Assembly (NCBI GenBank): GCA_963575745.1
Contig: CAUYUJ010015945.1
Location: 132,501-196,500, forward strand
DNA length: 64,000 nt
Origin: Prorocentrum cordatum
Lineage: Eukaryota; Sar; Dinophyceae; Prorocentrales; Prorocentraceae
Direction: 5' to 3'
Shown here: positions 1 to 64,000 of the stretch, piece by piece
Layout of the letters: each line of letters starts with the position of its first letter
Position numbering within the stretch: position 1 is the first letter of the stretch
Translations under genes and position numbers: made by a program
Notes under the pieces: model-generated
Databases searched by the model: none
Told to the model about the DNA's origin: nothing
Seen by the model: the letters and a program-made list of their open reading frames with translations, nothing else

Positions 1-417
1 CTGTTCCGCTTCTATTCTGCATCAAGGGCCTTAACGCTGCCTAAGCCCCAAAGTACCCGCCAGGAGGGCCCAACACAGCCCGGGGACGCCTAACAACCTC
101 CTTGAATGAAAGGCCCCAAATCACTGACATCTGACCCACATTGACCCTGAGAAGTTCCAAGACTTCCGCAACATGGCCGCTCCGACAAGCCCAAGGGTCC
201 TCGATATACAATCGGAAAGTGTCAGGGGTCCCCAAGAGGGCGCATACGAGCGTCCGAAACAGCCCCCAATATCGACAGACAGCGCATCAACACGTATAGC
301 TCATCAACGATTTTCGCAAAACTCAGCCTGAGCCGCAGGCGACGTGGGGGGTGCCAAAGGCATCTGAGAAAACCAACAATGCACAATGCACACCAGAGGC
401 CAGCGTCACGATTCCGG

Positions 418-740
418 AAGCAACATGGCACAGAGAGATAGAACGAGAGAGAGAGATATAGAGAGAGGGCGAGCGAGAGACATATAGTTAATGAGGAGGC
501 TGAGGTAAGGGAGCAAGAGGTTGCACACGGTATTGGAGAGTGGGCGAGGCGACATGATGTGCATATATGTTTATATATACATACATATATGTCACTGTAC
601 ATGAATATATACACATGCATCGTTGCATACGTCTACATACTTGTCAACATGTGTATATATATATATGTATGCACATATACGTGCATATCTACACATACCC
701 ACTGGAACTACGCGCGCGCTTCGTGCGCGCTTAGGTTCTA
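418..740. repeat. GA-rich and TA/CA-rich low-complexity tract
   Basis: A GA-dinucleotide stretch (about 435-480) is followed by TATATG/CACATA-type sequence to about 700. A similar GA plus TATATA arrangement occurs at 5,330-5,450. No credible gene was seen from 1 to 880. Confidence 0.6.
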
Positions 741-884
741 GCACGCTCTAGCTGTAGTCTAGAGAAGTGCTCGGCATCGAAGGACATATATGGTCCCGGG
801 CTCCGGGCCCACGGGCCCCCCCCCCCAGATGGTATGGTCCCAGGATTCCTCGGGCCCCCCCCCCCCCCAGATGGTATGGTCCCA

Positions 885-886
885 GA

Positions 887-925
<39 letters not shown>

Positions 926-1115
926 TACGACGACGGGGACGACGACGACGACGACCACGACGACGACGACGGCTGCGGCGGCGACGACGCCGGCGGCGGC
1001 GGCGGCGACGGCGACGATGACGACGATGACGATGGCGGCGACGACGACGACGACGACGAGGACGACGACGACGACGAGGACGACGAGGACGACGAGGACG
1101 ACGACGACGACAATT
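885..1115. repeat. GAC/GGC triplet tract
   Basis: Near-continuous GAC triplets with GGC interruptions. All reading frames give homopolymer-like peptides (poly-D, poly-R, poly-T), so the overlapping open frames are not genes. Confidence 0.9.
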
Positions 1116-1369
1116 TCTGAACCACCACAGCACCACACCACATCTACAGGGTGGGGGGGGCACCGCAGCGCAGCACCACGCCACGCCCACCTCTGAACCA
1201 CCACAACACCACACCACATCCATAGGGGGGGGAGGGGGGCACCGCAGCGCAGCACCACGCCACGCCCACAGGGGGGGGCGGGGGGGACCATCGCGCGCGG
1301 GGGGGGGGGGGGGGGCCCAATGGCATCAGCATTGGGGGGGGTGGCCCAAGCCCTGGACCATATATTGTC

Positions 1370-2365
1370 ACACGGATCGTGCCCCTCAGGGAGCTTCACC
1401 CGCGGCCCCAAGGACAGGCTTGGCTTAGTGGCCCCCCCGCCCATGTTGGCACACCCCTCCCCTCACAGGGATCGCGCCCCACAGGGAATTGCACTGACGT
1501 CCCCAGAAGCAAGGTTCGCAGAATGGCACGCCCATCGGGCGGATCGTGCCCCGCAAGTCACTGAATTTGTGGCACCAGAGGGCAGCTTCATGGCGTCGCC
1601 CAGCTCACTTCGGCACGCCTCTCACACCGATCGTGGTCAGGTCAGAAGCCTTGCGCCAGACGGCGCGCGAGCAGGGAAGAAATACACGGACGGCCCAAGA
1701 GACAGCAAGGGCTCCTAAGTTCGCGCTTCGCGCTGCGCGAAGCGCGAATAACTTCGCGCTCTCGCGCCGCCCCCCAAGGGGGAGAAGAGGAGGACGAGGA
1801 GGAGGGGGAGGAGAAACGAGGACCGCGAAGCGCGAAGCGCGAATAACTTCGCGCCCTCGTGGGAGCCCTTGAGACAAGGTTGGCATCCCGCCCCCCCGCC
1901 TACTTCGGCACGCCGCTCACACGGATCGCGGCGCACAGGGATTTCCACCTTCGGCCCCAGAGGCACGGCTCGCACTGCGCCCTGCGCCCCCCCCCACTGG
2001 CCACTGCGGCGCGCCCTCCTCCTCCTCCTCTTCCTTCCCCCCCCCCCTCCTCCTCCTCCTCCTCCTCCTCCTCCTCCTCCTCCTCCTCCTCCACCTCCTC
2101 CTCCTCCTCCTCCTCCTCCTCCTCCTCCTCCTCCTCCCCCCTCCCATTCCTCCCCCTCCTCCTCCTCCTCCTCCTCCTCCTCCTCCTCCTGCTCCTCCTC
2201 CTGTGCCCAAAGGCACAAAAAACAAGGCTCGTACAGGTCACCTCCGCCCATGTCGGCACGCCCGTCGCGCAAAGCATACCCAAGAAGGAGCTCCACTGCA
2301 CCTGTGGCACCAGTGCGCAATGTTGCATGGCTCTCCCACGCCCATTTCGGAACATGCCTCGCACG
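1370..2365 (-). repeat. Dispersed ~100-bp repeat family, reverse orientation
   Basis: Several diverged units share a core of the type 'cccac/cttcggcacgcc...cacagggaatt.cac'. This is the reverse complement of the core (gtggagctccctatggggccacgaagcgtg) seen in the arrays at 7.26-8.14 and 11.2-12.07 kb. A CTC tract interrupts this copy. Confidence 0.55.
2007..2202. repeat. (CTC)n triplet tract
   Basis: About 190 bp of almost pure CTC triplets. The long frames across it encode poly-Pro, poly-Ser, poly-Gly or poly-Glu and are artefacts. Confidence 0.95.
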
Positions 2366-2794
2366 GGCCACCCCTAAGGAGTTGACAGACAGGAAGGATG
2401 GAAGTGTGAAGAAGAAGAAGAAGGATGGAGCACGAGAGAATTTAACAGGAAGGCTAGGAACGAAAAACACGTTGTAAGATCAGACGGGCGGACAGGGCGG
2501 GCAGACCCTGGCGGGCGGGTCGGGAAGGCGGGCACGGGCGGCCAGGTCGAGCAGGCGGGTTGCTGCAGCGTGAGTCCTGCGTGAACCGCGAGGAAATGTC
2601 GAGCGATGGCGCGATTCCCAAGTAAACCGTGAGGAGATTCATAGCGAAAGCGTGATTCCTGAGTGTCGAGGGCGCGGCGTTAGAATACATTGCCAGGAAG
2701 TCCCACGCGAGACTGCGATTCTTGCATCAATTCATACAATGTCCCTCGCGAGAGCGCGATGTTGGACCAATTGGTAAGGAAGTGTGCGGCGGGA

Positions 2795-2865
2795 ACCGCT
2801 GTTGTTCTTCTTGCTGTTGTTGTTGCTGTTGCTGTTGTGATTGTGGTTGTGGTTGTTGTTGAACT
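2795..2865. repeat. (GTT)n tract
   Basis: Short imperfect GTT/GTG triplet tract. Similar GTT and complementary AAC tracts occur at 4,925-4,965 and 5,105-5,175. Confidence 0.8.
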
Positions 2866-3093
2866 CTCACTTCTGAAGAATCCGCCGGCCCCCTTGTGGG
2901 GCCACCAGGCTGCGAGGCACGGGTTCGCAGTTTCCAGTACCAGTTGTAGCTTGTAGTTTCCAGTGTTACAGTTCTGCTTCTTGCTGGTTACTGTAACTAA
3001 TTGATTGACCGCGCAAAGGGGGGGGAGGCCCAAACGGGATTTTTAGCACCCCCTGGGCGCGTTGTCTGAATTGCTGCGGGGGCTCGAAATCGA

Positions 3094-3700
3094 CACCCCT
3101 CACGCAGATCCGCGGGGTCAGGGTCCAAAAACACAGGGGACTTGCCACATTTCTGAAATTCGGTGCCACCCCTCACGCAGATCCGCGGGGTCAGGGTCCA
3201 AAAACACAGGGGATTTGCAACATTTCTGAAATTCGGTGCCACCCCTCACGCAGATCCGCGGGGTCAGGGTCCAAAAACACAGGGGATTTGCCACATTTCT
3301 GAAATTCGGTGCCACCCCTCACGCAGATCCGCGGGGTCAGGGTCCAAAAACACATTTGCCACATTTCTGAAATTCGGTGCCACCCCTCACGCAGATCCGC
3401 GGGGTCAGGGTCCAAAGACACAGGGGATTTGCCACATTTCTGAAATTCGGTGCCACCCCTCACGCAGATCCGCGGGGTCAGGGTCCAAAAACACATGGGA
3501 TTTGCCACATTTCTGAAATTCGGTGCCACCCCTCACGCAGATCCGCGGGGTCAGGGTCCAAAAACACGTGGGATTTGCCACATTTCTGAAATTCGGTGCC
3601 ACCCCTCACGCAGATCCGCGGGGTCAGGGTCCAAAAACACAGGGGATTTGCCACATTTCTGAAATTCGGTGCCACCCCTCACGCACATCCATCGCAAGGC
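3094..3700. repeat. 73-bp tandem satellite, about 8 copies
   Basis: The core CACCCCTCACGCAGATCCGC begins at 3094, 3167, 3240, 3313, 3381, 3454, 3527, 3600 and (diverged) 3673. Every spacing is 73 bp except one of 68 bp, where 5 bases (agggg) are missing. Because 73 is not a multiple of 3, successive units shift frame, so the many open frames across the array are not protein repeats. No spacer diversity, so it is not a CRISPR array. Confidence 0.95.
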
Positions 3701-4104
3701 GTGGTAACCCAAACTGCGAGTACTCCCTCGGCCCTTTAATCCCAAGGTGTGGTAACCAAGCTCGTAAACCATACACGTCTTACCAATCGCCCTGTGTGGT
3801 AACCCCTCTTGTGATCAGTTGGTTTTGCCGATTGCGAATCGGCCTCGCATGAAGTTCCGATACTGCTGCACGACAGCGCCAAAGCCTCATGACTTAGCTC
3901 TTCCATGGCCCATTCTCCGAGAGAGGGGGCCGGCGGCAGGGGGCGAAGCCCTTACGGATAATTTTTGTTGATCCCCCCACCAGTGCATACTGTTTTTTCT
4001 CAATCAAAGTGTGCCCCTCGACGCTCGCACCTTGTTTTTTGACAGGGAAGGTCTTGATGCTAAAACTGGGCCCCTGGCCCCCCGGATTACAACAACAACG
4101 GCTC

Positions 4105-4330
4105 CCGCTTGAGACTTCCTCGCAATTTAGCCAGCTCCCGCCCGAGACTCCTTCACATGTTATTCAGGAATCGCGCTCTCGGTGTGCACCTCCTTACAAT
4201 CTATTCAGGAATCGCTCTCCCGGCGCTCTGGGGTCGCGCTCTCGCTGGAGACTCGCTTGCAATTTATTGCAGAATGGCGCCGTTACGTTGGAATTTCTTG
4301 CGATTTGCTCAAGCGCCGCGCTCCCGACAC
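4105..4330. repeat. Imperfect ~55-60-bp repeats with 'attcaggaatcgc' core
   Basis: The motif 'tattcaggaatcgc.ctc' recurs with short spacing. A related complementary-looking motif (gcgtgattcctgagtg) lies at 2,600-2,680. Confidence 0.5.
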
Positions 4331-4349
4331 CCAGGCACCCAGGAGTCGC

Positions 4350-4612
4350 GCCCGTTGTGGCCCCATGTGCATGCCCTTCGTGGCCCCGCTGTCGCCGTTT
4401 GTGGCCCCCTCACTGTCCTACGTGGCCCAGCTGCTACCCTCAATGGCCCCATCGTTGCTCTCTGTGTCCCCGCATTATCTGCCCTTGGTGGCCCCCGCTC
4501 GTTCGCGCTCTTCGTGGCCCCATACGCCTTCCCTTCATGATCCCGCTGTCGCCCTTCGTGGCCTACTTCGTGTCCTTCGTGGCCCTGCTGTCGTTCTCTC
4601 TCGCTCTCGCTT
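4350..4612. repeat. ~30-bp minisatellite with 'cttcgtggccccgctgtc' core
   Basis: Degenerate 30-bp units (ttcgtggcccc.ctgtcgcc) repeat about eight times. Period 30 keeps a frame open and produces a repetitive W-P-x-C-like peptide that does not resemble a known protein. Confidence 0.7.
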
Positions 4613-4616
4613 TTGC

Positions 4617-4682
4617 TCGTCGTCGCCGTCGTCGTCGTCGTCGCCGTTGTCGTCGACGTCGTCGTCGTCGTCGTCGTGGTCG
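4617..4682. repeat. (GTC)n tract
   Basis: GTC/GCC triplets, about 65 bp. Confidence 0.85.
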
Positions 4683-5102
4683 GTCCCCTGCCCGTCCCTC
4701 TTGGGGTCGGGTCGACGGTCCGCGGCCGCCCCGCCGATCAGCGCTGCCGCTGGCCAGGCCGACGTTCCGCGGCCGCCCCGCCGCTTGCCGGGGCCCGGCC
4801 TGCAGGGAAGAAAGGTATACCCCCCAAAAGGGGTTCGATCGAAGACGAAGGGGGCGGGTATCGAGGGTTTGGGAAGTACGCGTTATTGGACACTCGGGCA
4901 GATAAGGGCGAACGGTCTTAAAATGATTGTTGTTGTTGTTGGTGGTGTTGTTGTTGTTCGGGGCCCAACATCGCAGTTTGAGCAGAAATACTTTCCCTGA
5001 TGAAAAACAGGGTGCGAGCCCCGAAGGGGTTACTTCAATTGAAAACCACAATGTGCACCAGGTGGGGGATCATCACACATTATTCTTCAAGGATGAGAAC
5101 TC

Positions 5103-5142
5103 AACAACATCAACGCAACATTGCAACAACAACAACAACAGC

Positions 5143-5173
<31 letters not shown>

Positions 5174-5176
5174 CCT
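5103..5176. repeat. (AAC)n tract
   Basis: Nearly pure AAC triplets. A GTT tract 150 bp upstream is its complement and could pair with it. Confidence 0.85.
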
Positions 5177-5689
5177 ACAACAACGCAACAACCATCCGCA
5201 TCGCGGAAACCCATTTCAGCCACGCGCCCATGGACAGTGACTGACCGTTCGACCACCTCACTCCGATATGCACATACATGGAAAGACAGGTCAAGCAGGA
5301 CAGTTATAGCGATGCATAATGACTGAGAGAGACAACGAGAGAGACAGAGAGAGAGAGAGAAATACAACACAGCGATACACATACATATATATATATATAT
5401 AACAGAAAGAGAAAGACAGAGCAGAGACAGAGAGAGAGAGAATACTTTTAGGCCGTGCCGCCGAACCATAATCGCACCAGCCAATCTTGAGATAAGCCAT
5501 GGCAATCCGCCGGCCACCCAGGAGGGCGCAACGCTGCGACGCTCTCACTGCAAGGCTGCTGCATCGCCCTGTTTGTGCTGATGTGCCGTGTGTGCTTCTT
5601 TCCTCGTGTCGATCCGATCCTGCCTACTTCGTTGCAGCTGTCTGCCAGAGGGGGTGAGCGCCTCATCCTCCCGGGGGGCCACTCTAGGT

Positions 5690-5841
5690 TTGAGTCGGGC
5701 GCGCCCCTCTACAGGAGGAATATTCCAAAATAGTCATAAAAATGGCGAGGGGACGATTTTTGCTACTATATTGTCAATGTTTGAACGTTTTCTGACTTGT
5801 TTCCTTTAAAATACGCCTGTAGGGGGACATGCCCGACCTAA
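5690..5841. mobile_element. MA-family MITE, copy 1
   Basis: About 150-bp inverted-repeat element. Left end GTCGGGCGCGCCCCTCTACAGG, right end CCTGTAGGGGGACATGCCCGAC. It is flanked by an 8-bp direct repeat TCTAGGTT (5682-5689 and 5843-5850), consistent with a target-site duplication. The interior is AT-rich and non-coding. Confidence 0.8.
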
Positions 5842-6204
5842 GTCTAGGTTGCCGCAGCATTACTTTGGAGACGCCATCTGGCGGCCATGAGAGCCCAAGA
5901 GGCTCCGACGAGGGCATCGGGAGGCTCTGGCGACCGACGATGGCCCTCGTCGGAGCCTCTTGGGCTCTCATGGCTCACAATGTGCTCCAAAGGAACCAGC
6001 TAACTTTGAAAGCCATAAAATGTTTCCAATGTTCCTCCGGACCCTCCTGCGTTGGGCTCTCGTTCTGACTAGAAGCATTGCGGGCGCGTCCTCCTTCCTT
6101 CCAGCCCTCCTCCTCCTCCTCCTCATCCTCCTCTCCTCCTGGTCCTGCCTCCTACTTGTGGCCACTGCGTCCTACCCTGTTTCATACCTCGTTTCACCCA
6201 AAAG

Positions 6205-7255
6205 CTCGCTGGGGGGCTGCGAACTGCAAAACAGTCGCTGAATTCGACGGCTGCTCGGGGGGACAAAGTGGTGGGTACCGGACAGGAAATCAAATCAGAC
6301 CTCGCCATCTTTGAGGGCTGCGAACTGCGAAACCGTCGCCACTTACGAGGGCTGCTGGGAGGGGAGAACGTTTTGGGGGTACCGAGCGGGGACTCGGATT
6401 AGACCTCGCCATCCCGGGGGGGCTGCGGATTACGAAGATGTCGCCACGTTCGAAGGCTGTTGGGGGGACGACGTGCACTTTCGAGGGCTGCCAGGGGGAC
6501 AGCGTATTGGGTACCGAGCGGGGACACATACCCGACCTCGCCAAACCCTGGGGGGCTGCGAACTGCAAAGCATTCGCCTGTTTCGAAGGCCACTTTGGAG
6601 GGGGGGGGCAGCGTTGTGGGTGCGGGAGCTCAGACTAAACCTCGCCACCCCTGGGGGCTGCGAACTGCGAAGCTGTCGCTTCTTTCGAAAACTGCTGGGG
6701 GAGCCCGTAATGGTCATGGACGGGTGCTCAAATTAGACCTCGCCCATCCCTGGGGGGCTGCGAACTGCGAAACCGTCCCCACTTTCGAAAGCTGCTGGGG
6801 GGGGCCGTAATGATACCCGTCGGGGGCTCGAATCAGACCTCTCCCAATCCCTGGGTGGGCTGCGAACCGCGTCACCAATTTCCGGGGGTTGCTGGGGGGA
6901 CAACAGAGCGGGCACCGAACGAGGACTCAGAGTCTAGCTCGCTGTCCTTGGGGGGATGCGAGCTGCGAGAACGTCGCCAGTTTCGAGGGCTGCCGGGGGG
7001 GGCATCGTAATGGGTGCAAGGCGGGGGCTCAGATTAGACCTCGCCATCCTGGGGGGGGGGGCTGCCGACTGCGGAGCTGCCCTCACTTTCGACGGCTGCT
7101 GGGAGGCGTTGGGCCGACCCCTTTAGGGGGACGCAGGATCGACCGCACCATCCTTGGGAAGCTGCGAGCTGCGAACCTGCGCCACTTTCGAGAGCTGCTT
7201 GAGGGTCCAGCGCCGTGACGCCCACGAGGGCCCAGGCTAGATCTCGTCATCCCTG
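6205..7255. repeat. ~100-bp tandem array A, about 11 diverged units
   Basis: Core 'ctgcgaactgcgaaaccgtc' followed by 'gggctgctggggggg' and 'gattagacctcgcca' recurs at spacings of roughly 96-107 bp (one unit ~136). Units are heavily diverged, so the array is old. No protein was recognised. Confidence 0.8.
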
Positions 7256-8140
7256 GGGATCTGCGGCGGTGGAGCTACCTATGGGCCAACGAAGCGTGCA
7301 GGGGGTGTGCCGAAGTAGACGGGGAGCCGCATGTGTGCACGTAGCCACTGGCCCCTCAGGTGGAGATGGGGCCACGAAGCGTGCAGAGGGTGTGCGGAAA
7401 TAGGCGGGGAGCCGTATATGGACGCACCCGCTGGGACCTTAGGTGGACTTCTCTGTGGGGCAAAGAAGCGTGAAGGGTGTGCTGGAACAGGCGGGGGTCC
7501 GTATGTGGGCGCACCCACTCGGGCATGACGTGGAGCTCCCTGTGGGGCCACGAAGCGTGCAAGGGGTGTGCAGAAATAGGCGGGGAACAACATGTGGATG
7601 CACCCACTGGGGCCGTTCAAGTGAAACTTCCTTCGGGCCACGCAACCTGTGACGTGTGTGCTGAAAAGGGCTGGGGGACGCTATGCGGCCCCCTCCCTCA
7701 GAGGGCCGCTTCGGTGGAGCTCCCCGTCGGCCCACGAAGCGTGCAGTGGGCGCCGAACTGGGTTGGGGAACGCTCTGCCCCTCCCCCTCCCCCGAGAGTG
7801 TCGGTGGAGCTCCCTATGGGGCCACGCAGCGTTTGATGGGTGTGCCGAGATTGATGTGCGGATGGCAGCCGCAGGGATGGGAGGAGGGAGGAGGGGGAGG
7901 AGGAAGGAGGACGGATGGGATACGCGGGGCGGGGCCGATTCAAAGCGAGGCCACACAGTGGTTGGGAAAATATGCCGGCGAGGGGCCCAATTCCTGGCAT
8001 CAACACGTGGCGTTGGTCATGGTTTTCTCGAGGGACGGCCCGTGCGAGGGAGGTGCTGCAGCCGGTGGGGGGACGCATGCAACTTTCCAGCTGGGGCCGC
8101 ATGTGCAGCTCCCTGTGGGGGCGCGAAGCGTGCAGAGGAT
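7256..8140 (+). repeat. ~95-100-bp tandem array B, first block
   Basis: Units contain 'ggagctccctatggggccac' then 'gaagcgtgcaggggtgtgc' and 'gaaataggcgggg'. The same unit recurs at 11.2-12.07 kb in this orientation and at 1.4-2.36 kb in reverse. Confidence 0.75.
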
Positions 8141-8164
8141 AGGAGAGAGCGCCCGCGCGCGGAA

Positions 8165-8600
8165 CTCGCAAAGGGGGGGGCCCCCTCAGCTAGCCCCCCC
8201 CCTTGCCCCCCCCCCCCCCCCCCTGCTGGAAGCTATCCCCCCCTCCCCCCGCTTGCCGATCCGGAAGCTAGCCCCCCCTTTCCCCCCCTTTCCAAAGTGA
8301 GGGGGGGCTTAGCTACCCCCTCCCCTTTGACCCCCCTGCTGGAAGCTCCCCCCCTCCCCCCCTTTTTTGCCCCACCCCCGGAAGCTACCCCCCCATTTTT
8401 GCCGCTCACGAAGCTCCCCCCCCCCCCTCCCCCCGTTTCCAGGGGGAGGGGGGGCCTTAGCTACCCCCCCCCTCTCACCCCCCCTGCTGGAAGCTATCCC
8501 CCCCCCTCCCTTCCTTTTTTCCAACAGGAGAGAAGGAGCTGACCTACCCCCCTCCTCACTTTAGACCCCCAAGCTGGAAGCCCCCCCCCCCCCCTCCCCC
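8165..8600. repeat. C-rich repeat with 'tgctggaagct' core
   Basis: Long C homopolymers are separated by 'ctgctggaagctatcc' or 'gaagctagcc' motifs at about 40-60-bp intervals. No gene. Confidence 0.75.
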
Positions 8601-8603
8601 CAT

Positions 8604-8857
8604 TCCCCTCAAACCCGAACCCGAACCATAAACACGAACCCTGAGCCCTAACCCGAACCCGAAACGCTCACCCCATCCCTCTCCCTATCCCGTAACGCCT
8701 AACACTACACCTAAACACTAAACCACCCATGACCCTGGCCCACAACCCTAGACCTAAACACTAAACCCCCCAGGACCCTGACCCGAACCTCTAAATCTGG
8801 GACCTAAACCCTAACCCAAAACCTAACTCTACACCTTATTACCTTAACCCTAAACCC

Positions 8858-8860
<3 letters not shown>
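8604..8860. repeat. Degenerate interstitial telomere-like sequence
   Basis: Repeated variants of CCCTAAA/ACCCGAA (ccctaacccgaacccgaa, cctaaacactaaacc, cttaaccctaaaccc). The plant-type TTTAGGG telomere repeat is known from dinoflagellates. The units here are degenerate and flanked by unrelated satellite DNA, so this is internal or relict rather than a chromosome end. Confidence 0.7.
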
Positions 8861-9056
<196 letters not shown>

Positions 9057-9124
9057 ACGACCCCCCCTCCTCCCTCTTCCCATCGTATCGAAGATCTCTC
9101 GCGTCGACGACGACGACAAATGGC

Positions 9125-10215
9125 CCAAGACCGTTGCCTCATCCTAGATAGATCCGCTTCGGATGGACCAAGGGTCGCGAAAACAGCCCTCGGACGCCGA
9201 GATCGAGGAAAGCCCGCTGACCGACGACCGACCGACGACGACGACCCAGGGTCAGAGAAAACGAGACCACGACCCAGGGGCTGCGAAAACGAGGAAACGA
9301 AGCAGGGTCCCAGAAAACGAGACCACGGCCCAGGGGCCGAGAAAACGAGAAAACGCGTAAGCGAACCAGGGTCCCAAAAAACGAGCCAGGGCCCGAGAAA
9401 ACAAGACCACGACCCAAGGGCAGAGACAATGCGAAAACGAAGCAAGGTCCGATAAAACGAGACCACGACCCAGGGGCCGACAAAAGACAACGAGAAAACA
9501 AACCAGTGCCAGAGAAAACGAGAAAACTAACCAGGGCCATAAAAAACGAACCAGGGCCCGAGAAAACGAGACCACGACCCAAGGGCAGAGACAATGCGAA
9601 AACGAACCAAGGTCCGATAAAACGAAACCACGACCCAGGGGCCGACAAAACGAGACAGCGAGAAAACAAACCAGTGCCCGAGAAAACGAAACCACGACCC
9701 AGGGGCCGAGAAAACGAGACAACGAAAAAACAAACCAGGGCCCGAGAAAGCGAGAACACGACCCGAGGGCAGAGAAAACGAGAAAGCGAGAACACGACCC
9801 AGGGCCAAAGAAAACGAAACAAAAACCCAGAAGCCGAGAAAACGGGACAATGAACCAGGGTCCGAGTAAACGAGATAACGACCCAGGGGTCGAGAACACG
9901 AGAAAACGACACAACAAACCAAGGTCCGAACAAACGAGACCACGACCCAGGCCGAGAAAACGCGAATATCGCTCCTAGAAAACGAGATCACCCAGGGGCC
10001 GAGAAAACGGGAAAACGAGAAAAGGAATCAGGGCCCGAGAAAACGAGACTACGAACCAGGGGCCGAGAAAACGAGGAAACGAGAAAACAAACCAGCGTCC
10101 GAGAAAACGAAACCACAGCCCAGGGGCCGAGACAAAAAGAGAACGAGAAAACTAAGCAGGGTCCCACGACCCAGGCGCCGAGAAAACAAGAAACGACAAC
10201 ACGACCACGGTCAGA
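9125..10215. repeat. 1.1-kb minisatellite with 'gaaaacgagaccacgaccca' core
   Basis: Dense irregular repetition of 'cgagaaaacgaga', 'ccacgacccaggg' and 'aaaccagggcc'. On the opposite strand the repeats read as strings of W/F/L/S-rich peptide, which explains the apparent minus-strand open frames of up to 264 codons. No conserved domain is visible and I do not regard them as genes. Confidence 0.85.
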
Positions 10216-10221
10216 GGAAAC

Positions 10222-10223
10222 GA

Positions 10224-10277
<54 letters not shown>

Positions 10278-10326
10278 ATCTACGACGACGACGAAGACGA
10301 AGACGAAGACGACGACGACGACGACC
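10222..10326. repeat. (GAC)n tract
   Basis: About 100 bp of GAC triplets with GAA interruptions. Confidence 0.9.
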
Positions 10327-10564
10327 TTGGACCTCGAATTCCGCGCAAGCGTGTCCCTGGACCCCTCCTGGTGTCCATCCGACGTGATTTGTCACTCCGA
10401 CTCGATTCCAAACAGGCCCGGCGCGCAAAAACGGACCCCTCAAATGGAAGACACTGAAAAACATGCTGGAACCTCAATGTGCGAAGGCCTGCCCACTGGC
10501 CTGCGCCTACAACGCGCGCCGGCGCCGCGCGCGCGACCCCGATAGCGAGCCCCCGCGTGACCCT

Positions 10565-11045
10565 GGCTGCAGAGGAAGGGGGGGTGTAGCTTCCGAAGCC
10601 CCCCCCTTTGTACAGGGGAGCCCGGGCTTGCCTCTGGCCCCGAAAAGGGAGGAAGGGGGGAGTAGCTTCGATTCCCCCCAGCCTTTAGCCAGGGCCCCCC
10701 CAGCTCAAAAATGCTTCCAAAAGGGAGGGGGGCGGGGGTAGCTTCGAAAGTCCCCCTCCCGCCCCCTTTGTAAAGGGGAGCCCGGGCTTACCTCTGGCCC
10801 CGAAAATGGAGGAGGGGCGGGGGTAGCTCCGAAAGCCCCCCCCCCCCTTTGTAAAGGGGAGCCCGGGCTTACCTCTGGCCCCGAAAAAGGAGGAGGGGGG
10901 GGAGCTTCGAAAGCCCCCCCCTTCAGCAAGGGCCCCCCCAACTCAAAAATGCTTCCAGAAGGGAGGGGGGAGGGGGTAGCTTCGGAAGCCCCCCCTCCGC
11001 TTTTCGAAGGAAGGGGGGGGGTAGCTTGAAGCTGGGTCGCCCCTT
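10565..11045. repeat. GC-rich ~85-95-bp repeats with 'gcccgggcttacctctggcc'
   Basis: At least four units each contain 'ggggagcccgggctt.cctctggccccgaaaa' and G- or C-homopolymers ending in 'gtagcttcgaaagcccc'. No gene seen. Confidence 0.75.
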
Positions 11046-11179
11046 TGTATCGAGTTCCGTGCGGGCGCGCTCTCTCGAATGATACGCCGACGTACGCGCA
11101 AAGAGGCCATGCACACTTTTCCACTGCTCCTCCCGTGCTGACCGATGCAAACGCCGCCATGCTGACCCTCCCACTGATG

Positions 11180-12075
11180 AGGCCGTATGTGGAACCCCCT
11201 ATGAAGCACGACCGCGCGTGAGGGGTGCGCTGAGATGGGCGGCGTCGCTGGCCGTCCCACGCTGGGGGCTTCGGTGGAACTCCCCATGGGGCCACGGAGC
11301 GTGTGAGGGATGCGCCATTATGGTCGGCGCCGCGATGCTGAACCTGCCGCTGGGGCATTCGGTGGAGATCCTCCCCATGGGGCCACGAAGCGTGTCAACG
11401 GTGTGATGTAATGGCGCGGCGCCGCCATACGTCAGCGCCCACTGAGACGGTAATTAGGTGGAGGTCTTTGTGGGGGCCCGAAGCGCGCCAGGGGCGTGCC
11501 CAAATCGGCTGAGGGACTCTGAACAGTACCACCACCTGGGGGCTTCGAAGAATCTTCACGTGTGGCCACGAGACGTGCGACGGGTGTACCGAAATGAGCC
11601 CGGGGGCGCTACGCGGTACCACTCCCTTGGGGCTTCCGTGGAGCTCCCTATGGGGCCACGAATTGTGCGAGGGGTGTGCCGAAATTTGCTGGGGGGCGCG
11701 GTGATAAATGGAGCTCCATGCTGAGCTTGGAAACGCAAAAGGTGTTCACCCAGATGGGCTGGGAGGACCGCATATGGACGCACCCACTGGGGCCTTCGGT
11801 GGAGCTTATGAGGCCACGAGGCGTGTGGGGGTGTGCCAAAATGGATGGGGGGACTGAATGTGCCCCCCCCCCGTCCCTGCCGCGGGTCGGTGGGGCCCCT
11901 TATGCGGCCACGAAGTGTGTGAGGGATGTGCCGACATGGGCTTGTGGACCGCATGTGCCCCCCCCAGGGGGGGGTTCGGTGGAGCTCCCTACGAGGCCAC
12001 GAAGCGTGTGAAGGGTGTGCCGACAGGGGTTGCGGGACCGCACGTGCCCCGGGGGGAGGAAGGAGGTTGGGAGAC
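11180..12075 (+). repeat. ~95-100-bp tandem array B, second block
   Basis: Same unit as 7.26-8.14 kb, in the same orientation and with similar divergence. Confidence 0.7.
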
Positions 12076-12079
12076 GCGG

Positions 12080-13010
12080 GGCGCTGCGGACTCAGAACAA
12101 AGACCCACCAGCACATCGTGGCAGGGACGCACACGTCGTCGAACATCTGGGATGTTAGCTCCAGAGGCCCCAAGAGGCCCCCAGAGGGCCCAAGAAGGCG
12201 ACGGAGCCGCCCGGAGGCGGCAACAACAGGGAGGCTCGAGACCGGGTGGGGGCCAGCGGCAGCGGCGTGCAGCCCCTGAGATATACCTCGCCCATCGCAA
12301 GGCGATTTCAGCGCGCGAGCCGGGAAGGTAAGAAAGCCTTAGATAGGAGGATCAACTATGGCTTGACGGCCAATGCTGAGTACCTGGAACCGGTGGTGCA
12401 ACCACGAAGAAGTACTAAGCATGAGGCGCTGGAAGTGCCCACCTCTCCGTGACTAGCATGACCAGATCAGACACGCTGGCACATTCGCTTCGCACGCGAA
12501 AGCGGGCGGACGAATGAATCAACGAACCTCTTCCTCCTCCTCCTCCTGCTCCTCCTCGTCCTCGTCCTCGTCCTTCTCCTCCTCACTCCTCGTCTCTCTC
12601 ACCTGAATTCCATGCGATTCCTGAGGTCAAGTGGAAAGGCGAGTAGCAGCACGGCAACTGAAGCGAGCGCAGGGCCGGCTGGACACGGGGCTGCAGAATG
12701 ATGCGCTTCCGAGACAGAAGGCAACGCTGAACGCCCTGCGGCCTCTCCTCTCTCGTTTCCCTTCCCACGTTGCCGAACCGTAGGCCGAAGAGATCCTCCT
12801 GCCCTTCCCCACTCTTCCTGCTCCCCCCTCGGCTCACTCTCTCCGCCTCCTCGCTCCTCCTCTCCCCATCTCTCCGTTACTCCCTGTGCTATCCCCCCTC
12901 CCTTCCCGCTCTTCCTCTCCTCCCGCACTTCCTCCCCTCTCCCCCTTCCTGGCATGACGCCAGCGGGTCTCGAGGAATATGGGTCCTGAACACCGATGGG
13001 GCTCCCCCAG
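12080..13010. other. No recognisable feature
   Basis: Contains a short CTC-rich tract (12,530-12,590) and a pyrimidine-rich stretch (12,790-12,950). A 68-codon open frame at 12,246-12,452 has balanced composition but no family resemblance I can name, so it is not called. Confidence 0.4.
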
Positions 13011-13018
13011 GACTAGCT

Positions 13019-13174
13019 TTAGGTCAGGCATGTCCCCCGACAGGCGCACGTTGGGGAAAAATGAATATTGCCAAAATCGAAAATAGTACAGCATGGTCGA
13101 AACATCGATCCCAGACTGTTTTTGGGGTCGACTATTTTTGAATCGTCCTCCTGTAGAGGGACAGGCCCGACGTA
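13019..13174. mobile_element. MA-family MITE, copy 2
   Basis: Left end TTAGGTCAGGCATGTCCCCC, right end CCTGTAGAGGGACAGGCCCG followed by ACGTAA. AT-rich interior. The flanks 'gactagct' and 'gactatagct' are similar but not a clean duplication. Confidence 0.8.
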
Positions 13175-13295
13175 AGACTATAGCTGTCACCCCCCGAGGC
13201 CAGCCCGAGAACGGCAGAACACCTTCAGGACCTGTTTCCTCACGACCCGCCTGATTTGATGGGCCCATTGTCCACCACCACTACCAAACGCAGGA

Positions 13296-13388
13296 GAGGG
13301 AGTAGTAGTAGTAGCAGTAGTAGTAGTAGTAGTAGTAGTAGTAGGAGGAGGAGGAGGAGGAGAAGGAGGAGGAGGAGGACCTCCTCGT
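13296..13388. repeat. (AGT)n then (GGA)n tract
   Basis: AGT triplets give way to GGA triplets within 90 bp. Confidence 0.85.
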
Positions 13389-13627
13389 CCTCCCTTCTCC
13401 CCCGACCTACATGTGGTCGCTGTGGTGGAACATGTGCGCATCATGATTCATGGCGAAACCATCCTTCGCCCCGTCCCAGCTCCCCCAGGCGTGGGAAGGA
13501 GAGCGATCGCGGTGCCGAGCCGATGCCAAGCCGAGGAGGACGCACGCACTCCAGAGCCGTGCCGCACGCGGCGGAACTGCAATGGGGGATTGGCTCAGGG
13601 GGCGGTGCACACCGATTGGCGGCGCGC

Positions 13628-13790
13628 ATAAGGGGGGTAGGGGGAAGGGGAAAGCTTCTTAGAAACACCCTGCTTCTTAGAAGGCCCCGGCCTTCCGTCT
13701 ACAGACAAGGCCCGCGCCTTCTAAGAAGCAGGGGTGCTTCTGAGAAGCCTCCCCCCCTCCCCCCACCCCCCTTCTGCGCGTGGCTGAACC
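13628..13790. repeat. Inverted-repeat element with 'gcttcttagaag' stems, copy 1
   Basis: A compact run of palindromic 'cttctaagaagc / gcttcttagaag' blocks with 'ggccttccgtctacagacaaggcc', bordered by G- and C-runs. The same arrangement, including the 3' 'ctgcgcgtggc' border, recurs at 42,052-42,212. Similar stems (ggccttctgagaag) appear at 50,410-50,480. Confidence 0.6.
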
Positions 13791-13934
13791 GAGCTGGACC
13801 TGGCGATGCGTCGCCGCTGGATCGGCGATGGGCCCCCGAAGGCGAGCCCGCACGCTCCTGGGCGGGGCGGGCCATCGGGCTCCTGCTGGCGATCGATGGG
13901 CGATTAGGGGTCGATGCGTCACCCCCCCTTCATC

Positions 13935-14216
13935 TTAGGTCGGGCATGTCCCCCTACAGCGGGACTTTGGACGAGCACTAAAAGATCAAACAGTGTTCAC
14001 ATTGTTGTTTCACTTCCCCAAACACATCCGCTTCCCCTCACGGGGACTATACCCGTCCACAACACAGAACGATGCTGCTCGATTGGCCGGCTGGGTTAAC
14101 GTCACCGCATTCTTGGCGACCGGCATGCTCACAAATGGTCAAAAACAAAACATCGTCCCAGACTATTGTTTGACTATTTCTGAATATTCCCCCTGCAAAA
14201 GGGCAGGCCCGACTCA
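13935..14216. mobile_element. MA-family MITE, copy 3 (long)
   Basis: Left end TTAGGTCGGGCATGTCCCCC, right end CCTGCAAAAGGGCAGGCCCG. At ~280 bp it is nearly twice the usual length, with an extra AT-rich middle. Flanks 'ccttcatc' and 'ccgtaatc' match at 6 of 8 positions. Confidence 0.7.
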
Positions 14217-14329
14217 ACCGTAATCTTATACTTACGCCCCCCTAGCGTTGCCCCCAAGATAGGCACGCACCCCAGAACCCTCCGACAGTTCCCCTCCCCA
14301 TTCCCTGCCTGGACACCCTGCACACCGAT

Positions 14330-14530
14330 GCTCTTTTCGGGTCGGGCGAAAGGGGGGGATAGCCAAGGGGGGGGGGGGTTGAGAATCAGCTCACGTAGCT
14401 GATTTTCCCAGCGCCTCCCGGCGCCGGAGGCGGATATCGAGGAATGGGCCCCTTGGTGAGGCCGAAACCAGCTGCATGCAGCAAATTTCGTACCCCCCCC
14501 CTTCCCAATTCCCCCCTTTCACCCGACCCG
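14330..14530. repeat. Dispersed repeat G, copy 1
   Basis: About 190 bp, including 'gagaatcagctcacgtagct', 'gcgcctcc.ggcgccggaggcg' and 'cagcaaatttcgta', closely matches 44,090-44,280. It contains a strong GC palindrome. No coding signal. Confidence 0.75.
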
Positions 14531-14679
14531 ATCTTTGCTGCGGCATGGCCCCCTCGAGGCCTGGACCCCGATCGCAGACAAGATGATCACCCCCCTCCCG
14601 GCCTCTGTCCTCGGGCCCTGGGCTCGTTGTCGGATTTTCGGCCACTGGCTCAAGAATTCGAACTCGGCTCTGATGATTT

Positions 14680-14832
14680 AAAGGGGCCCCAGAACACACA
14701 AATAAATACACACAAATAAAAATGTTCCCGATATTTTCTCATATTTTCTGGGTTTTTGTCTTCCCCCCCAATTCCCATATTTTCGCATATTTTCTTGGGG
14801 ATCGACGATTAATTGTGTCTGTGTGTTTTTTC
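14680..14832. repeat. Dispersed AT-rich repeat H, copy 1
   Basis: Starts near 'aaaggggccccagaacacac', contains 'tctgggtttttgtcttcccc' and ends near 'gacgattaattgtgtctgtg'. A close copy at 46,352-46,510 lies inside an FBA element. The ends carry short complementary ACACAC/GTGTGT motifs, so a MITE is possible. Confidence 0.7.
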
Positions 14833-14855
14833 CCCTCCTGATGATTCACATGTAT

Positions 14856-15052
14856 GGGGGAACAGAAAGTGACATAAACATAAAAACTCGGAGGTCCGCG
14901 CGGATTTCGCGGATCGGCGCTGGACCCCCCTCCCTGGCGCGCGGAGCGCGCCAGGGGCGGCGCCGGAGGCGCCGCCTGGGGGCCCCAACGCCGATCCGAG
15001 AAATCCGCGCGGACCTACGAGTTTTTATGTTCATGTCACTTGTTGTTCCCCT
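14856..15052. mobile_element. FBA foldback element, best-preserved copy
   Basis: A ~197-bp almost complete palindrome. The left arm reads GGGGAACAGAAAGTGACATA, then AAAACTCGGAGGTCCGCGCG and GATTTCGCGGATCGGCG. The right arm is its near-perfect inverse, ending TTTTTATGTTCATGTCACTT and GTTGTTCCCC. The centre holds GGCGCGCGGAGCGCGCC and GGCGGCGCCGGAGGCGCCGCC. This copy defines the family used throughout this annotation. Confidence 0.9.
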
Positions 15053-15352
15053 AATGTGGGCCCTGCATTCGGAGTTGGTTCTGGATTCGAATTCGGCCTC
15101 TGGGCTCGAATTCGGCCGTGGTTATTTCAATTGTCGCCGTCGGCACCTGGGCTCGTTGGCGGCCCCACCAGGTTGTCAAAAACGCACCGGGGACAGAACA
15201 CTTCCCCGGGAAAAAAGGGCTGGGAGGGCCGCGCATCGAGCAGACATTGCGCCTTCGGACGTCTGGGCACCGACTCCCCGGGACCAGTTCTCCAGCCGAG
15301 ACCGCTCTGTTCAGCTCCGCGGCTCCAGATGCCACATACAACGGATTGGATT

Positions 15353-15540
15353 ATGACATCAACACGAACCTTCGGAGGCACGCGCAGATTTCTTGGATCG
15401 GCGCTGGGCCCCCCTCCCTCCTGGGAGCGCGGAACGCGCCAGGCGATGGCGCCGGAAGCGCCGCCAAGGGGTCCCAACGCCGACCCAATAAGTCCGCGTG
15501 GACCTCCTGAAGTTTACGTTCATGTCGTTTCTCGTGCCCC
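15353..15540. mobile_element. FBA foldback element, copy 2
   Basis: Left arm starts TGACATCAACACGAACCTTC and continues GGAGGCACGCGCAGATTTCT. Right arm ends GTTTACGTTCATGTCG. Central 'gcgccggaagcgccgcc'. More diverged than the copy 300 bp upstream. Confidence 0.85.
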
Positions 15541-15964
15541 GGCCACAGCGAGGCGAAAAGCCAGCCGCCCAAATTGTGTCGATGCTCCAGATGTCTGGGG
15601 TATCTACAATGCCGAACTCCTCCTCCCCCGGTGGCCTGCGCCCCACTCCATCCCCTCGCCCCCTCCCCCGCTCGAGCGGTTCCGGGGGTCAAAACCATCG
15701 CCCCCCGACCCGCAAAGGGGTGCGCTCTGGCCAGCATCTCGGGGCGGATCCAGCCGCGGCGACGACGACAGCGCTCTGGGAGGCACCCAAAAAGACGGGG
15801 CAACGTCCAGTCATCTCGATCCTCGAGCCTCGGATCTCGCTTCCCCCCCCCCCTCCTGGCCGAAGACCTCCTGTGGGAAAGATGGGGCCCGTGGAGCCAT
15901 GCCGATGCCTCGGGAGAGCCCCTGAAAGATTGACCTGCCGTCCCAGGTCGGGGCACACCGGGAC

Positions 15965-16080
15965 CAGTCAGGCCTTGCAGGATCCCGCAAAAAGAGCCTG
16001 CAAGAACCTGCAGGATCCTGCAAGATCCGGCGCTCTGGTTGACCCCGGCCTGCATCGACCCCCGTCTCAAGGCTCCCGAC
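15965..16080. repeat. 'cctgcaggatcctgcaagat' short repeats, copy 1
   Basis: Repeated CCTGCA(G/A)GATCC units followed by 'ggcgctctgg.tgacccc.gt' and 'gacccccgtctc.aggctccc'. The same block occurs at 41,385-41,600. Confidence 0.65.
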
Positions 16081-16084
16081 CCTG

Positions 16085-17310
16085 GCCACGCCCTCCCTTC
16101 CCGGCCGAGGAGCCCCGTGGGAAGGCTGGAGCCCGTGGTGCGGTGCCAGCGTCTCGGGAGAGCAGCACCCGACGGCGGAGCAGGCCCCACGTCGCTGGCG
16201 TGGCTCGCGCCCTGGCGCGCGCCTCGCAGCTCGCAGTGGCCTCAGCGCCCGTACCTGCGGCTGCCCCGCTCGCTCGTCTCCCGTCCGACTCATGGGGGGA
16301 GCCGTCCCACGCGTGCAACAACACGTGCGGGGCCGGGCCCTGCCGTGGCGACGTTTGACTTGGCTTCTGGCACCGAGCAGGTTCGAAGTCGCCCCAGGAC
16401 ACACCAAGAAGTAGGCAAAGCTCGCGGGATTCCAAGTGTGTTTCAATCATTTCTAGATTTTCTATTTCTTCTGGGGGTGTTCTTGCCTTCCTCCTAAGGG
16501 TCGCTCAACCCCGACCAACCGCGGCGTTCCGATAGCGCGTGTCGCTCGACGTCGGCGAATTCCGAGCCACTGGCGGCCTTCGACTTTGATCCCCCGCGCA
16601 GGGGTCGCCGCCGCGCCGACGCGGCGCGAACCTGCCGTGCACGCATTCTACGCGAGACACATCGCAATGCTCAGCCTCCTCCCTGCGGCTTCTCGCGACG
16701 AGGCCCCTGCTGAAACAACTTATGGCTACGACTGCAAAGACGTGACGCCGTGCGGCCCGATGCCACGCCGGATGATGCCCCCCCATCTGCGTCTGGCGCG
16801 CTGAGCTCACATGGCGAGACCACACGACCGCCTTACACAAGACCTCGGACAATAGAACCCAGAAGGACTCAGAAGATACAATCGAGCTGCTACCAAACGG
16901 AACGTTAAATAAAGAACGAGCCCATCTTTGACCCAAAAACGCCCAAATAGGTGCACGAGGAGCGCTAGCGGAACAATCGTTAAAGACCTAAGCACATCGA
17001 GCCCTTTCCGAACCCGAAGTGTTTCTCACCTCACCATCTTGAAGGCCTGGTGCTTAAAATGGCCCCCTCCCTCCTCCTCGTCCTCCGCCACCTCCCTCCT
17101 TCTCACTACCTACGTCTCCGCTTTCATCCCGCCTGCTGTCTCATCGCATGGTTCGGCTTGGGACCGACAGCGGAATCAACAACCGAATCAACCAGGGCGG
17201 TCACCCGTCAAACAATTATCGCTGACGAACCCTCCAGCCAGCTCTCTGAAAACATGGCCGCGCACCATCGTATCTGGGGAGAGCGCGTGCAATGCTGCTA
17301 CTCTGGCTTG
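16085..17310. other. No recognisable feature
   Basis: Open frames of up to 154 codons occur on both strands but are GC-driven and show no domain or repeat I recognise. Confidence 0.4.
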
Positions 17311-17316
17311 ATGGAG

Positions 17317-17412
17317 TCAACGGGAGTACCCGCCCTTGCCACCACCGCCGCCGTAGCCCTGGCTCTGACCACCGCCGTAGCTCTGGTACGGCCGCTTCTG
17401 CCCGTACCTTAG
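17317..17412 (-). CDS. 3'-terminal exon of a glycine/tyrosine-rich protein (fragment)
   Basis: One minus-strand frame gives about 30 residues of YGQKRPYQSYGGG type followed by QSQGYGGGGG and KGGYSR, ending in TGA (17,319-17,317). This composition is typical of the C-terminal tails of glycine-rich RNA-binding proteins, and the codons are mixed rather than a simple triplet repeat. Just upstream in the sense direction the DNA reads CTAAG, a plausible 3' splice acceptor. I could not find the preceding exons, so the protein's function is inferred only from the tail. It could also be a pseudogene fragment. Confidence 0.45.
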   Translation of the reverse strand, partial: LRYGQKRPYQSYGGGQSQGYGGGGGKGGYSR

Positions 17413-17954
17413 CTTCACCCCTGAGTCATGCTGTCTATAATTACTCGCCTACAGCAAGATGGGATGACACCTCGTACAAAAACCACCGCCTCCCACTATG
17501 TTTGTTCTAAGGGCCACTGGGATTGAATGCACGCGCGCTCGAAGTAGGGCGAAGGCACAAATACATGATGGCTCAACCTTTGCACAACAACTGGCCCACA
17601 TATTAACATCCTCTTTCCACGAAGGAAAACACTTGCTGGCCAACATTCGAGGACTGGAATCCTCCGCTCGACCACCAAACCTGTCCTGGAACGCATTCCG
17701 AAACGCATACCGATGCAAATCCAACCGTGGCGGCGGAAATAGGTAAACCGTACGAGAAAACAGCGCCTCGGAGAAGTCGGAAAGTGAACGCGCCCCATGC
17801 GCGTGGCAAGAATAAACGACCGTGCCATCGAATCCTTGCACTCCTCGCGCTGATTTGGCAGAAGGAGAACTGCTATCCGCTGCTCGTGTAGGGCAACCCT
17901 GCGCAGATCGGAACAATTTCTGGGGACGGACATTAAACTTGAGCAGGGGCCGAC

Positions 17955-18135
17955 CGTCCCGGCATTCCTATAGGCCTACCACGACATGTTCTTAGAACCC
18001 AAACATGTTCTAAAACCAAGCACAACGTTCTTAGAACATGAAGCCGATATGTTGAAACAAGATAGCCCCAGCCAGAAATGTTCTAACATATTGCGTGCAG
18101 ACCACAAAAGGTGCTTAGAACATTATTAGGTGGGC
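17955..18135. repeat. 'gttcttagaac' palindromic cluster
   Basis: Five or more variants of ATGTTCTTAGAACAT/GTTCTAA lie within 180 bp, in both orientations. Possibly an old AT-rich MITE. Confidence 0.5.
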
Positions 18136-18342
18136 CTGTAGGCGAGCCAGGGCGCTTCGCCACTGCTTGATCAACTCCGAATTCCTCAAGGTCCAGCAAG
18201 CGCCGCCTCGAGGATGACAGGAAGGGGACATATACTTACAGGCGCCGTGTGCCTGAGTGCTCGTCTCCTCCCTGCCCCCAGGCCTCCCCGCCGTCCTGCC
18301 CGACTTCCCGGCCACCTGCTTGAGGATAGAAGAACAAGACAG

Positions 18343-18662
18343 CGGCACACACACACACACACACATTCACATACACACGCACGCAAACAACACACATTAC
18401 ACACACAACACCCAGCACACGGCACTCCACACACAGCACACAACACACAACACACAGCACTCATACACACACACACACCTACTCACACACCTACTCACAC
18501 CCTAGTTGTGTGTGTCTGTGTGTGTGTGTCTGTGTGTGTGTCTGTGTGTGTCTGTGTGTGTGAGTAGTTCGGTGTGTGTGGTGTGGGTGTGAGTAGGTGT
18601 GTGTATGATTGCTGTGTGTTGTGTGCTGTGTGTTGAGTGCTGTGAGCTGTGTGTTGTGTGTA
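18343..18662. repeat. (CA)n followed by (TG)n, inverted microsatellites
   Basis: About 155 bp of CACACA-rich sequence is followed, after a short CTAGTTG centre near 18,503, by about 155 bp of TGTGTG-rich sequence. The two halves are complementary and could extrude a long hairpin. Confidence 0.9.
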
Positions 18663-18832
18663 ATGTACCTACACAAATTCCGAGAGGTCCGCGCGGCCGT
18701 CTCGGAGCGGCAGCGGGCCCCCATCCCGTGGCACACGGAGCTCGCAAAAAGGGCGACGCTGGAGGCGCCGCCAGTGGGCTCCCGGCGCAGATCCAAGACA
18801 TCCAGCGCGGACCTTCGAACGTTATGCAGTTG
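18663..18832. mobile_element. FBA foldback element, copy 3
   Basis: Left arm 'acaaattccgagaggtccgc', right arm 'gcgcggaccttcgaacgtt', central 'ggcgccgcc'. It abuts the TG microsatellite, which has replaced the outer left terminus. Confidence 0.75.
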
Positions 18833-19119
18833 CTCCGTCGCCGATGCCTGCACAATTCTATCCCTCTCGGCAGCGGTTCCAAGGGGTCTGCACTGGATGG
18901 GCTCCGACAAAAATCTGTCCAGAGCGGGGGCGAGGGCAAATCTACTCGAAACGTGTCCCCGGATTCCCCCTTCGTCTCGAGTCGAAACTGGCTTGCTTTT
19001 CTCGAGCCGCGTCCAGCCGTGGCGAAGTAGGAGGCCCCGTTCTCCCCCCCCCCCTTCCTGATGACCAGAACTCGGGCTGGGCCACCTCAGCCCCCCCAGC
19101 CGTCTCAAACCTCCCTCCC

Positions 19120-19296
19120 CCTCGAGGGCGCGCAAACATGGATTAGCGATCCGTGGATTCGGCGCGCGGTCGCCAAATCCATGGATCGGGGGAGGTGCCC
19201 TATCCAAAGTGCGGCCGGTGCCGCATCGCTCGGCGGCGGACATCTGCGATTTTCCCATGGGAACGGAACCCGTCGCTGATCCACGCCCCCTTGATC
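19120..19296. repeat. Dispersed repeat S, copy 1
   Basis: Shares 'catggatt.gcgatcc', 'ggcgcgcggtcgccaa', 'ggtgccct' and 'tccacgcccccttgatct' with 39,040-39,218, about 80 percent by eye. No coding signal. The second copy lies in an intron of the glycosyltransferase gene. Confidence 0.7.
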
Positions 19297-19424
19297 TCCC
19301 CCGCCCTCCGCCTCTGCTGCTCCGCTTCCCCTCCTCCTCTGGCCGGCTCCCAGCGGCGTGAAGGGGCCCCAGCGACTGAGGCCGAGGAGCCCGCCACGGG
19401 CGACCCTCGCGAAGACTTCGCGCT

Positions 19425-19552
19425 GTGGGCTGCGAGCGGGGCGCGCCAGGGGCGGAGCCGGAGGCGGCGCGGGGGCGGGGCCCAGCGCCGAGATGAGAAC
19501 TCCGTGCGGGCCTCCGAGCTGTTTTATGTCTATGTCATTGTTCGTTCCCCCG
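19425..19552. mobile_element. FBA foldback element, copy 4 (left arm lost)
   Basis: Core 'gcgcgccaggggcggagccgg' and a clear right arm 'tccgtgcgggcctccgagct' then 'gttttatgtctatgtcattg'. The left arm is degraded. Confidence 0.65.
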
Positions 19553-19764
19553 TGGACACAAGGGCACCCTTGACTTGGCAAGGCCGACCTACTAATCTCA
19601 AGCTCGACTGTAATCTCGTCGAGCTGGCCCGCAGTGACCGCAAGCCAGCTCGAACCCCCGCTCAGGGCAGCGGCCCCGAGCGATCCGTCACCGCCGTCGC
19701 ATCGACAAACGCTGAGCCCGCCGCCGGCCCCACCTCCCAGGATCAGCCAACATCGCATCGGTAA

Positions 19765-19975
19765 GTCGGATCGATTCGACATGTGCATCGGGTCGGGCTG
19801 CACCCGCAAGGAATCGAATCCGATTCGGATGGGCTGCGCCAAGATGCCCAGCAGCGCCATGCAAGCATCGGGCCGATCGGGCCGCACTGGATGGAACGGA
19901 AACCTGAATCGAATCGGATCGGGCGTGACAGGATATATCGAATCGGATCGATCGGATCGAAAAGGACCCTGACTT
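19765..19975. repeat. 'aatcgaatcggatc' short repeats
   Basis: Many variants of TCGAATCGGATCG in 200 bp. The same motif is dense at 45,090-45,265. Confidence 0.65.
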
Positions 19976-20497
19976 CCTGCATCCCTCGCCCGCCTCCGCG
20001 TCTCCCCGTCTGCAGACTTCCTTCTGAAAGCGGCCGTGCCGAAACTTTCCAGACACGCCCCGCTGGCGGCGGTGCCCTGACGCAGCATCTGGGCAGATGT
20101 GCATCCTGAGGGCAAGGTATGCCAGGCAGAGCCTTCCCTGCTCCCCGTCCCCCCCTCCTCCAGCCGCTCCCCCTCTGCCCTCCCCGACCGGCCTCTCCAC
20201 GCCCTGAGTCTCACCATCCCCGACCTTCCCCTTCTCCCGTTCCCTCCTCTCCCTCCCTCCCTCCCTCCCTTCCTCCCTTACCCACCCTACCCTCTCCTTC
20301 CCCTCCCTTCGATTCTTCCCTCCCCGCAATTCCCCCCCCCCCCCGCCCCCTTCGGATCCCTCCCGCTTGCGCACGGCATTAGCGACAGAGACCCCACTTG
20401 GGCGTGCGTGAAAGATGCCCTGGAGGAGAGGAGCAGTGATCCTTCGCTCGCCATCTTCGGGCCCCTGGGGCCCTTGCACGGGCCTCACGGACCCGGG

Positions 20498-20695
20498 AGG
20501 AGGAGGAGGAGGAGGAGGAGGAGGAGGAGGAGGAGGAGGAGGAGGAGGAGGAGGAGGGGATGAGGAGGAGGAGGGTGGAGGAGGAGGAGGAGGAGGAGGT
20601 GGAGGAGGAGGAGGAGGAGGAGGGTGGATGAGGAGGAGGAGGAGGAGGAGGAGGAGGAAGGAGGAGGGCGGAGGAGGAGGAGGAAGGAGGAGGAC
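20498..20695. repeat. (GGA)n tract
   Basis: Nearly 200 bp of GGA triplets with occasional GGT and GAT. Open frames here are poly-Gly, poly-Glu or poly-Arg artefacts. Confidence 0.95.
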
Positions 20696-20989
20696 TGTCA
20701 AAAACGGCTCGGGCTGAAGAAGTGGTCCTGGGAAAACCAGACATGTTCTCGGGCGCTCTCCTCCGCGGCGACTCACCTCCGCCGCCCCGCCACCTCCTCG
20801 GGTCTACCCCAAAAAGGACCGAGCCAGAGTCCCCGGTCGCCGAAGTTAAACTCGATCTCTTTTCCTCGCGGTATGCCTCCTCCCTGCCACACCCGCAAGC
20901 GTGATCGGCGGGGCGGGCTGGGCGTTTCGCAGGAGACTCGCTCGCCATTTAGCATCCTGAAGCTCTGGAATCGTGACAGCTTCAAGGAT

Positions 20990-21340
20990 TGAGGGTGGGC
21001 CGTTTTCAAAATGGAGCTCTCGCCTCGGCGCCGCGCAGATTCGTTTCAAGCTTTCCCAGAAGTTGAAACGATGAAGGGCAGGCCTTTTTCAAAATGGAGT
21101 TCTCGGCTGAGCGCCGCGCACGTTCGTGTTGCAAGTTCGCAGCAGTTTCAACCATGGATGGCGGCTCCTGTTTAAAATGGGGCTCTCGCCTCATCGCCAC
21201 TCACATTATGGCTCAAAAGGGGGACCTCAGTGGACACCTCGTCGAACTGTTTGACCATACCTTTGCACATTCCTTATTCTTCGTTCGAAAACTGCAACTG
21301 GTTCGCTCCATTTTAAAACGGGGCACTCGCCTGAATGGCA
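20990..21340. repeat. ~90-bp repeats with 'ttttcaaaatggagctctcg'
   Basis: At least three units contain 'tt.aaaatgg.g.tctcg.ct' and 'gcgccgcgca.attcgt'. A related block lies at 24,085-24,390. Confidence 0.6.
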
Positions 21341-21899
21341 GGCCCACGCGGTACTGGTCTTGCAAGGGGACGCTTCGTGAAGTGGAAGAGGAAGTCTGCA
21401 CCGCCGGTGCATGTTGCATACTGGGCTTACTCTGGCCCCCCTCCTCGCCTTGATGTTCTTCTCATCCCTGCTTGCCTGCGTCGCATCGGAAGCTCAAAAT
21501 CCCATGGTCACCACCACGACAACTGTCGCCAATCATACGATCCAAATCATCTGATGATGTGATGTTTAGTCCGCGGTCCCTGAATTCCCGACCACTCCCC
21601 TCGGGAGCGGCCAAGAGGGGGTGTCCAAGAGGGGGGAGGTGCAAATCATGACCGGCGGCACGTGCGCGGCCCAGCGGGGGGGCCAGGGACGTAATGAAAC
21701 AAGAAGACGCGCCATGAAATCTGGGGAAATATCATGGCCCCCGCCATGATATCCCCCCCCCCCCTCCCTAGTCATCACCCCCCTCTTTGCCGCCCCCGAT
21801 TCCCAGGGTGGGGGGGTCCTTTGTCAGGGATGCAGTTTTGATGGTCCTGGGGCCCGACAGCGGGCTCCAGGGGCCATACTCGACGGAGCACGCGAGGAC

Positions 21900-21999
21900 A
21901 GGGTCGGGCATGCCCCCCTACAGGCAGATTTTTGGACGAACAATTTAGAACAGTTATGATTTGTTCAAAAACCTCCTGTAGAGGGACAGGCCCGACTGA
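21900..21999. mobile_element. MA-family MITE, copy 4 (short)
   Basis: Left end GGTCGGGCATGCCCCCCTAC, right end CCTGTAGAGGGACAGGCCCG followed by ACTGA. Only ~100 bp, with an internal deletion compared with other copies. Confidence 0.8.
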
Positions 22000-22095
22000 A
22001 CACCAGGATGGAACAAATTGTGTCGTCGGAGATCTGGACTCGGGGGCCAGACCTAGACCCCCAGACCCGTCTCGGGGTGCGCGCCGCCTTTGATC

Positions 22096-22250
22096 TTAGG
22101 TCGGGCGTGTCCTCCTACAGGCGGGTTTTGCACGAAAAATGAAAATAATCAAAAAATCTGTTAATGCTCAAACATACTCAAAAACTCGCCCCCTGGCTAT
22201 TCTTGGACTATTTCTGAATATGCCTCCTGCTAAGGGACTCGCCCGACTTA
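22096..22250. mobile_element. MA-family MITE, copy 5
   Basis: 155 bp from TTAGGTCGGGCGTGTCCTCC to GGGACTCGCCCGACTTA. Flanked by 'cctttgatc' (22,087-22,095) and 'cctttaatc' (22,251-22,259), a 9-bp target-site duplication with one mismatch. Confidence 0.9.
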
Positions 22251-22761
22251 CCTTTAATCCAGCGAAGGGCGCTCCGGGACGGCTGCAGGACGCTCCACCA
22301 AGGCCGCTCCAGAAACCTCCAGCCTCGAGCTGCGACCCTCGAGAGGCTCGAATCGGGCGTCCCCTGAAGCCAGGAGCCCTCGCTTGGAGGCGGCTGGGGG
22401 GCCATGGACCTCGAGAAATTTAGAGTTCCTCGAAGTCCGTGGCCGAGCCGAATGCGCACCGAATGATCGATGTGTTGACCGACTTTCGAAAACTGCAACA
22501 GGAATCCTGACGGAATCCTGACGCCTTCAATGCGGCCCGAAAAATGGGCAGTGCAGGAAGCGTAGATCAGAGCAAGTCCGCTCGAAATCGGCTCCGAAAA
22601 TCCTCGTAGGGTCCATCGTGTGCAATCTGTCATCACAAATCCGTTTCTTTGGCAGTCCTGGGGCCCGTAAAAGGCCCCCGGAGGCAGAAAAAGGTAAGAC
22701 ACCTGCTCGAACCAAGAACCTTGAAACTCCTCCACCCCCTTCCTGCTCGCCAGAACCAGTG

Positions 22762-22922
22762 TTAGGTCGGGCGTGCCCTCCTTCAGGCGGATTTTGGACG
22801 AACTATTCTTTACAGTCAAAAATATTTAAACAATTTCCAAACACATTAATCAGAAGAAATCCCAAGACTATTTTTCTGCTATTTTTGGGTACTCCTCCTG
22901 TAGAGGGACACGCCCGACTTCA
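22762..22922. mobile_element. MA-family MITE, copy 6
   Basis: 161 bp from TTAGGTCGGGCGTGCCCTCC to GAGGGACACGCCCGACTTCA. Flanked by a perfect 8-bp direct repeat AACCAGTG (22,754-22,761 and 22,923-22,930). This is the clearest target-site duplication of the family. Confidence 0.92.
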
Positions 22923-23464
22923 AACCAGTGCTGGGCCAGCTCAGACCCCAGCCGGCTCCAAGCCACCGCACAACCCAAGCCAGCCCCAGCGCTCCGCGGG
23001 GGCAGGGCCGAGCCCGCGGCTGCTGTGACTGCGCCTGCGCTTGGTACTGCTGCGGCTGCGCCTGGTACGAGCCGCCTGGGGAAATGGTCGCCGCCGCCGC
23101 CGCCGTCGCCGCCCGAGTGCCTCCTTGATCTCGGCCTCCTGGGGGCCGTGGTCGGGCGGCGGAACGAGCAGAAACTGGCCCTGTGGGCGTCAAACTGCCC
23201 CCGGGAGGGGGTCGGGAACCCCAGGGCCGCAGATTGGAAAGTCACATCGTCGGATGTCCAGGGTCGTCGTCGGTCGGCGGTGTCGTCGTCGTCCGCAGCC
23301 ACTTTGGCTGAAGCTCTTGCTGGTCCGAGCTGTTGCGCCTGGGTGTGCGTGGCCCATCGGCGCTCACAGTCGCATGGACGGCCGCATGTGGGCGCCAGAC
23401 TCTGAGGTGCCAGGGTGCGCAGAAACGCGCGCGCGCGCAGGGGTGCGCGGAAAGATCGAGATGA

Positions 23465-23575
23465 TCCCCCCCCCTCCCCCTCCCCCTCCCCCCCCCCCCT
23501 CCCCCCCCCCCCTTCCCCCTCCTCCACCCTCCTCCTCCCCCTCCTCCTCCCCCTCCTCCTCGCAGCGCTGCCCTG
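23465..23575. repeat. C-rich and CTC-rich tract
   Basis: Long C runs followed by CTC triplets. Confidence 0.85.
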
Positions 23576-24404
23576 AGAGCGCCCCCTCCTCCGCTCTCCC
23601 TCCCCCTCGGCGGCGTGCGCAAGGGGGGGGGCGGCGCGGGCGGGGCGGCCGTCTAGGGCCCGGAGAGCGGGGGGCCCTTCCTGGGAGGTCCCCGGGGGGG
23701 CTTCTCGGAGGCCTCCTTGGCAGCCGGGCGGGCACCCTCGGACGGCCCCTGCCTGCTGCAGGAGGCCCCCCCCCCCCTCGCCAGCCGGAAGGCCGCACCC
23801 TCGCGCCCGCCCCTGTGCGCGCCGCCCTCTTGCCAACCCTCCTCCTGCCCACTCGGGGCATATCCCCCGCCCCCGTTCCCGACGACGACGACGACGACGA
23901 CGACGGCGTGCTGGCTTGTGGTGACCTCTTCTGAACTGCACGATGCAAGTCTCCCCTCTTGCTCCTCCATCCCGTCTTCGACGTCGTGCCACCCAACGCG
24001 TCGGCAAGGCAAATTGGGCCAGGCGCTCCACCCGACACGTCCTCGCACCATACAGACCTGGCTGCCGAAACGTCAACCAATCACACGGATGAAGGGCTGG
24101 TGGCTTCTCGCCTTGGCGCAGCGCACGTTCACCCTTGAACATTGCAAGAGTTTCACTGACGAAGGGTGCCACGTTTTCGAACTGCGTAATTGGCTCCAGT
24201 ACCACGCAGATTCGTCTCAAAATCCACAACGGCTGTACAGATACAGAGCGCAGGTGGTTTCAACATGTCGTTCGAAGACCTGGCAGTGCGCACGCTCGTC
24301 AACAATGAAACAGGCTTGGACACCGCTGAGTCGCATATCTGCGTGCCCCGGCGCTATTGTACGGGACTCTGCGGGACTACACCCTGCGAAATGCTTTAGA
24401 AATC

Positions 24405-24538
24405 ATGGGTTAAGAAATTCATAGTCTCGGAATTTGAATAAAAACCCAGAATGTCTATTCAAATCTTAGGATTTACATTCAAACATTAAGAATAATCGAG
24501 ACTCTGGCCGAACACTTGGGTTTTCTTAAGCATCGCCT
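24405..24538. repeat. AT-rich imperfect inverted repeat, possible MITE
   Basis: Left 'gggttaagaaattcatagtctcg' and right 'cgagactctgg...ttttcttaagc' are partly complementary around an AT-rich centre. Only one copy seen. Confidence 0.35.
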
Positions 24539-24715
24539 AGAGTGTACGCCTGGATGTTCTGCACTCCGAGTTGCACGTTCTCATCTTGGAGCGTCTCGCT
24601 TGCACGGCAGGCCCTGGGGCGCCGATGTTGCCCAGAAGCGCTCCCCGTAGCGAGACAGACCCCTGCATGAATTGATGATGAGGGATTGTGGGACGGGAGT
24701 GCATCCTTGGAAACA

Positions 24716-24770
24716 GAAGAAGAAGAAGAAGAAGAAGAAGACGAAGAAGAAGAAGAAGAAGAAGAAACAC
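24716..24770. repeat. (GAA)n tract
   Basis: GAA triplets, about 55 bp. Confidence 0.9.
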
Positions 24771-24782
24771 GCGTAAACGATT

Positions 24783-24945
24783 AAGGTCCGCGAGGAATGT
24801 CTTGGATCTACTCTGCGCTGGCCCCCCTCCTGGCGCGCGGAGCGCGCCATGGGCAGAGACGGAAGCGCCGCCAAGGGGGTCACGCGCAGATCCAAGAAAT
24901 CCGCACGGATCATCGACAGTTTATGATCGGAGCACGGACAGTTTT
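24783..24945. mobile_element. FBA foldback element, copy 5
   Basis: Left arm 'aaggtccgcgaggaatgtct', central 'ggcgcgcggagcgcgcc', right arm 'ccaagaaatccgcacggatc' then 'gacagtttatgat'. It lies just downstream, in the minus sense, of two glycine-rich exon-like segments and could therefore be intronic. Confidence 0.8.
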
Positions 24946-25124
24946 TTTGGTATGGTGGGGTGAGGAAGCAGGAGGACGATGATGACGGGAGGAGGAGGAG
25001 GCGTGGGAGAACGAAGAAGAAGGGGAGGGAGACGACGACGAGGAAGGGGGAGGAATGAGGATGCAGAGGATGGGAAGAGGGACGAGGGGAAGGAGAGCGA
25101 GGCGAAGGGGGAAAGGATGTGCCG

Positions 25125-25186
25125 CCTGCAGGCTTGCCGCCGCCGCCCTTGTAGCTGTCGCCCTTGTTGTGGCTGGACCCTGGGAA
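25125..25186 (-). CDS. Glycine-rich exon-like segment B (fragment)
   Basis: Minus-strand reading gives SSHNKGDSYKGGGGKPAGG, a low-complexity RNA-binding-protein-like tail, preceded in the sense direction by a pyrimidine-rich CCCAG acceptor-like site. Codons are varied, unlike the nearby triplet tracts. It could pair with the segment at 25,464-25,521 as consecutive exons. Evidence is compositional only. Confidence 0.35.
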
Positions 25187-25463
25187 TCGCGGGCCAGCGT
25201 CGAGGAGGGGAGGCGACGCCGCATACCGAACCATTGGCTCCTCGCCGTCCGCCACCTCTGCCTCCTCCTGCCCTTCTGCCCCCTTCTTCTCCTCCTTCTA
25301 ATAATGCGTCCTCTCCTCCTCACTTCCTCGCCCCCCTCCTCTCCTCATCCTGCATCTGCCTCCCTCCATCCCCCCCCCCATCCTCGCCATCCCCTCCCCG
25401 ACCACGGTGCGCCACTGCCCGGAGCATGCCCCTGAGAGGCATGGACGGCCGCGGCTCGGCAGC

Positions 25464-25521
25464 GGGTCGCCTCCATGGTAGCCGCCGCTCTGGTAGCCGC
25501 CGCCCTGCTTGCCCTGCGGGG
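25464..25521 (-). CDS. Glycine-rich exon-like segment A (fragment)
   Basis: Minus-strand reading gives GKQGGGYQSGGYHGG, preceded by CCGCAG in the sense direction. It resembles the 17.3-kb tail and segment B. Before the LTR element inserted 400 bp to the right, this segment lay close to the sequence now starting at 36,688. No full gene could be assembled. Confidence 0.35.
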
Positions 25522-25922
25522 CGGCGCTCCGTCGGCGTGTCGACCGCAAGTTCGCACGGAGAGAACAGCGGGGAAGGGCGGCGTGAAGCGCGCCGTGGCC
25601 CCCAGGCGTTCCCACCGCGCCTCGACTCCCGGGCCTGGCACGGTGGCAGCGATGAACCGACGGCCGCCCCGCTGCAGTGGTGCAGCACGAACGGGGAAAC
25701 GGTACGAAGACGGTGTCGTGCCTCCTTCTCTTCCTCCTGCCTTCACCTCGTCCTCTTCTGGCCTCCTCCTGCTCCTGTCCTCTCCCCCTCCTCCTGCACC
25801 GTCCTGCCTTCTGCGACTCTCTGCGGTTAGACCAAGCTGCCCCTGCACAACAAGAAGCTGCAGCACCGTACCAGCGAAAGAAAACAACGAACGAGCCAAC
25901 TCCTCCACTGCTGCACGCCCCT

Positions 25923-25927
25923 CTTCC
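25923..25927. repeat. Target-site duplication, left copy
   Basis: CTTCC directly abuts the left LTR and is repeated at 36,683-36,687. Confidence 0.9.
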
Positions 25928-26102
25928 TGCAAAACCCCGAGGAGGGTTCTGCACGGGAGCCTGGCAACAATGATGACGATAGGTCACCTTTATACTCCCG
26001 AACGGCAAAGCAGGTCTAAGTAGCTTCGGCCGTTAAACACTTGAGCCAAAGGCAGCAGGGTTACTATTCCTCCCCTGTCACGCGCACGCTTGCATGTTAA
26101 CA
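25928..26102 (-). repeat. 3' LTR of the copia-type element
   Basis: 175 bp beginning TGTTAACATGC and ending GGGGTTTTGCA in element orientation (TG...CA termini). It differs from the other LTR only at 25,951 (G versus A on the plus strand) and 25,975 (G versus A). It contains a TATA-like TATAAAGG (25,994-25,987) and a spliced-leader-like TTTGGCTCAAG (26,050-26,040). Confidence 0.97.
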
Positions 26103-26111
26103 CCCCCCCTC
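26103..26111 (-). other. Polypurine tract
   Basis: GAGGGGGGG immediately upstream, in element sense, of the 3' LTR. This is the expected plus-strand primer position. Confidence 0.85.
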
Positions 26112-26510
26112 GGACGCCAGTCCGCATTGGCTGACGGGGAGGTGCATATAAACGCAAAGACATGTTAAATCAAGCAACAGGCTGCATGGTCATCGTTATA
26201 ACACCGAATTCGAAATGTCTCATAACAACGTTCACGAGCACCACGTCTCTCAGACATGCAACGTGAGCTCAAGTAAACATTCAATCAGTTACGAGTTTAA
26301 ATGTAGCATCCAAAGTTCACACGGCAGGCTAGCATTTATATGGTTTTGATTGCTTTCGCTTTTTATACGCCAATACCTGCGGTAACTATAAAAGATGCAC
26401 ATGCAAATAGATTCAGCTCAATAGTCTACTGCAACGCTATTGTTAAGCCTGGCTGAGAGGGGAGATGAGAGAGAGCGTAAAAGAAAAGCATGCCGGTCAC
26501 CTGTCACCGT
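26112..26510 (-). other. Non-coding 3' region of the element
   Basis: About 400 bp between the third ORF and the polypurine tract. AT-richer than flanking host DNA; no ORF or repeat recognised. Confidence 0.6.
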
Positions 26511-29081
26511 TTACGAGCGGCGCGGGCGCCTCACTGACGGAGCACGCGCGCCTCTGGACTTCGGTAAACCACGGTGCCCCACGCTGGCCGCCGTATAGGA
26601 CGACACCCTGTTAAGGGCCTGCGTCGGGCTGTAATAGTCGGTGTCCAGGTACGCGTTAATGCGCTCCTCGTCGTCCAGCCAGCACCCCTCGTCAAAGCTC
26701 TTGGTGGACCCGTCAACAATGTTGTGGTAAGTGCCGATGGCCCTCCAGTAACTGGCGTGGGGAGCCTTCAGCAGAGGTTTACCACCTGGGTTGTTGCGGA
26801 GGTGCTCTTCGACCGCAACTCCGGTAAACGGGTTCACAGTCCAGGCCGGGTCGGTAAGCCAGTTGGGGAAGTCGTCGCACGGCAACCATCCAAACCAACA
26901 GAGCTTCTCGCGGTGGTCACTTTTACGCTCGGTGATGTGATCGGCAGGCCAGTTGTCACGGTAAAGTGCCCTCATGGACCCCTGATCGTTAAGAGCGACG
27001 TCTAGGATGGTCTGGTGCCAGTAAACCGGAGGCTTGTTGATGCTGCCCTTTAACTCCTCGGCGCTCCTGACCTCGAGATCCTCGATGAAGTAGTTGCGGT
27101 AATACACCCGGAGCCCGTTCATGTAACGGCAATAGAGCTTGGCAAGGTCGTGCGTCGCAAACCTGATCACGGTAACCCCAGTTGAGATGTAACCGTGCGG
27201 TCCGTAAGTGTCTTCCACCAGGTGCTTAACGGAGACCACGGTGGGGTTGCCGTGGGGCAGCATCCCGGCCCACGTTAGCAGAAGGCCGTTAAGCTGCTTC
27301 TCGTTCATTTCTGGTGCCTTGTTGACGTAGACCTGTGTATCTGGGCAGCTGTGAACGTCGAACCACACTGGGTGGAGATCGTTAACGTGGATCGGCGGCA
27401 CGTACTCGTCGTCGAACAGGGATTGTACGTGCCCGACCGCGTCAACCCACTCGTCGTGCTTTTCCAGCTCCTTCTCCGTCAACTGAGATCTCCAGCTGCA
27501 CGGGCCCTTCAACACGGAGTAACCGAGGAAGCCGTAAGCGTGCTGCCCGTAAATGTCGACGAACACCTCATCGTAGTCGTTAAGCTCCCGCCCCGCGTTG
27601 CCCTGAATAGACCGACCACCTGGAGTCGTTAACCCCTCTTTTGCCACATGTCCGACGAAGTTGCCTTCGAACCTGCGCCAGTTGTCGCGCGTCTTCATCG
27701 TTAACGCGACTACTTCCCTGGGGTCGGGCTCCACCTTGTAGTTGACGTCGTGGTCCTCGCTCCTGTCGTTCACCATGGGCATGCGGCCGTTGACATGGTA
27801 CAGTGGGCGGTACATGCCCCTGGCAACGTTCCGCGAGTATGCCGCAAGCTGCTCGTCCGCACGGTTAACAGCTTGAGGCTGCGGTGGAGGAACATACTGG
27901 GTCGATAACTTCTTGGGCACCGGAGGCGGGGGATTCATGCCGCTAACACTGCTCGATGCACCTGACTCGCCAAGGCCTGGAGGAGGCGGCTTGGGCGCCC
28001 TCACGTTCACCACCGGGGCAGGACCTTTTGGTGCTTCGTCACGTTGACTGCCCTGTGCGCGATCTTCATCCATTTTCATTCCCAGCTGCAGTAACTCTTC
28101 CAGTTCCCGTTTACGCTCATGCATGGCCTTGGGCGCTTTCTTGTAAACAGGTCGAGGTGACGTTGACTGCGGGATCTTATTCGGCGACACGGATCGACCG
28201 AACCCTCCGGTCTTGGGCGTGGTGCCGGTAAAGCCCTGAGCCGGGGGTGCACCCGATGCCGCGGCAGCTCGGGCTAGAGGCTTGCTGGCCTCGGCCGCCG
28301 CGTTGACTGCAGTGGGAGGCGCCTTGGCGGCCACTACCGTTGGGGGCTGCTCGGGTAACGGCGGAGGAACCTGCGGGATGTTGGTGACCGGGGAGTTGAT
28401 CGGGTCATGCAAGAACCTCTGTAATCCTTCGAGCCTCTCTGTTACTGCCACCAACAGGCGCAGTGCCGCATCACGTTTACCCTCGAAGTCCTGCAGGGGC
28501 GCGATGTTCTCGGTAAGGCGCTTGGCGGTGTTCAGGAGGTAACCAATGTTGTCGTTGATGCGCCTATACTTGGTTGCATTCTCCTCCGTGTTAACTCCCG
28601 AGTCACGATTCTGAATGTTCAGGTCCGTAATCGTCGCCATCAGAGCGTTAATCTCCGCCTGCGCCCTTTGGAGATTCTCGTTGACGTCGTCACTGTCCTG
28701 GATCAGCGCCTCGTTCTGCCGCGTTAATTCCTCGATCCTCTTCGCCATGTCATCCGCGGCCCTTTGCACCTCGTCAACGTGTTTGTCGTAGGCTCCGTGG
28801 AAGTTGATCGCCATGTTAGTGAGGGTTACGGTAAACGCGTGAGCAACGTGCACCATGTCGTCAACACGGCGGTTGAGGTTCTCACGCGTAACCGGTCCAT
28901 CCCCAGCCGGGCTCTGGTCGACCATGGAGCCGTTAATGGTGAGGTTGACCTGGGGAGCCGCCATGCCTTCGTTCACGCCCAAGAGTAAGAGGTAATGGGT
29001 GGAGAAGGCCTTTAATAGCTGCAGTTTGCTTGACAGAAATGAGCTGCGAACATCAACATTCGGTAGCTGGCGCAAGCTCAT
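26511..29081 (-). CDS. Third ORF of the copia-type element: coiled-coil, proline-rich, RRM-like protein
   Basis: 856 codons without interruption, between RNase H and the 3' LTR in sense orientation, the position of env-like genes in other LTR elements. No signal peptide or convincing membrane segment is seen, so an envelope is unlikely. Residues ~95-160 are a heptad-like acidic/basic coiled coil. Residues ~230-405 are a Pro/Ala-rich hinge with several PPPP runs. Residues ~410-820 are globular. Within this, ~582-671 fits an RRM: beta-1 TQVYVNKAP, helix EKQLNGLLLTWAG, beta-3 STGVTVIRFA, helix THDLAKLYCRYMNG, beta-4 YFIEDLEV. The tail is Arg-rich. The first Met overlaps the RNase H frame by 29 bp; Met40 (28,964) has a better context (GGCATGG, like the gag start) and is probably the true start. 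No family was recognised from memory. Role inferred: RNA binding or a second Gag-like structural protein. Confidence 0.85.
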   Translation of the reverse strand: MSLRQLPNVDVRSSFLSSKLQLLKAFSTHYLLLLGVNEGMAAPQVNLTINGSMVDQSPAGDGPVTRENLNRRVDDMVHVAHAFTVTLTNMAINFHGAYDKHVDEVQRAADDMAKRIEELTRQNEALIQDSDDVNENLQRAQAEINALMATITDLNIQNRDSGVNTEENATKYRRINDNIGYLLNTAKRLTENIAPLQDFEGKRDAALRLLVAVTERLEGLQRFLHDPINSPVTNIPQVPPPLPEQPPTVVAAKAPPTAVNAAAEASKPLARAAAASGAPPAQGFTGTTPKTGGFGRSVSPNKIPQSTSPRPVYKKAPKAMHERKRELEELLQLGMKMDEDRAQGSQRDEAPKGPAPVVNVRAPKPPPPGLGESGASSSVSGMNPPPPVPKKLSTQYVPPPQPQAVNRADEQLAAYSRNVARGMYRPLYHVNGRMPMVNDRSEDHDVNYKVEPDPREVVALTMKTRDNWRRFEGNFVGHVAKEGLTTPGGRSIQGNAGRELNDYDEVFVDIYGQHAYGFLGYSVLKGPCSWRSQLTEKELEKHDEWVDAVGHVQSLFDDEYVPPIHVNDLHPVWFDVHSCPDTQVYVNKAPEMNEKQLNGLLLTWAGMLPHGNPTVVSVKHLVEDTYGPHGYISTGVTVIRFATHDLAKLYCRYMNGLRVYYRNYFIEDLEVRSAEELKGSINKPPVYWHQTILDVALNDQGSMRALYRDNWPADHITERKSDHREKLCWFGWLPCDDFPNWLTDPAWTVNPFTGVAVEEHLRNNPGGKPLLKAPHASYWRAIGTYHNIVDGSTKSFDEGCWLDDEERINAYLDTDYYSPTQALNRVSSYTAASVGHRGLPKSRGARAPSVRRPRRS

Positions 29082-29514
29082 GCCTACCTGTTAATGCACA
29101 TTGATTCGTGTTTCGTAGATGTGTGCTCATGCTTTCACGACTGACATACTTGGTCAACGCATCCGCTGCATTCTCGTGTGTCCCTACTTTCACAATACGA
29201 ATCACTCCCTCCTTAACTTTCTGCTGTAACCACAATTGACACACCTCGATATGTCTTACTTTCCCCAAGCCTCGTCTGCTCGCAATGGCAATCGCAGCCG
29301 TGGCGTCGCTCTTCACTGTAATCTCAACTTCCAAGTTAAAGTCTCTTAATACTGCCTGAAGTCCTAAACCCACTGATCCTCCTTTCACAAGTCCATAATA
29401 CTCTGCTTCACCTGACGATAATGCGATGACACTCTGAGTCGTGCTCCAAGATTTTATGAGATGTTTACCCCACATTACTACTCCCCCACTCGTAGACTTC
29501 CTCGTTCGCTTACA
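29053..29514 (-). CDS. RNase H domain of pol (fragment after TGA)
   Basis: Same frame as the preceding fragment, starting CKRTRKSTSGGVVMWGKH. It carries the diagnostic SVIALSSGEAEYYGLVKG and the catalytic/substrate segment VKSDATAAIAIASRRGLGKV followed by RHIEVCQLWLQQKV. It ends VGTHENAADALTKYVSRESM and a short tail. Degrades the RNA strand during reverse transcription. Overlaps the third ORF by 29 bp. Confidence 0.88.
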   Translation of the reverse strand, partial: CKRTRKSTSGGVVMWGKHLIKSWSTTQSVIALSSGEAEYYGLVKGGSVGLGLQAVLRDFNLEVEITVKSDATAAIAIASRRGLGKVRHIEVCQLWLQQKVKEGVIRIVKVGTHENAADALTKYVSRESMSTHLRNTNQCALTGRHELAPATEC

Positions 29515-29517
29515 TCA

Positions 29518-29984
29518 TGCGTAATCCGTGTCGGTCCAAATAGTTAATTCTTGGGGCTGCTCCTGATATTGATACACATAGCTGCTTCTGCTGTGGTACT
29601 TCAAATACTTTCCTAACTTGACTAAACCCTTCCAAGAACTCATCGTTGGCTTTGACATGGTCCTAGCGAGTTCCTTTACAGAATACTGTATGTCGGACCT
29701 GTCCTGAGCTAAGTAATTTGCTCTGGCCGTCAACGCTTGATATATTTTAGTCATGTTGGGCGAAAGTTCTACCTCATCTCCCTCTTCAACTGGAATTCGC
29801 TCACCTGGCACTTCAGTCCTCACTTTTACTCCTTCTAGCTCAAGCTCTTTCACAATTATCTCTGCATGCCTTTGATCTGCCTCATACCTCAATCCTTCCT
29901 TCGTCCATTCCACAATCCTGTTAAGAATTCTGATCGCCTTCATGTCCTCCTTCCCTGGTCCAAGTCGCCCTCTCACCTTCACTT
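29518..29984 (-). CDS. RT C-terminal/connection domain (pol fragment)
   Basis: Begins in the new frame with VKVRGRLGPG, a conserved RT thumb motif. It continues through ILNRIVEW, YEADQRHAEIIVKEL, YLAQDRSDIQYSVKEL and LVKLGKYLKYHSRSSYVYQY to TIWTDTDYA, the start of the copia RNase H domain. There the frame meets TGA (29,517-29,515). The nominal first Met (29,982) is only the result of the upstream break. Confidence 0.85.
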
Positions 29985-31803
29985 CAACTCCTCCTTAATT
30001 TTATTTTCAAACCAGTCGAGATCATGATCACCTCCTAACAGCGTGAAATCATCTCCATGAACTGTTAACCATAACGCTCTACTCTCATGCTTGAACACGC
30101 ATGGTGACGCAATTCCGCTCTTGAACCCAGCCTCGTTAGCAAAGTCCATGTAACAGTCTTCCCAGTTGCTCGCAGCGTCTCTGGTTCCGTACATTGATTT
30201 TAACAGTTTTCCGCACATACCTGGTTCATAGTCTTCGTCTGGTAACCTGATAAATATGTCTTTCTTTGCTGGAGCGTAAAAGTAAGCTCGTTTGATGTCA
30301 ACGAATGCTAACTTTAATCCTTTCTCACGCTCACCGTTCGTGAATCCAACTCCCTCGGTAACTGCCATTGAGAAGAGCAGTTTTTGTGCCTCCAGTGGAG
30401 GTGTAGCTGCGAATATGTTCTTTTCTTTAGAATTGTATTTAACCTGCTGGGCTACCAGCCTTGATCTGTGGTCTGGGCTTAACTCATCTCCTTTGTTGAT
30501 GTCTATCCATCTGGTTCCGATGGGCGCCTTCCCCGTGATTTGCCAACGCACTTCCTCCTTCACTTTCTCGTAAACTTTGTGTTTTATGAATTGTTCCATT
30601 TCTTCTTGACGTGCTTTCACAGTCAATTTAGGGTCGAGCTCGTTTCCTGTGACATCATCCCAAGCTTGAGTAATCTCTCCATTTTCTTTGTGGACAACGT
30701 TGATCGTGTTCATTGGGAGAGGGTTAACTGTGCCAGTTCTTTCGCACGCCGCACATGTGCTAGGCGTCTTGAGCCATCCCTCATGCTCACATGCACAGCA
30801 CTTCCACCTGTGTGGAGCAATTTCGCCGACAGCTTCATACGTAAAGGTGGTGGAAGTGTTAACTGGTCCCTTCTTAAACATTCTCCTTCTCTCTTTCCCT
30901 GTGATCTCGTTCACAGGCCTGTCCTCGATAATCTTCCCGGTGTCTATGTCAGCGGTAATTCTCCTAATGCATGAACTCCATTGTGGTCCACTTGGTCCCG
31001 GCAGCATTAATCTTTGTGTTCCATAATCTCTCCTCGTCCACGTTAACTGGTGCTTGTGCTTCCTATCTTCGTTCTCATGTTCACATGCCCAGTTAATCTC
31101 GCTTATCTGCGCCTCACTTTGTTCTTCTTCTTCGACTTCCATGTTCGCTACTTCTTCTTCTTTAAATGTACCCCCTTGACGACCGTCGATCTTCATTTGC
31201 TTTACAAGTCCTTTCAGTATCGCTCGACACAGTTTATCTGGGTAGATCTCTGATCTGTGCGTCCTACCGCCACCAGTTAACTCCATGTGTCGATGTTGCC
31301 CTTTACATTTCCAACTTAACTCATGGCCGATGGCTGAACTGTTTGTCATGAACTTGGTCGGTTTCTTAATGAACATCTCTTCGCCTTTGACCATCTGCTT
31401 TAAGTCGTAACAGCACAAATCTCCATCGTATACTTTGACATCCTTGTTTCTGAGTAACCGTTGCACCGTTGAAGTGCCCCAGCTGGTTGCTCCTGCAGGG
31501 TGCTCAAACAGAAAGTATAACCCATTTCGCCGTTGAATTTCGCAAAGCTCCATCGCAAACGTCAAATGCTTGATCCCGTAATCCAACATCTGTTTCACAC
31601 GGTCAGCACCTAATCTTTTAAAGTTGAACGTTTGGAGTCTGCTGAAGGCTGCGCACATGGGGCTCACCACCAGTAACAGGGCTGCTTTGGATTTGACAAT
31701 CTTTTTCGCTTTCGCACGCATGGCTTGCACATTAAAATCCCATGGGTTACCATGTTGGTCTCGCGTCGTTAAGTCCATTGCTAATCCCGGTATCAATCCG
31801 ATT
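29979..31803 (-). CDS. MTase-like segment, RanBP2-like zinc finger and reverse transcriptase (pol fragment)
   Basis: Numbered from Met 31,949 (not a natural start). Residues ~50-255 hold SPMCAAFSRLQ (96-106) and FLFEHPAG (146-153). These resemble motifs IV (PC) and VI (ENV) of cytosine-C5 methyltransferases, but no motif I is evident. Residues 382-402 form a W-x-C-x2-C...C-x2-C RanBP2-type zinc finger. RT follows: WIDINKGDE (481), catalytic D551 in FVDIKRAYFYAP, SMYGTRDAASNWE (585), and HGDD (631-634) in place of YVDD-type boxes. Similar segments between integrase and RT are, from memory, common in dinoflagellate copia elements. The frame breaks at 29,980 inside the RT connection region. Confidence 0.85.
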
Positions 31804-32566
31804 TTTCTGCCATTCCAGTAACTCTCACCGGCGAATACGCTTCGGTCACGTGCGCCTGAGTCTCGTGTTGGCATGCCCCATGGAGCCTGGTGGCTCTCCT
31901 TACCTCGTTTAATTGACGTACGATGTTCAATTCCCCATTTGTCAACCATTCAACCAGTTCAGAGTCAAATCCCATCATGTTGAGCCCCAATCTGATGTCG
32001 TTTACTTCTGACATTTCTTCATCTTGTTCCATATCAAGTTGACGATGCTGAGTTGCCTGTTGAACTTCTTCGTCATGGTCGTCCTCTGCTTTTCGTTTAA
32101 TGGGTTTACTCGGGGAATCTTTCATTTCTTCATCTTCCACTTCGAACTCGGTCCATCCGGTCCAGTAACCGTTAAAGGGGTTTCCCATAGCCCATGTTTG
32201 ATCGTCTCCATCGTCACCATACCAAGCATCTTCGTGCTCATGTATCTTGCCGCCGTCAATCATGATCGCGTGGGTATATCTTTTAGGCTTAAGTTTGTCC
32301 CAATCTACTGGACACCCACCATTGGTGGGGAAGGCTAACTCTTTCCTCGGTCGTCGGTGCTGGCATATAACTTTGTTTCCCTTTATTACCCACTCGTCCT
32401 TAGGTTCCTCAACTTTGGCGCTCGGCGGAGGTGGTACATTGATCTTCAGTTTCTTCGCTTGACTTTCTGATTCTTGTTCACGATTTTCTGGTGCACGACT
32501 TTTACTCTCAAGCCTTAACTGTGCAGACGCTAGCCTTGCCTGGATGCTCGGGCTCTCTTGTTTCTT
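31793..32566 (-). CDS. Acidic linker between integrase and RT (pol fragment)
   Basis: Continues the integrase frame after the TGA. It includes a Pro-rich run (NVPPPPSAKVEEP), then DWDKLKPKRYTHAIM, a Trp/Gly-rich acidic stretch (GNPFNGYWTGWTEF), KRKAEDDHDEE, and a short conserved-looking segment ending YSPVRVTGMAEK. At the five-A run of that AEK the frame is lost and the next domain continues in the -1 frame. The first annotated Met in this frame is at 32,263, but it is not a real start. Confidence 0.65.
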   Translation of the reverse strand, partial: KKQESPSIQARLASAQLRLESKSRAPENREQESESQAKKLKINVPPPPSAKVEEPKDEWVIKGNKVICQHRRPRKELAFPTNGGCPVDWDKLKPKRYTHAIMIDGGKIHEHEDAWYGDDGDDQTWAMGNPFNGYWTGWTEFEVEDEEMKDSPSKPIKRKAEDDHDEEVQQATQHRQLDMEQDEEMSEVNDIRLGLNMMGFDSELVEWLTNGELNIVRQLNEVRRATRLHGACQHETQAHVTEAYSPVRVTGMAEKSD

Positions 32567-33922
32567 TCACCATTCAATAACTCGAGCCCTGCGATCAGCG
32601 TTGTGCGGTTTGTGTTCTTTGTCTCCTCTCACGAGGCATTTACATCCGTAACACCCTGGTGTCGGTCCCATGTTCAAGCATTCGTGTTTTTTAACTGCAA
32701 TCCCTCGTGCAATGAGCGGCTTCGTCTCAGGCGCAGTTAATTCTTGCTCTGGTAAATCCATGGGTACCATGATCCTAGACTGTAATTCCATTCCCGCTGT
32801 GCTCGGGTCAGGCTGCCAAGGTAACCCCTTTATTTCGGTGATCTCGGCAATATTCCATCTTTCCGCATCACTTCCTTTTCTTTTAAACTCGTGCGCCTTG
32901 ATTGCACCATTGGGCGTCCCAATAATTAGCTCTTGACTTTTCTCGTTTATGCCTAGAAACACTCCACTTTCCCATCTCATTTCGAGCTTCTCGCGGCCTT
33001 TGTGCGCAGGTGTCTTCAAATACATGACACACTCACCAAACTCAGGAATTTGCTTGTTAAATTTTCGTCCCCTGCACCTCTCATGGGCCGTCTTCCCATC
33101 CGTGTCCATTGTGAACTTGTTAATCGAAGAGGACGCGTAGCTCACCAGCCAAGGTATTATCTGATGGCTTTCACCAAACTCAGTCTTATAATTGGCATCT
33201 AAGGCGCTCTTTAACGTTCTGACCTGACCCTGCACTGTCCTAACGGCTCTCTCAATTTCGCCGTTGGCCTTTTCACGCAAACTCAGGGCTAACTTCAACT
33301 CCCATGTCAAGATCACACGAAGCTTTAATCCTATTGGCCAAGTGCTCGTGATTGCCGCTTCCCCATCACTTTTGAGTATCACCTTCTTGTATCCGGTAAA
33401 ACTTATCATGCCACATCCTACTTTTACCGAGTACGAGTCCACTCCCTTTCTCATCAACACTCTGCTCCAAGTTAATTTGGTCTCTCTGCAATGCATGGCC
33501 AAAATTGGATTGCCATTGCTGGTGCTTTCACCTTCATCCTTTCTTCCTTTAAGCCACATGTAATCCATTGAAATCACTGGCACGTTTCCGTTCCCCTCTC
33601 TTTTGCGTCTACGGTGATTGCGTCTGCGCGCTTTCCCTCTAACGCAATGTGGGCACCAGCTTCGGCAAGGCAAATGCGTCGTGTTATGCGCTTCAACTTC
33701 CTCCTTTGAGGGCCTCATGTCACAGTAAACTTTCTTTGGTAACTCCGCTTCATCACCCACAAATACATCTTCCACATCACTTAACTCACTATCGTTGCCC
33801 CCACTTTCACTCCCTTCGTCTCCTTCGGTATTAAAGACGTTTAAGTTTTCGCTTGGTCTTACGGGTGATGGGGGGCTTAGTAGAACAGATCCGCCTCCAG
33901 GGTTCCCGGCCGCGGAAAACCC
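32567..33922 (-). CDS. Integrase domain of pol
   Basis: Catalyses insertion of the cDNA into host chromosomes. Counting from an internal Met at 33,775, the zinc-binding HHCC appears as H30-x3-H34 and C41-x2-C44. The catalytic triad is D71, D137 and E173, with the D,D(35)E spacing of retroviral/copia integrases. An acidic Ser-rich leader (33,880-33,775) precedes this Met and is open in the same frame back to 33,922, directly after a TGA at 33,925-33,923. So the product needs a -1 shift from gag. The frame ends at a TGA (32,569-32,567), after which the same frame stays open for another 250 codons, so this stop is probably a lesion. Confidence 0.9.
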   Translation of the reverse strand, partial: GFSAAGNPGGGSVLLSPPSPVRPSENLNVFNTEGDEGSESGGNDSELSDVEDVFVGDEAELPKKVYCDMRPSKEEVEAHNTTHLPCRSWCPHCVRGKARRRNHRRRKREGNGNVPVISMDYMWLKGRKDEGESTSNGNPILAMHCRETKLTWSRVLMRKGVDSYSVKVGCGMISFTGYKKVILKSDGEAAITSTWPIGLKLRVILTWELKLALSLREKANGEIERAVRTVQGQVRTLKSALDANYKTEFGESHQIIPWLVSYASSSINKFTMDTDGKTAHERCRGRKFNKQIPEFGECVMYLKTPAHKGREKLEMRWESGVFLGINEKSQELIIGTPNGAIKAHEFKRKGSDAERWNIAEITEIKGLPWQPDPSTAGMELQSRIMVPMDLPEQELTAPETKPLIARGIAVKKHECLNMGPTPGCYGCKCLVRGDKEHKPHNADRRARVIEW

Positions 33923-36486
33923 TCAGTTACGTTCACTTCGCTCCTGGGATTGACGGCCTCCGCTGGTCCCTTCGGTACTGTGATGTTGAACTGGAATGTG
34001 CCATTCTTCTCATGAGTAGTTGTGAACTTACCGGTCGCCTTGTTCATGATGTGGCTCAGGGATCTCCCGTTAGAATCCTTGTCGAACACCACTCTATTTC
34101 CAGCGTTTACCATCTCTCTGACAGATCCTAGGACTTTGTTGACCTCTGCTACCTGAATCGGCATACTGACGGCGTTCCCATGCTCGTTTTTACCTGTGAT
34201 CACTCGTTGACCATAATGCTTTATCGTGGTTCCATTTGCTGCACTGTAGTGTCGTCCCTGCTTTGACGCGTCCGCATGCTTAATAAGGAAATGAGTGCCA
34301 ACTTTGGGGGGTCCCACTGTGTTGTATGCGCCGGAGTCCACGGTAACCACGATCGTCTCATGCGTTGCACTTGGTGGCGGCACCGCGTTAATCTCTGGAT
34401 CACAGCCCCGCATCTCAATTAGCCCAATTTCCTTGCACTTCTCCAGCCAACTTTTTTCCTGCCTCACGCTTTTACTTATTCTCTGGTCCCATTGACTAGT
34501 ATGATTACAGTCCCCGTTACACTGGTGTTCCTGATAAATTCTTTTCAAATTCACCGCGTTGCTACGTGCCGTTTTCTTTCTGGCGTAATAGGGCAGGTCC
34601 CATTTCTCGTTAACCTCCTCGATTGCAGGCTGGTCTAGCGGCACGTTCATTGCTTCCTTCATCTCAACGCTGAGAACATGCTGTGGTTGGCCGAACGAGG
34701 TGGTTTGTTCAATCTCAGTGTTCACTGCAGGTTTCTCTTGCTCAACTTCGTTGGCGGTCTTCTTGGGGCCCGGACAGTTAATGGCGATATGCCCTTTTCC
34801 GCCACACTTGTAACACTCACGCTCGCTGTGCGGGGTGAACTTCCCTTGGCCTCCGTAGCTTCCTCCCCACGAGCTGCTTCCTTTACCTCCCTGTTTGCCT
34901 CCGATCTTACCTTTCACATAGGATCCGTAAGTGGCTCGGTAACCTTTGCCTTTTCCGCCCTTGCCACCTTTACCTCCTTTGGTGAACTGTTTAGGTCTTG
35001 TGCAGTTTCTGGCTAAATGGCCCATGCCTCCACAATTGTAACACCTGGGGCCCGCTCCTTTACCTTTGCCTTTGTTTACGGCGTCAATTTCTTCATATTC
35101 TCCACCGTCACTCTCATTGGCCCAGGACCCGTAATTCCACGATCCATCTTCTGACCACCAGTTTCCATCTTCGTCAACCCATCCTGTTTGGTCCCAAACA
35201 TTTTCGGACCCTTGACTCATCTCGTTGATATTCCCAATGTCCATTGCATCCTTATTTTTCGTATCTGAGTCAAGCTTCTTTTTACGCGCCCAGTCTTCGC
35301 ACTTTGAGTACAATTTCTGAAATGAGTCAATGTTAAGCGCGTCAGGCGTTCGCCAACACGCCTGCTGCCATTCGTCGAACCAGTCATTCGCGTGCACCAT
35401 TATGGCCCTGAGCGCAGTGACTTTAAAAGGAAGAGGCAGCGAGTAATCTTTACCATATTTCTCAAGATTTTCTGCCAATGCGCTCCATTCCTCAAGTCGG
35501 GTAACAGTGTCAGTGATTTTCTTGGGCGGCTCAGGATTCATGGCATGCGTCATTTTTGATGATGAGGTCGCTCCGGTTACCGCCGAGTACCATTCGTAAA
35601 CCTTTTGCCAAGCCATGATTCCATCTCCATCCATCAGTCCCTTTAATTTACCTCTGGCCTCCGCACCTTCAAGTTTCTCGTTCAGAATGTACCATAAGTC
35701 TTCCTCCATCTGAGTTTTGTCTCCCTCGGTGAACTCATATTCGCCTTTGTTGTCGTCCTCGGCTTGTTTGGCCTGATTCGCCTTCAGGTACTCACTTGCA
35801 GTTAATCGGCCGTTCATTATGCGTATGATGTCGTCATCGTCCTCCTCTGGTACGACTCCGTCAAGCGTCTCCAGCTTCTTGTTTAGCATTTTCAGTGCCG
35901 GTCGGTAACTCGGCTTCACTTGGGCTAGTGCGTTCAAGAACTTGTCGTTCCAGTCTCTGAACTTTGCTCTTTCCCCACTGAAGTTCTTTAGCGCCTGTAA
36001 TGCTTTATATTCGCTTATCGGTTTACTGCTCCCGTGCTTGCTTCCGCTTCCTCCTTTAATCGCTTCCGAGATCTGACCAAACCTTTCGATCAACTTTTCT
36101 TGTACTTCACTGTTGGTCTCCAACTCAGTGACTCTTTCCACCAATCTGCGAGCATCCCTTTCGAGTGCAGCGTTTCTCTTTGTGATCGCTAACAGCATGC
36201 TGTTGGTCTTGTGGGCACTCTGTAACATTTGGAACGCTTCGGCATTCGATACCTCCCTTCGATCCTGTGTTACTCGCTCGTTAATGAACGTTGCGAGTCC
36301 GAAATGGTTCGCGAATAGCGCCGTCTGAACGTAACTGAAGTCTCCGCTCATATATGCTTGTTCGCACAGATCGTTGAAGCGATTCGGGTCCATGTTGACC
36401 CATGCATCTCTGTCTGCCGGCACATTGAGATTAACTGGCGGGTCGCCCTGCCCAGGTCTGGCCGCAGCTGCCGCTGCCGCTGCCAT
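33877..36486 (-). CDS. gag: Gag-protease polyprotein of the copia-type element
   Basis: 870 codons including the TAA. Poly-Ala start in a strong context (GCCATGG), only 21 bp inside the 5' LTR. An N-terminal helical capsid-like region (~25-420) with a coiled-coil stretch (~100-140) is followed by an acidic Trp/Gly-rich spacer. Two CCHC zinc knuckles come next: CYNCGGMGHLARNC (~481) and CYKCGGKGHIAINC (~558), separated by a Gly/Lys-rich RNA-binding region. A retroviral-type aspartic protease active site VTVDSGAYNTVG lies at ~712-723. Assembles the particle, binds RNA and processes the polyprotein. The last 46 nt overlap the integrase frame, and the TAA is read only if no -1 shift occurs. No internal lesion. 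Confidence 0.95.
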   Translation of the reverse strand: MAAAAAAAARPGQGDPPVNLNVPADRDAWVNMDPNRFNDLCEQAYMSGDFSYVQTALFANHFGLATFINERVTQDRREVSNAEAFQMLQSAHKTNSMLLAITKRNAALERDARRLVERVTELETNSEVQEKLIERFGQISEAIKGGSGSKHGSSKPISEYKALQALKNFSGERAKFRDWNDKFLNALAQVKPSYRPALKMLNKKLETLDGVVPEEDDDDIIRIMNGRLTASEYLKANQAKQAEDDNKGEYEFTEGDKTQMEEDLWYILNEKLEGAEARGKLKGLMDGDGIMAWQKVYEWYSAVTGATSSSKMTHAMNPEPPKKITDTVTRLEEWSALAENLEKYGKDYSLPLPFKVTALRAIMVHANDWFDEWQQACWRTPDALNIDSFQKLYSKCEDWARKKKLDSDTKNKDAMDIGNINEMSQGSENVWDQTGWVDEDGNWWSEDGSWNYGSWANESDGGEYEEIDAVNKGKGKGAGPRCYNCGGMGHLARNCTRPKQFTKGGKGGKGGKGKGYRATYGSYVKGKIGGKQGGKGSSSWGGSYGGQGKFTPHSERECYKCGGKGHIAINCPGPKKTANEVEQEKPAVNTEIEQTTSFGQPQHVLSVEMKEAMNVPLDQPAIEEVNEKWDLPYYARKKTARSNAVNLKRIYQEHQCNGDCNHTSQWDQRISKSVRQEKSWLEKCKEIGLIEMRGCDPEINAVPPPSATHETIVVTVDSGAYNTVGPPKVGTHFLIKHADASKQGRHYSAANGTTIKHYGQRVITGKNEHGNAVSMPIQVAEVNKVLGSVREMVNAGNRVVFDKDSNGRSLSHIMNKATGKFTTTHEKNGTFQFNITVPKGPAEAVNPRSEVNVTEGFPRPGTLEADLFY
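33916..33922 (-). promoter_or_regulatory. Putative -1 ribosomal frameshift heptamer between gag and pol
   Basis: G GGT TTT in gag register fits X XXY YYZ. It sits exactly at the upstream limit of the pol frame (pol-frame TGA at 33,925-33,923) and 37 nt before the gag TAA. The following 25 nt (CCGCGGCCGGGAACCCTGG...) are GC-rich and can form a small stem-loop about 6 nt downstream. Family knowledge: copia elements vary in gag/pol expression; many use a single ORF. Confidence 0.6.
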
Positions 36487-36489
36487 GGC

Positions 36490-36507
36490 AACCGCGCTCC
36501 GCTACCA
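36490..36507 (-). other. Primer-binding site, initiator-tRNA-Met type
   Basis: TGGTAGCGGAGCGCGG directly follows the 5' LTR. It is complementary to a tRNA 3' end reading ...CUCCGCUACCA, as expected for eukaryotic initiator tRNA-Met, the usual copia primer. It overlaps the short leader before the gag ATG. Confidence 0.85.
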
Positions 36508-36682
36508 TGCAAAACCCCGAGGAGGGTTCTACACGGGAGCCTGGCAACAATGATAACGATAGGTCACCTTTATACTCCCGAACGGCAAAGCAGGTCTAAG
36601 TAGCTTCGGCCGTTAAACACTTGAGCCAAAGGCAGCAGGGTTACTATTCCTCCCCTGTCACGCGCACGCTTGCATGTTAACA
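36508..36682 (-). repeat. 5' LTR of the copia-type element
   Basis: 175 bp, TG...CA. A TATA-like TATAAAGG (36,574-36,567) lies about 80 bp upstream of the gag ATG, so a start 25-30 bp downstream would give a ~50-nt leader. TTTGGCTCAAG (36,630-36,620) matches the last 11 nt of the dinoflagellate spliced leader. Confidence 0.97.
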
Positions 36683-36687
36683 CTTCC
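36683..36687. repeat. Target-site duplication, right copy
   Basis: CTTCC, matching 25,923-25,927. Followed at once by TCC triplets to about 36,713. Confidence 0.9.
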
Positions 36688-36929
36688 TCCTCCTCCTCCT
36701 CCTCCTCCTCCTCCTGGCTCTCGGGGTCCGAGTCAGATGGGCCCCGAGAACATCGGACAAGCGGGAAGGATCAAGCCAAGTCCGCTCAGGATCGGCGCTC
36801 ACGGGGTCTATCCAGTGCGAATCGTCGCCCCATATACATCCGTGCTTGAGGGCCCGGGGGCCCGAGAACGCGGCCCCTGGAGGCCGAACCCAGACCCTCA
36901 GACCTCGCCCCCACAACCCCCAGCCATCT

Positions 36930-37089
36930 TTAGGTCGGGCGTGTCCCCCCACAGGCGATTTGTGGACGCAGAATTGAACACATAGTAATGAAATGCCCCC
37001 AAGTGCGGAAAAATTATATAAAAAATCACTACAGACTATTTTTTGACTATTTCGGAGCATTCCTCCTGTAGAGGGACAGGCCCGATTGA
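36930..37089. mobile_element. MA-family MITE, copy 7
   Basis: TTAGGTCGGGCGTGTCCCCC to CCTGTAGAGGGACAGGCCCG followed by ATTGA. Flanks 'agccatct' (36,922-36,929) and 'agccagct' (37,091-37,098) match at 7 of 8 positions. Confidence 0.88.
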
Positions 37090-37107
37090 AAGCCAGCTCC
37101 AACTTTT

Positions 37108-37240
37108 CTGCAGTGGAGGCCCGACCACAAGAAGCCCTCCATAGCCATAGCACTCTCTGCATAGCAAAGCCATCGAAACCCAGGAAACCCGGTGCACCCT
37201 GGAGGCAAGCAGGGTCTCTTGGCATGGGTCTCCACTGCAT
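37108..37240. mobile_element. MC inverted-repeat element, copy 1
   Basis: Ends GCAGTGGAGGCCCGACCACA and CTTGGCATGGGTCTCCACTGC are imperfect inverses. Internal 'atagcaaagccatcgaaacc' and 'gcaccctggaggcaagcagg' are shared with 38,668-38,845 and 54,858-55,045. This copy lacks ~45 bp in the first half. Confidence 0.75.
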
Positions 37241-37447
37241 CTGTCCGATCCTGCCTCATCCTGCCTCCCTTCTGCCTTTTTCTGGCGGTCCCGCCCAGCC
37301 AACTGCGCGAGCGGCAGGGGGCGGGCTCAGAAGGCCATCTGGGACCGCAGGTAGTGCTCCCACCAGACCTGGCCAACCCCCAGCTTACCCCGCACGAGAT
37401 TGACAGACCCAAAGCAATGGCAATCTTAAAACTGGAGGAGCCTCGAA

Positions 37448-37622
37448 ACTGCATAATAATAACTTTCAAGGCCCCCGCTGATTTCTTGGATCGGCGCTGA
37501 ATCCTTCTCCCGGGCGCGCGGAGCGCGCCAAGCACTCTTGGAGGCGCCGCCAGGGGTGTCCAGTCCAAATCCTAAACATCCGCACGGAGCACTGAACACT
37601 CATGTTTATGCCGTTTTTCCCC
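37448..37622. mobile_element. FBA foldback element, copy 6
   Basis: Left arm 'actttcaaggcccccgctga' then 'tttcttggatcggcgctg', central 'ggcgcgcggagcgcgcc', right arm 'gcacggagcactgaacac' then 'tcatgtttatgccgttttt'. Confidence 0.85.
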
Positions 37623-37629
37623 CTCGAAA

Positions 37630-38150
37630 AACTGCGCCCTCACAAACATAGGGGGATCCTTGTGATCGGCACCGAGATGCGGTGATGCAATCCTACTCCT
37701 GATGGGCTGATCGTCCGGGAGGGGTGGCTAACCCTGCGACGGAGCTTCCCCGTCCCCCCCCTCGCTCCCCAACGCGAGCCCATCCCCCCACGCCCCCTCC
37801 GACAGCACGCGCTCACACACCCCAAACCCAAGAAGGGGGGGGGCGATTATCATCCGAAGGCGGCCTGGGGGTCTGAACTGAAGGGGCCCAGAGAAAATCG
37901 GTCCAGAAGGGGGGTATTCCACTCAAAATCTGTTCCCGAACCCCTCCAGTGGCCCATATCTGATGCATTTGTTCACCTTGGAGCCTTTGTTGACGGTCCA
38001 GGGCTCGAAAACGGCCCTCGGGGGCTGAACCATGCAAAAAACTTTTGCGAGCCCAGAACCAAAGCTGGGCCACCTCAGACTCCTAGCCCGCTCCAAATGC
38101 TTATCCTACTCGGAGAAGGGATACGGATGTGCTTCAGGCTGACAAGAAGG
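37630..38150. other. No recognisable feature
   Basis: Unique-looking DNA downstream of the last recognised glycosyltransferase exon. Further exons could be hidden here but none was identified. Confidence 0.4.
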
Positions 38151-38152
38151 AC

Positions 38153-38194
38153 CTGCTCGAGGTCGCCCTTCTTCGCCTGCGCGTCCCACGGCTT
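38153..38194 (-). CDS. Glycosyltransferase family 8 gene, exon 3
   Basis: Reads KPWDAQAKKGDLEQ, which follows naturally after the exon 2 ending HFCSSPK: GT8 proteins of the glycogenin type often have a [S/G]-x-x-KPW segment here. A GT donor directly follows (CAG|GTCC at 38,153-38,151), and the 5' side reads GCCAAG, acceptor-like, within a short AAGAAG ambiguity. Downstream exons were not found. Confidence 0.6.
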
Positions 38195-38667
38195 CTTGGC
38201 GGCGACCAGAAGGGGCCAAGGCCAGAGGGGGGCAGCCTTTCTCAGACCGCGCATCGTTCCACCGATACCCATCCCAACTGGCACGGCTTGGGCCCCACTG
38301 GCCGACTTACCCCTTATCTTTTGGGGGTCATGTGCAGTTCCCTTCCAGTTTCGCGGGACCTATCCCCCCCTGAGGAGGTGGGCTGGTGGGGCTGATACAA
38401 GGCCCAGTGGGGAGGGGGATCGGTTAGGCGAGGGTGACGAGCGAGGCCAGAGCGAAGATAACATCGGACCGACACACATCGGAAACTTCGGCGTGCTGGC
38501 GGGCCTGGAGAGTGCATCGCATGTATCGTGCGCCACAGCCGTTCCAGAGCGCCCGAAGCGATCCGTCGTCCGCGGGGGGGAACCCGAGGGCCGAGGTTCA
38601 GAATTTTTGGCTGCGTCTGCTTCTCTTTCGGCCTCTGGACCAGAGGACTCCGCGGTCCTCTGGATAC

Positions 38668-38845
38668 AGCGGAGGCCCGACCACAAGAAGCCTTCCACAA
38701 GACACCCGACCCTGAGACCCCAGGACGTCCCTTGGCTGTTCGGTGCGGGAGCGCCACGCTCTCCATAGCAAAACCAGCGAAGCCCAAGACACCCAAGGCA
38801 CCCTGGAGGCAAGCAGGGTGCTTCTTGGCATGGGTCTCCGCTGTA
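38668..38845. mobile_element. MC inverted-repeat element, copy 2
   Basis: Ends CAGCGGAGGCCCGACCACAA and CTTGGCATGGGTCTCCGCTG. Lies in the 1.2-kb intron between exons 2 and 3 of the glycosyltransferase gene. Confidence 0.8.
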
Positions 38846-39039
38846 CCTTTCGGGGGGGGGCCGACAAAAGGGGTCAGAGGAGGGTCTCTGGGCGCCTCGA
38901 GGCACCTCGGGCGCTATATCGCCTGCCGAGGAGGGCGCTCGGCGCCGAGGCCGGCCAGACGTGGCCGTGCTCGGCGCCCCCTCTCCACCCTCCTGCTCGG
39001 ATGCCAGGGCCTCTCGAGGATGCAGGGGAGCTTCTGCCG

Positions 39040-39218
39040 GGGGCGCGCAAGCATGGATTGGCGATCCACGGATTTGGCGCGCGGTCGCCAACTCCATGGG
39101 TCGGGGCGGGGGAGGTGCCCTCCCCAAAATACGGCCAGTGCCGCCTCGTTCGGCGGCGGGAATCCGCGCTTGCCCATGGAAACGGGACCCGTCGCTGGCT
39201 AATCCACGCCCCCTTGAT
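39040..39218. repeat. Dispersed repeat S, copy 2
   Basis: Matches 19,120-19,296. Intronic with respect to the glycosyltransferase gene. Confidence 0.7.
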
Positions 39219-39370
39219 CTATGATTGCGATCGCCTGATTCTGAGAAAAGAACGGTCCGCTTACAAGCGACACCCTCCCCCGCCGCAAACATTCTTGAGA
39301 CGTCCTGGGAAATCTCTTGCTAATCAACGACGCTTCCTTGCTTCCCTGCCCCTGTCGCTCGCCGCCAAAC

Positions 39371-39820
39371 TTCGGAGACGAACAGAAGTGGAGGATCTTG
39401 ATCGGCTTGATGGCCTCCCAATACCCCGGGTTCTTGTGGGTAAACCAATACATCGTTCGGAGAGCATTATACCTGAAGGGCAGCCGGTGCTGCGATGACC
39501 ACTCGTACCAAGAGGGGAAGAAAGAGTTCAGGAATCCAGTATCGCCACCATCGTGAGAACCCAACTTTGGAACTTGCGCCATCATTTCGGCAAACACATC
39601 TCGGGAAGGTTGCATCACAATCACGCCTGCGTTGAATCGATCTGGAGGAAACACGTCTGGGCAAAAGGATGGGCTCGGCCGCTCAAAAAGCTCGTCGACA
39701 CTCTCCAAGACGATACAATCGGCGTCGATGTACACAAGCCTGTCGAAGTCCTCCTGCTCCCAGAGGCGCAACTTGGTGAAACCAGAATTCGCCCAGCCGG
39801 GAACGTCTGTAAGATGAGGA
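39371..39820 (-). CDS. Glycosyltransferase family 8 gene, exon 2 (catalytic core)
   Basis: About 150 codons. It begins PHLTDVPGWANSGFTKL, then RLWEQEDFDRLVYIDADCIV with the DxD motif (DAD) that binds Mn2+ and the nucleotide sugar. LFERPSPSFCPDVFPPDRFN and AGVIVMQPSRDVF follow, then DGGDTGFLNSFFPSWYEW, HRLPFRYNA, and IKILHFCSSPK at the end. This is the glycogenin/GT8 core, which transfers glucose or another sugar from an NDP-sugar. The acceptor CCCTAG is preceded by a pyrimidine-rich stretch. The open frame on either side reads into introns. Exact partner substrate unknown. Confidence 0.88.
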
Positions 39821-40022
39821 CTAGGGATAAGAAGGAGTACACAAGCTACACGAACATAGAGTTTCGGAGGTGTGCGCGGATCTTGTGGACCAGCGCTGGA
39901 CCCGCTTGCGGCGCGTCTGGCGCCGCCGCCGACGCCCTCCGCGCGCCAGGGAGCGGCGACCAGCGCGTTTCCGAGAAGTCCGCGCGCACCTCCGAAAGCC
40001 GATGTTGACCTAGTTGTTTCTC
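39821..40022. mobile_element. FBA foldback element forming intron 1 of the GT8 gene
   Basis: The inferred 202-nt intron starts GAGAAACAACTAGGTC and ends CTTATCCCTAG on the minus strand. It contains both FBA arms (CGGAGGTGCGCGCGGACTTC and GATCCGCGCACACCTCCG), the central palindromes, and the outer TATGTTCGTGT/AACATCGG termini. Its length is nearly that of the intact FBA copy (197 bp), so the whole intron is the element. The donor appears to be GA, a non-canonical donor reported for dinoflagellates; phase then fits both exons. Confidence 0.75.
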
Positions 40023-40213
40023 CCTCGGGGGATCGCATCAACACGCCGAAGCTTCACGATGTCCACGGCAGCCAGACGTCCCAGGACGCCGGGCGACACC
40101 TGATCGGTGTGGAGCAGCAGCAGTACCTCCGGGGTGCCGCTGGCCTTCAGCGAAGCCGCCAGGGCCTGCACGGGCATCAGGAAATCCCGGGGGGCGCCAA
40201 CGACCCGCCCGCC
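40023..40213 (-). CDS. Glycosyltransferase family 8 gene, exon 1 of those recognised
   Basis: About 63 codons. It runs GGRVVGAPRDFLMPVQALAA, SLKASGTPEVLLLLHTDQVS and PGVLGRLAAVDIVKLRRVDA to IPRG. This is the N-terminal GT8 pattern: a residue run entering the nucleotide-sugar-binding fold, then SL, then a V-L-L-L-L-H-T-D strand. The acceptor CCTAG|GGC lies at 40,215-40,214. A 5' exon with the initiator Met must exist beyond 40,380 but was not identified. Confidence 0.8.
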
Positions 40214-40219
40214 CTAGGC

Positions 40220-40379
40220 TTAGGTCGGGCCTGTCCCTCTACAGGGGGATTCGGGGCGGAAAGTTAGACACAGTCCCAGACTACACCAAAACTGCTCAGA
40301 CATAGTCGAAACACCGTCCCCATACGATTTCTGGCCTGCTTTCGAATCCTCCTCCCGTAGAGAGACGTGCCCGACTTCA
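40220..40379. mobile_element. MA-family MITE, copy 8, abutting a GT8 splice acceptor
   Basis: TTAGGTCGGGCCTGTCCCTC to GAGACGTGCCCGACTTCA. In the sense of the GT8 gene the element ends CCCGACCTAA, then GCCTAG|GGC: it lies within 6 bp of the 3' splice site of the upstream intron. No clean target-site duplication. Confidence 0.82.
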
Positions 40380-40404
40380 CACCACGGGGACCGAAGCACG
40401 CCGA

Positions 40405-40545
40405 CCTCACCAGCGCCTCGCGGAGGTCCGCGCAGGCTGCCCGGGTCGGCGCGGCACCCCCCGCCTCCCCGGGCGAGCGAAGCGCGGCGGCATCGCCGCC
40501 GACCGGGCCGAAGAGGCGGGGCAGAGCGCCGACCCGAGGCATCCG
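40405..40545. mobile_element. FBA foldback element, truncated core (copy 8)
   Basis: 'gcggaggtccgcgcaggctg', 'ccgggtcggcgcgg' and 'gcgccgacccgaggcatccg' are FBA arms without the AT-rich termini. Confidence 0.6.
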
Positions 40546-40699
40546 AGCGTTGGGTGCTCGCTCCGGGGGCCTTCCCGGAGACACTCGCTCCACTCTCGCG
40601 TCGAAGCTGCGTCGCACGCCAGTCGATTCGGGTCGACCCCGAGTCGAAGCTGCGTCGAACGTGAGTCGAACCTGAGCCGAACTAGGAGAGCCGCGCAGA

Positions 40700-41160
40700 T
40701 CCGTCAGGTGGGCCCAGGGAAGGTCCCCCAAACGAGTACCCGACGAGCGGACCTCCGAGAGGTCATGTCCATGCCGCGGCGCACCCGCACTGGCCAGGCC
40801 GATCCGCAACTCCACGAGCGGCGGACACGCACCTCCCCCCACACCCCGCGAGGCCTGGCCAGCCCCGAGCTTCGGCGCCCGACGTCGACGACAAACCACG
40901 ACGGGGGCTCCCGACCCGAGACGAGTGCAAGAGAAAGACAGGTTCCGGGATGGAAGGAGATCGAGGAACGACGACGAGGCCGACTGCGGATGGGACGTCT
41001 CGGGCGCCGCGGCCGGTCCGGGCGCTCCAGAGCGCTCCGAGAGCGCAGTCTTCCTGGGCCCGCCTGACGGTCCCAACCCGACCGTGCCATCTCGGGCCCG
41101 GCCCCCTCCCTGCCGGAACTCTCTCGTCCCGGGTCCGCCTCGATGGCCCTGGGACCCTCG
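40700..41160. other. No recognisable feature
   Basis: GC-rich, with long open frames on both strands whose composition is Arg/Pro/Gly-dominated. No domain seen. Confidence 0.4.
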
Positions 41161-41165
41161 ATCGT

Positions 41166-41380
41166 GGGGGAACGAGCGATGACATATATAGACACAACAA
41201 CTCCGACGCCCGCGCGGATTTCTCGGATCGGCGTTGGGCCCCCCTCCCTGGCGCGCGGAGCGCGTCAGAGGCGGCGCTGGAGGCGCTGCCAGGGGGGCCC
41301 AGCGCCGCTCCGAGAAATCCGCGCAAAGCTCAGAATTATTGTGTTTATGCCATCGCTCGTTCCTCGGGGATCTTTTGACC
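41166..41380. mobile_element. FBA foldback element, copy 9
   Basis: Near-complete. Left GGGGGAACGAGCGATGACAT, then 'cccgcgcggatttctcggat', central 'ggcgcgcggagcgcgtc', right 'gctccgagaaatccgcgc', 'tgtttatgccatcgctcgtt' and CCTCGG. Confidence 0.88.
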
Positions 41381-41384
41381 CGGG

Positions 41385-41600
41385 TCAATCCAGACCCGGG
41401 TCAATCAGGCCTGCAAAATCCTGCAAGATCCTGCACCCAAACCCGGGTCAATGCGAAGCATCCTGCAGGATCCTGCAGGATCCTGCACCCAAGCCCGGGT
41501 CAATGCGACCCTGGCGCTGCAGGATCCTGCGAGATCCAGCGCTCTGGCTGACCCGCGTCTGCACTGACCCCCGTCTCGAGGCTCCCGAGTTCCCCTATAG
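41385..41600. repeat. 'cctgcaggatcctgcaagat' short repeats, copy 2
   Basis: Alternating CCTGCAGGATC and 'acccgggtcaatgcga' units. Downstream 'ccagcgctctggctgaccc' matches 16,020-16,075. Confidence 0.7.
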
Positions 41601-41703
41601 GCTCGCGGGCCCCGGGTGGCGGAACCCGGAGAGAGACGCGCCGAAGCCACACCATCTCGCGAGGGTCCGGCCCTGCGAGGTCGGGTCTTCTCGGGGTCTG
41701 GAC

Positions 41704-41861
41704 TTACCAGCCTCGAACGTATCCCTATCCCTAAGATTGACACGCCAAAAGGCGATGACAATCTTAGGGATCCGCCCTCAAAAAATAAGGGAATCCCTAA
41801 GATTGGCATCGTGATGAGGAGGTGCCCAGCATAGGGATAGGGATATGTTCCAGGCTGGTAA
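41704..41861. mobile_element. MITE with ~29-bp terminal inverted repeats
   Basis: Left TTACCAGCCTCGAACGTATC then CCTATCCCTAAG; right TAGGGATAGGGATATGTTCC then AGGCTGGTAA. About 155 bp, with a further internal inverted pair (CCTAAGATTG / CAATCTTAGG). Candidate duplication TGGA on both sides. Single copy in the window. Confidence 0.85.
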
Positions 41862-42051
41862 TGGATGGCGATCCGCATGGGGTGCCCGGGCCCCGGGGGC
41901 GGCTCGGAGCGAGAGGCAGGCCGTGCCGCCCGTGGTCTGGGCAGGTGCGGGCGCGGGCGGCTGGCGCCCCCCGAAGCATCGTCGGAGGTGATCATCGACG
42001 CGAAGGCGCGGGCGCCGGACCTGTCGGGCTCCGCCCTTGGCGGCGGGCAGA

Positions 42052-42212
42052 AGGGGGGGGGTAGGGGGAGGGGGGAAGGCTTCTCAGAAAGAAGCTGCTT
42101 CTCAGGAGGAGCCGGCCTTACATCTAAACAGAAGGCCCGCGCCTTCTAAGAAGCAGGGGTCCTTCGAAGGAGCCTTTCCCACTCCCCCGACCCCCCTCTG
42201 CGCGTGGCAAAA
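42052..42212. repeat. Inverted-repeat element with 'gcttctcagaag' stems, copy 2
   Basis: Counterpart of 13,628-13,790. Retains 'aaggcccgcgccttctaaga', 'agcaggggt.cttc' and the 'ctgcgcgtggc' border. Confidence 0.6.
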
Positions 42213-42214
42213 GG

Positions 42215-43200
42215 TGCGGTGACCCTAATGGGGGGCATGAGTTCGGTCCGCTGGTGCACAGAGCTGCCGAAAACAGATGCCGCCCAGGCCCCACCTCTCT
42301 CGTCAACTATCGGGAGCTGCTGGCGGCTGGGGGGCATCTGTTTTGTATGGTTCGGTGCAAAAGCCGGTCGAACTCACACACCCCCAGGGGCCTCCCCCCT
42401 TGTGGGATCCCGAAGCTGGAGTCCCGAGTCGGTGGCTCGAAGATGGGGTCCTGGGAGGGGATGGGGTCCCAAGGATGGCGAGCGATTCAAGGGTGGATTT
42501 ACGCTGTTTGGAACACCACTTCCTCAGGAACCCATCCCTCAGGGCCCCATTATTGCACCACCGACCAAACCTCCGACGACCTGTGTCCATTCCCGGCGGT
42601 TCTCCTCAACTTCGGCCTCTGGGCCCCTGGATCGTGCCCCAGAACCATCACACATGGATCTGGAACACAAATCCTGACATCCGACGTCGCAGAACAACTG
42701 CAACGGCGAAAAATCACAACCGGATCCCTAGACGCCGTTTTTCTGTGACATGTCTCGGGCCAGATCGATCAGGATGGTCCCGTGGCCCGAAACCGCGCGA
42801 AAACGCCTGGTGTGAAAAAGATGCATCGTCGGGATCTCAAGGGAGCTGCCCCCCAGGGGGGAGGGGTCGGGCCCTCTTCTGGGGCCGCGCCCTGGAAAAA
42901 CCGGGTCGTCGGCTGTCAAGGGTGGCGGTCGACGTGCCGCCCGAAAGGCCAGGATGGCCCCCGCGCCACCAGACAGGACCCCCTCCTGGGCCACCCCGAC
43001 TGACTGGCTGACTGGAGCCCTGTGTGTAGAAAACGCGCGGGCAAGACTGCACGTATGGCAGCCAGCAGTGAGAACAACATGCTCGAGTATACGACAGACC
43101 TGGGCTGGTAACCCCAGGCGTACAACAGGAGGGAATGGGAGGAGGGCGGAGAGGGGGGCCTACGAATGACAATTAAAGACACGCGCGTGCAATTCAAGGC
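42215..43200. other. No recognisable feature
   Basis: Moderate GC, no tandem repeat, and several open frames of 60-240 codons on both strands without recognisable domains. Confidence 0.4.
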
Positions 43201-43202
43201 GC

Positions 43203-43535
43203 GCACCTCCAGGCCACCCGAGCGACGAAAAGAAACGGGCCTTACGCAAGAAGACGCGGCGACCTTACGCCGAGGCTTATGCGGGCCGCCAGCATAGCAC
43301 ACTGGGGGAACCATAATGTAAGGATACCGCTACTCCCCAGACCTCTCCATGAGTGCGTTCTGACCAAAACTTCGAGGCGAATCCAGCCGTGGCGACGAGA
43401 GCATCCCAAGAGGCCCAAAAATGAGAAACCGAGGCAACGGTAGTGGTATCTCGTCCTCCTCCGACACCGCGTGGAGAAGAGCGCGCTCGCGGACGACCTC
43501 AAGCGGGAAGCTTACGCGCGAGTGTTGACGCAGTC
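43203..43535. repeat. Dispersed repeat K, copy 1
   Basis: 'gcgacgaaaagaaac.ggg.cttac' to 'gcgggccgccag' and, further on, 'acctcaagcgggaagcttac' match 58,205-58,380. Here an extra ~200 bp separates the two blocks. Possible remnant of a mobile-element ORF; frame could not be decided. Confidence 0.5.
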
Positions 43536-43867
43536 GCCCCCCCCGAGGCGCCCCCTCGTCCCCGCCCGCCCGAGCGAGGTTCCTCGCGTTCGGCCTGCGG
43601 GGCCCTTTTCGTGGGCGTCCAAGAGGGGCGCGTCCAAGAATATAGAGGGCAACAAAAGCCACCCCCGTAAGAACCACCCCGACAAGCGAGGCCGTTCAGC
43701 AAACGCACCCCACGAAGGAGTCGAACAGGGCAGGGCTGCTTAGGAAACGCCCAGGGCCGTTCAGTAAACGCCAATCATTATCGGGTCTGGGTGGTTGTTC
43801 CTCCCTCGAAGGAGGGGGGGGGCGCAAATCTTGGCCGGCGGCATGTGCACGGCCCATGAGGGGCCTC

Positions 43868-43985
43868 GCCATCGCTCGGACGCCCATTCCCTGTGCTTTT
43901 TTCGGTTTCGTGCGTGGCTTTTTCGCAACATGATCCTCCTGGATGGTCCTTGCCGAAAGAAAACTGCACACGTCCGAGCGATGCC
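43868..43985. mobile_element. MB inverted-repeat element, copy 1
   Basis: 118 bp. Termini GCCATCGCTCGGACG and CGTCCGAGCGATGCC are exact inverses. Internal 'cattccctg.gcttttttcggtttcgtgcgtgg' is shared with 45,970 and 47,225. Confidence 0.85.
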
Positions 43986-44089
43986 AAGGGGCTGGGGGGC
44001 CCCCGCTCGCAACCGTCGCTCACCAGACAGCGCGCGCCGCGCTCCGCGGTGCGCGGCCGTCTTCGCGCTCCCGGCGTGGCGACCCTCGG

Positions 44090-44280
44090 GTCGGGCGAAA
44101 GCGGGGGATAGCAAAGGAGGGGGTTTGAGAATCAGCTCACGTAGCTGACTTTCCCGGCGCCTCCTGGCGCCGGAGGCGGCTATGTATCGAGGGATGGGCC
44201 CCTCGGTGGGGCCGAAACCAGCTGCCTGCAGCAAATTTCGTAACCCCCCCTTTCCCAATCCCCCCCTTTCGTCCTGCACG
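44090..44280. repeat. Dispersed repeat G, copy 2
   Basis: Matches 14,330-14,530 with few differences. Confidence 0.75.
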
Positions 44281-44507
44281 AGACCCTGGAGAAAAGGTCC
44301 GCTCCAGGGCTGGACCTAGCGTTGTTTTTCGTTTTGTGTTCGATGTATTGTTCGTTTTGCTCCACCTTTTCCTCCTGCAACTCCCTGCCCAAAAAACGAA
44401 AAACAAGACACAGCCGAAGTCCAGCAAAACAGCGTTCAGGTCCAGCCCTGCACCGAGGATCCGCCGATCCTGGCTGCCCCTGGGGGAACACTGATCCACG
44501 ATCTCTC

Positions 44508-44725
44508 TCCTCCCCCTCCTCCTCCTCCCCCCTCCGCCTCCTCCTCCTCTTCCTCTCCTCCTCCTCCTTCCTCCTCCTCCTCCTCTCTTCCTCCTCTTCT
44601 CCTCCCTCCTCCTCCTCCTCCTCCTTCTCCTTCCCCATCCTCCTCCTCCTCCTCTTCTCCGTCCTCCTCCTCCTCCGCCTCCTCCTCCTCCTCCTCCTCC
44701 TCCTTCTCCTTCCTCCCCCTCCCCC
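44508..44725. repeat. CTC/TCC-rich tract
   Basis: Imperfect CTC and CTT triplets over 215 bp. A second short CTC run lies at 44,875-44,903. Confidence 0.9.
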
Positions 44726-44933
44726 TCCATAGACAGGCAGACTCCAACGCGCGAGGGCGTCAAGTGGCAAACAGCTCGGGGGGTCCACGGTTTGGGGGGA
44801 GCGGGGAGCGGGCGCGCAGGGGGCGGGAGGGGAAGGGGCCGGGCGAGGGGACCTGCACACGTGTCCACTGCTCCTGCTCCTCCTCCTCCTCCTCCTCCTC
44901 CTCGTTCTTATACTAAAACAACAAATTGAATAT

Positions 44934-44961
44934 TGCTCATGTAGAGGGACACGCCCGACTT
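44934..44961. mobile_element. MA-family MITE, solitary right end
   Basis: ATGTAGAGGGACACGCCCGA then CTTAAG. The left part has been replaced by the adjacent CTC microsatellite. Confidence 0.7.
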
Positions 44962-45089
44962 AAGACTGCTGCTTCGGGGGCGCCGCCGAGGCGCCCCCCC
45001 CTATGATCTTCGGCGCCCCCGAGGCCCGTGGTGGGAGGTCAAGATCTGGGCCTCCAGGCCCAGATCTCAATGTCCCCTCGCGGATAGGC

Positions 45090-45265
45090 GATGGAAATGA
45101 ATCGGATCGGCGGAGATCGGCAACCAGGTCGGGAGGAGTCGAACCGGCGGACATCAGCAGGCTGGTATGCCTCCAATGAGATATCGGAGCGCAAATCGGA
45201 ACCCCAAGTCGAATCGAATCGGAATCGGGAGCCGTCGAAGTCGAATCGAATCGGAGGAATCGAGA
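45090..45265. repeat. 'tcgaatcggaatcg' short repeats
   Basis: Same motif as 19,765-19,975. Confidence 0.6.
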
Positions 45266-45477
45266 CGAGCCCTGGCTTCCCCTTGACCAAACCTGGCGCG
45301 AGACTGCGTGAGCGCCTCATGCCGCTTCCGCCGCCGCGTGTATGCCGAGAGGAGGAGGCGGGTGGCGCCTCTGACTGGCGGAGGCCTGCTAACCACTTAC
45401 GCCACCGCGGACTCGCGGGTGGCGCTTCAACACGGAAGAGAGCAAGAACGAGCCTCCCGCATCATCGTGCCGAGGGC

Positions 45478-45792
45478 GCCTCTCCTCCTCCTCCTCCTCC
45501 TCCTCCTCCTTTCCTCCTCCTCCTCCTCCTCCTCCTCCTCCTCCTCCTCCTCCTCCTCCTCCTCCTCCTCCAGGTCCTGACCATGACGATGACGATGAAG
45601 ATGACGATGACATCGTCATCGTCGTCGCCATCGTCATCATCACAGCCTCCTGCATACCTGCTGAGGATGTTTCCTCTCCTCCTCCTCCTCCTCCTCCTCC
45701 TCCTCCTCCTCCTCCTCCTATTTCTCCTCCTATTTCTCCTCCTCCTCCTCCTCCTCCCACCTCCTCCTCCTCCTCCTCCTCCTCCTGTCCTC
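45478..45792. repeat. (CTC)n tracts separated by GATGAC/CATC region
   Basis: CTC triplets at 45,478-45,570 and 45,675-45,790. Between them is a short GATGAC then ATCGTC pair that forms a hairpin. Confidence 0.92.
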
Positions 45793-45916
45793 CTCCTCGG
45801 ACCTGGAGGGTCCCGGCGCCGCGTCGCCCCTGACCACACCCGGGCCCTCGGCGCGAGCCGCCATGGCCCGCGGCCGGCGGCCAGCCGCCGGGACGGCGCA
45901 GGGGGCTCGAGGAGAG

Positions 45917-46160
45917 AACGAGGGCCGGCTGCATTTAAGAATGACTCTGGGGCACAACTCTTCGGTCTGGCCATCGCTCGGACGTCCATTCCCTGAGCTT
46001 TTTTCGGTTTCGTGCGTGGATTTGTTCGCCAAATGATCAAGGATACTCCTCGATGGTCCTCGCCGAAGGAAACGTGCACACGTCCGAGCGATGCCAAGAG
46101 GAACGAGGGCCGGTTGCATGCAAGAATGACTCTGGGGCACAGCTCTTCGTCTGGGAAGTG
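45917..46160. mobile_element. MB inverted-repeat element, copy 2, with flanking 55-bp duplication
   Basis: MB termini at 45,970 and 46,096 (CCATCGCTCGGACG / CGTCCGAGCGATGCC). About 55 bp starting 'gaacgagggccggctgcat' (45,917) recur on the other side from 46,102 with a few differences, so the element lies between long direct repeats. Confidence 0.8.
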
Positions 46161-46284
46161 GCGATGCCCACTCTGAAATCTGGCCCGAAGCTCAGGACGG
46201 GCTGTCAAAGAGAGTCGGCGAATCCGAGTTCCGTCGCTCTCGAAATCTCACGTTTCCCCAAAGAGAGAAGAACAATCCATCTGC

Positions 46285-46610
46285 ATCAGCATTAACCTTC
46301 GGAAATCTGCGCGGGCCTCCTGGGTCGGCGCTGGACCCCCCCCCACCACTGAAGGGGCCCTGGGACACACAAATAAATACACGCAAATAACAGGATCCCC
46401 CATATTTTCCCACAGTTTCTGGGTTTTTGTCTTCCCCCCCACTTCCCATTTTTTCCCACATTTTCCTGGGAGTCGACGATTAATTGTGTCTGTGTGTTTC
46501 TTTCCCTCCTGAACCACGGCACGCGAAGCGCGCCGAGGGCGGCACCGGTGGCGCCGCCGGGAGGGTCCAGCGCCGCCGGGCCACCGGACCAGCACGCGCG
46601 GGCCTCCGAT
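46285..46610. mobile_element. FBA foldback element, copy 10, interrupted by repeat H
   Basis: Left FBA arm at 46,285-46,345 ('cttcggaaatctgcgcgggc', 'ggtcggcgctggac'). Right half at 46,512-46,610 ('ggtggcgccgcc', 'gcacgcgcgggcctccgat'). The ~165 bp between them is repeat H copy 2, a nested insertion. Confidence 0.75.
46352..46510. repeat. Dispersed AT-rich repeat H, copy 2 (nested)
   Basis: Close match to 14,680-14,832 over its whole length, including 'tctgggtttttgtcttcccc' and 'gacgattaattgtgtctgtg'. Confidence 0.8.
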
Positions 46611-46837
46611 GGTCTGTGCTTCCGCAGGTTTGTCGCATCGAGGGTCCAACCATCGACCTCGCCAAGCATCTACTTTCCCGAGTCTGGGGGGCGGGGAGGG
46701 GGCTCGGACTTCGCCACGTGCTCTGCACATCCCGGACCCTGCCCCCGCCGCCCAGCGAGTTGCTCGAAGCGTTGATCGGCGAGGCCGGGGCACGTGGAGG
46801 CCTGGCGTGGCCTCCGCCGTCTGCTCCATGCGTCTTG

Positions 46838-46992
46838 GGGGGAGGAGGAGGAGGAGGAGGAGGAGGAGGAGGAGGAGGAGAGGGAGGAGGAGGAGGAGGA
46901 GGAGGAGGAGGAGGAGGAGGAGGAGGAGGAGCCAGGAGGAGGCGGAGGAGGAGGAGGAGGAGGAGGAGGAGGAGGAGGAGGAGGAGGAGAAG
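46838..46992. repeat. (GGA)n tract
   Basis: About 150 bp of GGA triplets. Confidence 0.95.
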
Positions 46993-47224
46993 GACAGGAG
47001 GAGGAGGAGGAGGCCTCTGGCCGCGCGGCCTGCCGATCTGCACACCGCGGTGCGGCAGCGCTGGCCTGCGTGCTCGGGCTCGCTCCCGCGAGCGCCGCGA
47101 GCCAAGGGCCTCTCCAACGAAGTGCCGTGCTTGCGAACGGCCGCGGGGATGGGGCGATGGAGCAACGCCTGCGACGACGCCGGCGATGTCACTTCGGAGG
47201 TTTTTCTGCAGGGCGTCCTGGCTC

Positions 47225-47350
47225 GCCATCGCTCGGAAGTCCATTCCCTGTTTTTTTTTTTCGGTTTCGCGCGTGTTTTCTTCGCCAAATGATCAAGGAT
47301 GCTCCTCGATGGTCCTCGCCGAAGGAAAGTGCACACGTCCGAGCGATGTC
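47225..47350. mobile_element. MB inverted-repeat element, copy 3
   Basis: Termini GCCATCGCTCGGAAG and CGTCCGAGCGATGTC. Internal sequence over 90 percent like copy 2 by eye. Confidence 0.85.
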
Positions 47351-47419
47351 AAGCTGGGGGCTCTCGCCACAGCTGGGCGCTGCGACGTGGGCCTGGCCAG
47401 ACTGGGCCCCAGGAGAGGT

Positions 47420-47765
47420 CTGAGGTCGGGTCTTGAACGGGTGAGGGGCTCAGGGGCGGCGGGAGGAGGGGAGCGGACGGGAGGACGGGGGGTAGGGCAT
47501 GGGATTGAAGGGGGAAGTGAGGAGGGGACGGGGAGGAGGGAGGGAGAGGAGGGAGTGGAGAGAGGGAGGGGAGGAGAGGAGAGGGGAGGAGAGGGGGAGG
47601 GAAGGAAGAAGAGAGGAGGGAGGGAGGGAAGGGATGGGGAGGAGAGAGGAAGGAGGGAGGCAGAGGAGCGGAGGGAGGGAAAGGGGGAGGGTCGATCGCC
47701 CTTGGGAGGGAGGAGGGGGGCGAGGGCAAAAAGACTGGCGTGAGGGAGGGAAGGAGGGAGCAGAT
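47420..47765. repeat. Purine-rich GGGAGGGA-type low-complexity region
   Basis: Imperfect GGGA/GGAG repeats, no fixed period. Open frames here are Arg/Gly/Glu or Pro/Ser artefacts. Confidence 0.8.
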
Positions 47766-47950
47766 GAACAACAAACAGCATAACCATGCACTTTTGGAGG
47801 TCCGCGCGGATTTCCTGGATCCGCGCTGGCCCCCCTCTCAAGCGCGCGTAGCGCGCCAGGTGCGGCGCCAGAGGCGCCGCCAGGGGGTCCCAGCGCAGAT
47901 CCAAGAACTCCGCGCGGACCCCTAAAAGTGTGTTTTATGCAGCGTTTTTG
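47766..47950. mobile_element. FBA foldback element, copy 11
   Basis: Nearly full-length and regular. Left 'aacagcataaccatgcactt' then 'ttggaggtccgcgcggat', central 'gcgccagaggcgccgcc', right 'cgcgcggacccctaaaagtg' then 'tgttttatgcagcgttttt'. Confidence 0.88.
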
Positions 47951-48149
47951 ACTACGTGCCAGACCACCCCAACCCAACCCGACGACCCGAATTTGACCCG
48001 AATTTTGGGTTGGGGGGGGTACAGGTTCCATGTGTTTTCTCAGTGTTCCCCGACCCCCCCCCCAGAAATGGAGGGCAAGTTGAAGCCTTCCGGTTGGGTC
48101 GGGGTGGTTTGGTGGGTGGTGACTTTCTGGTTTTCGAGGGAAGGAAAGA

Positions 48150-48232
48150 GGGGGAGGAGGAGGAGGAGGAGGAGGAGGAGGAGGAGGAGGAGGAGGAGGA
48201 GGAGGAGGAGGAGGAGGAGGAGGAGGAGGCTC
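48150..48232. repeat. (GGA)n tract
   Basis: About 80 bp of GGA triplets. Confidence 0.95.
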
Positions 48233-48504
48233 ACTGGGGCGTCGTCGGGGCCCCCTCGGGCCACAGAGAGCAGACAGCGCCGGATGGCTGGCTGGCCGAG
48301 CCCCCGCAGTGGCGCCGCCGGCGCCAGCGGCAGCGGAGGGTGCGACTGCCTCGCGTCGTGGGGACGTGCGCGCAGGCCTCTGACACCGCGAGCATCGCTC
48401 AGCCTTGAACGATCGCGGTCCCCCGATAACGCAGATCGCTCGACCTCGGCGCAGCTGCAGTCCAGAAGTGCAGGAATCGACACACGCGTCACCGCGAACT
48501 GCTT

Positions 48505-48652
48505 GCACCGGCTCTGGGGGGCTGCCCTCCCTGGCGTGCAGATGCGTGCCAGGGGCGGCACTGGAGGCGCCGCCAGAGGGGGCCCAGCGCTGAACCAAGG
48601 AATCCGCGAGGATCTCCGAGCAAGTATGCCCGTGCTGCTTTTTCTTTTTCAG
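48505..48652. mobile_element. FBA foldback element, copy 12 (left arm lost)
   Basis: 'ccctccctggcgtgcagatg', 'ggcgccgccagagggggccc' and right arm 'gaatccgcgaggatctccga' survive. Confidence 0.65.
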
Positions 48653-48683
48653 TACCCTGAGGTCCGAGGTTGCAACCGCCGAC

Positions 48684-49894
48684 CAGCCACAACTGGGGGG
48701 GCTGTGGTCCTTACCACCCTAGGGGAACCCATCGCATCGACGATCTCTCGAGAGGGGTGTCGAAATCGATGAGAGAGCGTGATCCACCGCCGCTTTACTA
48801 TGGAAAATTGCCAACCTTTTCCTCCGGAGCCCGGGGGTCTCCCCCCCCCTCCCCTCCGAAAATCCCCCCCCCCCCTGCTGGAACCCCTCCCCACTCCCCC
48901 CCCCCCCCCCCCCCCCCCCTCTCTCCCCCGCAAAACCACCTCCCCCCCCTAACCCCATCCCCCCCCCCCCCTCCCCTTCGAAAACGGGGGGGTCACTACC
49001 AGTTCGAAACCCCTCCCTCCCCCCCCCCCCCTCCGATTCCGAAAGCTGCGACGGGTCCACTAACACCGGTTCGAACCCCACCTCCCCCCCCCCCCCTCCC
49101 CCCCCCCGCCCCCCCCTCTCCCCCCCCACCCCACGCACCGCCAGCAAACGACTCCCGGTCCCTACCACCGCTCGCATCACATCCCCCACTGTTGTTCCCA
49201 GCACCAGTGTCCTCACCACCACTGTCCCCACTGGTTCCACCACCGTCCCTATTGTCCCACCAGTGCCCCCACCACTGTCGCACTGTCCCCACTGTTCCCA
49301 CCACTGTTCCCACCACGGTTCCACTCTCCCCACTGTCTCCACGGACCCAACCACTGCCTATCCCCACTGTCCCCACCGTCCCACTGACTCCTCCGCTGTC
49401 CCACTGAGCTGTCCCACTGTTCCCACCACTGTCCCCACTGTCCCCACCACTGTCCCCACTGTACCTCTGTCCCATTGTCCCACCGCCGTCCTCGCCACCA
49501 CCTTTACCAGTGTCCCCACCACCATTGTACCCTCCACTGTCCCAGTGTTTCCACCTCTTTCCCACTGTCCCCACACCACTGTCCCCACCACCACCGTTCC
49601 CACCAGTGTCCACTGTCCCCCCTGTTCCCACCATTGTCCCCACCACTGTCCCCACCACTACCGTCCCCACCACTGTCCCACTGTCCCCCCACCGTCCCCA
49701 CCACTGTCCCGCTGTCCCCTCACCACTGTCCCCACCAACACCGTCCCCACCACTGTCCGCACCCCCACTCGGTTTTCGAGGGGGGGGAGGGGGGGGGGTT
49801 TCGAACCGGTAGTGACCCCCACCCCCTTTTCATGATGAGCTGGGGGGGGGGGGGAGGGAGGGTTCGAACCGGTAGTGACCCCCCCCCGGTTTTT

Positions 49895-49930
<36 letters not shown>

Positions 49931-50047
49931 GGGGTTCGAACCGGTAGTGACCCCCCCCGGTTTTCCGCCAGCAGCGGTAGAACACGCTCTTTCAAATCGA
50001 TGGGTCCCCCAGGGGGGTAAGGACCACAGTTCCCCCAGTTGTGGCTC
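48684..50047. mobile_element. 1.36-kb foldback element with internal minisatellite
   Basis: Left arm (from 48,684) CAGCCACAACTGGGGGGGCT then GTGGTCCTTACCACCCTAGG and CCCATCG is the inverse of the right arm ending at ~50,047. Arms extend at least 110 bp, with ACCGGTTCGAACCCC/GGGGTTCGAACCGGT blocks and long C or G runs further in. The centre is the minisatellite at 49,190-49,780. No transposase ORF. Confidence 0.8.
49190..49780. repeat. 'cactgtccccac' minisatellite
   Basis: About 590 bp of CCCCACCACTGT-type 12-bp units. Confidence 0.92.
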
Positions 50048-50049
50048 CC

Positions 50050-50880
50050 CTGAACAGCGCCAAAATCACGTCCAGAACCCTGGACCCCATCTTCCTGCAC
50101 CAATTCTCGCTCTGTGAGGGCCCAGGGGCTCAGAGCGGGCGAGGGGTGCTCTGGAGGCCGCGGGGGCCTCCCAGGAAATCCTGGTGACACCTCCTTTGAG
50201 ATCAGGCGCTGCGCAAACATGTCAACATCGCGAAAAAAATAAAGGGTCTCATGGCCCAGATCTGGGCGAAAACGCCTGTCGCGCGCGCAAACACTGCACC
50301 TCTTCCGTTGCTCAGAGAGCAGTCCTCACTGACCGGCCATATCCTGATGCCGGCCGCGGCGCAATAGATGACCGCGGATGCGCTCGCTCGTGCTTGTCGG
50401 CGGCGAGCGGGGGAGGACATAAGAAGGGGCGGGCCTTCTCAGAAGGCTCGGAAGTCCCCCGGCCTTCTGAGAAGTTGTCCAAGCCTCCCCCGAAGACAAG
50501 ACAACAAACCCTCAGAGGCGCGAGGGCTTCCGAGTAGCCCCGCCGCCTTCCGAGAAGGCATCCTCCTCCTCACCTCCCCCCCCTCGCTCGCCGCCGAGCT
50601 TTGCTCCCGCTCGCTTGTCCAGCTGCGCAACTCCCCTCCAAGGTGTCTGCGCTGCAGGCGGCGGCGTTCGGCCCCGCACGCCCGCGCCCCCTCGCCGCCC
50701 GCGGCGGCGGCACGGCGCCCGAGCCTGCCGCAGAGGAGGCCGCTCGGCCGTCGACGGGCGTCGGGCCGCCACGGCGTGCTTGCGGTGGTTGTCGTCGCCC
50801 GCGTCGGCACAAGCGGGAGGACGCGGAAGACATCGTCGACGGCACCGGGAGAACTAGGCAGGACGAGCAGGAGCAGGAGG
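50050..50880. other. No recognisable gene; one small inverted repeat
   Basis: 'gggccttctcagaaggctc' and 'ggccttctgagaag' (50,410-50,480) form stems like those at 13.63 and 42.05 kb. Otherwise GC-rich DNA without domains. Confidence 0.4.
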
Positions 50881-50887
50881 ATGAGGC

Positions 50888-50970
50888 AGGTGGAGGAGGA
50901 GGAGGAGGATGCAGGAGGAGGAGGAGGAGGAGGAGGAGGAGGAGGAGGAGGAGGAGGAGGAGGAGGATGC
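50888..50970. repeat. (GGA)n tract
   Basis: GGA triplets, flanked by GATG-rich imperfect repeats to ~51,100. Confidence 0.92.
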
Positions 50971-51129
50971 AGTGAGTGGGGGATGCAGGAGCAGGAGGGA
51001 GTAGGAGGATGCGGAGGATGAGGTATGATGAGGAGGAGGGTGGAGGATGGAAGAGGAGCATCAAGGAGGCATGGGATGATGAGGAAGAGGATGAGTCAGT
51101 TGGAAGGGAGATCAGGGAGGTGACAGGCT

Positions 51130-52080
51130 GTCAGAGTAGAGGAGTGGGAGCGGGTAGACCAGGAATGGGGCGGGTGGGGGGATAGGGAGGGAGGGCAGGA
51201 GGAGGGGCAGGAGAGGGGGAGGGGCGGTGGGAGGAGGGGGAGATGGCAGGCGGTGGGGAGGTGAAGGGATGAGATCTGTCAGGATGATAGTTCCTGGGAG
51301 GGGTAGTGTAAGGCGGAAGGGCCGGCGCAAGAAAAGCCCGCGGGACCAGCCTGGTCCCTTCCCCCCCCCTAGGATGCCACTGGCCCTTCGTGTAGCCCTT
51401 GCCTCCTCCGCGCTCCGCCTGGGAGGCACGCCGAGGCTTCCAGCCGCGCACGGGAAAAAACGCATAGCCCGACGGTCCTCCTCTCCCCCTTCCTGCTCGA
51501 GGCGAGAGCATGGCATGATGCAGTTAGTTGGGCTTTGGGTCGGAAAGTTTTGCTTGCGGGTTTGGCTGACCAGTGGTGGTGTGGGGCGAACGAACGTCCA
51601 CCTTTCGTGCCCTTTTTTGGCCCCCCAAGAAGGGGGCCCGTGGCCCCCAAGTGCACTGACAGTGCGCCTTCACCTCCCCCATTTGTCGCCCCCCCCCCCC
51701 CCGATGACGCAACTCGCGATCAGAACGCGCCATGGGGATTCCAGTGTCTCTGGTGGCCCTAATTCGGTTGCTCGCATGTGGTAAGCCGTCCCTGGCCGCG
51801 CGGGACAAGAAGAGGACCTGGAAATCTTGGCACGTACCACTATCCTAAGTTGTCGTTCCTCCCGATCGTCGTCCCTCCCTCTCCAAATATAGATGTCATC
51901 CCTCCTCCTCCTCCTCCTCTGCCTCCTCCTCCTCCTCCTCCTCATTCATTCATTCATGGGCCTCTTGAAGACAGCCAAATCCTTGCTCGCCTGCCCTCTC
52001 GCGCACCAGCCTCACCTCTGATGGGGGGCTGCGGAATCCTCGCCCCGACCCAGCCCGCCACGACCCTCCACCTGGTGGCG
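51130..52080. other. No recognisable gene
   Basis: Purine-rich to 51,260, then mixed sequence. A short CTC tract followed by ATTC repeats lies at 51,900-51,957. Confidence 0.4.
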
Positions 52081-52104
52081 CGCTTTGGAGGTCGCACCTG
52101 GTGC

Positions 52105-52990
52105 GGTTGAGCCAGTGCCCTTTGGCCAGACTATGTCAAACAGAAAACTGCTTGGCGGGGGGGGACATGGCAATGGTCAGCGCGGCCTGGCACAACCTGG
52201 CCACCTCCGTGCCGAGCCCCTCCCGCCCCGAAGGAAAAACTACAAAACACCGCCCGTCTGGCGGAACCCCCAGGCCCGAGTTTCAGAGCTGGCTGCGTGA
52301 CACCAGCACCGCCAAACAGGTCGGCAAAACAAAGCAGTACAAATGTATCGCCCGTCTGGCGGGACCCCGCGGCCCGAGTTCCAGGGCTGGCTGCGTAGCA
52401 CCAGCACCGCCAAACAGGTCGACAGACTGAAAGGAGGGGGATGGCCAGAGCGACGGTCGAGGCGGACTGGCTGAACCAGGTCCACCTCCGTGCCCTTCCC
52501 ACCCGCACGTAAGGCGGCCCCCGTGTGCAACTGTCGCCGCAGAGAGGGACTGACCTCGCCTCCGCGGCCGCTCGAACAGGGGGGCGCCGTCAGCACGTTG
52601 CAGTGACAAGGCGGCCCCTGGACCCCAGGTCGAGCCCGCAGCGCGCATCAGGCTACCGCAAGTGAGCAATCTAGACAGGGCGGGGCGACGGTCGGGGTGA
52701 ACGGTAGGCCCAGGCCCACCCGGGCCTGCCTGTCGGAACCTCTCGGCCCGAGTTCCAGGGCTGGTTGCGCGACACCAGCACCGCTAGGTAAGACAGTTCA
52801 TGCACCCCCGTACCCCGTACATTTAACAGAGATAGTAGCGGCCTCCCTGAGCATCTGTCGCCGCAAGGGGATTGATCCTGCCCCGCGGCCGTGCAACAAG
52901 GCGGCGCCGTCCACTCGCAGTAGTGACAGGGACAGCCGCAAGGACCCGAGGTCGAGCCCACTGCGAGGGTTCAGGCTACCACACACTATG
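52105..52990. repeat. Diverged ~100-bp direct repeats
   Basis: 'cccgagtt.cagagctggctg' then 'cg.gacaccagcaccgcc' occurs at ~52,270, ~52,372 and ~52,748. A second block 'ctgtcgccgca...gaggtcgagccc...caggctacc' occurs at ~52,525-52,660 and ~52,850-52,985. So the two-part unit is duplicated. Confidence 0.65.
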
Positions 52991-53034
52991 AGACACCCTG
53001 GCTGAGCTAGTTACAGTGAGCACGACCAGGGTGG

Positions 53035-53480
53035 TCATCCTTGAAAAGAGGTCCCTTCCCCGACCCGCTCGACCCTGTCCCTCCGCCACGAGGAGGCGCT
53101 GTGGAGGATCCTCCAAGGCCTGCTGAGACGTGTGCAGTTAAGCCATGGCAAGAGTCCTCGCCTGAATGATCGCAGCTGCGCGGCCTTGATATTCTTGCAC
53201 GGGCCCAGGAGATGCCTGGGCGCCTTTGTGCAATATGACCCGCAGCGCGTGCAACATAGAACTGGGACTCCCGACTTTTCGATCTGTGCAGCCCACAGGC
53301 TGCGAGATCTCCCGGCGGTGGTCGGGCCTCGAATGAATTCCCCAAATGATGGGGCAAATGCGCAACACTTCCCGCCGCGGGGCGGGTTCCTGAAAGTACG
53401 AGCGCAACGAACACACTGCCACATTTTACCATTCCACAAAACACAGTGCCGCTGGGTATCTTGGGGTGGGTGGCCTCTGG
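53035..53480 (-). pseudogene. C-terminal cysteine-rich region of a non-LTR retrotransposon
   Basis: Minus frame contains WQCVRCARTFRNPPRGGKC, then, after a spacer, VLCCTRCGSYCTKAPRHLLG followed by PC and LRSFRRGLLPW. C-x2-C-x(n)-PC followed by an R-R-G-x-x-P motif is, from memory, characteristic of the extreme C terminus of dinoflagellate LINE-type ORFs. It lies downstream, in the same sense, of the zinc-knuckle/RNase H segment at 53.9-54.36 kb, with frame changes between. Confidence 0.5.
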
Positions 53481-53829
53481 GCTCGGATTTTGAACCAAAT
53501 TCCGTGCATTTCTCTGGCAGGGGGCCAGAGCTCTAAAATTGAAACAGCAGTCTTGAAAACCGCAAACCATCCGTCCAGGGTCTCCTATACAAGCTCGGCA
53601 TCCCGGGGGACCGCAAAAAAAGACGGGCTGCTTCACGGCACATAGTGTCAGCCCAAGCATTTCCAATCACAAGTAGGTGTTCGGCCCACTCCCGGTCCCC
53701 ACGTACCAACGATTGGTGAGTTTTTCATTTGTGTATACTGAACTCCTTGTCTAACTTCTGGATCTGGCGCCAGTGACCAGCTTGCTGGGAGGTCCCGTCG
53801 AGCGCTCTGAAAGAAAAAGGCGCACCCTC

Positions 53830-54362
53830 TCAATCGGCGTGGATCTCTATCTCGTCCTCGCCTATCCTAGCGGGGTCCTGCCATAGATGCTCGGTCGCTT
53901 TCAAAAGACCGTGATGTTCGGCCCAGGTCGCGCTTTGGGGGCATTTACTTGGAAGTGGGCCTCGAACAGCTCTTTTTTTAGGTCTCCACCCGCGGTGATT
54001 TCTGTCGCAGTCCAGCCCGCACGGGCTAGGAGAGGCTGCGTGGGCTCCAAAAAATTCCCGTCGTTGAAAACCTTCGTAGGGCCCGTGAACTCGAACGGAT
54101 CAATCTCCCCCGACCTGTCGATGTACTCTACGAGATCCTCCTCGGGCGGAGGCTGAGCGATCTCTGGAACTGGTATCCAGAGGCTGGTGTACAGCGGGTC
54201 CTTACCTACGGAGTTCCTCGCGGCCTGAATAATGATATCATCTACCTGCGCACGGGCTGACTCACCGTGGGGGCAGTGCCAAAGCCTGTGAAACACGGTG
54301 TCGCACAGGCCGCAATACTGGCAGGTAGGCTCCACCTGGTATCCTCTCTTCCAGAGAACGTG
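53830..54362 (-). pseudogene. Non-LTR retrotransposon fragment: zinc knuckle and RNase H start
   Basis: Minus frame from ~54,362 reads GTLPTSHVLWKRGYQVEPTC into CQYCGLCDTVFHRLWHCP, the CCHC knuckle that follows RT in many LINEs. About 80 residues later comes TGPTKVFNDGNFLEPTQPLL then ARAGWTATEI, matching the first strand of an RNase H (D-G with A-G-W). The frame is lost at 53,903 (TGA). Sense continues in another frame (KATEHLWQDPARIGEDEIEI) until ~53,846. No RT remains because a CTC tract begins upstream at ~54,545. Confidence 0.65.
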
Positions 54363-54464
54363 ACTGGTAGGGAGGGTCCCGCAAACCAGATCAATGTTTC
54401 AGAATATTCTTTGCCTCAAAGCTCCATTTGACGCTGTTCCAAATCTTGCTGAACGGATATCCCC

Positions 54465-54548
54465 CTCCTCCTCCTCCTCCTCCTCCTCCTCCTCCTCCTC
54501 CTCCTCCTCCTCCTCCTCCTCCTCCTCCTCCTCCTCCTCCTCCCCCTC
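54465..54548. repeat. (CTC)n tract
   Basis: More than 25 consecutive CTC triplets, truncating the LINE fragment. Confidence 0.97.
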
Positions 54549-54857
54549 CCCCTCCCCCTCCCTTCGCTCCGCTTCGCTGGAGTTGGCACTTCGTCAATGC
54601 CGAACTGCCATGAAAACATCAAACTCACAACTGGACTGGCAGTTGTGAAAATGCTTTCTGAATTGAGAAACCCGAGCCGCCTTCCGCAGGTCCTGCCGAA
54701 CGCGAATCGACTGCTTTGGGGCGCATTGCATTGTACATGCCTCCTACGCTCTCCTGGGTCAACCCAGCCCTGGCGAGACGCTCCGAGCGACCCAAGCCCG
54801 GTGCTTGGAAGTGGCCACCTTGGGCCACCTGTGAGACGAGACTCGCAGCCCTCCGTG

Positions 54858-55045
54858 CATCTACAGCAGAGGCCCGTCCACAAGAAACCTTCCACAAGAA
54901 ACCCAACCCTGAGACCCCGGGACGCCCATGGATTCTTGGTATGGGCACGCCGCGCTCTCCGTGGCAAAACCATCGATACCCAAGAAGCCCAGGGCACCCT
55001 GGAGGCCAGCAGGGTGCTTCTTGGCATGGGCCCCCACTGCAGACG
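54858..55045. mobile_element. MC inverted-repeat element, copy 3
   Basis: Ends CAGCAGAGGCCCGTCCACAA and CTTGGCATGGGCCCCCACTG. Most complete copy with 38,668. Confidence 0.8.
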
Positions 55046-55049
55046 CGCC

Positions 55050-56070
55050 GCCAAATCCTGCCCAATAGCATCCGCCCACGGCCTGGCTCTCCAGCCCGCG
55101 TGACGGCCTGGCTCGGCCAGGCAGCCTCCCCTCGGAAGCCCTGCCCCGTGGCCTCCTCGGCGGCAGGGGCTGGGGCCATCTGGGGCAGGGCTCCACCGGG
55201 CACTGCGCGCATCCCCCCCCCCTGAGCGAAGCAGCCACACGAGCTGCAGATGCCCACTCGGGTTGGAGGCGGCCAAGGAGGCTGAGCTGGATGAACCCTG
55301 GGAACATCGGTCAATACGGGGGAGAAGGGCAACTCCGCTCGAGAGCGGTCCCCGGAACTCTCCCAGCGGGGCCCATCTGACGCAATTTTCAACCCCGGAT
55401 CCGTTTTTGATGGTCCCGGGGACCCGAAGACGGCCCTTGGACGCAGAAACAATTTGAAAACCTTCTCGAACCCGAAACCTCGAACCTCGCCTTCCTGCTG
55501 GTCGGCACCACTGCTGGGCCACCTCGGATCCCCAGCTGGCTCCAACCCTCAGCCTTCCAGCCTCTGAGTTACAACAGCCGAGGACGGTCGAGCCGAGCGG
55601 GGTCGGACAACCTTGGGCAAGAGCTGCAGATGTCCTTCCCTTCCTCCTCTGATCCTCTGATCCTAAGAAAGAAGAGTCCAGCCGAGCCGAACTTCCTAGC
55701 CTGCTTGCGAGCAGGGACAACCCCGAGACAAAACGCTATACATCCTCAGCCTCGGGGCCCGACGAATTTCCGCTCTCTCCGAGCCTCAAGTTGGACCCAA
55801 GGCCAAACTCAGCAAGAGAACACGGAATGGAAGCGCGCAAAATGGGTTGGACTGGGGCTCCCATCCAGACAACAACCTCCCCACGGCCTGTCGAGCCAGA
55901 CGGGCCGACGAGCGGGGCAGAGAAAATAATGCCTGGCAGGCGCATGTAGCTGTCGGCGCAGAGAGGCACCGCAGCACTTACAGAAGACGATCGCCCGATC
56001 CCCCCTACAAGCCCCTTTGGAGACACCCCGCCCCCGATCCCCACGCACAGCCCACAGCTTGTGGGACTCC
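55050..56070. other. No recognisable feature
   Basis: Mixed-composition DNA without tandem repeats. Long open frames (to 300 codons on the minus strand) show no recognisable motif. Confidence 0.4.
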
Positions 56071-56077
56071 CCTTACC

Positions 56078-56152
56078 TCCTCCTCCTCCTCCTCCTCCTC
56101 CTCCTCCTGCTCCTCCTCATCCTCCTCGTCCTCCTCCTCTCCTCCTCGCTTT
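56078..56152. repeat. CTC-rich tract
   Basis: CTC triplets with a few interruptions. A shorter one lies at 56,507-56,535. Confidence 0.9.
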
Positions 56153-56837
56153 CTCCCTCCTTCTGAAGTTGAGTTGAGCGCCCGGGGAGGTCTAGGGGCC
56201 TTCTAGACATCCAGAGCACCCCCACGAGGCCCAGAGGGCCGCAGGAGCTGAAAAGTAGCCCGAAAGGCTGGGAGCACCCTGGGTCAAACCCACTCCTAGC
56301 AGCACCCGGTCCTCCTGCCAGAGCTGAGACTTCCCGTGCTCCCTGTGCGACGCGCAGCAGCCGACCCCTCCTTGCTCACCACACGCATCAACGGCGAGCC
56401 TCCTGACCCTCTTCGTCGTTCTCTCCCCCGCTGCCCCCCTGCCCCCGCCCATTCCGTCCCCCGCCCCCTCCTGCTACGCATTTACCCAGTACACTAGAGT
56501 CGAGCCTCCTCCTCCTCCTCCTCCTCCTCCGCCTCCTCGTCTCTCTGCGTATCCACCTCTTCCTCCTTCTTGTCCGCTTCCCCCCATGAAGGGAGTCAAG
56601 AAGGCTTGACAGAGGCAAGTCGTTGAGGACCTGCAAATGGTCGCCGATGGCAAGCGGTGTCGGACCAAATCTGACATCGAGAAAGCGCACCTCCATTCTT
56701 GGCGCCGGCGGGGCCGAGCCGCACGGCCCACGAAGCTTCGACGGTCCAAAGTAAGCGAGGCAACCTCTACGCTCAGATGTGGCCTCCGTAGAAGTTGGTG
56801 GCAACATTGAGCACTGGCATGTCCTATTGCGAAGCGG

Positions 56838-57000
56838 GGATCTATCCATATCCACCGCCTGGGAACCGACGTCCTGCTGGCCCAGCGGGCGGTGGATATG
56901 GATATATGTTGGCCCCCGGGAGCCCGAATTTATCCATATCCACCGCCCATGGAGGTCCGCGAAGATCGATCCCCCAGGCGGTGGTTCTGGATAAATCCCC
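56838..57000. repeat. Cluster of 'tccatatccaccgcc' inverted repeats
   Basis: ATCCATATCCACCGCC (~56,844), its inverse GGCGGTGGATATGGATAT (~56,889), a third forward copy (~56,932) and a diverged inverse 'aggcggtggttctggata' (~56,976) alternate at ~45-bp steps. They form two stacked hairpins. Confidence 0.85.
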
Positions 57001-57004
57001 GCCT

Positions 57005-58200
57005 CGGACCTATGAACTGTGTGCCGCACGTCTTATACATCCGTGCGCCGCGCCAGACACCTGCAAAAGTATCCCACCGAACATGCTTTGTCGCCAGAAT
57101 GCACTGGACAGACATAACGCTGGCGTGCAGAACTGACAGCACGTCTCGATAGATCAGCCCATATGCTGGCACAGCGCAAGACGCCTGGATACAAAACAAC
57201 TTCCCCATCCCATTCTCTCTCTATGACTTACTCAAGACCGCCCAATGGTTGTGCAATGACCCTTCGGCGCATCTAGCACCGCCCGGACTCATGATAGCAG
57301 CCCAATTGGTTTAGTGCTGCCACTGCAGCTGTGAAACAAAACGCATCGCCCTACAGATTTCATGGTGTATCCCAAGCGGTTTCACGGATATCTGCTTACA
57401 TCTACGTGCGGATAACAGTACGACGATGAAGAGACACGTAAAGCGCGCCTTGGTCGTTGTTCCACCCGCCTGAGGTGGTGCAACACACACAGGGAGTAGG
57501 AGGAGGCTCCACAATGCGCTTGCCCGAAAGCACGACTCCGAATCCGATCGATTCTGACACCGTCCACGATACACTGTGCGCAAAGAGGGACACGATTCAA
57601 ATATTGAAAATGGGACTCCAATAGTAGGCCGAGCAGAGAAAGGGAGGGCGATCATAGAACAAGAAACAACAGGCAGAGGCAGAGGCGGCGTAGAGAAAAA
57701 GGGGTGAGGAGGACGAGGGAACGGAAGAGTGTGAGGCGACGTTATCAAGTACCCCTATACCCATGACTATGTGTGTTTCCACTGCCCGAGCGAAATTGGC
57801 AACACTTGAAGAACATCTTAGCGACTCCGAACAGTGTAAAACAACGTGACCAACGTGCAAGGGCCCGCATCGCGCTGTGAGGAATCTAAATTTGGCTGAT
57901 GGCCGTTAAGACCAATGGAATACAAACCTAAATCAAATCACGGGAATGCCATGACTGAGAACCGGCCAGCAGTTGGACTGGGTCGAAGGCGAATGACAAG
58001 ACCTCTGGCGGAGCCAGCTGCAGCATGCTCACTCAAACGACAACTACTGCCGAAAGGTTCGACCGACGCGCTCGCCTGGAGCACAAACGTCCAGGCCAAC
58101 CTGAAGTGCATATTCGGAACCGCGCGTATATACACTGAGGTATCTGGGCCCCGTCTCAGAGGGCTTCGCAGAAACGCCGCAGGATAAAGTGTAGTGTTTA
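57005..58200. other. No recognisable feature
   Basis: AT-richer than its surroundings, without tandem repeats. Open frames up to 145 codons, none recognised. Confidence 0.4.
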
Positions 58201-58204
58201 ATTT

Positions 58205-58382
58205 TCCGGCCGGTTCTCTGGGCGACAAGTGAGCAACGAAAAGAAAGGGGTCTTACACGAGATGACATAGCGACCTGACGCGGTGGCTACGCGGGCCGCC
58301 AGGGCGGCAAATTACATTGGAAACGTAGGCGCTTGCGCGTGACCTCAGGCGGGAAGCGTATGCGCGAATGTCGATGCAATCG
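58205..58382. repeat. Dispersed repeat K, copy 2
   Basis: Matches the two blocks of 43,203-43,535, here contiguous. Confidence 0.5.
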
Positions 58383-58674
58383 ACCCCGTTTCCTTACGTC
58401 GCTCAGGCATTGAAGCAATTATACATAGACGTAGACGCATGTATACACACGGTGTTTGGGCCACCATTTGCCACTGAGTGGCGGACAAGCATAACACAAT
58501 ATAGCGGACAAACTCCCTGGCCCGACGGACGGAATCCGCCTCCGCCTCGGGGCGGGAGACGGGGGGACGGAGCCCCTGGCGCTCCGCGCGGGCCCTCCTG
58601 CTGCGGAGGGGCAGCGCCCCTGGCGCCCCCCGCGAGGCTGCCGCCTCCCTGGGCGGCCCCCGAGATCGTGCTCG

Positions 58675-58772
58675 AGAGCGACAGGAGCAACATAACATCG
58701 ACCGCCGGCGCTCCGCGCGGACTTCTTGGAGCGGCGCTGGGGCGCCCATGTGTGCGCCCCGCCTGCGGGAGC
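58675..58772. mobile_element. FBA foldback element, partial copy 13
   Basis: 'acataacatcgaccgccggc' then 'gctccgcgcggacttcttgg' and 'agcggcgctgg' represent one arm only. Confidence 0.55.
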
Positions 58773-58984
58773 GGTCCATGGGAGACGGCTGCCGCCTGGC
58801 CGCCCAAATGCATAGACAGCTCTTGTGTGGTGCGCGGCATTTATCACACCCTTGGGTCCCATGAGAAGAGGAGAAACAAACATCGTTTAACCTACCAAAA
58901 TCCCCGTGGGCGGGGCCCAGGGTGCCGAGATGGTGGGGGTCTGGATGGGGATGGGGGCAAAGGCCGGTTAAACGACACTGCGAG

Positions 58985-59165
58985 GGAAAACTGAATCACG
59001 GAATTCCGCGCGGGTGTCTTGGGTCGGTGCTAACACCGTCCCTGACGAGCGGAACGCGCCGAGGGCCGCGCCGCAGGCGCCGACTAGGGCCAGGGGGTGC
59101 CAATGCCGACAAAAGTCCACGCGGAGCTCAGAACACTAATGTTTTTGGTGTGGTCCTCTTCGAAG
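58985..59165. mobile_element. FBA foldback element, copy 14
   Basis: Left 'acggaattccgcgcgggtgt' then 'cttgggtcggtgct', centre 'gaacgcgccgagggccgc', right 'aaaagtccacgcggagctca' then 'gaacactaatgtttttggt'. Confidence 0.75.
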
Positions 59166-59443
59166 TCTGTAGCACGTTCTTGGATCCTACGATTCATGCA
59201 TGATTGCTGGGTATACTTGCGGATCAAGCGACGCTGCTCTGCGACCCGTCCCAAAGGTAACCCTGGTAGAGTGCAGTACATTCACGCCGCAGAAGCATGT
59301 CTGGCATGAAACAAACGGATCCTGAGAGAAACGGGGGGGAGGAACTGCATGAGGATGAGGAGGAGCTGAGGAGCTGAGGAGAAGGAAAAGGAATAATACC
59401 AATGTAAACCCAAAAATCCTCAACGACATTGTTCTACGAGCGC

Positions 59444-60904
59444 GTTTCTTGATGTTCGGCGATGACGGGCGTCATGTGGGGGGGGGGAGGGCGGGGGGGG
59501 GGTATGACGTGACGCCCCCCCGCCGAGTGGCTCCGGCACCACAGCCGCGCCCGCGCGCACGACGCGACGAGCGACGAGCGACGAGCGACGACGACGACGC
59601 GAGCAGCATGTAAGTGGCGATCTACCCATTGCGCCTGTGTACACCACAACGCTCGCGTGCACCACACCGCGCGTGTGCACCACAGCGCCTGCGTACACCG
59701 CAACAGCCGTGTGCAACACACCGCCCGTGTATACCACAATACTTGGGAGCACTACGGCGCTGGTGTACATACACCGCAGCAGCCATGTGCAACACAACGC
59801 CTGTGTACACCACAGTGCTTGCGTGCACCGCAGCGCCCGTGCACGCCACAGCGCCTGTCTACACCAAAGCATCCGCGTGCAACGCAGCGCTGGTGTACAC
59901 CACAGCGCCTGCGTCCACAGGACAGGTAGAAGGAGCATGTACGTCAGGATTTGCTGCGGACAACTAAACGCCACGCCAGGAAAGTTCTGATAATCGAATG
60001 CGACGTTTTTCCTTCCTCCCTCCTCCTCCACCTCCTCCTCCTCCTCCTGATCCTCCTCCATCTCCACCTTCTCCTCCTCCTCCTCCTCCTCCTCCTCCTT
60101 TTCCTCCTTCTTACCCCTTGTCGTGCGGCTTGGCGTTACAACAACGCACGTGCGCATCTCAGCGTGCACCGCAGAACTGTCGATTGAATCGGTCCACTTG
60201 GTTCTCGGACGGCCAGTTTAGCTGGAGCCTCGTGGACGCAAATGGGAGTTAGGGTGATGCGGGCGGACTCGGGGGGACTCGTAGATTCCAGCGGCGCTCC
60301 TTTGTCCATGAGGATTTGTTTTCCATTGTTTTCACTGGAATCCACACGCGCTCCATTCTGTCACGAGGATCCTTTCTGAAATTCTATACACAACAATGGT
60401 GCTGTGTTGCACATGGCTGATGTGGTGCACACAGGCGCCGTGGCGTACACAGGCACTGCAATGCACGCAGGCATTGTGGTGTACACTGGTGCTGTGTTGC
60501 GCACGGCTGATGTGGGGCACGGAGGCGTTGTGGTGTACTCAGGAGCTGCTGTGCCCGGAGGCACGGTGGCACAAACTGACGCTGTGTTGCACGCGGCTGC
60601 TGTGGTGTACATCGGCGGTGTGGTGTACACCAGCGCTGCGGTGCACGCGGGCACTGTGATGTACACAGGCGTTGTGGTGCATATCGCCACCTACATGTTC
60701 GTGTTGCCCGTCCTCCGTCATTCCTTAGCATTCCCAGACGCCGCCGGCGCGAAACGTGACGTCATCGACCCCCTCCCCCCCAGATGATTGCCGTCATCGG
60801 CCCGGACTAAAAAACAGGCTCCAGCCGCGTCCGCGCGCACGACGACGATGAGCGACGAGCGACGAACCACGAGCGACGACGACGGACGACGACGGACGAC
60901 GACG

Positions 60905-60939
<35 letters not shown>

Positions 60940-61102
60940 CTGCGGACCAGACACCTGTGCGGACTCCTACGGGGACTCCTACGCGGATCCCAATGCGCAC
61001 GGCGGCAGTGCCCGGAGCGCACTGGGGGGGGGAGCGTTACGTCAGAGGGGGGGGGGAGCGGGGGCCATGACGCCCGTCATGCCCCAAGCAATAAAGAAAC
61101 GG
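59444..61102. mobile_element. 1.66-kb foldback element
   Basis: Termini GTTTCTT...ATGACGGGCGTCATG and CATGACGCCCGTCAT...AAGAAAC are inverted (59,447-59,476 and 61,066-61,099). Further in, left arm 59,605-59,935 is a chain of 'tgcgtacaccacagcgcc' units and right arm 60,395-60,690 the inverse chain, starting from a shared 'gtaagtggcgat/atcgccaccta' boundary. GAC-triplet tracts lie outside both chains, and a CTC tract lies in the centre. No ORF for a transposase. Confidence 0.8.
60890..60942. repeat. (GAC)n tract within the foldback element
   Basis: GAC triplets. The related 'gacgagcgacgagcgacg' motif is at 59,560-59,605. Confidence 0.9.
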
Positions 61103-61196
61103 GCTCTACACCCTCCCGTCAAAGTGCCTCTTCATCGGCCCCATACATGGATGAATTTTCACTGGGAGGAATGCCCTGTTGGATAAAAACCAACAA

Positions 61197-62336
61197 TTAT
61201 TTGCAAATCCGGAATCGGTGCCAAAACGCCATTCCCGGGACATCAATGCCGAGGAGCACCATTACTGTTGCGTCCTGGCGCTCCTGAATCGCGTCAGAAC
61301 ACCATTCCTGGAACTTCAACACAGAGAATAAACGTGACCGCTGCGCCCTGTGCGCGGCGCCCCCCGCGGAGCCGCTATCCTTGTTGATCCAAGAGGGTTG
61401 CGTCACAGCGCCCCCCTTAACAACCTTAGAACTATGTTCATAGCTCTGGCACGCCTCCTCGCCGCGTCTTTGCGGAGCAAGGCGCGGCGCCCCCCGCGGG
61501 GCCTCCCGCTGGGGGCGGTCTGTCAGGGGCTGTTGTGCACCTTCAGGTGCTGGCGCTCGCAGCCGATGTAGTCGCCGCCGACTCGGCCAGCTCGTCGATA
61601 GTCGGCCTCGGGCCCTGCTGGCCCTGGATGGCCCTGCCGCCATCCTCGCCAGCCTGTTGGCAAGGTTCGCCTCCAGGCCCGTCGCGCTGAGGCCCCGCGT
61701 CCGAAGCGCAGCCATCAGCTCGTCGACCCTGTAGCGCATCCGCTCGTCTCTGACGGCTACCTGCTCGCCACTGAGTGGAACGCCGTGGAGCTCCTCGTAC
61801 TGGCGCTCCAAGATCCTCGACGCGACCTGTCGTCGCTGCCGAGGTCCTTCACTGTTGATCGGCACGGAGCCTCCCGATGCCGATCCCGTGTTCGCGTCCT
61901 CGGAGGCTGGAGGCGGTGCTTCCCGCTCTCGTCCGCCCTGAGCGCTCGCGCCCTCTGTAGCTAGAGGCGGTGCTTCCCAACCTCGTCCGCCCTGGGCGAT
62001 GTCGTCTCGCCCGTCGTCGGTGCCCTCCATCACCTCGCCGCCCGCAATGTCGGGTTGGCGCTCCCTCGGACGCCTCTTGGCGAGGTGGCACACCGCTACC
62101 GTGGCTCCAATCATGTGCACCAACATGAACAGGAACAGCGGCGCGACGACGCCAATCGCGCTGCCGTCATACTGGCCTTCTCCCGAGGCTGCGGCAGCCC
62201 CCGCTGCGCCACGCGCGTACACTGTTGCCGAGACTACCGTGGAGTCGCCGCTGTGGAGTCGCTCACATGGCCAGCCGCACGCCCTCGTCGCTAGCCCCAT
62301 GAGCTTCACCAAGACCTCGATCGACGAGCCGCCCAG
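61197..62336 (-). CDS. C-terminal extension of the second copia-type element (membrane segment, SAP-like)
   Basis: Continuous minus frame from YLGGSSIEVLVKLMGLATRA, the usual end of copia RNase H, through the 371-codon open frame. Numbered from Met 62,312: residues ~53-75 (IGVVAPLFLFMLVHMIGATV) are one clear hydrophobic membrane segment. Residues ~98-150 are low-complexity Gly/Glu/Ala. Residues ~192-224 (RVDELMAALRTRGLSATGLE) resemble a SAP nucleic-acid-binding motif. The frame after ~residue 290 runs past a candidate polypurine tract (TTAAGGGGGG, 61,420-61,411) and probably is not translated. The N-terminal Met is internal to the polyprotein, not a true start. Confidence 0.6.
   Translation of the reverse strand: MGGSSIEVLVKLMGLATRACGWPCERLHSGDSTVVSATVYARGAAGAAAASGEGQYDGSAIGVVAPLFLFMLVHMIGATVAVCHLAKRRPRERQPDIAGGEVMEGTDDGRDDIAQGGRGWEAPPLATEGASAQGGREREAPPPASEDANTGSASGGSVPINSEGPRQRRQVASRILERQYEELHGVPLSGEQVAVRDERMRYRVDELMAALRTRGLSATGLEANLANRLARMAAGPSRASRARGRLSTSWPSRRRLHRLRAPAPEGAQQPLTDRPQREAPRGAPRLAPQRRGEEACQSYEHSSKVVKGGAVTQPSWINKDSGSAGGAAHRAQRSRLFSVLKFQEWCSDAIQERQDATVMVLLGIDVPGMAFWHRFRICK
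61411..61420 (-). other. Candidate polypurine tract of the second copia-type element
   Basis: TTAAGGGGGG followed in sense by CGCTGTGACGC. It is the expected distance downstream of pol, but no LTR pair is visible to confirm it. Confidence 0.35.
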
Positions 62337-64000
62337 GTAACTTCGTCCCGATGTCTGCTCGGTTCGCCGCCCCGTCCTACTTGATCACCCTCAGATCTTT
62401 CGTCCGCGCGCGCTCCTGTATCCACAGGTCCTGGATGCGGAGATGCCGCGCTCGGCCTGGCCCCACTCGGTGGGCCATTCCCTTCGCGGCCGAGCTGTCC
62501 GTGCCAGCAGCTCCCTGCGCGTGGATCCCGCACAGTGCGAGGATCTGCTGCAATAGGATAGCGGAGGCACCTGCCCCGTTGAGAGCTCGGAGATCTGCCG
62601 CCCCGATTGACGTCGCTACGTAGCCCTACGTCGACGCAGTCACCTCCAGGCAGTGATCGCCGAACATCATCACCGTGCACTGCGTGGACTTCGCGTCATC
62701 CGCTCCTGCCCAGGTCGCCGTCGCCCTCGACGTCCGCCGTGACTGGGAGGGCCTGCCACGGGTAGTGCCACTCCGTCACTGGACACCCCGCAAGGCACCG
62801 TGCAGCACGCTTGAGCTTGACCTCAGCGAGTGGCGTAGGCTTCGACGCTTCCGCCATGATCATCCTCGCTTCGCACTGCACCTGCGGCAGTCCTGGGGCA
62901 GGTAGGTCAGCAATCCGCATGCCTCGGGCGCCAACTTCTTGAGCCGCTCGTCCACGACCGCCCCCTTGGGCACGGAGCCCCCCGCGGCCTTCGAGCCTGG
63001 GCTTGTCTGAGGCTTCGTCGTGTCAGCTGGCAGGTCGAAGAGCTCGAGTAGGTTGTCCACGTGCGAGTCATCTGCTCTCCACACGAAGCGAAGTGACGGA
63101 ACCTCCCGCCACTCGACGCGTCGCTTGAGCAGCCTGCCGTAGCTACCGCCGGTGGCACCCGGCCCTACTCGACCCAGCTTCTCGATCTCGATGTGCTCCT
63201 CCAGCAACGCGTCGAGCACGCCCAGCTTCGCCGAGAGCCCTCGGTCGCGAAGTCGTCACCGCGCACGCCAAGTGCGGCGTCCAACGTCTCGTTGTAGCAG
63301 GCACCAGGGCAAGGCGTGATCCGAACGCATGGGGCTGACTCTTCTCGAAGACGTCGCCGACGTACGTCTGCCACAACCCTGGCGCAGGCCGTGTACCGCA
63401 GAGCGCCTCGTGGAGCTGCCAGACCCGCCCAGGTCGTCGTAGCCCAGGCGGTAGCGCCACGCACAGCCACTCGTCCATGTCCGCGCGGAAGAACGCCACG
63501 CTGGCATCGCGCAGAGCCACATGCCTCCGCCCCGATGGGGGCTTCGAGGCAGCCAGGGACACCACCAAGCGCAAGTAAAAGAGGTACGGCGCACATGCCG
63601 CCGCGTCGTCGCGCTCGAAGGTTGAGGTCCATGGCAACGAGTCTCGACCGTGCGAAGGGCGTCCCGTCTGGCCTGTATCGGAGTCCGCGAAGCCACTTGC
63701 TCCGCATGCGCCTGCCTGCGCTCGCGTCGTGGGACACGTCCTCGTACGCGCCGAACGCGGCCAACTGGTTGAACTCCTGCTGGCGCCCCTGCACCGCGAG
63801 CTCCCTCGGCAGCGCCTCGCCCGAGCGGCTGTCGTACACCACCGCCTCTGGTACGAGGTCGTGCGCCCGCGCTGTCGGGGCCTCCCGATCACGCGCGGAC
63901 GCCGGGGACAGCTGCTGCCGCTCGCAGTCCTCGCCGTCGAGCCCCAGGTAGGTCACTGACGTCCACGGGCGCCGCGAGGTTGGCCACCCAGTGCGCCTTC
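62337..64000 (-). pseudogene. pol: RT-RNase H region of a second copia-type element (frameshifted, partial)
   Basis: Enters from the right edge. Sense order: FNQLAAFGAYEDV then MRSKWLRGLRYRPDGTPFAR and SRLVAMDLN (RT fingers), VALRDASVAFFRADMDEWLC and VALPPGLRRPGRVWQLHEAL with CGTR (palm), VRGDDFATEG (catalytic DD box), LEEHIEIEKLGRVGPG and LKRRVEW (connection), GLLTYLPQDCRRC, then RNase H with TDSSAAKGMAHRVGPGRARH and LRIQDLWIQE. These segments lie in at least three minus frames, with a TAG after LRVIK and a +1 shift before YLGGSS. GC-rich, unlike the 26-36 kb element, hence a different lineage and an old, dead copy. Confidence 0.75.

Follow-up and report, generated by a model that had tools for sequence, protein, structure and literature searches.

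An intact, constrained third open reading frame in a copia-type retrotransposon, a putative RNP cofactor

We found that a complete copia-type LTR retrotransposon, located on the minus strand at positions 25928-36682 of the 64-kb stretch of DNA analysed here (the window), carries an intact third open reading frame, ORF3, which has relatives that are constrained region by region and lies between two splice-like signals. We propose, with a probability of about 0.5, that ORF3 is the third gene of a copia lineage, probably in a dinoflagellate host, and encodes an RNP cofactor. The protein would oligomerise through an N-terminal coiled coil, would bind the element's own RNA with its C-terminal half (an RRM-like domain plus a basic tail), and would be translated from a short mRNA of its own that arises by splicing at a polypyrimidine-AG signal before Met40, most likely by spliced-leader trans-splicing. 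Such a cofactor may act in retrotransposition in either of two ways, by packaging or chaperoning the genomic RNA, like LINE-1 ORF1p, or by keeping it unspliced.

The element is bounded by direct repeats (25928-26103 and 36508-36683) that differ at 2 of 176 positions between the copies, and it is flanked by a GGAAG TSD whose 5' copy sits at the border of a GGA repeat. The first-pass annotation had defined the element by its LTRs, PBS, PPT and TSD, and we recovered all of these, together with the coding frames between them:

36508-36682, minus strand: 5' LTR, TG...CA, 175 nt (repeat comparison)
25928-26102, minus strand: 3' LTR, TG...CA, 175 nt (repeat comparison)
36683-36687 (5' side) and 25923-25927 (3' side), flanks of the LTRs: TSD GGAAG
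36487-36507, minus strand: PBS region, starting TGGTAGCGGAGCG, directly after the 5' LTR
26103-26111, minus strand: PPT GAGGGGGGG, directly before the 3' LTR
33877-36486, minus strand: gag ORF, 869 aa (ORF list, Pfam)
31793-33922, minus strand: integrase frame (frame 1), weak SH3_retrovirus match
29979-31949, minus strand: RT frame, RVT_2 at residues 473-652
29053-29994, minus strand: frame covering the RT end and RNase H (frame analysis)

Read in the sense direction, the order is 5' LTR, PBS, gag with a protease-like frame, integrase frame, RT frame, RNase H, ORF3, PPT and 3' LTR, with about 400 nt between ORF3 and the PPT that hold no named feature. The RT frame matched RVT_2 in Pfam (E 2.1e-12, 47.6 bits vs a cut-off of 31.6), which identifies the element as copia-type, and gag contains two CCHC zinc knuckles (Pfam, E 1.5e-11) as well as a DSGA motif that we take to be protease-like. 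The PBS, TGGTAGCGGAGCG, is presumably of the initiator-Met tRNA type. Upstream of RT, the integrase frame gave an SH3_retrovirus match below the Pfam cut-off (E 3e-4) and carries what we take to be integrase motifs. Pfam did not recognise an RNase H in the 29053-29994 frame, for which we retain the RNase H label of the first-pass annotation as our assumption, so that the integrase and RNase H labels lean partly on motif resemblance.

While pol is interrupted, gag and ORF3 are both open. The earlier contrast between a broken pol and an open ORF3 held up, but its count of four breaks did not, as we counted five interruptions: one TGA codon read in frame in the integrase frame (its end at 32567), another in the RT/RNase H frame (its end at 29515), and three frame changes, of which the one at the gag-PR/integrase border could be natural. 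The chance that all five, if placed at random, would fall in pol, which makes up 4.8 of the 10.0 kb of gag, pol and ORF3, is about 0.03, a weak figure that assumes equal rates and allows for no assembly errors, which are possible.

ORF3 itself can be read from either of two starts:

26511-29081, minus strand: ORF3 from the first ATG, 856 aa (open frame)
26511-28964, minus strand: ORF3 from Met40, 817 aa (start in relatives)

Counted from stop to stop, the frame begins at 29090 and comprises 860 codons, the last of them the stop. It lies in sense orientation between pol and the PPT and 3' LTR, in a frame different from that of the pol end, and the Met40 ATG at 28964 follows the pol stop at 29053 after a gap of 88 nt. 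The 856 open sense codons that had been described between RNase H and the 3' LTR were confirmed as stated. That such a frame had stayed open by chance has a negligible probability, and we ruled it out by simulation and by the existence of three relatives. We simulated 300 sequences of 10.4 kb each with a first-order Markov model of ORF3 composition; over six frames, their longest open run averaged 231 codons and reached at most 437.

The relatives came from a protein search that returned two sequences with the whole query, the same two with an alignment query, and three with words from residues 405-856 (P0001, 841 aa; P0002, 863 aa; P0003, 854 aa). All three proteins are nameless ENA entries, with longest contigs of 4430, 4359 and 11786, respectively. 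This search scored the candidates sharing most words (7991 for the whole query and the alignment, 5470 for residues 405-856), and it would miss relatives that differ in length or share no words with the query. Overall identity to ORF3 was 54-58% (in the alignment 58, 58 and 56% for P0001, P0002 and P0003). As all three relatives begin near Met40, at starts that are those of the gene caller, the ORF3 product is probably the 817-aa protein that starts at 28964. Upon comparing the proteins by region, we obtained identities to P0001, P0002 and P0003 of 54, 53 and 46% for residues 40-230, and of 39, 43 and 40% for the linker at residues 231-404, which also holds 59, 67 and 72 gap columns; residues 405-856 are 66% identical to each of the three, with 2 gap columns. 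Constraint that differs by region in this way, free of indels, points to selection acting on the ORF3 protein, and judged by this comparison ORF3 is a real, constrained protein. Searches with DNA patterns gave no ORF3 relatives in viral contigs (queries: the ORF3 alignment, the ORF3 C-terminal half and P0003) or in genome contigs (the ORF3 alignment and P0003), and none were found in phage records by tblastn; RT, integrase and gag pattern searches of viral contigs likewise gave no matches.

ORF3 is bracketed by the two strongest isolated polypyrimidine-AG signals on the sense strand. We called an AG isolated if no other AG occurred in the preceding 20 nt, and required that the 45 nt ahead of it contain a 25-nt stretch with at least 20 pyrimidines. 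Only two isolated AGs among the 905 sense AGs passed:

28967-29013, minus strand: pyrimidine tract (21/25) with AG 28968-28967, candidate (trans-)splice acceptor
26453-26499, minus strand: pyrimidine tract (22/25) with AG 26454-26453, the strongest of the element

The first AG sits 2 nt before the Met40 ATG and the second 57 nt after the ORF3 stop. Shuffled sequences contained a mean of 0.09 sites with at least 21 pyrimidines, and two sites occurred in none of 300 shuffles. Shortening the stretch to 15 or 20 nt brought in a third site, located in gag (35421), and more appeared at the laxest setting. On the antisense strand we counted 26 sites of this kind under the same setting, indicating that pyrimidine tracts are rare on the sense strand only. 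According to PMC6050394, all mRNAs of dinoflagellates receive a 22-nt leader at their 5' end, which makes a trans-spliced ORF3 mRNA the simplest reading of the upstream signal. ORF3 may thus have a separate mRNA, perhaps a trans-spliced one, with cis-splicing as the alternative. A literature search for acceptor-site rules in dinoflagellates yielded work on Schistosoma, Trypanosoma and Leishmania instead.

A polypyrimidine-AG directly before the ATG would be expected of a host gene too, and this bears on the strongest rival to an RNP cofactor, namely that the element captured a host gene of RNA-binding type along with its own trans-splice acceptor, in one copy or a small family, that ORF3 plays no part in retrotransposition, and that P0001-P0003 are host genes. 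We regard such a capture as possible, if on the unlikely side. It would fit the base composition, with a GC3 of 0.61-0.79 across the regions of ORF3 vs 0.43-0.56 across those of gag and pol, as well as a family with four members in view, and plant LTR elements are known to transduce genes (PMC7264820). Against it speak the sense orientation of the frame, its place between pol and the PPT with Met40 88 nt behind the pol stop, and a C-terminal half without a Pfam family match; moreover, the acceptor would not have survived a capture by way of spliced mRNA.

The alignment, the predicted structure and the fold and profile searches divide the protein into the following parts:

28407-28886, minus strand: helical or coiled-coil part, residues 66-225 (coiled-coil models, predicted structure)
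27870-28391, minus strand: Pro-rich variable linker, residues 231-404 (alignment)
26514-27869, minus strand: conserved C-terminal half, residues 405-856 (alignment)
27066-27350, minus strand: RRM-like domain, about residues 578-672 (model, fold and profile searches)
26514-26603, minus strand: basic tail, residues 827-856 (composition, alignment)

A coiled coil in the N-terminal part had been noted before, and two weak lines of support agree with it: generic coiled-coil models match this part below their cut-offs, and the whole-protein predicted structure places long helices at residues 66-225, although its very low confidence (pLDDT 34) makes it usable for secondary-structure hints alone. The tail contains 8 K/R and no D/E among its 30 positions, 827-856, with a conserved SVRRPR.

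For the C-terminal half, the structure prediction and fold search that the first-pass annotation had suggested gave a putative RRM-like domain at about residues 578-672 in a low-confidence model and fold matches rich in RRMs. Together with a profile test against shuffles, these lend weak support to the RRM-like strand/helix order that had been read from the sequence. The fold of the RRM family runs beta1-alpha1-beta2-beta3-alpha2-beta4, and the order and arrangement of strands and helices in the model resemble those of U2AF65, U1A, PTB and hnRNP M, to which there is weak profile similarity; VYVN in strand 1 fits RNP2. Unlike these RRM proteins, ORF3 has no Pfam match in this domain, the model shows an extra hairpin ahead of the third strand, and in each of the four sequences strand 3, GVTVIRF, lacks two of the three aromatics of RNP1. 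No Pfam RRM family was among the matches listed for the four proteins or for the isolated domains of three of them (for P0003, the best 25 of 38). Because of this and of the missing aromatics, RNA binding by ORF3 is our inference. Hence, of the earlier suggestion of an RNA-binding or structural protein kept by selection, the constrained protein stood, while its RNA-binding side found neither a Pfam RRM among the matches listed nor the RNP1 aromatics.

Family searches gave little else. Among the Pfam matches listed for the full proteins, all were below cut-off and in the N-terminal coiled-coil part, as were the NCBIfam matches of two proteins; isolated pieces of the ORF3 proteins had no Pfam matches; a whole-profile query of PDB sequences gave five weak matches, all N-terminal; and the C-terminal half had no significant match in Pfam or PDB sequences. 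The ORF3 family appears to be undescribed. A fold search in viral models returned nothing clear (best E 0.11), and kinship of ORF3 with the element's own gag was rejected (BLASTP best E 0.57 for that single comparison).

Two further readings draw on these features. One is that ORF3 is an env-like protein that interacts with membranes. Some plant elements carry an additional sense ORF downstream of pol and ahead of the 3' LTR, in some cases an env-like one, and such 3' ORFs of LTR elements have been discussed mostly as env-like (PMC7264820), so that the position, sense orientation and possible spliced mRNA of ORF3 all have counterparts there. We consider this reading very unlikely, because the highest mean hydropathy over 19 residues is 1.07 in ORF3 and at most 0.96 in the three relatives, which excludes a membrane segment, in agreement with the first-pass annotation, and because the protein has a basic C-terminal tail and an RRM-like domain. 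The other is that ORF3 is the ORF1-type gene of a LINE that landed inside the copia element. A coiled coil followed by an RRM-like domain is the plan of LINE-1 ORF1p, whose central domain, 2w7a, came 46th among the Foldseek matches (E 0.21), but no ORF1p family was among the Pfam matches listed and no adjoining LINE RT was noticed in the ORF lists, which leaves an insertion of this kind improbable.

Returning to ORF3 as the RNP cofactor of a copia lineage, we compared it with known systems. The element shares LTRs, PBS, PPT, a 5-bp TSD, an RVT_2-type RT, an additional sense ORF that separates pol from the 3' LTR and possible spliced expression with plant Ty1/copia elements (PMC7264820); ORF3 departs from the latter in having a coiled coil, a Pro-rich linker, an RRM-like domain and a basic tail in place of a membrane segment, and no significant family match. 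With LINE-1 ORF1p (PMC5940361, as excerpted) it shares the combination of a coiled-coil oligomerisation part and an RRM-type domain in a retroelement protein. However, LINE-1 ORF1p, built of a coiled coil, an RRM and a CTD, is the first ORF of a non-LTR element, whereas ORF3 comes last among the ORFs of an LTR element with a zinc-knuckle gag; ORF3 also has a linker of about 170 residues from the coiled coil to the C-terminal half, and we found no sequence similarity between the two. Among the papers listed in literature searches that covered titles and the starts of abstracts, with most subscription journals outside them, none describes a third ORF of copia that encodes an RRM-like domain, or an LTR that contains a leader relic. 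If our proposal is true, a conserved, non-membrane, RRM-like third protein would constitute a new retroelement protein family, convergent with the LINE-1 ORF1p plan, and it would raise the question of how full-length genomic RNA survives if a retroelement transcript can be trans-spliced.

The LTRs hold a possible link to the spliced leader, whose dinoflagellate sequence is DCCGTAGCCATTTTGGCTCAAG according to the accessible part of PMC12014239:

26040-26050 (3' LTR) and 36620-36630 (5' LTR), minus strand: TTTGGCTCAAG, exact last 11 nt of the spliced leader, sense

Exact matches to TTTGGCTCAAG occur twice in the window, both in the LTRs and in sense, and count as one event, since they lie in copies of one LTR. 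With one mismatch allowed, 3 matches were found vs 1.41 expected, and at least 3 occurred in 16 of 100 shuffles. When the GCC ahead of the LTR match and a 2-nt gap were included, 24 of 20,000 LTR shuffles scored as high. The match was spotted after reading the sequence, and we treat it as a lead only. It enters a more elaborate reading, to which we give a low probability, in which the copia element is adapted to trans-splicing: the LTR 11-mer would let leader-capped genomic RNA match the 3' LTR in strand transfer, ORF3 would be expressed as a separate trans-spliced mRNA, and the RRM-like protein would bind pyrimidine tracts of the element and protect some of the genomic RNA against trans-splicing, acting as a switch similar to Rev or PTB. 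Elsewhere in the window, on the plus strand at 23293-23313, 18 of 21 bases match the spliced leader (0 of 100 shuffles), with a leader score of 13.5 vs 11.5 for the LTR; this is possibly the leader relic of a retrogene. The matches to the leader, in the LTRs and at this site, are the chief reason why we assign the host, tentatively, to the dinoflagellates.

Several other features of the window were noted. In the RT frame, the roughly 300 residues that precede RVT_2 (31050-31949, minus strand) have no Pfam match. They include the motifs SPMCAAFS and FEHP, which in our view resemble cytosine methyltransferase, but a methyltransferase in these N-terminal 300 residues found no support in Pfam or PDB sequence searches. 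The dinoflagellate elements SymbioLINE-Dnmt and SymbioDIRS-Dnmt3 carry cytosine methyltransferases, while the abundant Copia elements of Symbiodinium are described without a DNMT domain (PMC5890265, in part). The two Dnmt-bearing elements resemble the present one in being retroelements with an additional protein and in their probable host group, but are LINE and DIRS elements and not copia.

A second copia-like fragment lies on the minus strand at 61197-63998, in which the stretch 62667-62329 is 29% identical over 113 residues to the RNase H frame of the first element (E 1.3e-11). Directly after this RNase H-like part follows a different kind of 3' extra ORF (371 aa, 62312-61197), which has no Pfam match, a hydrophobic stretch (2.22 over 19 residues) and what we take to be a SAP-like stretch. 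Finally, a glycosyltransferase family 8 domain (Pfam, E 2.4e-9) is encoded on the minus strand at 39199-40044.
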